Shown piece by piece: positions 1-44,015 of a DNA stretch of 44,015 nucleotides. Positions within the stretch are counted from its first letter, which is position 1. The number at the start of each line of letters is the position of its first letter. Under the pieces are notes generated by a model. That model was not told the DNA's origin, searched no databases, and saw nothing but the letters and a program-made list of their open reading frames with translations. Where the stretch lies: positions 1-44,015 of the forward strand of contig JAILAR010000193.1 of assembly GCA_024681515.1 (NCBI GenBank). Direction: 5' to 3'. Position numbers and translations under genes: made by a program. The DNA is from Eubacterium sp. Lineage in GTDB: Bacteria > Bacillota > Clostridia > Lachnospirales > Lachnospiraceae.

Positions 1-437
1 AGCATTCCCTTGCGGTCACCTATATGAGCGTATGGCTGGCCTGTAAACTGCGGCTTCGGGTGGAGCTGAAAAGCGTGGTCCGGGGCGCACTGCTCCATGA
101 CTACTTCCTGTATGACTGGCATGACGACGAAGCCTGGCACCGTTTGCACGGATACCACCATGCACGCACCTCTCTCATCACGGCCTGCAAGGACTTTCCC
201 CTGAACCGGACAGAAAAGCAGATCATATTCCGGCACATGTTCCCGCTGAACATCAGCCGGGTCCCGAACAGCAAAGAGGTAGCGCTGGTCTGTCTCGCGG
301 ATAAGATCTGCGCCACTATCGAAACGATCCGAAGATCAAAATATGATCCCATTATTTACAAAGGGCTTCGGCTGCCCATCGAAGTACCGATGAAGCCGCG
401 CGCGAACCGCGCCGCCGTCCTGAAAGTGTACGAATAA
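1..437 (+). CDS. HD-domain phosphohydrolase-like protein (5' end outside window)
   Basis: The reading frame is open to the left edge, so the gene starts upstream and the ATG at 24 is only internal. The translated part carries His-Ser (position 3), then LLHDYFLYDW, a His-rich stretch (HGYHHARTSL) and a downstream Asp in CLADKICA. This is the H...HD...D metal-binding pattern of the HD superfamily, in the small single-domain form common in Clostridia. Such proteins hydrolyse phosphate esters or nucleotides, but the substrate cannot be read from the sequence. The stop lies 73 bp before citrate synthase on the same strand, so co-transcription is possible. The family call is fairly sure; the function is unknown. 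Confidence 0.8.
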   Translation, partial: HSLAVTYMSVWLACKLRLRVELKSVVRGALLHDYFLYDWHDDEAWHRLHGYHHARTSLITACKDFPLNRTEKQIIFRHMFPLNISRVPNSKEVALVCLADKICATIETIRRSKYDPIIYKGLRLPIEVPMKPRANRAAVLKVYE

Positions 438-510
438 AACAGGTGCGACATCGAAGCATCCATCGATGGAGGCATGGCTCTTATGAACAATTAACAGGAG
501 GAAAAAAAGC

Positions 511-1875
511 ATGTCATATGCAAGCGCAGGAGAAATAAGCAGGCAGATCCACAAGCTGGCAAATCTGTGCGTAGAGAATAATCAGATCGATCCCGGTCTG
601 TATGATGTATATCATGTGAAGAAAGGGCTCCGTGAGCCCAACGGAAAAGGCGTTCTGACGGGCCTCACCGAGATCTCCACCGTCAACGGAAACAGGGAGG
701 TGGACGGAAAGATCGTCCCCATCGAGGGAGAACTGTACTACCGCGGGATCAATATCAGGGATCTGGTGGACGGCTTTACAAAGGACGGCCGGTTCGGTTA
801 CGAGGAGACGGTTTATCTGCTTCTCTTCGGAAGCCTTCCTGACAAGGAGGAGCTGGATCACTGGAACCGCCTGCTGTCTCATGCACGGCGGCTGCCGGAG
901 GATTTCCTGGAGGACATGGTCCTGAAGTCCCCGAACAAGGACATCATGAACGCCATGGCCCGTTCGATCCTGGCGCTGAACTCCTATGACAGGAATCCGG
1001 ATGACCTCTCGATCCCCAATGTTCTCCGCCAGTCCATCAAGCTGATTGCAAATGTTCCGCTGATCGCCGCTTACTCCTATCTGGCGTACCGCCACTATAT
1101 GCAAAACCGCGGGCTCTACATCCACAATCCGAAGCCGGAACTGTCCACGGCGGAAAACCTGCTCCGTATCATGCGTCAGGACAAGAAATTCACGCCGCTG
1201 GAGGCGCAGCTGCTGGACGTTGCGCTGGTGCTCCATGCAGAGCACGGCGGCGGAAATAATTCCACCTTCACCACCCACGTGGTGACCTCTTCCGGAACCG
1301 ATACCTACTCTTCCGTAGCCGCTTCCCTCTGCTCTCTGAAAGGGCCGAAGCACGGAGGCGCCAACATCAAAGCCAAAAAGATGTTTGACGAAATGAAGAA
1401 GGAGATTAAAGACTGGAACGATGACGATGAGATCTCCGCTTACCTGCTGAAGGTTCTCCGCAAGGAAGCCTTCGATAAATCCGGCCTGATCTACGGGATC
1501 GGACACGCCATCTATACCATATCCGATCCGAGAGCAAAGATCCTGGAACATTACACCCGGCTGCTGGCGGAGGAGAAGGGACGCATGGAAGAGTTCAATC
1601 TTCACCAGGCCGTAGCCCGGCTTGCTCCGGATCTCATGCGGCAGGAACGTAAAATGTTCAAGCCCGTATCGCCGAATATTGATTTTTACAGCGGCTTTGC
1701 CTACAACATGCTGGGACTGCCGGATGAGTTCATCACTCCGCTTTTTGCCATTGCCCGTGTGGCCGGCTGGTCCGCCCACCGCATCGAGGAGCTGACCTGC
1801 ACCAACAAGATCATCCGCCCGGCGTACATGTCCGTGGCTCACTCCATGAACTACACACCACTGGACAAGAGATAA
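511..1875 (+). CDS. gltA: Citrate synthase
   Basis: This enzyme condenses oxaloacetate with acetyl-CoA to citrate in the cytoplasm, the entry to the oxidative branch of the TCA pathway. The 454-residue protein has the complete catalytic triad: His281 in KHGGAN, His332 in GIGHAIY and Asp391 in NIDFYSG. The substrate region HAEHGGGNNSTF (242-253) is also present. Its length fits the longer clostridial citrate synthases. The ATG at 511 has a strong AGGAGG site about 8 bases upstream. It converges with hscC. Isocitrate dehydrogenase lies 5 kb away; aconitase is not in the window. A 2-methylcitrate synthase activity cannot be excluded from sequence alone. Confidence 0.96.
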   Translation: MSYASAGEISRQIHKLANLCVENNQIDPGLYDVYHVKKGLREPNGKGVLTGLTEISTVNGNREVDGKIVPIEGELYYRGINIRDLVDGFTKDGRFGYEETVYLLLFGSLPDKEELDHWNRLLSHARRLPEDFLEDMVLKSPNKDIMNAMARSILALNSYDRNPDDLSIPNVLRQSIKLIANVPLIAAYSYLAYRHYMQNRGLYIHNPKPELSTAENLLRIMRQDKKFTPLEAQLLDVALVLHAEHGGGNNSTFTTHVVTSSGTDTYSSVAASLCSLKGPKHGGANIKAKKMFDEMKKEIKDWNDDDEISAYLLKVLRKEAFDKSGLIYGIGHAIYTISDPRAKILEHYTRLLAEEKGRMEEFNLHQAVARLAPDLMRQERKMFKPVSPNIDFYSGFAYNMLGLPDEFITPLFAIARVAGWSAHRIEELTCTNKIIRPAYMSVAHSMNYTPLDKR

Positions 1876-1886
1876 CCGTGATAAGA

Positions 1887-1920
1887 AAGGATCCCGTCGC
1901 TTCCAAGTGGCGGGATCCTT
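1887..1920. terminator. Hairpin terminator between gltA and hscC
   Basis: A perfect 10-bp stem (AAGGATCCCG at 1887-1896 with CGGGATCCTT at 1911-1920) lies 11 bp after the gltA stop, in the gap between two convergent genes. The U-tract is weak, so termination strength is uncertain. Confidence 0.6.
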
Positions 1921-2012
1921 CGTATTTATTCCATTTAATTCCACCGGGACTGCACATTATTGAACCGGCTTTTTGATCCTGTGAACCTGAGATCGCACGA
2001 TCATTCCCGGGA

Positions 2013-3710
2013 TCACTCCAGCATCTCTGTCTCGATGGTATCCAGCTGTTCCTTTAATTTTTCACGCGCTTCGGCAATCTTTGCCGGATCCTGCCCATCC
2101 ATGACGGTTTCAAAATCCCGGAGCAGATATTCGATCCGAAGACGCATGTCTCCGGTAGCCTCCTCATACATCCGCTCTCCGCGAGCCATAAGATACCGGT
2201 TCTCCTCTTTCTCTCTCGGCGGGATCTTCAGATCCGCCAGAGCCTCCAGCCGACGGTCGATCTCCTCGTCCGTCATTTCATTTCCTTCGTTGCGGATCAC
2301 GATCCGCTTCTCCGCCTTCGTGGAGACGACCTTCACCACAACCTCCAGAATGGAATTCACATCATATGTAAATGTGATGTCCGCAGCCTCCTGCCCCTCC
2401 GAACCCTTCGGAACGGGGATTTCCAGTTCCCCCAGACGTACATTGTTCATGGCCAGCCGGCTTTCCCCCTGCAGTACAACGACACGGATCGCCGTCTGCC
2501 CTTCCGAAGCGGTATAGACACGGTGTGTCCTGCTGACAGGGATCACTGTATTCCGCTCGATGATGGGAAGATAATGCCCCGGTTCCTTTATGCCGCCCGG
2601 CTTTGTCACACAGACTTCTGTTCCCAGAGTAAACGGGCAGACATCCGTCAGGATCATCTCCTTCACGGCTTCCGAACGTTCCTTCATCGCACCCTGAAGC
2701 GCCGCGCCGATGGCCACCACTCTGTCCGGGTCGATCCCGGTATTGGGGATCCGGCCAAAGGTCTTGCTCACAAACCGCCGAAGGATCGGAAGCTTGGTGG
2801 CTCCGCCCACCAGCAGAACCTCTCCGATATCCGCCAGATGCACATTTGCGTCCTTCAGCGACCGCTCGATAGGCTTCTTTAATTTTGCCAGAAGCACCTG
2901 ACAGGAGCGTTCGTACTCATCGATTCCGATCTCTGATACGCGCTCCTCACCCTTCAGCACGCAGCGCATGGTTACCCTGTCCTTCTCCGAAAACTGCAGT
3001 TTTGCAGCCTCCGCCGCTTTGCGAAGAAGCGCCTGTTCCTTTTCGGACAGTGCACGGTCCTCGATCCCCTGCTCTGTCAGAAACATCCGCATAAGAACAT
3101 CCGTAAAATCCTCGCCGCCCAGGTAGTTATCTCCCGCTACCGCACGGACCTCCATGATATTCTCAAACTGTTCCAGGATGGACACATCAAATGTCCCGCC
3201 GCCCAGATCAAATACCAGATACTTGCAATCCGCATCCTTCTGATGAATGCCGTAGGCGATGGCCGCCGCCGTAGGTTCGGACACGATCCGTTCCACACGA
3301 AAACCCGCCAGTTCACCGGCCTCCTTCGTTGCCCTTCGCTGCGCATCATTGAAATACGCAGGCACGCTGATCACAGCCTCCTCCACCGCATGTCCCAGGA
3401 AGCTCTCCGCATCCTCCTTCAGTGAAGTCAGGACCAGCCCCGACAGCTGCGTAGCGGAGAATTCACGCTCTCCCAGCCGGAACACCCGCTCGGTCCCCAT
3501 GCTCCGCTTAAACACGGAGACAGATTCGTGGGGATGCGTCACGCTGCGTTCGACGGCAGTTTTTCCGATATATACTTCTCCTCCGGCATCCACGCTGATC
3601 ACTGACGGAGTCAGATATTCTCCCAGACGGTTCGGGATCACTACCGGCTCCGTCCCGTCATAATATGCGATCAGACTGTTGGTGGTACCGAGATCTATTC
3701 CAACTATCAT
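2013..3710 (-). CDS. hscC: HscC-type Hsp70 chaperone
   Basis: A specialised Hsp70 ATPase of 565 residues. It has GIDLGTTNS at the N-terminus, phosphate-binding [10 protein letters not shown], and a short substrate-binding part without the long C-terminal lid tail of DnaK. Features resembling E. coli HscC include GEYLTPS near the N-terminus, [20 protein letters not shown] and an [11 protein letters not shown] segment near the C-terminus. The ATG at 3710 follows GAGGTG; the longer upstream reading has no ribosome site. It lies next to, and co-directional with, a giant J-domain/TPR protein, a likely co-chaperone. The clients are unknown. It is clearly not the housekeeping DnaK. Confidence 0.88.
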
Positions 3711-3797
3711 GTAGCACCTCTTTATCAGAATTCTTTGCTTTACACAAAATGAAATGCTGATATTTTGTGATTCCATACTTTGCTCAAAATGATGATA

Positions 3798-3982
3798 GGG
3801 TCAAAAGGTCCAAGCGATGCGCTTGCGCAGTCGCTTGAGACCTTAATTGACCCGCAAAACACGAACAGCGTAGTCATTTTGCACAGCAAAATGACGAGAG
3901 CCGTGAGTGTTTTAGCAGCACATTGCACACGTAGTGTGCGTGCTGAGAATCATCAGCTGGGGGGCAAAATACCTTTTGACCC
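3798..3982. repeat. 185-bp structured element with 12-bp terminal inverted repeats
   Basis: GGGTCAAAAGGT (3798-3809) is matched exactly in reverse complement by ACCTTTTGACCC (3971-3982). The left part folds into a nearly perfect 25-pair hairpin (3798-3822 with 3825-3853, loop TT, with three small bulges). Two more hairpins follow: GTCATTTTGC/GCAAAATGAC (3873-3882/3886-3895) and GCACAC/GTGTGC (3925-3930/3934-3939). It fills the space between the J/TPR gene and hscC. It could be a small non-autonomous mobile repeat or a structured RNA. No coding sense is apparent. Confidence 0.75.
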
Positions 3983-4003
3983 CAGCATCCTCAAAACGGC
4001 ATG

Positions 4004-7000
4004 TCAGTCACGACCCGTCTGCAGCCTGGAGATCACACTCTTCAGCGAAGCATCATACCCTCTGGAATCATCCGCCTTCTGGAAAGCCAGAAGGGCCTCA
4101 CCGTTCTTCTTCTCCGCCAGATACAGCCATCCCAGCTCCTCGTAAGCCTCCGACACCACCCGGTTAAGGCCCTCTGTCTCCGGAAGCATCCGGAAAACCT
4201 CCTCCAGGATCCGGTGAGCACGGGCATAGGACTTCTCCGCCCGCAGTGCCTGAGCCAGACGAATCCTGGCCTCGTAAGGCTCACCCACGGTATTCCAGGT
4301 ATGCTCCAGGCTGGCCACATACCGCTGCATCCGTCCCCGACCGCTGAACTGACGCGCCGCACACTCCGCCATATAGCCAAGATACCGGTATTTCAGATTC
4401 GGCTTCCGATTGGATGCTGCCAGAAGATTCTGCTCTGCTTCCTTATATTTCTTTTTAAGCAACTGCAAATGCCCCAGCAACTCATATTGATACGCCGTAG
4501 ATGCCGAAATCCCCCGGCTTTCATAGCTCTCCGTCTCTTTCAAAAGTTGGGTCAGTCCCTCCAAATCTCCGGCCTGAAACCGCACTCTGCAGAGCAGGTC
4601 GTACATCCGTGACTTCTCCTCCGGCCGCCAGCGCCATGCACGGATGGTCTCCTCCGCCTGACGGAACTGACCCACACAGGTAAGCAGTTCGATCTGCTCC
4701 ATCACCAGTTCCCTGGAGTTCATGCCCTCCTCGAACATCTTACTCACCATGTTCTGAGCAGTCTGATACTGCCGGAGCAGGATCAGAGCCTTCAGCTGCT
4801 GTACCAAAACCTCTTCCTTCTCGGCCGGATCCGAAGAAAGCTTCACCGCCATCTCCAGCACGTCCATGGCCTCTGCCGGAAAATGTACATCCAGTAGCAT
4901 TCTCCCTGCCACCAACATGGCCAAACGGTCTTCCGAGCCGATCTCTGCCACCATAAGCAGCACATCTCTTGTCTCCGCATGGCGTCCCAGCTGCATCAGG
5001 CAAAATCCCTGATTCAGCAGACATCGCGGATCCGTCTCCATTTCTCCCTGAAGTCGGTACTGCTCCAGTGCTTCCTCGTATCTCCCCACCTTCTTAAGGA
5101 GCTGGGCCAACCTCTGATGAAGCAGGGGACTCCTCTGATTCTCCTTCAGGGCCGCCTGATACATCTCTATGGCTCCGGCTGCATTGTTATTGGCCGTATG
5201 GACATCTCCCATCAGACGATACACGTCTTCGCGCCACTCCAGATCCGAGAACTCGCCCTTCATATTTTCCAGCACGGGTGTAAGCAGTTTCTCTACCTCA
5301 GCTTTATCTTCCTTCTCCTCCCATGCCACACGGGCCAGAATGAGGCAGGCGGTATCGCTCTCCGGATTCACCTGCCGATAGCGTTCCGCCATCCTTCGGG
5401 CTTCCGTGTAATTCTTTATCCGAAGGTAGCATTTTGCCAGAATGTAATACGGTTCGGCGACATACGGAAATATACTGATTGCCCGCTCCGCATGCTCCAT
5501 AGCCTGCTGAAGAAGACCCAGCTCGAAGTCACATTTTGCACGGATATTGGACGCCTGAAAATTCTGGGGCGAACGTCGCTCCAATTCCCGGCACGCCTCT
5601 ATTCCTGCCTGATATCTGCCGGACAGATATTCCAACGTGCAGCGCTCTTCCATGGTCACGATATACTCATCATGCTTCTGAGTCATGGCAGACTCAATAT
5701 AGATTCCTGCCTCATCATACCTCTGCATCTGCATATAGGCAACGCCGATCAAGGTCTGAGCGTAGCCGGCCCGCTTCCGTGCCGCAATGGTCTCTTCCGA
5801 GGTATCCTCTTCCGGAATCTCACTGATGGCCGCATTCCACTGCTGCAGGGCCGAAAGTGCTTCTACGGTTCGATGCAGTGACAGCAGAGAACGTCCCAGA
5901 TAATTGAAGTAGCCCGCCTTCCGCACCGGATCCTGTGGAACCTGTACTGCCTCCAGCACGCGGATAGCTTCTTCAAACTGATAACTCTGATAATGTGCCG
6001 CAGCCAGTTCCACCCTGGCCTTGATGTCTGAGGGGTCCTGCTCCAGCAACGCTTTCTTCTCACGAATGATCCCCTCGCAGGCCAACAGCACCTCCGAACG
6101 GTAAAAGTTGTCATATGGCATCTCCTGCAGAAGATCAAAGAAGGCATCTCTGGCCTTCTCGTACTCTCCCCGTCGGATCATAAGCTCCGCAAAACGCCCC
6201 CGCAGGAATCTGTCCATGTTCGGATACTTCCGTGCTTTCTGATAATAAGCCTCCGCCTCATCAAGACGATCCGTATGCTGAAGGATGTCTCCCAGGGTAA
6301 TCAAAACATTAATGGATTCCGGATACTCCGCCTCCAAAGCGTGAAGTTTTTCCTCTGCCTCTTCCTTCTTCTCCGCCTGCCAGAGGTACCTGCATTTCAG
6401 CACCTCCAGATCCGGATTCCTCACCGGAAGATTTTCCAGCTTCGAAAGGAGCTGTTCCTGGCGTTTCAGGTCTCCCGCCTTATTTGCCCGGGAAAACTCT
6501 GAGGCAAGCTCGATCAGACCGTCATAATCATAATCCTCCGGCCCGCTGAACAACGTATAATCCACCGCATCCGGGAAAATGGCATTTGCCGTGAGATAAT
6601 CCAGATACCGGAACGGATAATGCTCCAGTAACTCTTCTCTCCTGTCATCTAACGATAACTGTTCCCGGAGAAACCGGAACACCTGATGCGGAAGCATATA
6701 GTGTTCCATGATAAAATCCAACAGCAGATGGATCGCATCTTCTGCCGTATCTATGGAAGAGAAATAAGGATCTGCCAGAAGAGCCTCCCATTCGGAAACC
6801 TGAACACGCCGAAAAAACGATGCATAGATTTCCTGCATCGTCTTCCTGATCCGTCCTTCCGGGGTATTCAAATCTAAGGGCACGTCCTGTTCGGATCCTG
6901 CGTCACGTCCTTCCGAATCCTCCGGCACCCGGGCCGGACCGTCCGGTTCCTCCGGCTGCTGTGCCAGCCGGACCGCCTCCTCGTAGGCGGCCCGGAGTGC

Positions 7001-7138
7001 CTGAAAGCCCTCCGGGTCATCCTCCGGGTGCACCTTGACCAGCTGCCGCCGGTACGCCTTTTTTAATACCTCCGGATCACGGGTGGGTTCAGTTTTTAAG
7101 ATCTCCCAGATTCCCAATTTGTTCCTTTGCTCCAACAT
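4004..7138 (-). CDS. J-domain protein with long TPR array
   Basis: A 1044-residue soluble protein. Residues ~6-60 form a J-domain-like helical segment (LGIWEILKTEP, then KKAYRRQLVKVHPEDDPEGF and LRAAYEEAVRLA). The hallmark HPD tripeptide is HPE here. An acidic linker follows, and the remainder is helical with many tetratricopeptide-like repeats (for example AEAYYQKARKYPN, AIEMYQAALKEN and YEEALEQYRLQGEM). No signal peptide or membrane segment is seen. It lies upstream of hscC in the same direction, about 290 bp away, so the pair probably acts as Hsp70 plus dedicated co-chaperone. The ATG at 7138 starts the J-like domain; its ribosome site is weak and a dispersed repeat abuts it. An in-frame extension to 7183 would run through that repeat and is unlikely. 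Confidence 0.82.
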   Translation of the reverse strand: MLEQRNKLGIWEILKTEPTRDPEVLKKAYRRQLVKVHPEDDPEGFQALRAAYEEAVRLAQQPEEPDGPARVPEDSEGRDAGSEQDVPLDLNTPEGRIRKTMQEIYASFFRRVQVSEWEALLADPYFSSIDTAEDAIHLLLDFIMEHYMLPHQVFRFLREQLSLDDRREELLEHYPFRYLDYLTANAIFPDAVDYTLFSGPEDYDYDGLIELASEFSRANKAGDLKRQEQLLSKLENLPVRNPDLEVLKCRYLWQAEKKEEAEEKLHALEAEYPESINVLITLGDILQHTDRLDEAEAYYQKARKYPNMDRFLRGRFAELMIRRGEYEKARDAFFDLLQEMPYDNFYRSEVLLACEGIIREKKALLEQDPSDIKARVELAAAHYQSYQFEEAIRVLEAVQVPQDPVRKAGYFNYLGRSLLSLHRTVEALSALQQWNAAISEIPEEDTSEETIAARKRAGYAQTLIGVAYMQMQRYDEAGIYIESAMTQKHDEYIVTMEERCTLEYLSGRYQAGIEACRELERRSPQNFQASNIRAKCDFELGLLQQAMEHAERAISIFPYVAEPYYILAKCYLRIKNYTEARRMAERYRQVNPESDTACLILARVAWEEKEDKAEVEKLLTPVLENMKGEFSDLEWREDVYRLMGDVHTANNNAAGAIEMYQAALKENQRSPLLHQRLAQLLKKVGRYEEALEQYRLQGEMETDPRCLLNQGFCLMQLGRHAETRDVLLMVAEIGSEDRLAMLVAGRMLLDVHFPAEAMDVLEMAVKLSSDPAEKEEVLVQQLKALILLRQYQTAQNMVSKMFEEGMNSRELVMEQIELLTCVGQFRQAEETIRAWRWRPEEKSRMYDLLCRVRFQAGDLEGLTQLLKETESYESRGISASTAYQYELLGHLQLLKKKYKEAEQNLLAASNRKPNLKYRYLGYMAECAARQFSGRGRMQRYVASLEHTWNTVGEPYEARIRLAQALRAEKSYARAHRILEEVFRMLPETEGLNRVVSEAYEELGWLYLAEKKNGEALLAFQKADDSRGYDASLKSVISRLQTGRD

Positions 7139-7140
7139 TT

Positions 7141-7224
7141 TGTCATTCCGAACCACACGAAGTGTGGTGAAGAATCCCGTCACTCACACAGATCACAGGA
7201 TTCTTCGCTACGCTCAGAATGACA
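7141..7224. repeat. Two dyad repeats of the TGTCATTC / GAAGAATCC family
   Basis: Two oppositely oriented copies lie head to head. The first starts TGTCATTCCG at 7141 and runs to GAAGAATCC near 7177; the second runs from ACAGGATTCTTCG (7195) to CAGAATGACA (7224). The copies lie between icd and the J/TPR gene and abut the latter's start codon. Related copies occur at 8532, 23904, 40058, 40096 and 42166. Confidence 0.8.
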
Positions 7225-7240
7225 TATTAATACGCTTAAC

Positions 7241-8449
7241 CTACAGAATTCCTTCCAATGTCGTACGGATCGCCTTGATAAAGTTCTCCGTATTCAGTGT
7301 GGTTACATTTTCCAGTTCCGTGATGAGTGCCAGGTCCTTGGTCATGGTACCGCTCTCGATGGTGGACAGGGTTGCCTGCTCCAGCTTATCCGCAAATGCA
7401 CTCAGCTCCGGCGTTCCGTCCAGCTCCCCGCGCTTCCGAAGGGCGCCGGTCCATGCAAAGATGGTTGCCACCGGGTTCGTGGATGTCTCCTCACCTGCCA
7501 GGTGCTTGTAGTAATGACGCTGCACGGTTCCGTGAGCCGCCTCGTACTCATAGAAGCCCTGGGGAGATACCAGTACAGAGGTCATCATGGCCAGTGAACC
7601 GAAGGCGGAGGACAGCATATCGCTCATCACATCACCGTCGTAGTTCTTGCATGCCCAGATGAATCCGCCCTTGGACTTCATGACACGTGCTACCACGTCA
7701 TCGATCAGTGTGTAGAAGTACTCGATGCCTGCAGCATCGAACTTCTCCTTAAACTCTGCGTCGAAGATCTCCTGGAACACATCCTTAAATGTGTGATCAT
7801 ACTTTTTGGAAATGGTATCCTTGGTGGCAAACCACAGGGTCTGCTTCGTATCCAGCGCATAGGTGAAGCAGCTGCGTGCAAAGCTCTCGATGGAAGGAAC
7901 CAGATTGTGCTGTCCCTGTACCACACCGGCGGACTTGAAATCATGCACCAGTACACGCTCCTCGGTTCCGTCGGCAGCTGTGTAAACCAGTTCTACCTTT
8001 CCGGGTCCCGGGATCTTCATCTCGCTTGCCTTATATACATCACCGTAAGCATGACGTGCGATGGTGATGGGCTTCTCCCAGTTGCGTACGCAGGGGGTGA
8101 TCCCCTTTACCTGAATCGGCGCGCGGAATACCGTACCGTCCAGAATGGCACGGATCGTGCCGTTGGGGCTCTTCCACATTTCCTTCAGGTTATACTCCTC
8201 TACGCGGGCTGCGTTGGGTGTGATGGTGGCACACTTTACGGCAACGCCGTACTTCTTGGTAGCCTCGGCAGAGTCAACCGTAACCTGATCATTTGTCTCG
8301 TCCCGGTGCTTCAGTCCCAGGTCATAGTACTCTGTCTTCAGGTCCACGAAGGGAAGCAGCAGCTCATCCTTGATGTACTGCCAGAGGATGCGCGTCATCT
8401 CATCGCCATCCATCTCAACTAGGGGTGTCTTCATTTCGATCTTGCTCAT
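7241..8449 (-). CDS. icd: NADP-dependent isocitrate dehydrogenase
   Basis: This enzyme oxidatively decarboxylates isocitrate to 2-oxoglutarate with NADP+. The 402-residue protein belongs to the homodimeric, eukaryote-like subfamily. It begins with [15 protein letters not shown], and the substrate loop SPNGTIR gives Ser94, Asn96 and Arg100, with Arg109 in FRAPI. A metal-site region is visible around [11 protein letters not shown]. The ATG at 8449 has AAGGAGC 8 bases upstream; a longer reading to 8515 lacks a ribosome site. With citrate synthase nearby it supplies 2-oxoglutarate for glutamate synthesis and NADPH. The call is secure. Confidence 0.96.
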
Positions 8450-8531
8450 GATATTGCTCCTTAAATGTATTTCATCTCGTAGCGCGTGTGCTACGGTACT
8501 TACCAATCGATACACTGTCGTTCAAGTGACA

Positions 8532-8662
8532 GGATTCTTCGGCTTCGCCTCAGAATGACAATATGATGTCGTTCGCGTAAAGGGATTCTTCGGCTTCGCC
8601 TCAGAATGACAATATGATGTCGTTCGAGTAAAGGGATTCTTCGGCTTCGCCTCAGAATGACA
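8532..8662. repeat. 51-bp tandem repeat array, about 2.6 copies
   Basis: Three copies of the dyad core GGATTCTTCGG...CAGAATGACA start at 8532, 8583 and 8634, exactly 51 bp apart. The linker between cores is nearly identical (ATATGATGTCGTTCG then CG or AG). The array sits upstream of icd and downstream of the HAD gene. It is a local expansion of the dispersed dyad family, not a CRISPR. Confidence 0.9.
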
Positions 8663-8671
8663 GATTTTCGT

Positions 8672-9475
8672 TTAGGATGACATGCTGCGCAGCAACTCCT
8701 TCAGCACCTGGGTCTCACCGCTTTGGTTCAGCGGCGGTGCCACGTGCCGCGCTGCCCGCTTCACCTCATCCCGGGCGCTTCCGATGGCATAGCTTTCCGT
8801 TGCCGCCTCCAGCATGCCGATATCATTCAGATTATCTCCGAAGACCATGGTTTCTTCCTTCGAGATCCCCAACTGGATCTGCAGGTCCCGCAGACTGCTG
8901 CCCTTGTCCGCATCCGGTTCCACAATGTCCATCCACATGGTTCCCGCAGACGCGATCTTAAACTGATTCTGCCATTTCGGCGTGAACCAGGCATTGACGG
9001 TCTGCTCCGCATAATCCTTCTGGTATATGGACATCTTCACGATATCATCCGTAAGGTGTGTCTCAAAATCACCCAGCACCTGAATGTTATATTTGTAGGA
9101 ATCCCGCATCCAGTAGAACATCTCGCTGTATTCCTCACAATATGCCCACTCTTCACCGCAGAGCATGATGTCGCAGCCAGGAAGCCGCTTGGCATCCCGG
9201 ATCAGTTCAAACAGCAGATGCCTTGGGATCACATGCTTTCGGAAAATGGTTTTTGCATCCCGAAGAATACTTCCGTTATCCGTGATATAATACATATCCT
9301 TCCAGACCGGGGCAAACAGCTTCTTCATACTCAGGAACTGCCTTCCGCTGGCCCCCGCGAAGGCGATCCCATGTTCCTTCAGTCCACGGATCACACCATA
9401 GATCTCCGGATCGATCTGATCCGTTCCGTCAGGAACGAGTGTTCCGTCTATATCACTTGCAATCAGTCGGATCAA
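8672..9475 (-). CDS. Cof-type HAD-family phosphatase
   Basis: A 267-residue cytoplasmic haloacid dehalogenase hydrolase of the Cof/sugar-phosphatase type. Motif I is DIDGT (nucleophile Asp8, acid/base Asp10). Motif II is in AGASGRQ, and motif IV is GDNLNDIGMLEAA. A C2B cap lies in between. These enzymes dephosphorylate small metabolites such as sugar phosphates or flavin; the substrate is not predictable here. The start is a TTG at 9475, fixed by an AGGAGG site 8 bases upstream; no in-frame ATG is available there. Confidence 0.9.
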   Translation of the reverse strand: MIRLIASDIDGTLVPDGTDQIDPEIYGVIRGLKEHGIAFAGASGRQFLSMKKLFAPVWKDMYYITDNGSILRDAKTIFRKHVIPRHLLFELIRDAKRLPGCDIMLCGEEWAYCEEYSEMFYWMRDSYKYNIQVLGDFETHLTDDIVKMSIYQKDYAEQTVNAWFTPKWQNQFKIASAGTMWMDIVEPDADKGSSLRDLQIQLGISKEETMVFGDNLNDIGMLEAATESYAIGSARDEVKRAARHVAPPLNQSGETQVLKELLRSMSS

Positions 9476-9551
9476 AACAGATTCCTCCTATTCGATATTT
9501 CAACATAGCATAGCCTTTGGTATTATAACACATTCCAAAATAGATTCCTAC

Positions 9552-9580
9552 TTGTTTTTCACACGCGATTCCCTTATACT
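9552..9580 (+). promoter_or_regulatory. Putative sigma-A promoter for the membrane protein at 9619
   Basis: TTGTTT (9552-9557) and TATACT (9575-9580) are separated by 17 bp. The predicted transcript start is about 30 bp before the start codon at 9619. The -35 box is a weak match and the -10 box a good one. Confidence 0.45.
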
Positions 9581-9618
9581 GTTACAGGTAACTTCCATAA
9601 TTCTGAAAGGCTTTCAAA

Positions 9619-10137
9619 ATGATCAGATACCACGTAAAAAGAAACAGTAAAAGCCGGAACACACTCCGTTATCTCGGAGTCTTTCTTTTCGTATTCGGTG
9701 CATGGCTGGTCTATCTCTTCTTTTCCGGCATTGCAACCAGGCATCTTATCGGAGCGATCCTGGGAGCGCTGATCGGTATCTACGGCGCCTATCTCTTCAT
9801 CCACACCTTTGAAGCCGACAAATACGATATCGACTATGAATTCGGAGATACCGAGCTGACGATCAAACACCGCCGCGGCGAGACCGTCTACACCTATGAC
9901 CAGATCGATGATGTCTCTCTGATTGTTCCGGAAAATGAACTTCTTTACAGTCTGATCCTGATCCGTGCCGGCAGAAAGAAGTACCTGATCCCCTTCTCCT
10001 ACAAGAAGGAAGCCTGCGATGCCATCTATAAGCATCTCACCGAGCGCGTGACCGCAAAGGATCTGCTGGCGGAGATCCAGAACGAATCCAAATCTGAAGA
10101 ATCAAAATCTGAAGAGTCTGAATCAGAAGAGAATTAA
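9619..10137 (+). CDS. Small membrane protein of unknown function with acidic repeat tail
   Basis: A 172-residue protein that I do not recognise as a named family. It has a basic N-terminus, two transmembrane helices (about 19-37 and 41-63), then a soluble ~85-residue domain (ELTIKHRRGETVYTYDQIDDVSL) with alternating strand pattern. This resembles the bacterial PH-like domains that follow paired membrane helices (inference). The C-terminus is a low-complexity acidic tail with SKSEE-type repeats. A GAAAGG site precedes the ATG at 9619. It is transcribed alone, divergent from the HAD gene and convergent with purA. Confidence 0.75.
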   Translation: MIRYHVKRNSKSRNTLRYLGVFLFVFGAWLVYLFFSGIATRHLIGAILGALIGIYGAYLFIHTFEADKYDIDYEFGDTELTIKHRRGETVYTYDQIDDVSLIVPENELLYSLILIRAGRKKYLIPFSYKKEACDAIYKHLTERVTAKDLLAEIQNESKSEESKSEESESEEN

Positions 10138-10185
10138 TCCGAATAACATCCTGCTGACAGCTTGTTTTCTGACAGCAGACAACAG

Positions 10186-10221
10186 AATGGCGCCTGCACA
10201 ATTCATGTGACAGGCGCCATT
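10186..10221. terminator. Hairpin terminator between the membrane protein gene and purA
   Basis: A perfect 11-bp stem (AATGGCGCCTG at 10186-10196, CAGGCGCCATT at 10211-10221) sits between convergent genes, 49 bp after one stop and 14 bp after the other. A second small hairpin (CTGCTG...CAGCAG) precedes it. The U-tract is poor on both strands. Confidence 0.6.
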
Positions 10222-10234
10222 GTCTGTGTATCGA

Positions 10235-11518
10235 TTATTTATTTCTGTAAATGATCTCATGCCGTCCGGGTCCGTTGGAGACCATGGTGATCGGGAAACC
10301 GATCTCGGACTCGATGAATTCGATATAATTTCTGCAGTTCTCCGGCAGATCCTCGTACTTTGTAATACCCCGGATCTCCGTCTTCCAGCCCGGAAGTACC
10401 TTGTAAACCGGTTTTGCTTTTTTCAGCTTTGCAGTCACCGGGAAGTCCTTCGTTACTTCGCCGTCGATCTCATAGCCTACACATACCGGGATCTCATCCA
10501 GATAGCCAAGTACATCCAAAACGGTAAATGCAACATCCGTGGTTCCCTGGATCCGGCAGCCGTAACGGGTTGCCACGCAGTCGAACCATCCCATACGTCT
10601 CGGACGTCCCGTGGTTGCACCAAACTCTCCGCCGTCTCCGCCGCGTTTTCTCAGTTCGTCTGCCTCATCCCCGAAGATCTCACTGACAAATTCGCCTGCT
10701 CCGACCGCACTGGAGTATGCCTTCACAACGGTTACAATCTTCCTGATCTCATAGGGTGGGATTCCCGCTCCGATGGCACCGTAAGCAGCCAGCGTAGAAG
10801 AAGATGTTACCATCGGATAGATGCCATGATCAGGATCCTTCATAGAACCAAGCTGACCCTCCAGCAGGATGTTCTTTCCTTCTTTGATCGCTTCGTACAG
10901 GAACGCAGACACATCGCATACATACGGAGCAACCATTTTCTTATACTCCATCAGGGTTGCATATACTTCCTCAACCGTCAGGAGCGGCTGATGATAGAGA
11001 TGCTCAAGAAGTACATTTTTCTGTGTGATCACACGGCTGATCTTATCCTTCAAAGATGCTTCGTCATCGAAAAGTTCGCTGACCTGGAAGCCGATCTTCG
11101 CATATTTATCGGAGTAGAACGGTGCGATCCCGGACTTGGTGGATCCGAAGGATTTTCCTGCCAGACGTGCTTCCTCATAGGTATCAAAAAGCACATGATA
11201 CGGCATAACCATCTGCGCCCGGTCGGACACCAGGATCTTCGGTGTGGGAACCCCCTTGGATTCGATATCCTTGATCTCATTAAAAAGCTTCGGGATATCC
11301 AGAGCCACACCATTTCCGATGATGCTGGTGGTGTGATCATAGAAAACTCCCGACGGAAGGGTGTGCAGCGCGAACTTTCCGTAATTGTTGATGATGGTAT
11401 GTCCTGCATTTGCTCCGCCCTGGAACCGGATGATGATGTCAGAAGTCTCGGCAAGCATATCCGTGATCTTGCCCTTTCCTTCATCACCCCAATTTGCACC
11501 TACGATCGCTGTAACCAT
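10235..11518 (-). CDS. purA: Adenylosuccinate synthetase
   Basis: This enzyme joins IMP and aspartate using GTP to form adenylosuccinate, the first committed step to AMP. The 427-residue protein has the P-loop-like GANWGDEGKGK at its N-terminus and family motifs including GGANAGHT and TTGRPRRMGWFD. The ATG at 11518 follows GAGGAGA. A longer reading frame to 11602 runs through a predicted hairpin and promoter and is rejected. purB, the next enzyme in the pathway, lies 9 kb away on the same strand. A predicted promoter and 5'-end hairpin lie about 100 bp upstream. Confidence 0.96.
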   Translation of the reverse strand: MVTAIVGANWGDEGKGKITDMLAETSDIIIRFQGGANAGHTIINNYGKFALHTLPSGVFYDHTTSIIGNGVALDIPKLFNEIKDIESKGVPTPKILVSDRAQMVMPYHVLFDTYEEARLAGKSFGSTKSGIAPFYSDKYAKIGFQVSELFDDEASLKDKISRVITQKNVLLEHLYHQPLLTVEEVYATLMEYKKMVAPYVCDVSAFLYEAIKEGKNILLEGQLGSMKDPDHGIYPMVTSSSTLAAYGAIGAGIPPYEIRKIVTVVKAYSSAVGAGEFVSEIFGDEADELRKRGGDGGEFGATTGRPRRMGWFDCVATRYGCRIQGTTDVAFTVLDVLGYLDEIPVCVGYEIDGEVTKDFPVTAKLKKAKPVYKVLPGWKTEIRGITKYEDLPENCRNYIEFIESEIGFPITMVSNGPGRHEIIYRNK

Positions 11519-11592
11519 AGTTTCTCCTCGTTTTCTTTTGTAATGTACTGCTGCAATGCACTGCAATAAGACTCTGCATATTACTGACATGA

Positions 11593-11622
11593 CAAGAGCC
11601 ACCGCAAGACGGGTGGCTCTTG
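11593..11622 (-). promoter_or_regulatory. Hairpin at the predicted 5' end of the purA transcript
   Basis: A perfect 11-bp stem, CAAGAGCCACC (11593-11603) with GGTGGCTCTTG (11612-11622), begins just where transcription from the predicted purA promoter should start. It could protect or regulate the purA leader. It also lies downstream of the histidine kinase gene and could act as its terminator, but no U-tract follows. Confidence 0.5.
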
Positions 11623-11629
11623 CCTTGAC

Positions 11630-11658
11630 ATTATAGCCTACTTGTTCTCATAAGTAAA
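11630..11658 (-). promoter_or_regulatory. Putative sigma-A promoter of purA
   Basis: Reading the minus strand, TTTACT (11658-11653) and a perfect TATAAT (11635-11630) are separated by 17 bp. This places the transcript start near 11622, about 100 nt before the purA start codon. Confidence 0.6.
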
Positions 11659-11699
11659 GAAAAGTTTTGACTGAATTTCCGAACTGATTTTGATCATTC

Positions 11700-12968
11700 T
11701 CAGATCAGATACCGTATGGTAAACGTGGTTCCCTCGCCCCGTACGGAATTCACCATGATCTTTCCGCTGCCGGCTTCCACGATACTTGAGGCCAGGGACA
11801 GGCCGATGCCCACTGATTCCTTCCTTGCATTTTTCGCCCGGTAGAACCGCTCAAAGATATGCGGCAGGTCTTCTTCCGGAATACCGTCTCCGGTATCACG
11901 GATCGTGAGTTCCTTAAATACTGTCGTATTCCGCATGGAGAGATATACCCTGGAACCGGAGCCGGAGTGCTCGATACAGTTTTTCAGGATGTTGCTGATT
12001 GCCTCCAGCTGCCATGCAGGATCGCCAATCATAGGCACGGGCGGAATGCTCCCCGGGTCAATGATCTCACCTCGCAGCTCATCCTCCCAGACCACATCTA
12101 CTCCTGCGATCTCAGCCAGGATCCCGAGTTTCCTTTGGGCTTCCCGTGCCACCTCCAGCAGATCCATCTCCTCTTTCTTCAGTTCCACCGTTCCGGCATC
12201 GATCCTTGCCAGTTTCAGAAGTGTCTGCACCAGAGAGGAGATCCATTCCAGCTGCATGCTGCATTCCTTCATGAATTCTTTTCTGAGTTCCACCGGCATC
12301 TCAGGATCATCCAGCAAATTGTCGAGATTGATCCGGATCGAGGCAATGGGCGTCTTCAGCTGATGGGAAATGTCTGCCAGCCAGCGGGACAGTTCCTCAT
12401 TCTTCTCTTTTTCATGCTCCGCTGCCGTTCTCAGCAACTGGGTCACCTTAAAAATATCGCTCTGCAGCATGGAGAGATCCCCTTCAGACGTCTGTCCGGG
12501 ATCCAGGTCATAACTTCCCCGGTTCAGCTGGTCAAAATACTGCTGCAGCTGCCGAACCTCCCGCCGCACCCTTCTTCGGTGCCAGACATAGAGCAGGACG
12601 CAAATGATCCCGGTAGCGAAGATAACCACGGCATTAAAGAGAACCAGCTGCCACATCAGCTGATTTTCCATCGATGCAAAAAAGGAATCATCATATCCGT
12701 ATTTCTGCATCAGAGCCGCCCCCTTCTCCAGGCGTTCCTCACGATTGGAAGGATCCTTCATCAGGCGCATGATTTCCGCATCAGACAGATCCGGAAGCTG
12801 TTCCCGGATCAGACCCACGATGGCCGTGATCTGCTTACGTTCCACCTCCAGCTGATGGGACACAAGATAGAGATTTCCGCATAGCAGAATCACTGCCAGT
12901 ATCAGCGCAAAGAGCATGGCCATCAGGATTCTCGTGCTTCTTCGATTGTACCATTTATCGTTTTTCAT
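11700..12968 (-). CDS. Sensor histidine kinase
   Basis: A membrane sensor kinase of about 422 residues. It has TM1 (about 13-34), an extracytoplasmic loop of ~75 residues, TM2 (about 105-129), a HAMP-like linker, and a DHp helix with phosphoacceptor His202 (ADISHQLKTPI). The ATPase domain has an N box (SNILKN), a G1 box (DTGDGIP), an F box (FERFY) and a G2 box (GIGLSL). It phosphorylates the response regulator encoded just upstream. The start is unclear: ATG at 12968 and an in-frame TTG at 13004 both lack a convincing ribosome site, and the gene follows the regulator by only 19-55 bp, suggesting translational coupling. The ligand is unknown. Confidence 0.92.
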   Translation of the reverse strand: MKNDKWYNRRSTRILMAMLFALILAVILLCGNLYLVSHQLEVERKQITAIVGLIREQLPDLSDAEIMRLMKDPSNREERLEKGAALMQKYGYDDSFFASMENQLMWQLVLFNAVVIFATGIICVLLYVWHRRRVRREVRQLQQYFDQLNRGSYDLDPGQTSEGDLSMLQSDIFKVTQLLRTAAEHEKEKNEELSRWLADISHQLKTPIASIRINLDNLLDDPEMPVELRKEFMKECSMQLEWISSLVQTLLKLARIDAGTVELKKEEMDLLEVAREAQRKLGILAEIAGVDVVWEDELRGEIIDPGSIPPVPMIGDPAWQLEAISNILKNCIEHSGSGSRVYLSMRNTTVFKELTIRDTGDGIPEEDLPHIFERFYRAKNARKESVGIGLSLASSIVEAGSGKIMVNSVRGEGTTFTIRYLI

Positions 12969-13023
12969 GTGCACTATGATAACAAACAGGGGCCTGTTTT
13001 TCAAAATTTCAGGATTTCAGGAT

Positions 13024-13734
13024 TTAATCATCTATCTCACCGACGTTGCTCGCCAGTTTCTCCGGATCCGCCGGATCCTCTGCGCGATAGCCGGTGCCCT
13101 TCACTGTCTTAATGATATCCGAGTTGCCGAGCTTCTGGCGGATTCTTTTTATGTAAACCGTCAGTGTGTTGTCCTCCACAAAATTACCGGCAATATCCCA
13201 GATCCGGTCCATGATCTGATCCCTGGTCAGTGTCTGCCCTGCATTTTGCATCAACATGTAAAGGATCTTGTATTCCAGCTGGGTAAATTCCGTCGGTTGT
13301 CCTTTCACGGTCACCTGATCGGTCTCCACATCGATCTCCACGTCCCCGACCTTCAGAACCTTCTTCGTCTTGCCGCTCCGCCGGAGCACCGTTTCGATCC
13401 TGGAGATCAGCTCCCTGTTCCGGAACGGCTTCAGGATATAATCATCCGCACCGAGCTCCAGACCCATTACGACATCGCTCTCCTCATCCCTGGCCGTCAG
13501 GAAGATCACAGGGATATCCGTCTGCTCCTTCAGCTGCTTGCATAGATCAAATCCGCTGCCGTCCGGAAGATTCACATCCAGGATGGCAATGTCGAACTTC
13601 ATCTTCATCAGCCGATCATCCGCCATACGTTTCGACATGCAGACTACGACTTCGTAACCGGCCTGTTCCAGGGTATACTGGAGGCCACGAATGATCATCG
13701 GGCTGTCCTCTACCAGAAGCAATTTTAATTTCAT
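13024..13734 (-). CDS. OmpR/PhoB-family response regulator
   Basis: A 236-residue DNA-binding regulator. The receiver domain has the acidic pair Glu9/Asp10, phosphoacceptor Asp53 (ILDVNLPDGSG), Thr80 and Lys102 (LKPF). A C-terminal winged-helix domain (about 125-225) ends with IRQKLG...IKTVKGTGYR, the recognition-helix and wing pattern of the OmpR class. It pairs with the kinase immediately downstream and follows the ABC exporter genes. By analogy with such modules it probably controls the exporter. The AAGGG site is about 10 bases before the ATG. Confidence 0.94.
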   Translation of the reverse strand: MKLKLLLVEDSPMIIRGLQYTLEQAGYEVVVCMSKRMADDRLMKMKFDIAILDVNLPDGSGFDLCKQLKEQTDIPVIFLTARDEESDVVMGLELGADDYILKPFRNRELISRIETVLRRSGKTKKVLKVGDVEIDVETDQVTVKGQPTEFTQLEYKILYMLMQNAGQTLTRDQIMDRIWDIAGNFVEDNTLTVYIKRIRQKLGNSDIIKTVKGTGYRAEDPADPEKLASNVGEIDD

Positions 13735-13894
13735 AACGTCTTTTCCCTTCTCCCAAAATATATTCGCCGCTTATCATTCCGGATGTCCCATACTCGACAT
13801 GCGCGCAGTTTCATCGTACAGTTCTCAGAAAACATGATGCCGATACACCGACTCATGCATCATATTTTTCAGATCATGTAACTCAATGAGCACA

Positions 13895-16561
13895 TCAATA
13901 CGTCTGTCTCCGGATCGTTTCGATGATATTCAGCTTTCGCTGTTTCCGCAGTGCGGACCACATGGAAAGTCCGATGATCAGGACCACCGCCACCAGTGAA
14001 ATGATAATAGCCTGCCACGGGAACACATACCCGTAATCATATTGATGCCGGATCATCAGATAGACCAGTCCGGACAGTAAGAGTCCGATGGGAATTCCGA
14101 AGGCCAGCGACTTCAGCACATATAACACGCCTTCCACGCGGATCATCCGATGGAATTCTTTTCTTGTCATTCCTACCGATTGCAGCATGGCGAACTCCCG
14201 CTGCCGAAGATTCATATTCGTAGACACGGTGTTCAGTACATTTGTCACACCGATCAAAACGATAACGATGATAAAGCCATACAGGAAGATCTCCACCACC
14301 AGGATCAGCCGGCGGGTACGATTGGCTTCCGACTCTTCATTATACACGAAAGTCTCACCGATTTCACCATTTTCCTGTAGCTTTCGGATCTGAAGGATCA
14401 TTTCCTCCGGATCTTCGGAATCGATCAGCATGGAGCTGTAATTCACATCAATCGGGAGCGTCGGGAAGAATCCTTCGCACACGATCAGCAAGGTTCCTCC
14501 GTACTTTTCAAATCCGGTTCCGAGACCGAAGGGCATTTCATTTGCTTCATAAACCGTCTGCAGGATCTGTACTTCCGTTTCAGCATAGATCCAGTCATCC
14601 TCGCCCTGCATCAGCTCCTCATCGGACAGATGCTTGCTGTCCACCGGATAGGACAATGTAACCGTGGTATTGGCCTGAATGTTTGTCGTTCGTCCGTGCT
14701 GCCGTACCCCATTCCCCATGGAATAAACCGTATGATCCGCCAGGACGCCCACCTTATGGATATCATCCGCATCCAGATCCAGAGAATCCAGATACTCCCG
14801 GAACTCCTGCTCCGGCATCTGAATGACATTTACGGAGATCGGATACCATTCACCCAGGGAAGCATCCGCCTCGAAAGTCGTAGGATCCATTGCATATTTC
14901 CGTGCATCGAATTGTCCGGTGCATTCCAACGCAGTGAAGCTTCTTTTCACACCGGGAAGTTTCCGGATCCTGTTAATATCCTTCCACATTCCTGCAAGCC
15001 GTTTCTGCATGCGTTTTTTCTCCGCAGCCGCCTCAGATTCCGGATCTTCCTGCCCGGAAGCCGTTTCCAGGCTGAGCCCACCGTCCGCATCCACGGATAC
15101 GGACAGGTTGTAATCCATTTCCGTATAAGCCTCGCCCACCAGCTTCTTTCCGTAATTTACAAAGCTGTAAATGCCGATGAAGGACGCCATACCGATCACA
15201 AGGGAAACTACCGTCGTCCGATACTTTTTTCTGCTTCGCTGCAGGTTCTTATGAGCGATCACGCCGCCGACGCCGAAAAACTTTTTAACAAATCCGGCCG
15301 GACGAAGTTTTTCCTCATAGACCTTCACCTTGGTTTTTCCGCGGATGATATCGATTGGGGAATATTTCATGGCCGCACGTGCGGGAATGACAGACGCAAA
15401 AAAGATCGTCACACCTGACATCAGCACCGAAAATGCCACCACCCACCAGGGCAACGTATAGATCATCCGAATCTTCATGGCATCCTCCAACAGGAGATTC
15501 ACCACCTGATCCAGGATCCAGATCACCAGGGCACCAAGCGCGATGCCCGCGGTGGTCCCTATGAAGAAGATATAAGCACCCTCCCGAAGGACGATATTTC
15601 GAATCTGACGTTTTGTGGCGCCCACACTGGCCAGCATGCCGAACTGCGTTTTCTTATCCTCCACCGAGATTCGGAAGCTGTTGGAGATCACGAAGATACT
15701 GGTTCCCACGATAATCAGGCAGATTATAAGAGCCACGCCGAATATCATTTCGATCGTCTGGTCGGCAAGACCGCCTTCATATCGTACCAACATGTTCACG
15801 TTCAGAAAACCGGAGTACCCCGCCGCACCCAGCTGTTGTTCGATATTTGCATTGATCTCATAAAAATCCCGCGGCCGGTCAAACCTGGCAAAGATATCCA
15901 GATTTCCCTCCGAAAAATCATTCTGCCGGAAGATACAGAGGTACGCAGGCGAAGCATACCCGTCCATATTGGAAGGATCTTTGATCACACCCACCACCGT
16001 AAAGGTTCGCTCTGTCTTTTCCTCCAGATATTCCTCTTCGTAGACCGCATTTTTCGGAGAGACACGTTCCCCGGAACTCACCAGTATACGGTCTCCCAAA
16101 GTCCAGGTCACCGTATCCCCCGGCTTCGGGGACGATACAAGTTTCGCATAGGATTCCGGGATCACCAGTTCAGCATCGTTTTCCGGAAGCCGGCCGTTCA
16201 CCACCTGCACATTCATCTGGGTAAAAAGCGTATCATTTCCGCCGGAAACATTTACATAGAACCGGGTACGCATTTCGTCCGTAACATACTGAAAGCCGAC
16301 ATTCGCGAGGATGCCGGCCTGTTCCACATGCGCGTTGTCCGTGACAAGACCACTGATATCCGCCGGCACATCATAGTACTGCACATGATAATCTCCCTGA
16401 TTCACCTTGTAATCTTCAATCAGAGAATGCCGGAACGTCGCTACCATGCCGATGACAGTACAGATCAATGCGGCTGAGAGCATAACACCGATGCTGGTCA
16501 CGATGGTGCGCTTGCGGTTACGCGCGAGATTTCGTTTTGTAAATTTCTTCGTTACATTCAC
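13895..16561 (-). CDS. FtsX-type ABC transporter permease
   Basis: An 888-residue permease with two FtsX-like halves. TM1 is at ~18-42 and is followed by a large extracytoplasmic domain (~45-270). A TM cluster follows at ~272-410, then another TM near 460-480, a second extracytoplasmic domain (~490-755), and three C-terminal TMs. This layout fits exporters of the MacB/LolC type rather than 10-TM BceB. It starts with GTG at 16561, 24 bp after the ATPase gene. The operon order is ATPase, permease, regulator, kinase. Likely roles are export of or resistance to a peptide or envelope-active compound (inference); the substrate is unknown. Confidence 0.9.
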   Translation of the reverse strand: MNVTKKFTKRNLARNRKRTIVTSIGVMLSAALICTVIGMVATFRHSLIEDYKVNQGDYHVQYYDVPADISGLVTDNAHVEQAGILANVGFQYVTDEMRTRFYVNVSGGNDTLFTQMNVQVVNGRLPENDAELVIPESYAKLVSSPKPGDTVTWTLGDRILVSSGERVSPKNAVYEEEYLEEKTERTFTVVGVIKDPSNMDGYASPAYLCIFRQNDFSEGNLDIFARFDRPRDFYEINANIEQQLGAAGYSGFLNVNMLVRYEGGLADQTIEMIFGVALIICLIIVGTSIFVISNSFRISVEDKKTQFGMLASVGATKRQIRNIVLREGAYIFFIGTTAGIALGALVIWILDQVVNLLLEDAMKIRMIYTLPWWVVAFSVLMSGVTIFFASVIPARAAMKYSPIDIIRGKTKVKVYEEKLRPAGFVKKFFGVGGVIAHKNLQRSRKKYRTTVVSLVIGMASFIGIYSFVNYGKKLVGEAYTEMDYNLSVSVDADGGLSLETASGQEDPESEAAAEKKRMQKRLAGMWKDINRIRKLPGVKRSFTALECTGQFDARKYAMDPTTFEADASLGEWYPISVNVIQMPEQEFREYLDSLDLDADDIHKVGVLADHTVYSMGNGVRQHGRTTNIQANTTVTLSYPVDSKHLSDEELMQGEDDWIYAETEVQILQTVYEANEMPFGLGTGFEKYGGTLLIVCEGFFPTLPIDVNYSSMLIDSEDPEEMILQIRKLQENGEIGETFVYNEESEANRTRRLILVVEIFLYGFIIVIVLIGVTNVLNTVSTNMNLRQREFAMLQSVGMTRKEFHRMIRVEGVLYVLKSLAFGIPIGLLLSGLVYLMIRHQYDYGYVFPWQAIIISLVAVVLIIGLSMWSALRKQRKLNIIETIRRQTY

Positions 16562-16585
16562 AATTTATACCCCGATAAACACCTG

Positions 16586-17266
16586 TCAGCTTCGTTTCAC
16601 ATCTTTTTTGATTGCTCCGTCCTGGATCGTGATCACACGATCCGCCTGGGCTGCAATCTCCAGATCATGGGTGATCATGATAATGGTCTGCCCGGTTGTC
16701 TGATTGGCCCTCTGCAACAGTGCGATAATCTCATCACTGGCTTTTTTATCGAGATTACCGGTCAGTTCATCCGCCAGGATGATGGCCGGCTGATTGATCA
16801 GAGCACGTCCGATGGCAACCCGCTGCTGTTGGCCACCGGACATCTGACTCGGAAGGTGATGTTCCCTGCCTTCCAGCCCGAGACTGTGGATCAGTTCCTT
16901 CAGTTTCTCGGGATCTACTTCTCTCCCGTCCAGGTCGCAGGGAAGAGTGATATTCTCCTCAGCCGTAAGCACCGGGATCAGGTTGTAGAACTGATAGATA
17001 AGCCCCACCTGTCTGCGGCGAAAGATCGCCAGGGTATCATCATCCTGCGCGTAGATGTCTTCTCCGTCGATATAAACCTTGCCGGAGGTCGGGCGGTCCA
17101 CACCGCCGAGGAGATGAAGCAGGGTTGACTTCCCGCTTCCGGAGGCTCCGATGATGCAGAGGAATTCGCCCTTCTCTACTGAGAAGCTGACGTCATCCAC
17201 GGCACGGACCTCGGTCTCTCCGCTTCCGTAAATCTTCGATAAATGTTCCACACGCAGGATTTCCAT
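16586..17266 (-). CDS. ABC transporter ATP-binding protein
   Basis: A 226-residue ATPase of the LolD/MacB/SalX class that energises the adjacent FtsX-type permease. It has Walker A GASGSGKST (40-48), a Q-loop region (YQFYNLIPVLTAEEN), signature MSGGQQQRVAIGRAL with Met replacing Leu, Walker B IILADELTGNLD and an H-loop in MITHDLE. The ATG at 17266 follows AAAGG; the extended frame to 17377 lacks a ribosome site. It is the first gene of the exporter and two-component operon. The 343-bp upstream gap contains candidate regulatory repeats and a 52-bp palindromic repeat. Confidence 0.94.
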   Translation of the reverse strand: MEILRVEHLSKIYGSGETEVRAVDDVSFSVEKGEFLCIIGASGSGKSTLLHLLGGVDRPTSGKVYIDGEDIYAQDDDTLAIFRRRQVGLIYQFYNLIPVLTAEENITLPCDLDGREVDPEKLKELIHSLGLEGREHHLPSQMSGGQQQRVAIGRALINQPAIILADELTGNLDKKASDEIIALLQRANQTTGQTIIMITHDLEIAAQADRVITIQDGAIKKDVKRS

Positions 17267-17410
17267 GATGTAACCTTTCTTTGTAACAGGGGTTTTAGAA
17301 AAGATGTTGATAAAGGATTTTAAAGGATTTAAAGGGGGTTTGTGGTTCCGCGTCCGGGGTGCCTTACAGGAGGACAATAGATATGACGCGGAACCGAGAT
17401 GTATCGTAAC

Positions 17411-17434
17411 ATGTCAATGTGACATTAAAGTGAC
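17411..17434. promoter_or_regulatory. Candidate operator: GTGAC direct repeat upstream of the exporter operon
   Basis: GTGAC occurs at 17419-17423 and 17430-17434, an 11-bp period typical of OmpR-family binding to one DNA face. A related GTCAA precedes it. It lies about 150 bp upstream of the ATPase start. The proposed link to the operon's own regulator is inference. Confidence 0.3.
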
Positions 17435-17455
17435 TATTTTTCTTTTTTAATCGTA

Positions 17456-17507
17456 CGTATAAGTGGGGACGGTTCTGGTGCGCCCAGAACCGTCCCCACC
17501 TGTTCCA
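17456..17507. repeat. 52-bp palindromic repeat, left copy
   Basis: It contains a perfect 16-bp stem, GTGGGGACGGTTCTGG (17463-17478) with its complement at 17484-17499, and loop TGCGC. It matches 20626-20677 over 52 bp with one mismatch (G17480 versus A20650), in the same orientation. The two copies bracket the accessory genes between the exporter operon and purB. Confidence 0.9.
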
Positions 17508-17561
17508 GAATCATTCAGTCCATAGTGTAGCATAGTTTTCTCTTTTTTTCCACTTCAAGTA

Positions 17562-17604
17562 TAAAACAAACCGGGCAGGTTGGGATTCCTCCATACCTAC
17601 CCGG
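17562..17604 (-). terminator. Terminator of the Rpn/HTH gene pair
   Basis: On the minus strand a 10-bp stem (CCGGGTAGGT pairing with ACCTGCCCGG, one G-U) is followed by TTTGTTTTAT. It starts 5 bp after the HTH gene stop. It is a good intrinsic terminator. Confidence 0.85.
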
Positions 17605-17609
17605 CGATA

Positions 17610-17924
17610 TCATTTTTCTTTCTTTTTCCCCGAACTCTTCTGTTCCTTTTTAGGAAGCGTTCGATACGCGAGTGTATACGCGAGCATACGGAGAAGGTAT
17701 GGCGGGATTGTCCGATGCCCCAGCTCCCATTCCTGAAGTGTCCGATACGGAATCCCTGTATACTCACAGAACTCCTTTCTGGACATCCCTTCCCGCATTC
17801 GGAGCAGTTTAACTGCCTTCGCGATATCAAAATCTCCTGTTTCCTTGTCCTTCAGGCTGATGATCAGTTCTTCATCCCCGTAGTTAACAAGTATTTGATT
17901 CACCACATCCTCGTCCTGCTTCAT
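17610..17924 (-). CDS. Small XRE-like helix-turn-helix protein
   Basis: A 104-residue protein. Residues ~35-80 form an XRE-type helix-turn-helix (AVKLLRMREGMSRKEFCEYTGIPYRTLQEWELGHR), the kind found in small regulators and antitoxins. A polybasic tail (KKEQKSSGKKKEK) ends it. It follows the Rpn-type nuclease gene by 29 bp on the same strand and shares its terminator, so the two probably form one transcript. It might regulate or neutralise the upstream nuclease (inference), but its order and size would also fit an independent regulator. Confidence 0.8.
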   Translation of the reverse strand: MKQDEDVVNQILVNYGDEELIISLKDKETGDFDIAKAVKLLRMREGMSRKEFCEYTGIPYRTLQEWELGHRTIPPYLLRMLAYTLAYRTLPKKEQKSSGKKKEK

Positions 17925-17953
17925 ATCTACCAGTCTTTCCTGCCAAAACCCCG

Positions 17954-18874
17954 TTAATTATCCGTGTTCTTCTTTTCAAACACTAGTCCGTATTCTTCAA
18001 GAAGAGAATCCATATATGCCTCATCTTCCAACGCACGTTTCACATCTTCGTCGCGTTGATCTGCCAAAAGCCGGCGGAACAACTCGGCCAGATTATCCTT
18101 TCCTTCTTCTCTTCCTTCTTCTCTTCCCTGGTCAAGAAGTTCATCCGCATGTGTATACAGAATCTGTCCACCCATTACATCTTCAACTCCTTTCCGTATC
18201 TGCTCAGAGTTATACGCCGTATGAACCAACCTTCCGATATGGTTGTATACACTCTCTACATCGTAACTCGTCAGTTCCCCGTTCTCATATGCCTGATTCA
18301 TGCTCTTGATCAATTCCAAAAGATCCGTCATGACCTGCTCCAACGGCTCGTCTTCAACTCTCATTATATAGTACGGCACCAGGAAATACAATTTCTTTTT
18401 CATGATTTCATCCTTGGAAATCCTCTTTGCCTTAATGATCGGAACCGCATACATCACCCTCTCACCTGTAGAAAACTCAACGATTAGAGATACCTGATCC
18501 GGTGTTTTCGATGTATGCCTCAGATACAACACTGCAGACCTCGGAAACTTCATAACATTGCAGCCACTACGAAGTGCCTCATCCAACGCAATATGAAAAT
18601 CATACTCAATCATTCGTAGGACAATAGACCCGTCCGGATTGCTCTGACTCTCAATATGATAGTTATTGCCGGATATTCGGATGTAGGAATCTGTAACACG
18701 TTCCGTCTCCATCTCCTCATCCTCAATCCTTTCTGTCTGATGCGTATCATTCAACAGAGTAACCCTCGATGTCAGGGCATATTCCGTCCCAAACATTTCA
18801 TTGATCAACGGAATCAGAAGGTTCGGATTTTTGGTTACCATCGTCTTAAAGATACTGTCGAATACTTTTTCCAT
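17954..18874 (-). CDS. Rpn-family PD-(D/E)XK nuclease / putative transposase
   Basis: A 306-residue protein of the Rpn/PD-(D/E)XK nuclease family, related to recombination-promoting nucleases. It has the typical N-terminal MEKVFDSIFKTMV start. The catalytic region reads TDSYIRI...YHIESQS, giving Asp and Glu-x-Gln, followed by SAVLYLRH and a charged C-terminal region with DQGREEGREEG repeats. These proteins cut DNA or promote RecA-independent recombination. The ATG at 18874 follows GGGGTG; the longer frame to 18928 runs into the promoter. A strong promoter lies directly upstream. The gene sits inside the island bounded by 52-bp repeats. Confidence 0.88.
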   Translation of the reverse strand: MEKVFDSIFKTMVTKNPNLLIPLINEMFGTEYALTSRVTLLNDTHQTERIEDEEMETERVTDSYIRISGNNYHIESQSNPDGSIVLRMIEYDFHIALDEALRSGCNVMKFPRSAVLYLRHTSKTPDQVSLIVEFSTGERVMYAVPIIKAKRISKDEIMKKKLYFLVPYYIMRVEDEPLEQVMTDLLELIKSMNQAYENGELTSYDVESVYNHIGRLVHTAYNSEQIRKGVEDVMGGQILYTHADELLDQGREEGREEGKDNLAELFRRLLADQRDEDVKRALEDEAYMDSLLEEYGLVFEKKNTDN

Positions 18875-18898
18875 AGACACCCCATCTTTTTTGTGTAT

Positions 18899-18928
18899 AT
18901 TATATACGCAGTGAGTGTGCTTTGTCAA
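18899..18928 (-). promoter_or_regulatory. Sigma-A promoter of the Rpn-type nuclease gene
   Basis: On the minus strand, a perfect TTGACA (18928-18923) and a perfect TATAAT (18904-18899) are separated by 18 bp, about 25 bp before the start codon. This leaves a very short leader. Confidence 0.8.
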
Positions 18929-19013
18929 GAAGGATATTCCATATAGTATAGATTATTTAATCGAATCGTTTGTTTTATCTGCAGCAGATTCTCTCTTTGA
19001 GTATCGGGATGAC

Positions 19014-19045
19014 AAAAAAGCAGGTGCCATATCATCCATGGCACC
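19014..19045 (-). terminator. Terminator of the cell-wall-binding gene
   Basis: On the minus strand GGTGCCAT pairs with ATGGCACC across a 7-nt loop and is followed by TGC and six T residues, 21 bp after the stop at 19067. Confidence 0.85.
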
Positions 19046-19066
19046 CGCTCTCCGTTCAGTAAAGAC

Positions 19067-19939
19067 TTATTTCAGAGGAGATATGTACTCCTTAAACAAC
19101 TCTCCGGTATCCATACGATAGATTCGAATATAATTTGTTCCACCGATTCCAGATTCATTGAAAACATTTTTACTATATATCACTCCGAAAATCACCGGGA
19201 ACCTGTCTTCTGGGTTATAATAAGTAAAAATATGCGGTTCCGCTATCCGTTTAAACCCTTTCTTTGCATTTGACTCATCCAGTCCCTTAAGAAAACTGTC
19301 AGTATAATCAATATTCAGCTCCCGAAGCATTTCCAGGGATAACTCATTTTGGGTAACAGGCCCGTTGCTTGGAGTTTGCACCATAAAGTCTGATGTCCTT
19401 ATTCCCCTATAGCACTTTCTGAATGAATATTCATCTTCTTGAATAAATTCAATATCTTCGTCCGCATTCATACAGCTCCCGTCAGTATCCATGAAGAACT
19501 CTTCACCTCGCACGAAGATATGCCCCGTCTGCATCACTCCGTCTTTATTGAAGAAATACCAGTTATCCTTATACTTCTGCCAGCCGGTTCTCATCGTTCC
19601 ATCGGTTTTCAGATAATACCACTGATCCTTATATTTGATCCAGCCAGTCTTCATGGTACCGTTCTTGTTCAGATAATACCAATTATTGTTATCCTTGATC
19701 CAGCCCGTCTGCATCCACCCCTTTGAATCAAAGTGATACCATTTCCCTTCAATCTTAACCCATTCAGAAACCGGATACGTTCAGTCTGAATACTGATACC
19801 ACCATCTTTGATTCCTGGATTGAATCCACGTCCCGTCTTTATCTGAAGCAGCCAGGATTACGGATTGCGTTAATAACACAGCCATGATTCCGACCAACAG
19901 GAGAATTAAAACTATAGATTTATTATTCTTTGATATCAT
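19067..19939 (-). pseudogene. Secreted cell-wall-binding repeat protein interrupted by one in-frame TGA
   Basis: Read from the ATG at 19939 (strong AAGGAGG site, 7 bases upstream), the product starts with a signal peptide (residues 1-31, hydrophobic SIVLILLLVGIMAVLLTQS). It continues WWYQYSD, then meets TGA at codon 53 (19783-19781). The same frame then continues without interruption for ~237 codons: TYPVSEWVKIEG, at least four cell-wall/choline-binding-type repeats (GWIK...WYYLNKNGTMKT), and an unrecognised C-terminal domain of ~110 residues. A Gly codon GGA is expected at the stop (YSDGTYP), so a single G-to-T change explains it. An internal start at 19714 would give a protein without a signal peptide. 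Either a recent pseudogene or a sequencing error. Confidence 0.85.
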
Positions 19940-20625
19940 AATCGATCCTCCTTCGTATCATATCAGGTAAATGCCACAGATATTATGCCTGCAAGAAATG
20001 TATTTTTCTTTTTCATGATAACCTCCGTTTCGAATCCTTCAAGGGAACCTTAGTTAATCTGAAGCACGTTGTTTCTTTTTCTCAGACAGAGATCCTCACG
20101 GATATACCTGAGAAAAAGACTTATCTTTCCAAACGAAAGTATAATGACTTTCGGAGAAAGTTCCTACTATTTCTAGAAAATGAATAAACCTCTCCGCGAG
20201 CGTTTTCTCATTTTTAACATGATCCCTTTTTGAAAACGGGGCGATACTCCCAAAGGTACACATCCTCAAGATTTGCACTGCAAGAATGAAAACTAGTCAT
20301 CCATCATTTTCAAGATGTACACAGTATATCCCATTCGGAAGAAGCACCGTCCCGATCACGATTAGGTTTCGGTCAATAAAAGTCAGAATCATATAATCAA
20401 GAATCGAAACATGAAGAACCACACCGGAATAATCAGGAACGCTTTGCACTGGTGCAAAAACCACTCAAATGGTACAAATACGACACTTCTATAACAGCAA
20501 GTATCTCCTGCAAAAGAAGCAGAAGAAACGCCTGACCAACAATCAGTAGTATTTTTCTCCTCTCCAACCGCCCTCGTCCATTAATAGTCTGTCTAATCAA
20601 ATAGTCCATTCCTGCAGCCTTTTCC
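19940..20625. other. Non-coding, apparently decayed stretch with hairpins
   Basis: No convincing full gene lies between the cell-wall-binding gene and the right 52-bp repeat. A 12-bp stem (TCTTTTTCTCAG at 20074-20085 with CTGAGAAAAAGA at 20108-20119) and a 7-bp stem (CGAAAGT/ACTTTCG at 20134-20140/20147-20153) are present. On the minus strand a 58-codon frame from an ATG at 20609 (AAAAGG upstream) encodes one membrane helix. A second frame (20298 to about 20465) encodes a hydrophobic strand-like segment. Together they may be a frameshifted remnant of a small membrane protein that I do not recognise. Confidence 0.45.
19963..20016 (-). CDS. Possible 17-codon leader ORF or signal-peptide remnant
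   Basis: The ATG at 20016 has a strong GGAGG site and encodes MKKKNTFLAGIISVAFT, which looks like the start of a signal peptide. It stops 24 bp before the cell-wall-binding gene. It may be a small upstream ORF or the decayed 5' end of an older secreted protein gene. Confidence 0.4.
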   Translation of the reverse strand: MKKKNTFLAGIISVAFT

Positions 20626-20677
20626 CGTATAAGTGGGGACGGTTCTGGTACGCCCAGAACCGTCCCCACCTGTTCCA
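20626..20677. repeat. 52-bp palindromic repeat, right copy
   Basis: The 16-bp stem is at 20633-20648 and 20654-20669, with loop TACGC. It is identical to the copy at 17456-17507 except for one loop base and has the same orientation. Its right end overlaps the hairpin that abuts the purB stop codon. Confidence 0.9.
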
Positions 20678-20699
20678 CCTGATGGTGTTTCGGAACCTA
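20672..20699 (-). repeat. Stop-codon-abutting hairpin after purB (short relative of the que elements)
   Basis: GTTCC (20672-20676) pairs with GGAAC (20692-20696), and CACC (20676-20679) with GGTG (20684-20687), around a TGAT loop. The purB TAG follows directly at 20697-20699. Loop, flanking bases and position match the elements ending at the queE and queD stop codons. Confidence 0.65.
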
Positions 20700-22148
20700 T
20701 ACATTAATTTCGGCGGTGAGGCCAAGAAGGTCCGCGTTCTCGTCGAGGATCGGCCGGATGACCTCTGCGATGAATTCCTCGGTCTGCTGCGGGGCACGGC
20801 CTACATACAGCTTCGGATCCATGATGGCCTTCAGTTCATCAAGGGTTCTGTGGAAGGCGGGATCTGCAGCAATGAGTTCCAGTAAGTTGTTGGACTTGCC
20901 TTCCTGCTTCACCTGTTTGCCGGCTTCCATGGAATAGGTACGGATCTTCTCATGCAGCTCCTGACGGTCACCGCCGGCTTTTACTGCATCCATCATGATA
21001 TTTTCGGTGGCCATGAAGGGGATTTCTTCCATAAAGCGTTTTGTGATGACCTTGTCATATACCACAAGGCCGTCCACTACGTTCAGATAGAGATCCAGGA
21101 TTCCGTCTACCGCAAGGAAGCCTTCCGGTACGGAGAGTCGCTTGTTTGCGGAGTCGTCCAGGGTGCGTTCGAACCACTGGGTAGAGGCTACAAGGGCCGG
21201 GTTCATGGCATCGGAAATGACATAGTCTGCCAGGGACGCGATGCGTTCGGAGCGCATGGGGTTGCGCTTATAGGCCATGGCAGAGGATCCGATCTGGTTT
21301 TTCTCAAAGGGTTCTTCGATCTCCTTCAGGTGCTGAAGAAGACGGATATCGTTGGTGAATTTGTGTGCGCTCTGGGCGATACCGGAAAGGACGTTCAGCA
21401 CGCGGGAATCCACCTTACGGCTGTAGGTCTGGCCGGATACCGGATAAACGCCGGAGAAGCCCATCTTCTCGGCAATGCGCTGATCCAGGCGGCGTACCTT
21501 TGCATGATCGCCTTCGAAGAGTTCCAGGAAGCTGGCCTGGGTACCGGTGGTTCCCTTGGAGCCCAGGAGCTTTTGCTGGCTGATCATGTAGTCCACATCC
21601 TGCAGATCCAGGTACAGATCATGCAGCCAGAGAGTCGCACGTTTTCCCACAGTGGTGGGCTGAGCCGGCTGGAAATGGGTGAATGCCAGGGTGGGCAGGT
21701 CTTTGTATTTCATCGCGAACTTCGCCAGTTCGTTCATAACGTTCAGCAGTTTTTTGCGAACCAGCTGCAGCGCTTCGGTCATCAGGATCACATCGGTATT
21801 GTCACCGACGTAGCAGCTGGTAGCACCGAGATGGATGATTCCTGCTGCCTTCGGACACTGCTGACCATAGGCATAGACATGGGACATGACATCATGACGC
21901 ACTTCCTTTTCCCGTGCTTTTGCAACCTCGTAATTGATATCTTCTGCATTTGCGCGGAGTTCCTCCAGCATCTCCTCCGTGATACGGGGATTTCCATCCT
22001 CGCCCAGAAGATTCAGCTCCTGCTCTGTCTCGGCCAGTGCGATCCAGAGTTTTCTCCAGGTGCGGAACTTCTTGTCCGGGGAGAAGATATACTGCATTTC
22101 CTTGCTTGCGTACCGCTCAGAAAGCGGGCTAACATACTTGTCATTCAT
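20697..22148 (-). CDS. purB: Adenylosuccinate lyase
   Basis: This enzyme cleaves adenylosuccinate to AMP and fumarate, and SAICAR to AICAR in purine synthesis. The 483-residue protein has the fumarase/aspartase-superfamily signature IGSSAMAYKRNPMRSE with the catalytic Ser loop, TSCYVGDNTD with a conserved substrate-binding region, and FTHFQPAQPTT. The ATG at 22148 follows AAAGGAT, 11 bases away; the frame to 22172 lacks a site. It lies 43 bp after the rubredoxin gene on the same strand and may be co-transcribed. Its TAG is immediately followed by a hairpin repeat. Confidence 0.95.
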   Translation of the reverse strand: MNDKYVSPLSERYASKEMQYIFSPDKKFRTWRKLWIALAETEQELNLLGEDGNPRITEEMLEELRANAEDINYEVAKAREKEVRHDVMSHVYAYGQQCPKAAGIIHLGATSCYVGDNTDVILMTEALQLVRKKLLNVMNELAKFAMKYKDLPTLAFTHFQPAQPTTVGKRATLWLHDLYLDLQDVDYMISQQKLLGSKGTTGTQASFLELFEGDHAKVRRLDQRIAEKMGFSGVYPVSGQTYSRKVDSRVLNVLSGIAQSAHKFTNDIRLLQHLKEIEEPFEKNQIGSSAMAYKRNPMRSERIASLADYVISDAMNPALVASTQWFERTLDDSANKRLSVPEGFLAVDGILDLYLNVVDGLVVYDKVITKRFMEEIPFMATENIMMDAVKAGGDRQELHEKIRTYSMEAGKQVKQEGKSNNLLELIAADPAFHRTLDELKAIMDPKLYVGRAPQQTEEFIAEVIRPILDENADLLGLTAEINV

Positions 22149-22191
22149 GTGTTTTGATATCCTTTCTGTCATCTTTTTTTCAAACTATTTT

Positions 22192-22350
22192 TCAAACTAT
22201 TTTTTCAAACATATCCTTACTCACACCACAAATCGGGCATGTCCAATTGTCAGGGATTTCCTCAAACGGAGTCCCCGGAGCAATCCCGCTGTCCGGATCT
22301 CCCACCACCGGATCATAAATATATCCACATACACATTGATACTTATCCAT
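22192..22350 (-). CDS. Rubredoxin with shortened first metal knuckle
   Basis: A 52-residue iron-electron carrier. The sequence contains [25 protein letters not shown] and the second metal knuckle CPICG (Cys38, Cys41). The first knuckle reads YQCVCGY (Cys6, Cys8), that is Cys-X-Cys, whereas rubredoxins usually have Cys-X-X-Cys. The codons TGT GTA TGT leave no ambiguity. All four cysteines remain, so iron binding is still plausible. A perfect AGGAGG precedes the ATG at 22350. The protein probably passes electrons to oxygen- or peroxide-reducing enzymes; no partner gene is adjacent. Confidence 0.93.
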
Positions 22351-22361
22351 GATACCTCCTG

Positions 22362-22396
22362 TTCCACACTTCGCGCCTCCCTGCGCTACGTGCAAT
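22362..22396 (-). repeat. GCGAAGTGTGGAA leader motif upstream of rubredoxin
   Basis: On the gene strand GCGCGAAGTGTGGAAC directly precedes the AGGAGG site, and CACGTAGCGC lies 10 bases further upstream. It is one of about seven related copies placed just 5' of ribosome sites in this window. Confidence 0.6.
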
Positions 22397-22710
22397 TATC
22401 TCTCCACACGCATTTACGGACCACATGCTTTTCGTATCGCATACATCCATGCGTGAACAAGAATTATTTTAACATAAACTAATGTAGGATTCTATGGGAG
22501 AATCCGTAGATTTTCACGCATTTTCAAAGCAATTTCACATGAATTTGTAAAAGAATAGCCTATTTACAACGAAGTCGCAGTTGATGTATAGTACCACGTG
22601 TAGTTTTCCGCAGCCTGCCGGACACAATGCCAATTGCAGTTTTTCGGGATCACACAGGATGCTGTAACAACAGTAAACACAAACAAGCATAATTATCGGA
22701 CAACAGAAAA
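22397..22710. other. Divergent intergenic region between rubredoxin and transporter
   Basis: AT-rich, with no gene seen. It holds a small hairpin (GGATTCT/AGAATCC at 22488-22506) and the transporter promoter at 22563-22592. Confidence 0.6.
22563..22592 (+). promoter_or_regulatory. Putative sigma-A promoter of the transporter
   Basis: TTTACA (22563-22568) and TATAGT (22587-22592) are separated by 18 bp. This leaves a leader of about 110 nt before the ATG at 22711. Confidence 0.5.
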
Positions 22711-23826
22711 ATGAAAACCAAAATCCTGAAATTTTTTAAAACCGACACCATTCTGGTGGTCTCCGGCACATTGGCCATGATCTCCTGCTTCTTTGTTCAT
22801 CCGGACAAGGAATATGCAGATTATGTAAACTATCGTGTGCTCTCGATCCTATTTTCCCTGATGCTGGTGGTCAGCGCACTGGTCCGGATCGGAACCTTTG
22901 ACTACCTGACAAATAAGCTTCTGGGGCGTATCCACTCGGAGCGGTACATTTCTCTTTTCCTGGTACTGCTCTCCTTCTTCCTCAGTATGTTTCTGACAAA
23001 TGATGTAGCGTTGGTCACTCTGGTTCCTTTTGCACTTATGCTGCTGGCCGCCTTCGGAGACCGGCGAAGAACGATCTATACTCTGATCCTGATGACGGTC
23101 GGCGCCAACCTGGGAAGTATGCTGACTCCCATCGGCAATCCGCAGAACCTGTACCTTTTCACGGAATATGGCTTTTCACTTCCTGAGTTTTTGAAACTGA
23201 TGCTTCCCTACAGTCTGGCTTCCCTGGTGCTTCTGATCCTGTGCGTCCTTCTGCTGAACCGCACGGATCATACTGCAGATCAGGCCACCGTCCGCCCGGT
23301 ATCCCGTCCGAACCTGCCGAAGCTGGCAGTCTATCTGGCCCTGTTCGCCGTCTGTCTGCTGACCGTAGCCGAGGTACTACATTACGGGATCATGCTGGGA
23401 GTCGTTGCCGCGGTCATTCTGGTCATGGATTTTCGTGCATATAAAAAAGTGGACTATGCACTGCTTCTGACATTTGTCTTCTTCTTTATCCTGATCGGAA
23501 ACCTGGGGCGGATCGACGCCATCCGAAACACTCTGACGGAGATCGTGGATCAGAACGTCACACTGACGGCAGTCCTCTCCTCCCAGATCATCAGCAACGT
23601 GCCCGCAGCCATGCTGCTCTCCGCCTTTACGGCAAAGGGAAATGCGCTGTTGATCGGCGTAAATCTCGGAGGTCTCGGTACGCTGATCGCCAGTATGGCA
23701 AGTCTGATCACCTACAAGTTTTACGCGAAGGAACGGAGACCCGGTGAGGGATATCTGTTGAAGTTTACGATCATCAATGTGATTTTCCTGGTGATCCTGT
23801 ACGGACTTCATCTGCTGATACGCTAG
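22711..23826 (+). CDS. Ion-transporter superfamily permease (SLC13/ArsB/CitM type)
   Basis: A 371-residue integral membrane protein with about ten hydrophobic helices. The two inverted halves each carry the helix-breaking signature of the ion transporter superfamily: SMFLTNDVALVTLVPF in the first and SQIISNVPAAMLLSAF in the second, plus GANLGSMLTPIGNPQN. Members move citrate or dicarboxylates, arsenite, or sodium and protons. The specificity cannot be decided, but the short length and NPQN motif are nearer the ArsB/NhaD-like members (inference). The start ATG at 22711 has a weak ribosome site. It is probably transcribed alone and lies upstream of rlmH. Confidence 0.85.
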   Translation: MKTKILKFFKTDTILVVSGTLAMISCFFVHPDKEYADYVNYRVLSILFSLMLVVSALVRIGTFDYLTNKLLGRIHSERYISLFLVLLSFFLSMFLTNDVALVTLVPFALMLLAAFGDRRRTIYTLILMTVGANLGSMLTPIGNPQNLYLFTEYGFSLPEFLKLMLPYSLASLVLLILCVLLLNRTDHTADQATVRPVSRPNLPKLAVYLALFAVCLLTVAEVLHYGIMLGVVAAVILVMDFRAYKKVDYALLLTFVFFFILIGNLGRIDAIRNTLTEIVDQNVTLTAVLSSQIISNVPAAMLLSAFTAKGNALLIGVNLGGLGTLIASMASLITYKFYAKERRPGEGYLLKFTIINVIFLVILYGLHLLIR

Positions 23827-23903
23827 GGCAGATCGGCCACGCTGATTTCCCCGCTTTTCGGGTGCAGAAAGCCTTCGCCATGCTTTACACGATTCCCGGT
23901 AAC

Positions 23904-23945
23904 TGTCATTTATGATTACTTCGCTACGCACGACTCTGAATGACA
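23904..23945. repeat. Degenerate TGTCATT dyad repeat
   Basis: TGTCATT and GAATGACA flank a TTCGCTACG core in the transporter-rlmH gap. It is a weak member of the dispersed dyad family. Confidence 0.5.
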
Positions 23946-24006
23946 TACGGTTTTCTAAATATACGCCACCTGCTTCATCATATCTATGGAACAAGAAAGG
24001 CACCCC

Positions 24007-24486
24007 ATGCAGATTGACATTTTATGTGTAGGAAAGATAAAAGAAAAATTCTTCCGCGATGCGCTGGAAGAATATAAAAAAAGGCTCAGTCGATATTGTC
24101 GGCTGAGTGAGATCGAAGTTGCGGACGAGAAAACACCGGAGAGCGCCGGCGACACGGAGGTCCGCCGGATCAAAGAAAAAGAAGGCGAGCGCCTTCTTTC
24201 CAAAATGACTGAGGATGCGTTTGTGATCGCACTGGCCATCGACGGCAAAGGATATTCCAGCGAAGGATTTTCCGATGTCCTGGAGCGGCTGGCCGTCAGC
24301 GGCACCAGCCACATCCAGTTTGTCATCGGCGGATCTCTGGGACTGTCTGATGCGGTTCTTGCCCGCGCCGATCGAAAACTCAGTTTCTCCGCCATGACCT
24401 TCCCACATCAGCTGATGCGGGTGATCCTTTTAGAACAGATCTACCGTGCCTATCGGATCCAGAGAAACGAACCATACCATAAATAA
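24007..24486 (+). CDS. rlmH: 23S rRNA (pseudouridine1915-N3)-methyltransferase
   Basis: This enzyme methylates pseudouridine 1915 in helix 69 of 23S rRNA on the assembled ribosome, using S-adenosylmethionine. The 159-residue protein has the exact usual family length when started at the ATG at 24007 (AAAGG upstream). It opens with MQIDILCVGKIKE and ends with the SPOUT-fold trefoil-knot residues FVIGGSLGLSD and FPHQLMRVILLEQIYRA, then the family C-terminus RIQRNEPYHK. An upstream in-frame ATG at 23986 lacks a ribosome site. Confidence 0.96.
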   Translation: MQIDILCVGKIKEKFFRDALEEYKKRLSRYCRLSEIEVADEKTPESAGDTEVRRIKEKEGERLLSKMTEDAFVIALAIDGKGYSSEGFSDVLERLAVSGTSHIQFVIGGSLGLSDAVLARADRKLSFSAMTFPHQLMRVILLEQIYRAYRIQRNEPYHK

Positions 24487-24523
24487 GAGAATGACCGCGT
24501 TTCACGCATAAGTTGTACTTTGT

Positions 24524-24994
24524 TCAATAACTCCCGTCCAGCCGCTTCGAAAAACGATACTGTTCCTTCTCGTTCCGGTAACCCAGCCGGCTGTAAAAGG
24601 CGTGTGCTTCCACTCTTTTCAGTCCGGTATTGAGACGCATGAGGGAAATGTCATGGGCCAATGCCCAGGCCTCTGCCTGATCGATCAGCAGTTTTCCGAT
24701 TCCATGCCGCCTGCAGCGGCTGCTGACCGCCATGCCCAGAAGGTTTGCCATAGACTCAAAATACAGGGTATTATATTTTTCCACATGGATAAACCCGACT
24801 ACCGATCCATCCAGTTCCGCGACAAAAACCGCTTCCCTCTCCGGATCCAGATGTGCGATCCTCTCACGTACCAGCGTCCTGTCGCAATGATACCCCATTC
24901 CTTCACAGCAAAGCAGGCTTACGTCCTGGGCATCCTCACCGGTAATCAGTCTGATGATCACTTTGCTCTCCTGGTTTTTCTCCTGATCAAACAA
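24524..24994 (-). CDS. GNAT-family N-acetyltransferase
   Basis: A 156-residue acetyl-CoA-dependent transferase. It shows the GNAT strand pattern EREAVFVAELDGSVVGFIHV, the pyrophosphate loop region SSRCRRHGIGKLLID and the C-terminal AHAFYSRLGYR. The substrate is unknown. Translation appears to start at a TTG (24994), because a strong AGGAGG lies 8 bases upstream and the next Met is residue 33, inside the domain. It converges with rlmH and follows the jetD gene by about 100 bp on the same strand. Confidence 0.88.
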   Translation of the reverse strand: MFDQEKNQESKVIIRLITGEDAQDVSLLCCEGMGYHCDRTLVRERIAHLDPEREAVFVAELDGSVVGFIHVEKYNTLYFESMANLLGMAVSSRCRRHGIGKLLIDQAEAWALAHDISLMRLNTGLKRVEAHAFYSRLGYRNEKEQYRFSKRLDGSY

Positions 24995-25100
24995 CTCCGT
25001 CTCCTCCTTTCATACGTGCCCCATATTATTTGACATTTTCTATTTTCATTTTCATGTGACAATATCCGCCACAGAAGGAACATCTCCTCCGACCTATGAA

Positions 25101-26414
25101 TCAAAAGACTGCCTCCTGCTCAAGTTTCCTTCCGGTTTCAAGCATCCGCACCAGCGTTTTTTTGATATCTTCCTTTTCCGGGTTCTGAAGTTCGCCGGTC
25201 TCATACTTACGGATCAGTGACTGAATCCTGTCTCTGTCATTAGCCGTCAGCGGTTTTGTATCCTGTTCATACTGTTCCAACGTTGCCACATTCATCCGAT
25301 AGGTTTTGAACGGGATCCCCGTTTTTCGCCGTAAATGCTCGTATATATAAAAGCCTCCTGCATCGATATCCCCAAAATGAAAATAATCCGCGCCCGGATT
25401 TGCCTCATGCATTTTCTTTAAAAAAACTCTTTTTGTCGCATTGTGATAACCGCCAAGATACAGGAGAGCAACTTCCTCTCCAAAATCATTGCTGTGGAAG
25501 GTGGTAAGATTTTCCACGGTGATCACGGTTTTACCCATCAGACGGATCCCCGTAATGCTCCGAAGGGAATTTGTGGAAAATGCAATATCTCCCGTCAAAC
25601 TTCCGATATCCAATGTCTGCGCTCCCAACGAAAGAACCACAGGTCCTTTTATCATCACATAAGAGGGCGTCCGTATGACGTTACACTCCTCAAGCACCTT
25701 GTCCTTCTCCGGATAATCTCCGTACCGGAAGAGACAGCTTTCTACCTTCCCGGCCAATGTCTCCAATCGTTTGGAATCATGAAAAAGTCGAATCGAAAGA
25801 TTTCGGATATAAGTTTCCTCTGTGACTGTCTGCAATTCCCGAAAAACCTTCCAGAGATCCCTATAATCCATATCACCCACAACTGACGGTTTATGATTTG
25901 AACCCCTTGAATCTGACCGTCCTTCTTCATAATACTCCGGAAGTTTTCCCTTCGCAATTCGTTCTTCCTGTGCTTCAATGTACCGAAGCAGCGCCTCTGA
26001 CAGATCCCCGAACGGAAACCGTGTTTCAATAAAAGCCTTCTCCTCCGACAGAAATCCGGACAATTCCTTCAGGATATCGCGTTTCGGCTGACGTCCAAGC
26101 AAACGGTATAATTCGTCTGTCCAAAACGTTTGATCAGGTTTCACCGTCACCTTCGTTACCCTCTGATTGATCGTCTTGATTTCAATCAATCCACGGTCGC
26201 GAAGATCACAAAGATCACGATTCAATTCCACAAAAAAATCATACTCACGTTCATCAGCGTACTTCGGGAAAAGCGCTTCCGGTTTCACGGAAAATGATTG
26301 ATTCCGACTATTCTCACCACGAAACGTCGCGCTGCGCTCGTATTTTTCAAGCAAATATTCAAGAATTTTCCTTTGTTCCTTCGATAGCATTATAGAATCA
26401 CTTTCATCAGTCAT
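25101..26414 (-). CDS. jetD: Wadjet system nuclease JetD
   Basis: A 437-residue topoisomerase VI-A-like nuclease that cleaves closed circular DNA trapped by the JetABC complex. The N-terminal half is helical or winged-helix (the DUF3322-like part). The C-terminal half is a TOPRIM domain (DUF2220-like) with acidic Glu301 in VITVENLTTF and the DxD pair Asp349/Asp351 in HFGDIDAGGF. It is the last gene of jetABCD, 48 bp after jetC. The ATG at 26414 is taken as the start, with ATG 26390 as an alternative; neither has a good ribosome site, so coupling to jetC is likely. The key residues are intact. Confidence 0.92.
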   Translation of the reverse strand: MTDESDSIMLSKEQRKILEYLLEKYERSATFRGENSRNQSFSVKPEALFPKYADEREYDFFVELNRDLCDLRDRGLIEIKTINQRVTKVTVKPDQTFWTDELYRLLGRQPKRDILKELSGFLSEEKAFIETRFPFGDLSEALLRYIEAQEERIAKGKLPEYYEEGRSDSRGSNHKPSVVGDMDYRDLWKVFRELQTVTEETYIRNLSIRLFHDSKRLETLAGKVESCLFRYGDYPEKDKVLEECNVIRTPSYVMIKGPVVLSLGAQTLDIGSLTGDIAFSTNSLRSITGIRLMGKTVITVENLTTFHSNDFGEEVALLYLGGYHNATKRVFLKKMHEANPGADYFHFGDIDAGGFYIYEHLRRKTGIPFKTYRMNVATLEQYEQDTKPLTANDRDRIQSLIRKYETGELQNPEKEDIKKTLVRMLETGRKLEQEAVF

Positions 26415-26462
26415 ACAATAATATAATCATTCAATCACACTGTCATACAATCATCTATGTAT

Positions 26463-29400
26463 TCATAGATCATATTCCTCAATAATGCTTCGGTTGCCCT
26501 CCCGGATCGCAGTCAGAACAGATCCCACATGTTCTCCGATCACTTCGATCTTCTGGGGCGGAGTAGCCATGATCACCTGTAGTTTCAGGTCATTCATGAA
26601 TTCCAGCATGGATTTGATCCGATCGTCATCCATTTTATCAAACGCCTCGTCCAGAAGCATCAATCGCACGGAATTCCCGTACCTGTATAATTGATAGAAG
26701 GATGCGGCAATCGCTACATAATAAGGCACCTGTGTCTCACTTCCGCTCTTCTCGCCATATATATCGGAAAATCTCTGGCGCTGCCCGTTTTTCTTCCGGA
26801 TCTCAATATCATAATCCAGATAGGAACGATAGTCCGTATATTCCTCGATCACTTTTTCTCCCTTATCATCGCCTACCATCAGCTTTGCAAAGAGATCCTC
26901 GATCTCATCTTTATACTCCGCTTCAAAGGCACTTGTCCAAAGATTATTCTCACCCTCCATATTATATTCCGATGTAATCATCCGATAGAGACTTTCTTTT
27001 CTCTTATCGAAAGTAATTTTGAAATAGTAGCTGTCCTCACCGTAATATACATTCTCCAGTGCTTTATTCAGGTTTTTGAACTCCTGTCTGGCATTTTCGA
27101 TATGCTCCTTCATCTTCGAAAGAAAATCGCTGCGGAAGATTCGCTCGCAGTCAGCCTTTGCGGAACGAAGCTTCTCTTCATACCTGACGATCTCAACCCT
27201 TGCCAGTTTATCTGCTGCCTCCCTATACTGCGAAGCCTCTTTGGTTCCTCGCGTAAAGTCCAGTGAAAATTCCGCATTGAAATCGCTCTGCTGTGCATAC
27301 AGACGTTGCAGCAGACTGTCACGTTCATTTTCAAACTGTTTTTTCTGTGGACTGAAATTCTGGAAGATCTGCTTTGGTTCTTTCGTTTTTCGATTCATCT
27401 GATATTTTTCATTCGCAACTGCATATTCCGCTCCCGCGGTTTCATAGATCTCATCCACTGAATTCTTCTTTATGCGAAGTTCGATTTCTTCCACCGATAC
27501 ACGTTTTTCAAGTTCCTCCACCTGCAGTTCGAGGCGATTTTTCTCTTCTTTGATGTTATCTTTTTCCGTCTCTTTCTCATTCAGTTCTGTCTTCTTCTCT
27601 CCCAACTTGATCGAAAGTTCGATCAATGTCGGATCCTTCTCCGCCGTCTTCAGCTCCGCCTTCGTCTCCGCGATATCTTTCCGCAGCGAAGCTATCTTCG
27701 TCGGTGCAGAGAGATACAGACTCATCACCTTAACATTTACATTTTTTCCTGCTTCCAGAACCTGATTATATTTCTCCAGTTCCTCCCTCAGCGTCTTACG
27801 CTCTCCGGTCCTCTGCTCCAGTTCTTCCAAAACATTTTTCAGCTGCACACGGTACGCATTGATACCGATATACGGATCCCTGTAATCCTTCGGATTCAGA
27901 TGCCTTACCACATATCCCTGGTACAGCATGCATTCCGGTGTGATCGCGATCTTATGGTTTTCCAGCTCATCCACCGTATCGCAGCGGATCACCCGTCCGA
28001 GCACATACTGTACATATGCCGCAGCAAAACGATTATCCGTCCGAACCACATAGGCAAGACTCTTACTGTTTTCTTCATAATCCTGTGGGAGTTTCCGCGT
28101 ATGAATGATTCCTGCAGAATGGATCGTATCACGATTTTTATCATACACCCGAAGCGCCACATTGTAATGCTCCGGCTCCACCACAAGATAGAACTTCTGC
28201 GTATTGAAATAGCCCTCCACCGCATTTCGCCAGCGTTCATCCGTTATTTCCAAAAGGTCAGACAGGATATATACCTTTGACTGAATCCCCCGCCTGCGGT
28301 ATTCCTCTTCGATCAACGCCTTCAGATGCTGTGTTGCCTGCGGATAGGTAAGCTTTCTTTTTTCCAACGACGCCTGCCGTTCCCGAAGGTCTCGGATCTT
28401 CTTATCCAGTAAGTCCAGTTGAACATTCATCCGGGCTTTCTGATCATTATATTCCTGATAGTCTTTTTCAAAATGTTCAGACAATGATTGAATGATCTGC
28501 TTCTTCTCTTCTTCATATCCCGCTTCCAGAAGCAGTCCGATCTCCTTCTGTCCCTCAAGGGTCTGTGAGAGCGACTGATTTAACGTTTTCACATATGAGA
28601 CAACCTTTGCCTGTTCCGTCTCCAGTTTCTTCCTGCGATCCACCTCATCCTTCAGGTTTTGTGTAAGCTCATCCAGATGTCGTTTCAGACCTTCCACCAG
28701 TTTTCCGGCCTCATTATTACTGATACTGACATTCAGATTCAGGATCTCATCTCCCAATGCACGGATCTTCTGTTCAAGAATCCGTAACCGTTCCTCGATT
28801 CCAAGAATCGTTTGCTTTTTCAGTTCGATCTCACTCTTATCTGCCTTCAGCGACTCCAAAGTCGCATCCATATCAGCCAGCTTCAGAAGAATATCATTGA
28901 TCAGAAGATCCTTGTCTTTTCGTTCAATCTCATCAAAGGTTCCAAGAATTTCTGTCAACGCTTCCAGTTGTTTCTTCGTTTTATTCAGCGTATTTTCCAG
29001 TTCATCCAGAAGGCTGATGTTATTCTTCAGACTCTCCACATCCACCCTGCCTTCACTGAGAACGAACTTATTGATGAATTCCTTCACATTGTCCATGGGT
29101 TTAAACGCCAGGGACTTCGGAATGATATCAAAGAACTTTTCATCCAGATTGCCCATACGATGTCGGAACCGATCCCGTGCAGCCTTGTCCGTATCCATGT
29201 ATTTGATCTTCCGCGTTCTGTTTCGGAATTCTTCGGCAAGTGAAGGCCTGTTATCCGTAATAAACGAAAGATCCTCCAATCTGCATTCCTCTGCATACCA
29301 ACGTTTTACCACCGGACTCTCCTCATCCTGGGAAAGCATGTGCACCCCAAGAACAAAGTAACTATCCGTCTTCTCTTCGTAGAATTCCAGTGCGATATTT

Positions 29401-29678
29401 GCCGGAACCGTCCCATTACGATGATAGGTCTCATCCTCATTCCCGACTTTGCAACGAACATATCCCTTAAGATCCCGATTTCCCTTTTCATTGGCAGCCA
29501 TATTGAATTTTCGGGAATTTGTGGTAAGCACAAGTTGGATCGCATCCAGAACCGTGGATTTACCGGCGGTATTCTCTCCACTGATCAGTGTAGAACCGTT
29601 CAGGGCAATACGTTCATTTTCAAAGAAATGCCAGTTCACAAGTTGAATTCGGCAAAGTGTTTTTTTTATGATATCCAT
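26463..29678 (-). CDS. jetC: Wadjet SMC-like ATPase JetC
   Basis: A 1071-residue MukB/SMC-like ATPase that extrudes DNA loops as part of the Wadjet complex. Walker A is GENTAGKST (34-42). Long coiled coils (about 225-460 and 640-760) flank a hinge or elbow region. The C-terminal head has signature SGSETQ (~978) and Walker B LMLLDEAFD (~1006-1014), followed by a D-loop and a switch-like MATPP. It works with JetA (kleisin), JetB (KITE) and JetD. The ATG at 29678 follows AAAGGG. All ATPase motifs are intact, suggesting a working system. Confidence 0.94.
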   Translation of the reverse strand: MDIIKKTLCRIQLVNWHFFENERIALNGSTLISGENTAGKSTVLDAIQLVLTTNSRKFNMAANEKGNRDLKGYVRCKVGNEDETYHRNGTVPANIALEFYEEKTDSYFVLGVHMLSQDEESPVVKRWYAEECRLEDLSFITDNRPSLAEEFRNRTRKIKYMDTDKAARDRFRHRMGNLDEKFFDIIPKSLAFKPMDNVKEFINKFVLSEGRVDVESLKNNISLLDELENTLNKTKKQLEALTEILGTFDEIERKDKDLLINDILLKLADMDATLESLKADKSEIELKKQTILGIEERLRILEQKIRALGDEILNLNVSISNNEAGKLVEGLKRHLDELTQNLKDEVDRRKKLETEQAKVVSYVKTLNQSLSQTLEGQKEIGLLLEAGYEEEKKQIIQSLSEHFEKDYQEYNDQKARMNVQLDLLDKKIRDLRERQASLEKRKLTYPQATQHLKALIEEEYRRRGIQSKVYILSDLLEITDERWRNAVEGYFNTQKFYLVVEPEHYNVALRVYDKNRDTIHSAGIIHTRKLPQDYEENSKSLAYVVRTDNRFAAAYVQYVLGRVIRCDTVDELENHKIAITPECMLYQGYVVRHLNPKDYRDPYIGINAYRVQLKNVLEELEQRTGERKTLREELEKYNQVLEAGKNVNVKVMSLYLSAPTKIASLRKDIAETKAELKTAEKDPTLIELSIKLGEKKTELNEKETEKDNIKEEKNRLELQVEELEKRVSVEEIELRIKKNSVDEIYETAGAEYAVANEKYQMNRKTKEPKQIFQNFSPQKKQFENERDSLLQRLYAQQSDFNAEFSLDFTRGTKEASQYREAADKLARVEIVRYEEKLRSAKADCERIFRSDFLSKMKEHIENARQEFKNLNKALENVYYGEDSYYFKITFDKRKESLYRMITSEYNMEGENNLWTSAFEAEYKDEIEDLFAKLMVGDDKGEKVIEEYTDYRSYLDYDIEIRKKNGQRQRFSDIYGEKSGSETQVPYYVAIAASFYQLYRYGNSVRLMLLDEAFDKMDDDRIKSMLEFMNDLKLQVIMATPPQKIEVIGEHVGSVLTAIREGNRSIIEEYDL

Positions 29679-29706
29679 ACGGACCCTTTCTCAATCAATT
29701 ATCTGA

Positions 29707-29770
29707 TTCAATCATGTTTCAATTCAATCACTTTTCAATTTAATTATGTTTCGATTCAAGCATGTTTCAA
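29707..29770. repeat. 16-bp tandem repeat, four copies, between jetB and jetC
   Basis: Four consecutive 16-bp units (29707, 29723, 29739 and 29755) follow the pattern TTCAATCATGTTTCAA with 0-4 changes each. The array ends at 29770, and the jetB stop codon begins at 29771. It occupies most of the jetB-jetC gap. Confidence 0.9.
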
Positions 29771-30439
29771 TCAGAAATCATCTTCAAATATCACTTCCGA
29801 CAGATCCTCCATCTCCTCACTCTCCCCGCCCCGCGCATTCGAATCCGCATAGCTCCGGAGTTTCTTCTCTGTCATTTCATAGAACGCATTGATATCATCC
29901 ACTGTAACCGCCATCAGGACCGATGGATAAATGAGGATCCGCGCGTCTGCCTGATTCACATCGGCATCAATATTTCGGAGGATATTGTACCTTCGATAAA
30001 GTGCAACCATATTCCGTTCCGTGATCTTGTCCATGACGGGTTTCGTCTTTACTTTTAAAAGTGCATATTTCTCACGGATCTCCTCCATCAGCACGACCAC
30101 TTCCTCGTAGGAGCTGGAGATCTCTTTTCGCTTTTCGATATACAGAAGCCGCAGGATAAGAAGAAAGATGCTCTCCATCTTGGTCAGCTGCAAACGCCCT
30201 GTATCATACTCTCCGGCCAGACCGATCACACCCTGATCCTCATTGATCTTCACGGTATAACCAAGCAGATCAAAATAGGTTTTGAACAGTTCCTTATTCT
30301 CCCTCACAAAAATATAATCTTTTCGTGTATCTTCTTTCTTTTTCAAAAGAAAGCACTGGTTCAGAAGCTTATTTGCCGCCACACGGAAGCGCTCCTTCTC
30401 CGCTACGGAAGAGACCAGTTTTTCGAAATCCTCAAACAT
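29771..30439 (-). CDS. jetB: Wadjet KITE subunit JetB
   Basis: A 222-residue DUF4194/MukE-like protein that binds the kleisin JetA and the JetC heads. Visible features are two winged-helix-like segments, including AANKLLNQCFLLKKKED and LLYIEKRKEISSSYEEVVVLMEEI, and an acidic C-terminus (ESEEMEDLSEVIFEDDF). The ATG at 30439 has GGAGAG 7 bases upstream; an ATG at 30454 is possible. Assignment rests mainly on size, fold pattern and its place between jetA and jetC. Confidence 0.88.
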   Translation of the reverse strand: MFEDFEKLVSSVAEKERFRVAANKLLNQCFLLKKKEDTRKDYIFVRENKELFKTYFDLLGYTVKINEDQGVIGLAGEYDTGRLQLTKMESIFLLILRLLYIEKRKEISSSYEEVVVLMEEIREKYALLKVKTKPVMDKITERNMVALYRRYNILRNIDADVNQADARILIYPSVLMAVTVDDINAFYEMTEKKLRSYADSNARGGESEEMEDLSEVIFEDDF

Positions 30440-30594
30440 TTTTATTCTCTCCATATCAATCCCGTATCATGGATTTTTTATCCTTCGCATGCCATCTCAA
30501 ACACGACTTAAATTGTTTGTAGAATTCATAATGTCAGTAGCTTGCGTATTGCCTGCGTTGTGTATTTATCCTGTCAAATTTGTATTTCACCTGC

Positions 30595-31992
30595 TCACCG
30601 CTTCAGAATCTCAAAGTACGGGATAGTACAGCCCCCGACCTCTGCCCGTCTCGAAGTTCTGCGCACCTTATAGATATTTGCCGCATTTCCGGCATAGATA
30701 CTCACATAGATCAATCGGATCACATCTCGTCTGTCCTTCACTTCAATCTCTGTCACGGGGATTTTCTCCCTGTCCTTCAGCAATTCAGACACATAAGCGT
30801 TGATATTCTTTCTTGTAAAACGCCTCCGATTTTTCTGTCTGAGTGCTTCCTTATAAAGTGCACGCTCCTCTTCACTCATCACCGGCGTCATATCAATCGT
30901 ACCGATCTCCGCCATCTTCTTTTTCAACGGGATCGTTTTCAGGGATTCCGCAGAAATGTACCTCTGTGGGAAAAGAGTGATCTTGGGCGATGCGCCCTCT
31001 GCGTCATCACTCAGACTCGCCCCCTCCTTTCCGAGTCCCTCTGCCATGGCATTCAGAATCTTCGAAAGTTTCCCCTCCAGGTTATTTCCCGTTGCAAGCA
31101 GAAACTCCGCACGGCGGACAGCATTTCGCATATATTTCGTATGCTTGTTATCGATTTCCTCGATAATATCATCCAACCGATAAAATGCAGATTTGATATC
31201 CATCAGATCACTCACCAGGTTATCATAGGCAGTGTCCGCATCCTCTACCTTCCGCACTTCCATATAGCCGGCCACTGCCTTGTCCATGATCTCGCCGCTA
31301 CTCATCATTCCATCGATCCGTTCAATGATCGCACTGCGGAAATACGCAATATTCTCTGCTGTTTTCATACGAAGATACGCTTTGGATCCGATATCCTGAT
31401 GATACTTGAAGAAATGCTCCAGCACTTCATTTGCATCCATATCATTGGTCTGCTTATCCATGTGACGTTTGATACTGACGTTCAGACGTTTCAACTCCGA
31501 GATCAGACGGTTGGTGTTTTCCTCCACGCCCAGGATGATCAGCTCATAGGGTTTTGTCAGAAGTTCTTCATTTTGCAACGTGGAATAAATCTGGGAGATG
31601 ATCCCCTGATATTCGGTCTCCTCCTCCCTGATCACCCGATTCATACTTTCAACGATCGGGATCGCATATTCAAACATCACCACATTCAGCTGATGATTCT
31701 CCGCCTGTTCATATTCCAACCAGCCCGCACTTTTCAGCGCTGCGATCACTCCGTTTGCTTTCTCTCTGGAATCCCTGACGTACGTCTCGTCGTCAAAGGA
31801 GATCTCGTCATCGTCAGAATCGAAATAATCCGTCAGAACCCTTACCACCGTTTCCCGATCAACGCCATAAGAGATCTCCGGCTTAAATGTATTAAAGATC
31901 AGCAGGATTGCATCGGCGTACATGCTGCGATATTTACTTGTCAGAGGCTTATAAAAATCCACCGGAAGGATTTCAAAAAGATTTTTAGCCAT
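30595..31992 (-). CDS. jetA: Wadjet kleisin-like subunit JetA
   Basis: A 465-residue, mostly helical MukF-like protein that bridges the JetC heads. The N-terminus (MAKNLFEILPVDFYKPLTSKYRSMYAD) and the conserved RRTSRRAEVGG near the C-terminus resemble the clostridial JetA family formerly annotated as DUF5716 (recalled, not searched). This would make the system type II-like rather than the DUF3375 type I. The first gene of the cluster, it begins only 37 bp after the AMMECR1-fusion gene on the same strand. No separate promoter was identified in that gap. A gap of about 150 bp to jetB holds no clear feature. Confidence 0.9.
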   Translation of the reverse strand: MAKNLFEILPVDFYKPLTSKYRSMYADAILLIFNTFKPEISYGVDRETVVRVLTDYFDSDDDEISFDDETYVRDSREKANGVIAALKSAGWLEYEQAENHQLNVVMFEYAIPIVESMNRVIREEETEYQGIISQIYSTLQNEELLTKPYELIILGVEENTNRLISELKRLNVSIKRHMDKQTNDMDANEVLEHFFKYHQDIGSKAYLRMKTAENIAYFRSAIIERIDGMMSSGEIMDKAVAGYMEVRKVEDADTAYDNLVSDLMDIKSAFYRLDDIIEEIDNKHTKYMRNAVRRAEFLLATGNNLEGKLSKILNAMAEGLGKEGASLSDDAEGASPKITLFPQRYISAESLKTIPLKKKMAEIGTIDMTPVMSEEERALYKEALRQKNRRRFTRKNINAYVSELLKDREKIPVTEIEVKDRRDVIRLIYVSIYAGNAANIYKVRRTSRRAEVGGCTIPYFEILKR

Positions 31993-32029
31993 ATTTCATT
32001 CACCAATGCTTTTCCAAAATATTATTTCA

Positions 32030-33448
32030 TCACACATGCCGTACCACTTCGAACCGCTGCAGTTTCACCTTCTCCTTTGCACCGATACCGGCCTTCTTCT
32101 TTGCAATGGCGATCTGCTGCTCCACGGTATCCACGCCGTCCAGATCCGGCAGAAGAAGCCCCCGCCGTCCGCCGGAGGTGACAATGACGCCGTAACGCTT
32201 CACATCCAGTTGATCCGGAGAATCAATATCCTCCGGCTCTCCGAGAACATCCACGTTGATCTCCAAAAGCGGCAGTTCCTCCGGCCGTATTGCTTCAAAC
32301 CGGGGATCCCTGGTAGACGCACTGACGGCATTCTGTATGATCTCCCGTGCCACACAATCCTCCGTCGGAAGGATCGTACCGATACAGCCCCGGAGCCTCC
32401 CTTCCTTATGGATCGAGACAAATGCACCCGCACGGCTTCGCAGCATTTCTGCCGGAAGATCCGCCGGAAGATCGATCACTTTTCGGTGCAGGATATAACT
32501 CTCCAGAGATCTGCGTGCGAGCCGGACATAAGCATCCGCGTGCTCTGCCATTTCCGCCACCCTCTGCTCCTGACGGGCGATATACGCGAGGCGGAAATGA
32601 CGGTCAGGGATCGATCTTCCCGGAGTCTTTTCCTCCGACACGCCTTCCAAAGCAGGATAAAACGAACAGATCCCGTATCCCACCCCAGTCACATCCTGGT
32701 GAGAATAGGTCCGCGGATTAACGGCCGTTCCATCCAGTGCCCCGGCCATGATCACAAACGACCTGTGTCCGCATTCCGCTGCCTTGTCACAGAAGTTCTC
32801 ATCAAAATCAAACAGTTCTCCGAAGGCTGCACGTCCCATGACATCCATGATCCTCGCATCGTATTCCGGACCTTCCGGCGCAAACCCGTAAGGTCCGTGG
32901 GACTGCAGCTTGTGGGACAGGTCTCCGCTGGCCACAAAAACCACACGTCTGCCGATCTCATCAGCGGCCTGCCGGATGATCTCTCCCAGTCGGTAATGCT
33001 CCGTAAGCGAAAGACCCGAAAGCCCGATCCGGATCAGTTTGAAACCACTGTATTTCTGCCGGATGAACCAAAGAGGTACCATAGTCCCGTGATCCAGCCG
33101 TGGTTTTCGCTCCCCCTCGGTTCCCGCCGGAAACCCTTCCTCATCAGCGATCTGACAGATCCGATCCCTGAGTACACCGTCATAGGATTCCTCAAAAGAA
33201 ACCTGCGGCGCACCAAAATCCGAAAAGCTCCCCTTTGCTCCGGTCCCCGGTGAAATATGGAAATAATCCGCATACATGGTTGCATGGGGACTGGTAATGA
33301 TCACTGTCTCCGGTCTGAGCTTTGCGATCTCCTCTGCCACCTGTTCATAAGAACGGATGGTCTCCCGGACCTCATCCTCTCTTCCCCCGCCGATGGCAGG
33401 AACGATCAGCGGCGGATGCGGTACCATAAAAGCTGCCTGAATTGACAT
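32030..33448 (-). CDS. AmmeMemoRadiSam protein: fused MEMO-like and AMMECR1 domains
   Basis: A 472-residue fusion. Residues 1-~265 form a MEMO/class III extradiol dioxygenase-like domain (MVPHPPLIVPAIGGG with His11, SPHATMYADYF, LDHGTMVPL, ASGDLSHKL). Residues ~300-472 form an AMMECR1 domain (GAFVSIHKEGRLRGCIGTI with a conserved Cys, SASTRDPRF, LPLLEINVDVL). In many bacteria these are separate system proteins B and A. The radical SAM partner lies directly upstream. The biochemical role of the system is not established as far as I know; redox or iron chemistry and RNA or protein modification have been suggested. A GGAGGAG site precedes the ATG. Confidence 0.93.
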   Translation of the reverse strand: MSIQAAFMVPHPPLIVPAIGGGREDEVRETIRSYEQVAEEIAKLRPETVIITSPHATMYADYFHISPGTGAKGSFSDFGAPQVSFEESYDGVLRDRICQIADEEGFPAGTEGERKPRLDHGTMVPLWFIRQKYSGFKLIRIGLSGLSLTEHYRLGEIIRQAADEIGRRVVFVASGDLSHKLQSHGPYGFAPEGPEYDARIMDVMGRAAFGELFDFDENFCDKAAECGHRSFVIMAGALDGTAVNPRTYSHQDVTGVGYGICSFYPALEGVSEEKTPGRSIPDRHFRLAYIARQEQRVAEMAEHADAYVRLARRSLESYILHRKVIDLPADLPAEMLRSRAGAFVSIHKEGRLRGCIGTILPTEDCVAREIIQNAVSASTRDPRFEAIRPEELPLLEINVDVLGEPEDIDSPDQLDVKRYGVIVTSGGRRGLLLPDLDGVDTVEQQIAIAKKKAGIGAKEKVKLQRFEVVRHV

Positions 33449-33465
33449 GTTTTCTCCTCCCGGTT

Positions 33466-33502
33466 AATATTTCATACCTCGCACTTAACTCGCTACGTAA
33501 TA
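33466..33502 (-). repeat. Leader motif copy upstream of the AMMECR1-fusion gene
   Basis: On the gene strand TACGTAGCG...GCGAGGTATGAAATA precedes the GGGAGGAG site of the gene starting at 33448. It is a diverged copy of the GCGAAGTRTGRAATA family. Confidence 0.5.
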
Positions 33503-33519
33503 TAAGCTCTTTCACCTGG

Positions 33520-34386
33520 TCATACATTTCCCGTATAAACATGATTCAGATTTCTTTCCGCCACTTCCTTTAGCCGAAAAATCTTCCTTACCGGCGTGGC
33601 ATCGCGGTCCGTCATACGGAACCGCGGAAAGAATCTTGACAGATGCAGCGGGATTTCCTGTCCGATCCGGTTCCCGTCTCTGTCAGTCAGCTCGCGGACC
33701 CAGGCGCTCAGCTCGGCGATCTCCTCCTCGGAATCATTTTCTCCGGGGATGATCAATGTCGTCAGTTCCACATGACAGATCTTCACTGCCTCACGGATAA
33801 ACTCCATCACCATGCCTCTGTCACCCTTCAGCACCTCCCTGTAATAACGGTCCGTAAAGCCCTTCAGGTCGATGTTCATGGCATGAATATACGGTGCGAT
33901 CTCCCGCAGGACGGACAGATCCGCCATACCATTGGTGACAAGGACATTCTTCATTCCCCGCTCCGACACCAGCCGCGCTGTATCCCGTACATACTCATAC
34001 GCCACCAACGGCTCATTGTAGGTAAATGCCATGCCGAGATTTCCTCGTCCCCGATTCCTGTAATACTCTGCGGTCTCAGCCAGCTCCTCGGGAGAAATAT
34101 AGTCTGCTTCCGCCGCCCGCTCCAAAACCTCGTCCGCCCATGAAATTTCATAATTCTGGCAAAAGGGACACCGCAGATTACAGCCGTAGCTTCCCACCGA
34201 AAGGATGTAACTCCCCAGATGAAATCGCCGGAGCGGTTTTTTCTCGATGGGATCCAGCGCCAGGGCCGTCACCCGACCATAGTTTTCCGGCAAAACTTTT
34301 CCGTCCCGGCAGACACGCACGTTACAGAAACCATGCCTGTCCTCCGGGATATCACAATGCCGATAACATACCTCGCATACTGCCAT
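33520..34386 (-). CDS. amrS: AmmeMemoRadiSam radical SAM enzyme
   Basis: A 288-residue radical SAM protein. The cluster motif is Cys69-x3-Cys73-x2-Cys76 in YGCNLRCPFCQN. A Cys-rich N-terminal extension (MAVCEVCYRHC, HGFCNVRVC) precedes it, as in pyruvate-formate-lyase-activating-enzyme-like AmrS proteins. FTYNEPLVAYEY and NIDLKGF are further family marks. It is the first gene of the amrS, MEMO-AMMECR1, jetABCD run. The ATG at 34386 follows GAGG; the frame to 34422 runs into a repeat. The substrate is unknown. Confidence 0.93.
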   Translation of the reverse strand: MAVCEVCYRHCDIPEDRHGFCNVRVCRDGKVLPENYGRVTALALDPIEKKPLRRFHLGSYILSVGSYGCNLRCPFCQNYEISWADEVLERAAEADYISPEELAETAEYYRNRGRGNLGMAFTYNEPLVAYEYVRDTARLVSERGMKNVLVTNGMADLSVLREIAPYIHAMNIDLKGFTDRYYREVLKGDRGMVMEFIREAVKICHVELTTLIIPGENDSEEEIAELSAWVRELTDRDGNRIGQEIPLHLSRFFPRFRMTDRDATPVRKIFRLKEVAERNLNHVYTGNV

Positions 34387-34398
34387 AGCCGATCCTCT

Positions 34399-34432
34399 AT
34401 TCCACACTTCGCGCTCCTGCACTCCGTGAAAT
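34399..34432 (-). repeat. Leader motif copy upstream of amrS
   Basis: On the gene strand ATTTCACGGAGTGC, a short spacer, then GCGCGAAGTGTGGAAT ends about 12 bases before the start codon at 34386, overlapping the approach to the GAGG site. It is one of the best-conserved copies. Confidence 0.7.
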
Positions 34433-34483
34433 CATCACTTCGTGCCTCTGATTCTATACTATCCAATAGGGAATGCAATTTCA

Positions 34484-34523
34484 AGAAAAAAGTAACCATC
34501 TCCTCATCGGAAATGGTTACTTT
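34484..34523 (-). terminator. Terminator of the UBA-like membrane protein gene
   Basis: On the minus strand AAAGTAACCAT pairs with ATGGTTACTTT (11 bp) across a 13-nt loop and is followed by a T-rich run. It starts about 30 bp after the stop at 34554. Confidence 0.85.
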
Positions 34524-34553
34524 CTGACATCTATACATGCTCCTAATCAATAA

Positions 34554-35225
34554 TCATTTGTTCTCATCCATGGCATCATACTTACGGCAGAGCTGCTGGG
34601 TCTCATAGCTGACATGGCTGTTGTTCTCCCACCAGCGGCTTGCACGATTTCCTACATCATTCATCACACGGTTTACTCCGGACAGATCGTCACGTCCCTG
34701 AAAGCTGTAGGTGATCCCGAAGAAGAGAGAGATACCCATAGCGATCAGAACCGCTGCACTGAACATGGTGAGGAGGATCAGGAATACCAGTACCGGCATA
34801 CGGAATTTCTCAATGCCGTGGTCGGAAACAACCAGATCGTTCTCCACACTCTTGCGGAACGCTGTCCTGATCAATCTCCACAGGCTTTGTCCAAAGGTCT
34901 CCCCACGGCTTCCGGTATATCGATCGTCTGCATATCTGCAACCTGCGCAGGCACTGTAGGAGTTGCTGCCGGAACCATAGGAATATGCGTTTCTGTGAGA
35001 ATCATAAGCACTTCCTGTTTCACGCCCGAGATCACAGGATGTTGCAGAAGCTGCCCTCTCTGCTGCACGACGTGCTTCCAGATCCGCTGCCGCTCTCTTC
35101 CGTCTTTCGATCATATCAAAGGCATCTGCCAGTCTGCCATCACACGCACGCAGCGCATCTCTGGCCTCCTCAAAACTGACATTTGCACGCTCTTTCAAAA
35201 GTTCAGCCTTCTCGAATTCACTCAT
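34554..35225 (-). CDS. UBA/TS-N-like domain membrane protein (DUF4342-like)
   Basis: A 223-residue protein. Residues 1-45 form a UBA/TS-N-like three-helix domain (KAELLKERANVSFEEARDAL, LADAFDMIERR), the fold used by EF-Ts to bind EF-Tu. A Ser/Tyr/Gly-rich linker with a CAGC motif (~60-108) follows. Then comes a DUF4342-like segment (SLWRLIRTAFRKSVENDLVV) leading into one or two membrane helices (~143-169) and a polar C-terminus. The function is unknown. An AGGAGG site 8 bases upstream fixes the ATG. It is transcribed alone, divergent from the CotH gene. Confidence 0.8.
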   Translation of the reverse strand: MSEFEKAELLKERANVSFEEARDALRACDGRLADAFDMIERRKRAAADLEARRAAERAASATSCDLGRETGSAYDSHRNAYSYGSGSNSYSACAGCRYADDRYTGSRGETFGQSLWRLIRTAFRKSVENDLVVSDHGIEKFRMPVLVFLILLTMFSAAVLIAMGISLFFGITYSFQGRDDLSGVNRVMNDVGNRASRWWENNSHVSYETQQLCRKYDAMDENK

Positions 35226-35511
35226 CTTCTTATCCTCCTATGATTCAACACTTCGCACTGTTGTGTGCTCCGCCTCAGGTTCCCCTTTATTCCGGGAGTT
35301 CTTATGTCCTCCCTACGAATAGAATCCTACCAAATGAAAATGAATGAATCTTTTGCCAAAGATTAACGTTTGATTAATTTAATACTTTTTCATTTTTCAA
35401 GTTTGTTTAAGGTTTCCGCTCTACACTGTACCCATATCATGATCCTGCGATGCACAGGACATTTGAATCATATCTAAAACTAAGAAAGGTTCCACTGCGA
35501 AAGGAGCTTCC
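35226..35511. other. Divergent intergenic region, UBA-like gene and CotH gene
   Basis: No gene was found in these 286 bp. A leader-motif copy lies at 35243-35273 just upstream of the UBA-like gene's AGGAGG. The middle is AT-rich. I could not settle on a promoter for either gene. Confidence 0.5.
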
Positions 35512-37677
35512 ATGAAAACAATACTGAAAAAGAAAAAGGCTTTGACTTTTCTGCTGGCAGGTACGCTTGTACTGGCGGCTGCCGGCTGCGGCAAGTCTGA
35601 CAGTTCGGAAAATGCCACCGATTCCACCGGTGTCACTGCGGAGAAGGTAACGGCGCAGACGCAGAATACCACCGAAAGCAAAAAAAGCGGAAAAAAGTCT
35701 GCAAAGACACAGATCACAGACACCTCCTATACCGAGAAGATCTTCGACACCTCCTATGTGCATGAGATCAACATCGAGATCTCCGAAGAGGACTGGGAGG
35801 ACCTGAAAGCCAATCCCACGGAGAAGACTAAATATAAGACAAATGTCACCATCGACGGCGAGACCATAAGTGAGGTTTCCTTTGCCACCAAGGGAAACAC
35901 AAGCCTCTCCTTCGTTGCCTCCGATAAGGATTCTGACCGGTATTCCTTCAAACTGAATTTCGGTAAGTACGTGGATGATCAAACCTACTACGGCATGCAA
36001 AAGCTGAACCTGAACAACCTGTACGCCGATGCCACCTACATGAAGGATTATCTCTCCTATGCGATCTTCCGGGCCGCCGGCGCAGACGCATCTCTCGCCA
36101 GCTACGTACATCTCTCCATCAATGGGGAGTCCTTCGGACTCTACCTTGCTGTAGAAGAGGTGGACGAAAGCTTCCTGGCAAGAAATACGGACGGCGAAGG
36201 CGAACTCTATAAGCCGGAGACCGACAGTCTGGACAACGTCGGCAAGATGGGCGGCGGAGATATGCCGGACATGTCCCAGTTCCAGGACGGACAGATGCCG
36301 GATATGTCCCAATTCCAGGATGGGCAGATGCCGAATGGTATGACGCCTCCGAACGGATCTCAGTTCCCGGGGAACGGACAAATGCCTGACGGCATGACAC
36401 CTCCCGACGGTGCGCAGTTCCCGGGGAACGGGCAGATGCCTGACGGCATGACACCTCCGGACGGCATGCAAAGGCCTGAGGAAGCACAATCCGCAGAAAA
36501 CGGAAAGCAGACCTCCGGTGATCAGGATGTGACCGACGACCTGGAGAAGGAAAGTTCTGACGGGAAGAGCCGTAAGAAACGGGATAAGGATTCACAGGAT
36601 GATTCATCGAGTGACGATCAGGATTCGAAATCCCGCGATAGCAAGGGTGACTTTGGCAATTTCAATGGCAAAGGCGGCTTCGGTGGTTTCGGCGGTTCCA
36701 ACAGCGGAGCATCTCTTGCATATACCGATGACCAGATCGACAGTTACTCCGACATTTTTGATAATGCAGAAACCGATGTAGATGAGGAAGACGAGCAGCG
36801 TGTCATTTCCGCTCTGAAGGGGCTCTCGGAGGGCACGGATCTTGAAACTTACCTGGACACCGATGCGGTGATCCGCTACTTCGCAGCCCACAACTTTGTG
36901 CTGAACTATGACAGCTATACAGGAAACATGCTGCACAACTATTACCTGTATGAAAATGACGGAAAGCTATCCATGATCCCCTGGGACTATAACCTGGCCT
37001 TCGGAGGATTCGGCGGTGGCGGCGGAAATCCCATGAACGGCAAAACCGACGCAAACGGGGATACAGCGAAAGACGCAGCAAATACCGAAACGGCCAATAC
37101 CGAAAACGGCAGTGATGCAACTTCCCTCATCAATACCGGTATCGACACACCGCTTTCCGGTTCCACGACGGACTCCCGTCCCATGTGGGCATGGATCGCA
37201 AATAACGAGGAATATCTGCAGAAGTATCATGAAGTTTATGACGTGCTTTTGAAGAACTATTTTGAGAACGGTGCATACGAAGCCGAGATCGACCGTGTCT
37301 ATAACATGATCAAACCCTATGTGGAGAGCGATGCGACGGCCTTCTTCACCGCAGAGGAATTTGAAAAGGCCTGCGAAAGCCTGAAGACCTTCTGCAAGCT
37401 TCGGAGCGAGAGCATCCGAAAGCAGCTGGACGGTACTCTCTCCGCTTCCACCTCCGAGCAGAAATCGGAAGATCAGGTGGACGCAAGCGGACTGAACGTA
37501 AAGGATATGGGCAGTCAGGGCGGCGGTCAGGATGGAAAAGGCGGCATGAACTTCGGACCCGGCGGCGGAAATTTCAGCGGCAAGGACTTTGACGGAAAGA
37601 GTTTTGACAACAAGGGTTCCGATGACAAGAGCTCTGACAGCAAAAACAAAACCACCGAGGAATCCACAGAGCCGTAA
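35512..37677 (+). CDS. CotH-kinase family lipoprotein with tandem-repeat insert
   Basis: A 721-residue secreted lipoprotein. The signal peptide ends in lipobox LAAAGC (Cys26). The CotH-like kinase core includes VSFATKGNTSLSF, RYSFKLNFGKYVDD, KLNLNNLYADATYMKDYLSY, YLAVEEVDESF and the metal-site-like MIPWDYNLAFGG. Between the core halves, residues ~251-318 carry two 11-residue (MPDMSQFQDGQ) and 2.5 18-residue repeats, followed by a charged and Gly-rich linker; the C-terminus is also Gly/Ser/Lys-rich. CotH proteins phosphorylate spore-coat or other surface proteins; this one would act on the outer face of the membrane. AAAGGAGC precedes the ATG. It is probably monocistronic. Confidence 0.9.
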   Translation: MKTILKKKKALTFLLAGTLVLAAAGCGKSDSSENATDSTGVTAEKVTAQTQNTTESKKSGKKSAKTQITDTSYTEKIFDTSYVHEINIEISEEDWEDLKANPTEKTKYKTNVTIDGETISEVSFATKGNTSLSFVASDKDSDRYSFKLNFGKYVDDQTYYGMQKLNLNNLYADATYMKDYLSYAIFRAAGADASLASYVHLSINGESFGLYLAVEEVDESFLARNTDGEGELYKPETDSLDNVGKMGGGDMPDMSQFQDGQMPDMSQFQDGQMPNGMTPPNGSQFPGNGQMPDGMTPPDGAQFPGNGQMPDGMTPPDGMQRPEEAQSAENGKQTSGDQDVTDDLEKESSDGKSRKKRDKDSQDDSSSDDQDSKSRDSKGDFGNFNGKGGFGGFGGSNSGASLAYTDDQIDSYSDIFDNAETDVDEEDEQRVISALKGLSEGTDLETYLDTDAVIRYFAAHNFVLNYDSYTGNMLHNYYLYENDGKLSMIPWDYNLAFGGFGGGGGNPMNGKTDANGDTAKDAANTETANTENGSDATSLINTGIDTPLSGSTTDSRPMWAWIANNEEYLQKYHEVYDVLLKNYFENGAYEAEIDRVYNMIKPYVESDATAFFTAEEFEKACESLKTFCKLRSESIRKQLDGTLSASTSEQKSEDQVDASGLNVKDMGSQGGGQDGKGGMNFGPGGGNFSGKDFDGKSFDNKGSDDKSSDSKNKTTEESTEP
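36262..36465 (+). repeat. In-frame tandem repeats inside the CotH gene
   Basis: Two 33-bp units (36262 and 36295) are followed by two full 54-bp units (36328 and 36382) and a 30-bp partial one (36436). All are in frame and encode Met/Pro/Gly/Gln-rich peptide. Confidence 0.92.
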
Positions 37678-37731
37678 TATGTAATCGAAAACGGATCACT
37701 CCCGTTTCAATATAACCCACACCACAAAAAA

Positions 37732-37776
37732 TGCTCTGTCTGACACAGGCTGTCAGGCAGAGCACTTCTTTTTTAT
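37732..37776. terminator. Bidirectional terminator between the CotH gene and a GNAT gene
   Basis: A 14-bp stem (37732-37745 with 37751-37764, one G-U) has a T-rich run on the right and an A run (37725-37731) on the left. It can therefore end transcripts from both convergent genes. Confidence 0.9.
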
Positions 37777-38258
37777 AATTTCAGCTCATAGCAGATAAAA
37801 TGCTGCTCGTACATATCACATTCTCCCATCTTCTGAAATCCAAAGACGGCGTAGGATCGGAGCGCCTTTTCATTCAGAGCGTTAACGATGCCGTGGAAGC
37901 TTTTATAACCACGTTCCCTGAGCCGGTCCAGTCCGAACCGGACCATTTGCCGGGCGATCCCCCGATTCTGATGATCCGGATGCACCGCCACCCGGGCGAT
38001 CTCACCACCGGGCTGAAGCTCCTTTGACCAGCAGGGAAGCTCGTCCACCTGCGGATCCTCCTCCAGAGAAACCGCCGCAATGATACGGCCATTCTCCCGC
38101 TCCTCCCGCATCACATAAAGTGCATCCCGGGACAGATCAAATGTGATCTCATCATTCGACGGATAATGCTCATTCCAGGGACAGAATTCCCGTCCGATCT
38201 GCATATGATATAATTCCAGGATCTCTTCCCGATCCTCTTCTCTTGCAAGTTCGATCAT
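37773..38258 (-). CDS. GNAT-family N-acetyltransferase
   Basis: A 161-residue acetyltransferase. The acetyl-CoA pyrophosphate loop is clear in IARVAVHPDHQNRGIARQMV, followed by GLDRLRERGYKSFHGIVNALNEKALRSYAVFGFQ, the typical C-terminal GNAT strands. The substrate is unknown. The ATG at 38258 immediately follows a leader-motif copy (GCGAAGTGTGGAATA), whose GTGGAA is the only ribosome-site candidate. It is unrelated in sequence to the GNAT at 24524 beyond the shared fold. Confidence 0.9.
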   Translation of the reverse strand: MIELAREEDREEILELYHMQIGREFCPWNEHYPSNDEITFDLSRDALYVMREERENGRIIAAVSLEEDPQVDELPCWSKELQPGGEIARVAVHPDHQNRGIARQMVRFGLDRLRERGYKSFHGIVNALNEKALRSYAVFGFQKMGECDMYEQHFICYELKL

Positions 38259-38259
38259 T

Positions 38260-38295
38260 ATTCCACACTTCGCGCCTTCCGGCGCTCCGTGAAAT
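38260..38295 (-). repeat. Leader motif copy abutting the GNAT start codon
   Basis: On the gene strand ATTTCACGGAGCGC, a short spacer, then GCGCGAAGTGTGGAAT lies one base from the ATG at 38258. A more diverged copy follows at 38367-38400. Confidence 0.7.
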
Positions 38296-38403
38296 CCTCC
38301 CTTCGCACGGATTTATTGCATATATGCTTTTTTCTTTCGTCCGAGTCCGTGCTCCGCTCGGATTTGGTCCACGCTTCGCACTACTGCATGCTACGTAAAT
38401 AAT

Positions 38404-39384
38404 CTACCGCGACAGCAGATGTGCCTTCTTCACACTCGCCGGAACCAGCTCCTCCGTCCTCGGATCCCCATAGGTAGTAAGGTCCCCCAGCACCAGATTC
38501 ACAGCACTGTGAAGGTTCTCCACCTTTGCCTGCTTGAAATCGCCGGCATATTCACCGTCCACGGTCCAGGGGATCTCCTCGATGCCCTCCACCTTAACGG
38601 TCTTCGCGCGCTCATATATGATATAATCCTCCACCTGCTTGTTGGTGACCACAGACTGCAGGATTCGTTCCAGCTCGATGGGATTCTTCGGCTTGCGGAT
38701 GAAGACACACTCGAATTCCCCGTCATGGAAGGACATATCCCGAAGTCCCACGGCGCGGAATCCGCCGACGGAGCGGGAATTGGTCACCTGACCGTACAGG
38801 AATTCTCCGGTAATGATCCGGCCGTCAAACGACGCTTTCAGGCGATAGGTCTTCACATTCCTCAGGGACTTTGCACCCTCGATCACATATGCCGCATGTC
38901 CCAGCTTTGCCTTCAGATTCCGGGGTGTTGCGTAGGAAACCTCTGTAAAGATGCCAAATGCCGCAACATAAATGAAATGCCGGTCTCCCAGGCGTCCCAC
39001 ATCCACCGGACACACCTGTCCCTTTACGATCTGACGTGCAGCCACCTCCGGCTTCAGGCTGATACAGAGACTCTTGGCATAATCATTGGTGGATCCGCAG
39101 GGAATATAGCCCAGCGGCGGAACCTTTCCCGTCTTCTCCTTCAGACGCATAAGTCCGGTGACTGCATTATCCAGCGAACCATCCCCACCGGAGATCACGA
39201 TCAAATCATGCAGGTCCCCCACGTCATAAATATGCTGCTCCGCATCCTCTGCGGACTTGGTGGTATATACTTCTACATGGTATCCGGCACGGGAAAACTC
39301 GTCCACGACCTCCACCATTTTCGTCTTCAGCTGGTTCTTTCCCGCTTTAGGATTCACGATGAAGATCATGTTTTTTTGCGACAT
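38404..39384 (-). CDS. Diacylglycerol kinase-family lipid kinase
   Basis: A cytoplasmic or membrane-associated kinase of about 326 residues, of the DagK/YegS/BmrU family. It phosphorylates diacylglycerol or a related lipid. The nucleotide-binding motif is GGDGS (66-70), with NPKAGK at the N-terminus and PCGSTNDYA (95-103) as a second family motif. Its start lies inside queC: ATG 39384 (GAGG 11 bases upstream) overlaps by 38 bp, and an ATG at 39393 is also possible but sits too close to that site. The overlap suggests translational coupling to queC, although no functional link is obvious. Confidence 0.9.
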
Positions 39385-40024
39385 AGTTCTCATATCCTCT
39401 CTTTCGTAATTTGCAGGCCGGGCAGTTGCCGCAGCCCTCTCCGATGATGCCGTTATAGCAGGTGAGCGTCATATCCCTCACCAGTTCGAAACCACCCAGC
39501 TCATCCGCCAGCGCCCAGGTCTCTTCCTTGTCGATCCACATCAGCGGCGTGATGATGTCGAATTCATATTCCATAGCCAGGTTCAGCGTGGTATTCAGGG
39601 ACTTGATGAAGATGTCCCTGCAATCCGGATACCCGGAGAAATCGCTCTGGGACACCCCTGTCAGAATGTCCGTGATGCCATGGGTCTTTGCATAAATGGC
39701 CGCGTAAGTGAGGAACAGCATGTTCCGTCCCTCCACAAAGGAGTTCGGCGGTCCTTCCTCCGGTGCGTCCGTATCCACCGGAATGTCCTCCCGCGTCAGA
39801 GAATTCGGTGCCAGATGATTCAGTTCCTGCATATTCAGGATGGTATGCTTCACCTGCAGCCGCTCTGCGATGGCCGCTGCACATTCCAGTTCCTTCTTGT
39901 GTCTCTGCCCGTAATCAAAGGAAATGGTCTCCACTTCCTCGTAATGGTTCAGCGCATAAAGCAGACAGGTCGTTGAATCCTGTCCGCCGCTGAACACTAC
40001 CAGGGCCTGCTTCTTATTTTTCAT
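39347..40024 (-). CDS. queC: 7-cyano-7-deazaguanine synthase
   Basis: This enzyme converts 7-carboxy-7-deazaguanine to preQ0 using ATP and ammonia, the last step of the pathway encoded here. The 225-residue protein has the PP-loop SGGQDSTT (12-19), [16 protein letters not shown], and the zinc-binding cysteines Cys189, Cys198, Cys201 and Cys204 (GCGNCPAC). It follows folE by 121 bp; that gap holds two dyad repeats. Its end overlaps the lipid kinase gene. Confidence 0.96.
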
Positions 40025-40057
40025 AATTCTTTCCCACCTCTGGTCATTCTATCATAA

Positions 40058-40128
40058 GATCCTTCACCTCTTCGAGGTTCAGGATGACAATAATATGTCA
40101 TTCTGAGGCACAGCCGAAGAATCCTGTC
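40058..40128. repeat. Two dyad repeats between folE and queC
   Basis: One copy runs from GATCCTTCACC (40058) to AGGATGACA (40089). The other runs from TGTCATTCTGAGG (40096) to GAAGAATCCTGTC (40128). The two are in opposite orientation and belong to the dispersed TGTCATTCTGAG family. Confidence 0.75.
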
Positions 40129-40145
40129 TCCCTTTTCGCAGTCAG

Positions 40146-40721
40146 CTACTTCAGCGCCAGGATCTGGTCCTTCAGGCTCTTGTCCGTCTCAAATGCACCG
40201 CGCACCGTCAGTGTCACGGTCTCGGAAGTCATATTCTTAATCCCCCGCGCCGTCATGCAGCTGTGATTGCCGGTGATAAGAACCGCCACATCCTGCGTCC
40301 CTGCGATCTTCCCGATGATCTCTGCGATATCCGCACCGATCCGCTCCTGCAGCTGCAGCCGCCTGCAGACCATGTCCGCCACTCGGGCGATCTTACTGAT
40401 ACCGATGACCCGGTCTGTGGGCACGTAAGCCACGGAGATCTTCATGTCATACATGAGCGCCATGTGATGCTCACAGTAACTGAAGGCACTGATATCCCGC
40501 ACCAGAACGATATCCTTCTTCGTTCCTTCCGTTATGGGAAATGTCTTATTGAACATTTCAGCGATATCATCATTTGAATACTGAATGCCCTCGAAAACCT
40601 CCTGATACATCCGCGCCACCCGGTCCGGTGTCTCCACCAGACCCGGACGATCCGGATCCTCTCCGATAGCTTCAAGGATTCCTCTTACATGCTCTTTGAT
40701 CTTGTCCAGATCCATACTCAT
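40146..40721 (-). CDS. folE: GTP cyclohydrolase I
   Basis: This enzyme turns GTP into 7,8-dihydroneopterin triphosphate, the substrate of QueD and of folate synthesis. The 191-residue protein has zinc ligands Cys83, His86 (SYCEHHMALM) and Cys155 (GNHSCMTARG), plus the conserved SKIARVADMVCRRLQLQERI. The ATG at 40721 has AAGGAG 8 bases upstream. Its place between queE and queC indicates a role in queuosine-type precursor supply, though it may also feed folate. A structured 107-bp element separates it from queE. Confidence 0.95.
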   Translation of the reverse strand: MSMDLDKIKEHVRGILEAIGEDPDRPGLVETPDRVARMYQEVFEGIQYSNDDIAEMFNKTFPITEGTKKDIVLVRDISAFSYCEHHMALMYDMKISVAYVPTDRVIGISKIARVADMVCRRLQLQERIGADIAEIIGKIAGTQDVAVLITGNHSCMTARGIKNMTSETVTLTVRGAFETDKSLKDQILALK

Positions 40722-40735
40722 TTTTGTATCTCCTT

Positions 40736-40760
40736 ATATTTCATACTTCGCGTTATTCCC
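40736..40760 (-). repeat. Leader motif copy upstream of folE
   Basis: On the gene strand CGCGAAGTATGAAATATAAGGAG leads directly into the folE ribosome site, a short copy of the GCGAAGTRTGRAATA motif. Confidence 0.55.
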
Positions 40761-40785
40761 GGTGATAGATCCATTCCAGACCTTT

Positions 40786-40892
40786 GTGAACGATTTTGGT
40801 AATCGTTCACATACCCGACCTTCGGTCGGGCTTCGCGCCTTCGGCGCTCGGGTGCATACGGTTCTCAAAACGCCTGATGGCGTTTTGGAACC
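40786..40892 (-). repeat. 107-bp four-hairpin element ending at the queE stop codon
   Basis: Four stems follow in order (plus-strand coordinates): 40786-40795/40801-40810 (10 bp), CCCGACC/GGTCGGG at 40814-40830, GCGCC/GGCGC at 40835-40847, and a 14-pair stem at 40860-40892 with a TGAT loop. The last base pairs within the queE TAG. The second copy is at 41624-41730. Confidence 0.8.
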
Positions 40893-41572
40893 TATACGCC
40901 CTTACGATTCGGATCCCAGATGAATTTGTGCAGCTGCAGCTGCAGCCGGACATTGTTCATCCGATACTCCTTCATATATTCCACGATCTCCTGTGGATGA
41001 ATCCGTCCATACACAGGACTTATGTAAACTATATATTCCTGATATTTCGGAATCTCACATCGATTCTTCTCTTCCCGCTCCCGGAGCCAGTCCAGATCGC
41101 CCCGGTCACTCACCACGCATTTTACGGTGTCGATGGAACGAAGCAGTCCCATATTCTCCCACAGCATCCGGTCCGACATGCCGCTGCCGGGACATTTGAT
41201 ATCCATGGTAAATGACACCCGCTCCGAGATCCCTATGAACGGTTCCAGAGAAACCGCACCGTTGGTCTCCACCTCCACATGCAGGAGTTCGTCTTCCGCA
41301 AGGCGCCTGAGCAGCTGATCCACATCCGGTGCCAGAAGCGGTTCCCCGCCGGTCAGCGTAATGTTCGTTACGCCGGTATCCTTCACCCAGGCATAAAGCG
41401 CCTCTTCCGATAAGAGCTCGCAAGGCGCATTCGGATCACAGGACCACCGGGTGTCGCAGTAATTGCATGCAAGGTTGCACCCCGCCAGACGGATGAAGCA
41501 GGAAAGCTCCCCTGCCCGCCGGGCCTCACCGTTGATGCTGACAAATCGTTCGGTTACATGGAATGTACTCAT
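40892..41572 (-). CDS. queE: 7-carboxy-7-deazaguanine synthase (radical SAM)
   Basis: This enzyme converts 6-carboxytetrahydropterin to 7-carboxy-7-deazaguanine by radical chemistry. The 226-residue protein has the cluster motif Cys32-x3-Cys36-x2-Cys39 (GCNLACNYCD), the SAM-binding LTGGEPLL (73-80) and FVSINGEARRAG at the N-terminus, a family hallmark for substrate and magnesium binding. GAGGT lies 9 bases before the ATG. It sits between queD and folE on the same strand, separated from each by a structured element. Its stop codon overlaps one of them. Confidence 0.95.
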   Translation of the reverse strand: MSTFHVTERFVSINGEARRAGELSCFIRLAGCNLACNYCDTRWSCDPNAPCELLSEEALYAWVKDTGVTNITLTGGEPLLAPDVDQLLRRLAEDELLHVEVETNGAVSLEPFIGISERVSFTMDIKCPGSGMSDRMLWENMGLLRSIDTVKCVVSDRGDLDWLREREEKNRCEIPKYQEYIVYISPVYGRIHPQEIVEYMKEYRMNNVRLQLQLHKFIWDPNRKGV

Positions 41573-41586
41573 GTGCGTATACCTCT

Positions 41587-41620
41587 TATTACATACTTCG
41601 CGGCTTCCGCCGCTCCGTTT
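41587..41620 (-). repeat. Leader motif copy upstream of queE
   Basis: On the gene strand CGGAGCGGC...CCGCGAAGTATGTAATA leads into the AGAGGT ribosome site of queE. Confidence 0.6.
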
Positions 41621-41623
41621 GCC

Positions 41624-41730
41624 TTATGAGCCGGCCACGGAAGCCGGCTCATAACCCTCACTTCGTTCGGGCATCGCCTTCGGTGATGGGCGTATACGCT
41701 TCTCATTCCGCCTGATGGCAAAGTGGAAGC
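41624..41730 (-). repeat. 107-bp four-hairpin element ending at the queD stop codon
   Basis: Same architecture and length as 40786-40892. A perfect 12-bp stem (TTATGAGCCGGC at 41624-41635 with 41643-41654) is followed by CCCTCAC/GTTCGGG (41655-41671), ATCGCC/GGTGAT (41673-41687), and a long stem 41698-41730 with the same TGAT loop. Its last base is the first of the queD TAG complement. Sequence differs from the other copy in most stems. Confidence 0.8.
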
Positions 41731-42149
41731 TATTCCGAGTAACTGGCGCAATTATTCGGGGTTTCGTATACCCGCACCCGGGTGACGGGACATCCCTTCG
41801 CCTTCATGTAATCAAAGAAATACCTGGCAAAATTCTCTGCCGTAGGCCGGAAGGGAAATGCCACAATTCGGAAATTCTCATCCTTCAGTGCAGCCATGGT
41901 GGCAGGCCTTAGGCTGTCCTGCTCTATCAGCAGGCAGTGATCCATCCGCTTGGCCTCGGCACGCAGCACCTCCTTTACATCGGAGAAATCCATCACCATT
42001 CCACGGCACTGACCTTCGGACTGCAATTTTTCTGCAGCCAGCTCCACCTCCACCGTCCAGCGATGACCATGGAGATTGGAACATTTTCCATCGTAGCCCT
42101 TCAGAAAATGGGCGCTGTCAAAGTTTGCCTTTGTCTGCAATGTATACAT
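41730..42149 (-). CDS. queD: 6-carboxy-5,6,7,8-tetrahydropterin synthase
   Basis: This enzyme converts dihydroneopterin triphosphate to 6-carboxytetrahydropterin. The 139-residue protein has zinc ligands His14 (DSAHFL), His27 and His29 (NLHGHR), catalytic Cys23, and MDFSDVKEVL. It is the first of the preQ0 genes queD-queE-folE-queC on the minus strand. AGGAG lies 8 bases before the ATG. A dyad repeat lies just upstream of the ribosome site. No preQ1 riboswitch was recognised. Confidence 0.95.
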   Translation of the reverse strand: MYTLQTKANFDSAHFLKGYDGKCSNLHGHRWTVEVELAAEKLQSEGQCRGMVMDFSDVKEVLRAEAKRMDHCLLIEQDSLRPATMAALKDENFRIVAFPFRPTAENFARYFFDYMKAKGCPVTRVRVYETPNNCASYSE

Positions 42150-42165
42150 AGAATCATCTCCTATT

Positions 42166-42202
42166 GACAGGATTCTTCGATGCTTCGCATCTCAGAATGA
42201 CA
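42166..42202. repeat. Dyad repeat upstream of queD
   Basis: A GACAGGATTCTTCG...CAGAATGACA copy with hairpin core GATGC/GCATC sits immediately 5' of the queD ribosome site. Confidence 0.75.
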
Positions 42203-42236
42203 AAACACACGGATTCTTCCTCACAAATTTACGCAT

Positions 42237-42266
42237 AAGAAAAGCGGGCAGCACGAAACCACCCGC
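42237..42266 (-). terminator. Terminator downstream of thrC
   Basis: On the minus strand GCGGGTGGT pairs with GCTGCCCGC (with G-U pairs) over a 5-nt loop and is followed by TTTTCTT. It lies about 120 bp after the thrC stop; the intervening stretch has no clear feature. It could also attenuate queD expression. Confidence 0.65.
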
Positions 42267-42389
42267 CAAAGAATACACGTATCCCTTAGATGTGGTCCCG
42301 GTTTTGATAAGGCTGGAGGTGTACCAATGAACAGCCGTATATAATAGTGTGGCGGAATCGATGCCGCAGTTGCGGACTGCAAATATTAT

Positions 42390-43877
42390 CTAGATCCCCA
42401 GGAAGCCCTTAACCACTGCTTCCATCTCTTCCTTCTCGCATACCGTCTTATGCAGAACCTCTGCACTGCGGATGTCCTCGATAGCCTGCGGTACCTTAAC
42501 GCCGGACAGTTCTTCCAGCTTGTCCACCAGAGCAAAATCCTCCTGGCTGTCATATGCCGGATCGATGGCCGTCATGACGCTGCGGGTAAACTTGTAGGGG
42601 CTTGCGGTAGATGCGATCACCGTCGGTGTCGTATCGCCGGTCTCCGTTTTGTACATATCGTAAACCGCTGCGGCTACTGCCGTATGCGTATCGATGATGT
42701 AACCGTCTTCCTCATAGATCTTCCGGATGGTGGCTGCCACGGTATCCATGTCCGCATAGTTCCCGTAGAACTGCGCGAGATTCTTCTTCATCTCATCGGT
42801 GATGGTATACTTTCCGGTCTCTGTCAGTTCCTTCATCAGGGCTGCATTCTTATCCGCATCATTTCCGGCGATCCGGTAAATGAGCCGCTCCAGATTGCTG
42901 GAGATCAGGATGTCCATGGACGGAGACGATGTGAGGATGAACTCACGGTTCCGGTCATAGACGCCGGTGGTGAAGAAATCATACAGCACCTTGTTGTCAT
43001 TGGAGGCGCAGATGAATTTATTTACCGGAAGTCCCATCAGGGATGCATAGTAAGCCGCCAGGATATTTCCGAAGTTACCGGTGGGAACCACGATATTGAT
43101 CTTATCACCGACCTGTATCTCTCCGGCCTGTACCAGCTGTGCATATGCGTAGTAGTAGTAAACCATCTGCGGAACCAGACGTCCGATGTTAATGGAATTT
43201 GCGGAGGAGAACCGGAAGCCCTTCTCAGCCAGATAAGCACCCAGAGCCGGATCGCTGAACATTTTCTTCACGCCGGTCTGCGCATCATCGAAGTTGCCGG
43301 TGATGCCTGCGACAAATGTATTCCTGCCGCGCTCCGTTACCATCTGCTTCTCCTGGATCGGGCTGACGCCGGACTTCGGATAGAACACGGCGATGCGTGT
43401 ACCCGGAACATCCGCGAAACCTGCCAGCGCTGCCTTGCCGGTATCCCCGGAGGTAGCAGTCAGGATCACGATCTCCTCATTGGACTGATTCTTCTTCGCA
43501 GCCGTGGTCATAAGATACGGCAGGATGGACAGGGCCATATCCTTGAAGGCGATGGTCTTGCCGTGGAACAGCTCCAGGAAATGTGTCCCGTGATGGGAAA
43601 CCAGCGGAGCGATCCTTTCATCATCAAACTTGCTGTCATATGCACCGTTGATGCAGTACTTCAGTTCTTCTTCCGTGAAATCCGTGAACATGCGGCTCAT
43701 CACTTCATATGCGATACCGCGATAATCCATCTTTGTAAGATCTTCCAGCGGAAGATCCATCACCGGGATCTCGTCCGGTACAAACAGGCCGCCGTTTTCA
43801 GCCAGTCCCTGGAGGATGGCCCGGGAAGCGGTAACTGCTTCATTTTTGTTTCTGGTGCTTCTGTAAAGAAAACTCAT
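42390..43877 (-). CDS. thrC: Threonine synthase
   Basis: This PLP enzyme converts O-phosphohomoserine to threonine. The 495-residue protein belongs to the longer subgroup. PLP-binding Lys112 is in HGKTIAFKDMALS, with TATSGDTGKAALAGF as the phosphate-binding region and VPTGNFGNILAAYYA downstream. The ATG at 43877 follows GAAGGAG. It is transcribed alone or from a promoter that overlaps the SOS-type promoter region at the right edge. The call is secure. Confidence 0.96.
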   Translation of the reverse strand: MSFLYRSTRNKNEAVTASRAILQGLAENGGLFVPDEIPVMDLPLEDLTKMDYRGIAYEVMSRMFTDFTEEELKYCINGAYDSKFDDERIAPLVSHHGTHFLELFHGKTIAFKDMALSILPYLMTTAAKKNQSNEEIVILTATSGDTGKAALAGFADVPGTRIAVFYPKSGVSPIQEKQMVTERGRNTFVAGITGNFDDAQTGVKKMFSDPALGAYLAEKGFRFSSANSINIGRLVPQMVYYYYAYAQLVQAGEIQVGDKINIVVPTGNFGNILAAYYASLMGLPVNKFICASNDNKVLYDFFTTGVYDRNREFILTSSPSMDILISSNLERLIYRIAGNDADKNAALMKELTETGKYTITDEMKKNLAQFYGNYADMDTVAATIRKIYEEDGYIIDTHTAVAAAVYDMYKTETGDTTPTVIASTASPYKFTRSVMTAIDPAYDSQEDFALVDKLEELSGVKVPQAIEDIRSAEVLHKTVCEKEEMEAVVKGFLGI

Positions 43878-43925
43878 GACTTACGTCTCCTTCTATAATT
43901 ACTGTGGCTATTTTATGATTCATGG

Positions 43926-43954
43926 TTGACAATCGAACTTTTGTTCGATATAAT
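43926..43954 (+). promoter_or_regulatory. Consensus promoter with a perfect LexA (SOS) box in the spacer
   Basis: TTGACA (43926-43931), a 17-bp spacer and TATAAT (43949-43954) form a perfect sigma-A promoter directed out of the window. The spacer contains CGAACTTTTGTTCG (43934-43947), an exact match to the Gram-positive LexA box CGAAC-N4-GTTCG. Repression by LexA and DNA-damage induction of the next gene, possibly lexA itself, is expected. Confidence 0.85.
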
Positions 43955-44015
43955 ATATTTGTATATAGTTCATTGACAAGTTAAGATATGCGGTTTCTAT
44001 CACAAATTGGATCTA

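Follow-up and report, generated by a model that had tools for sequence, protein, structure and literature searches.

A dispersed four-hairpin DNA repeat that often begins on the TAG stop codon of the upstream gene in Eubacterium and related genomes

Two four-hairpin elements that begin on the stop codons of queD and queE, in a 44,015-nucleotide stretch of Eubacterium sp. DNA (contig JAILAR010000193.1; the window), belong to a sequence family dispersed among gut Lachnospiraceae genomes. We regard this family as probably (about 0.6) a non-autonomous, REP/BOX-like mobile DNA repeat that is retained preferentially at gene ends and whose stems are renewed on both arms. Of the two interpretations proposed in the first-pass annotation of this DNA, a palindromic mobile repeat has more support than a stop-anchored RNA element, which is its main rival. 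Scattered copies, orthologous sites that stand empty, arrays in tandem and the occurrence of either orientation away from stop codons in other genomes all speak for a mobile repeat.

The queD, queE, folE and queC genes lie on the minus strand of the window, where the neighbours of the elements match queD, queE, folE, queC and purB models. The positions of both copies, their parts and a decayed relative are given below.

41622 to 41732, minus strand: full element copy between queD and queE (copy 2; covariance model R1, 123.5 bits, E 9.1e-28)
41732-41730, minus strand: TAG stop of queD, the first three bases of copy 2
41698 to 41730, minus strand: copy 2 hairpin 1, with 14 model-paired positions (two non-standard here), a bulged A and the loop ATCA (fold and model alignment)
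41672 to 41688, minus strand: copy 2 hairpin 2, GAA loop (family alignment; absent from the single-sequence optimum)
41655 to 41671, minus strand: copy 2 hairpin 3, CCCGAACGAAGTGAGGG, GAA loop (family alignment; absent from the single-sequence optimum)
41624 to 41654, minus strand: copy 2 hairpin 4, 12 bp, then the GG end (fold and R1 model)
40781 to 40894, minus strand: full element copy between queE and folE (copy 1; R1, 108.1 bits, E 3.8e-24)
40894-40892, minus strand: TAG stop of queE, the first three bases of copy 1
40860 to 40892, minus strand: copy 1 hairpin 1, 14 bp, with a bulged A and the loop ATCA (fold and R1 model)
40835 to 40847, minus strand: copy 1 hairpin 2, GAA loop (fold)
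40814 to 40830, minus strand: copy 1 hairpin 3, GAA loop (fold)
40785 to 40811, minus strand: copy 1 hairpin 4, then the AAGG end (fold and R1 model)
20671 to 20699, minus strand: decayed hairpin 1 beginning at the TAG stop of purB (20699-20697) (sequence reading; BLAST to the queE copy)

The unit follows a plan of ~111 bp, TA-GG-hairpin 1-GTA linker-hairpins 2, 3 and 4-AAGG, in which the linker between hairpin 1 and the two short GAA-loop hairpins reads GTAYRYRCCC. Both window copies are real four-hairpin elements, but the twin length of 107 bp ascribed to them gives way to model spans of 111 nt and 114 nt. The other structural details in the first-pass annotation hold: the order of the stems, the TAG start, the terminal loop (TGAT on the plus strand, ATCA on the coding strand), the outer stems GGTTC/GAACC and GCTTC/GAAGC, and, by reading of the sequence, the absence of a U-tract after either copy. 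On the coding strand the two copies fold with minimum free energies of -56.1 and -50.2 kcal/mol (z of -8.46 and -5.27), the opposite-strand folds have z of -7.38 and -4.26, and in each of the four folds (two copies, two strands) none of 200 shuffles matched the real fold. Because the coding-strand single-sequence optimum of copy 2 merges hairpins 2 and 3, these two hairpins are drawn from the family alignment. The shortened relative proposed at the purB stop is also present, as a TAG followed by a decayed hairpin 1 that is overrun by a GGGACGGTTCTG palindrome; BLAST links this remnant weakly to the queE copy (E 0.002), and it is not among the R1 matches at E<=1.

Other small repeats share the window with the elements. 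Palindromes of the form GGGACGGTTCTG...CAGAACCGTCCC lie at 17466-17496 and 20636-20666. A second small repeat, ..GCGCGAAGTATGGAATA, often stands shortly 5' of start codons (41586-41599, 40734-40749, 38258-38271 and 34398-34410, minus), with a Shine-Dalgarno-like stretch and a start next in 13 of the 21 distinct copies at own-genome loci by a loose pattern, and the four-hairpin element starts inside this repeat at L046, L048, L049, L055, L065 and L066. Repeats of the form ATTCTTCG..CTCAGAATGAC are found at 7200-7223, 8534-8661 (three in tandem), 40097-40122 and 42172-42201.

Searching related genomes with a covariance model, as the first-pass annotation had suggested, reveals a dispersed family. 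Further copies in the window's own genome were first detected by BLAST and a pattern search. R1, a model built from 10 copies, then gave 52 own-genome matches at E<=1, the best at tiny E-values and the last few doubtful. A second model, R2, was built from 119 aligned matches (alignment A3); a separate hairpin-1 alignment, A4, was left unused since its gap sat away from the bulge. At E<=0.1, R2 reports 45 matches in the own genome, 32 in the related genome G002 and none in G011, the closest relative by queE. Under the stricter filters of the genus and order searches, with which weak copies may be lost, matches appear in 16 of the 61 genus members searched, the own genome included, and in none of the 38 further genomes of the order covered by the same search. 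Across 295 genomes of the order, from 130 genera, R2 finds matches in six, namely the own genome and five of a second genus (g44), that is to say in two genera; the g44 copies represent a distant form with the same four-hairpin plan. With one strict pattern, the carriers among Lachnospiraceae are AC2029, the metagenome-assembled genomes (MAGs) RUG694, RUG14248, RUG14168 and RUG13730, and one sheep-rumen MAG. Rfam gave no match on the window at gathering, and at E up to 10 only a snoRNA outside the elements (E 4.8).

Tandem arrays are present in G002, with five complete units plus part of a sixth, as well as in G024 and G020. Those read are direct repeats; a REPIN or BIME would hold two palindromes in inverted orientation. 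Dispersal follows from very similar copies at unrelated places taken together with empty sites and these arrays. MAG contig stretches at L197, L200, L201, L203, L206, L210, L212 and L216 end less than about 90 bases from a match, and the four-hairpin repeat may break metagenome assemblies.

Placement relative to stop codons was scored at 95 sites, a set that leaves out matches without an intact hairpin 1, later array units, unfetched copies, L161 and L372, and that takes 32 sites from the 52 own-genome matches (E<=1) and 18 from the 32 of G002 (E<=0.1); gene calls were made by codon score, not taken from annotation. The TAG of the element is exactly the stop of the upstream gene at 53 of these 95 sites (own genome 20/32, G002 13/18, G058 4/12, G024 1/5, other genomes of the genus 14/20, g44 1/8), and four junctions shared between species account for 12 of the 53, which leaves 45 distinct junctions. 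If open stretches of at least 60 codons that run in frame up to the TAG are simply counted, the totals are 20 in the own genome and 55 overall. The stop anchoring described earlier for the window copies is thus a real property of the family and not a universal one. A crude expectation for random intergenic insertion at TA is 15% exact stops, and the observed share is about four times as high, with an excess over 15% both in the own genome (20/32, p about 1e-9) and at the other sites of the genus (32/55, orthologous sites counted separately); since the observed share exceeds this crude figure, simple TA targeting alone does not explain stop placement. At their other end, a number of own copies finish shortly 5' of a Shine-Dalgarno-like stretch and start codon; some matches at such start sites retain the 3' half only, and others retain little beyond hairpin 1 at the stop. 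Readthrough or recoding at the TAG was considered and set aside, with no consistent downstream frame by eye.

Orientation was scored as well. In the own genome all 32 scored sites lie 3' of a same-strand gene, two of them before a convergent gene, and the 12 off-stop copies are all sense. Outside the own genome, the 30 off-stop copies divide into 12 sense, 13 antisense, three divergent and two convergent, so that orientation there is free once a copy is off a stop.

Comparison with G011, whose queE is the closest (81%), shows sites without the element. Nineteen sites were queried, and all 18 junctions fetched lack a recognisable element, although the site of L130 may hold a remnant; L131 has no G011 ortholog. 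The stops at these 18 empty junctions are TAG at six, TAA at seven and TGA at five, which indicates that the TAG is usually brought by the element. In 14 of the 18 G011 proteins the C-terminus coincides with that of the window-genome protein, and in the other four it differs by 1 to 4 residues. The comparison covers 19 of 21 own C-termini (L045 is repetitive and L061 not in frame), the 21 having been preselected as near a stop. At exact-stop copies the upstream protein mostly ends where it ends in relatives. At the SufB-type junction L054, TGA is found in all four relatives examined. A repeat similar to ATTCTTCG..CTCAGAATGAC lies at the G011 junction L417.

Other junctions are occupied in more than one species; the names gatC-gatA, potA and dnaK-dnaJ, and SufB beyond its Pfam domain, were assigned by eye. 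G002 has a diverged copy at the L064 junction, and G017 shares the L131 copy. A gatC-gatA-like junction is occupied in G000 (truncated), G010 and G037, a potA-like junction in G002, G010 and G060 (three of 28 rows), and the junction of an FtsX-type permease in G002, G017, G020 and G040, and deletion has left remnants of it in G034 and G049; identity to the C-terminal stretch of G002 at the permease junction is 45% (G017), 53% (G020) and 42% (G040), with the whole flanks closer, which makes orthology there less certain. In g44, a gene ending in VGFN is followed by a copy in G247, G265, G290 and G326 and by a remnant in G218, and the dnaK-dnaJ junction holds a copy in G178 and G247 and a plain 3-base gap in G290. 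The VGFN site, and dnaK-dnaJ in G178, have the stop codon within the left arm of hairpin 1, ahead of the right arm. In other species of the genus, hairpin-rich intergenic stretches of other sequence also start at or just after stops, as read from the sequence (L407, L408, L410, L411 and L414 after the potA-like stop, L416 after the permease stop).

How the stems change bears on both leading readings. The two window copies had been described as differing strongly in sequence with pairing mostly kept, and the family bears this out: across 91 distinct copies 97.0% of 2968 cells are paired, and 34 of 35 pairs show changes on both sides. The covariation score is 0.678 compared with 0.170 for shuffled and 0.04-0.11 for slid controls, in an alignment fitted to the structure and with kinship ignored. 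Rather than copies unlinked to stops and without covariation above background, the pattern that the first-pass annotation had named as speaking against its proposal, we find covariation far above both kinds of control, with kinship ignored. Evidence for the active strand had been called mixed. Over the 91 distinct copies G-U pairs outnumber A-C pairs by 54 to 18, which favours the coding strand, but wobbles make up just 1.8% of the 2968 cells and their excess may partly stem from fitting copies to the model. In antisense copies the G-U excess lies on the element's own strand and not on the transcribed one (5 G-U to 1 A-C in 10 rows, few cases).

At fixed sites the pattern is sharper. When hairpin 1 is compared pairwise between species at six orthologous sites picked by hand, 57 two-sided Watson-Crick changes stand against 6 one-sided ones, where species pairs are non-independent and the totals exclude the degenerate L064 site (two two-sided, three one-sided) and a further two two-sided changes whose outcome is a wobble or mismatch. 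Although the flanks of L131 and L096 show identities of 88% and 98%, four of the 14 pairs of hairpin 1 differ, each with compensation. At the g44 VGFN site, changes on both arms follow synonymous ones in the part of the left arm that is coding. Paired stem change of this kind is as expected from arm-to-arm template switching, which is described as able to keep stems paired (PMC8794818), or from replacement by a sister copy; selection on an RNA through wobble intermediates fits two-sided change less well. Covariation alone is no proof of RNA function here, since wobbles are rare and joint changes at fixed sites nearly always involve both arms, an outcome that a template switch at the DNA level would give as well.

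These observations frame the strongest alternative, a stop-anchored, cis-acting RNA that is kept vertically, shields or processes the message between cistrons and sets stoichiometry by selective RNA processing and stabilisation. We consider it unlikely, if deserving of serious weight. It accounts for the placement of all own scored sites after same-strand genes, for the coding-strand G-U excess, for the junctions common to several species, for the two-arm changes that follow synonymous ones at the VGFN site and for the strong covariation, though DNA-level mechanisms could mimic the last. It also has a parallel in the clostridial operon cip-cel of Ruminiclostridium cellulolyticum, in which stem-loops between cistrons are presented as functional RNA, acting as cleavage and stabilising signals (PMC10311766). 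Such a role sits poorly with the sense orientation of just 12 of 30 off-stop copies outside the own genome, with the scarcity of wobbles and with the empty junctions of the closest relative. Nor do the upstream genes scanned share a common function: they include FakA, PLD-like, Rnf, SUF core, DUF4317, FtsX, aspartate decarboxylase, aminotransferase, transport permease, Rid, anti-sigma antagonist, nitroreductase-like, YchF, PepO-like, QueD, QueE and PurB, and the gene upstream of L052 has no Pfam match.

Under the preferred reading of a mobile DNA repeat, a putative trans-acting recombinase that recognises the folded strand would spread copies, and both arms of a stem would be rewritten through template switching at the hairpin, conversion from sister copies, or both. 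Where a copy sits at a stop it would be kept more often, its first G completing the stop with the upstream protein intact, and a stable intercistronic structure would be tolerated or even useful in protecting or separating two messages. Selection that retains copies at stops appears more likely than insertion that prefers them. Several observations stand against a mobile repeat: exact stops exceed the crude expectation for simple TA targeting, TGA at five of the 18 G011 orthologs and in all four relatives at L054 also fits TA targeting poorly, occupation of several sites in different species looks like retention by selection, and the off-stop copies of the own genome are without exception sense.

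Inspection of the element ends and of candidate enzymes yielded no mobilising enzyme. A MITE would have terminal inverted repeats and a target duplication of fixed form. In the element TA at both ends is frequent and not general, no clean empty site with a target duplication came to light, and by eye the TAGG start is no inverted repeat of the AAGG(TA) end; the first two of these points, together with the low number of RAYT-sized genes given below, also count against mobility. A search of the own genome for Y1 transposases gave one match of 33 profile positions, in a frame that runs out at a contig end. At L040 of this genome lies an IS200/IS605-type tnpA cut by a contig end, whose visible left end is unlike the element.

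Two further proposals place the choice of site in the insertion event itself. The bolder one, that a mobile structured element targets stops of any type, swaps in its own TAG in frame with the protein unchanged, has its stems continually rewritten on both arms and so furnishes operons with portable intercistronic structures, strikes us as improbable. A repeat that inserts specifically at stops of any type by a ribosome- or mRNA-linked route, a proposal limited to the insertion step, is quite improbable in our judgement. It would explain why 14 of 18 G011 proteins, with TAG, TAA or TGA stops, have the same C-terminal end as their window-genome counterparts and why stop placement is well above the crude random expectation. 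However, many copies lie off stops in both orientations, the stop sits inside hairpin 1 at two g44 sites in one or more species, selection after insertion could yield the same pattern, and no enzyme with such a target is known to us.

It is very improbable that the element is a plain REP with a RAYT (REP-associated tyrosine) transposase as its mover, and the data give a RAYT no support in that role. A TAG tag does adjoin an imperfect palindrome, published GTAG REPs often supply a TAG stop (PMC3733652), and RAYT-sized PF01797 genes exist in the genus; against this, such genes occur in just 3 of the 16 element-bearing genomes, six of the 16 have no PF01797 match at E<=0.001 (several assemblies being incomplete), and R2 at E<=1 finds the element at none of the eight RAYT-like loci examined. 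Three of those eight (in G002, G011 and G025) are instead flanked by the other palindrome, GGGACGGTTCTG. The GGGACGGTTCTG...CAGAACCGTCCC palindrome, flanking RAYT-like genes as it does, is a candidate RAYT REP for the genus. The base 5' of the element's TAG varies (A, T, C or G), and the elements do not conform to the GTAG/CGTC tetranucleotide. Finally, intrinsic terminators or attenuators are a most improbable identity for elements that, though stable hairpins following stop codons, are without a U-tract after either window copy (by reading), lie in many cases between co-directional genes and are in some cases, such as L067 and L159, followed 3' by a separate terminator-like hairpin.

The family offers a natural case in which stems diverge fast at fixed places with nearly perfect pairing and few wobble intermediates, so that the claim that template switching keeps stems paired (PMC8794818) becomes directly testable. 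It also serves as a warning that strong covariation alone does not prove RNA function. If the element is mobile, bacteria gain a way to place structured spacers between the genes of an operon with the upstream protein unharmed.

A literature search by title and abstract opening found no description of this four-hairpin repeat. The BOX elements of Streptococcus pneumoniae are a modular, multi-hairpin intergenic repeat in a Firmicute, built from boxA-boxB-boxC modules whose units are duplicated or lost. The present element resembles them in this modular plan, a likeness at the level of general description, and on the same general grounds differs in its frequent exact start on stops and its one constant unit order. 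Unlike the element, the cip-cel stem-loops are operon-specific, and the abstract of that study does not present a dispersed repeat (PMC10311766). REPs of E. coli that lie <=15 nt from a stop are said to stall ribosomes and lower translation (RepRanger; PMC12306157), and the hairpin directly after the stop gives the present element a likeness in position. The GTAG-tagged REP palindromes (BMC Genomics 2013) are described as 20-40 bp long, with RAYTs discussed as their movers (PMC3733652). The four-hairpin unit of ~111 bp departs from that account in its TAGG start after any base and its direct-repeat arrays, and no RAYT link was found for it. What the two have in common is that they are dispersed extragenic palindromes near gene 3' ends with one tagged end, and, as the termini of GTAG REPs often give flanking ORFs their TAG stop (PMC3733652), the stop-supplying behaviour of the four-hairpin element has a precedent.
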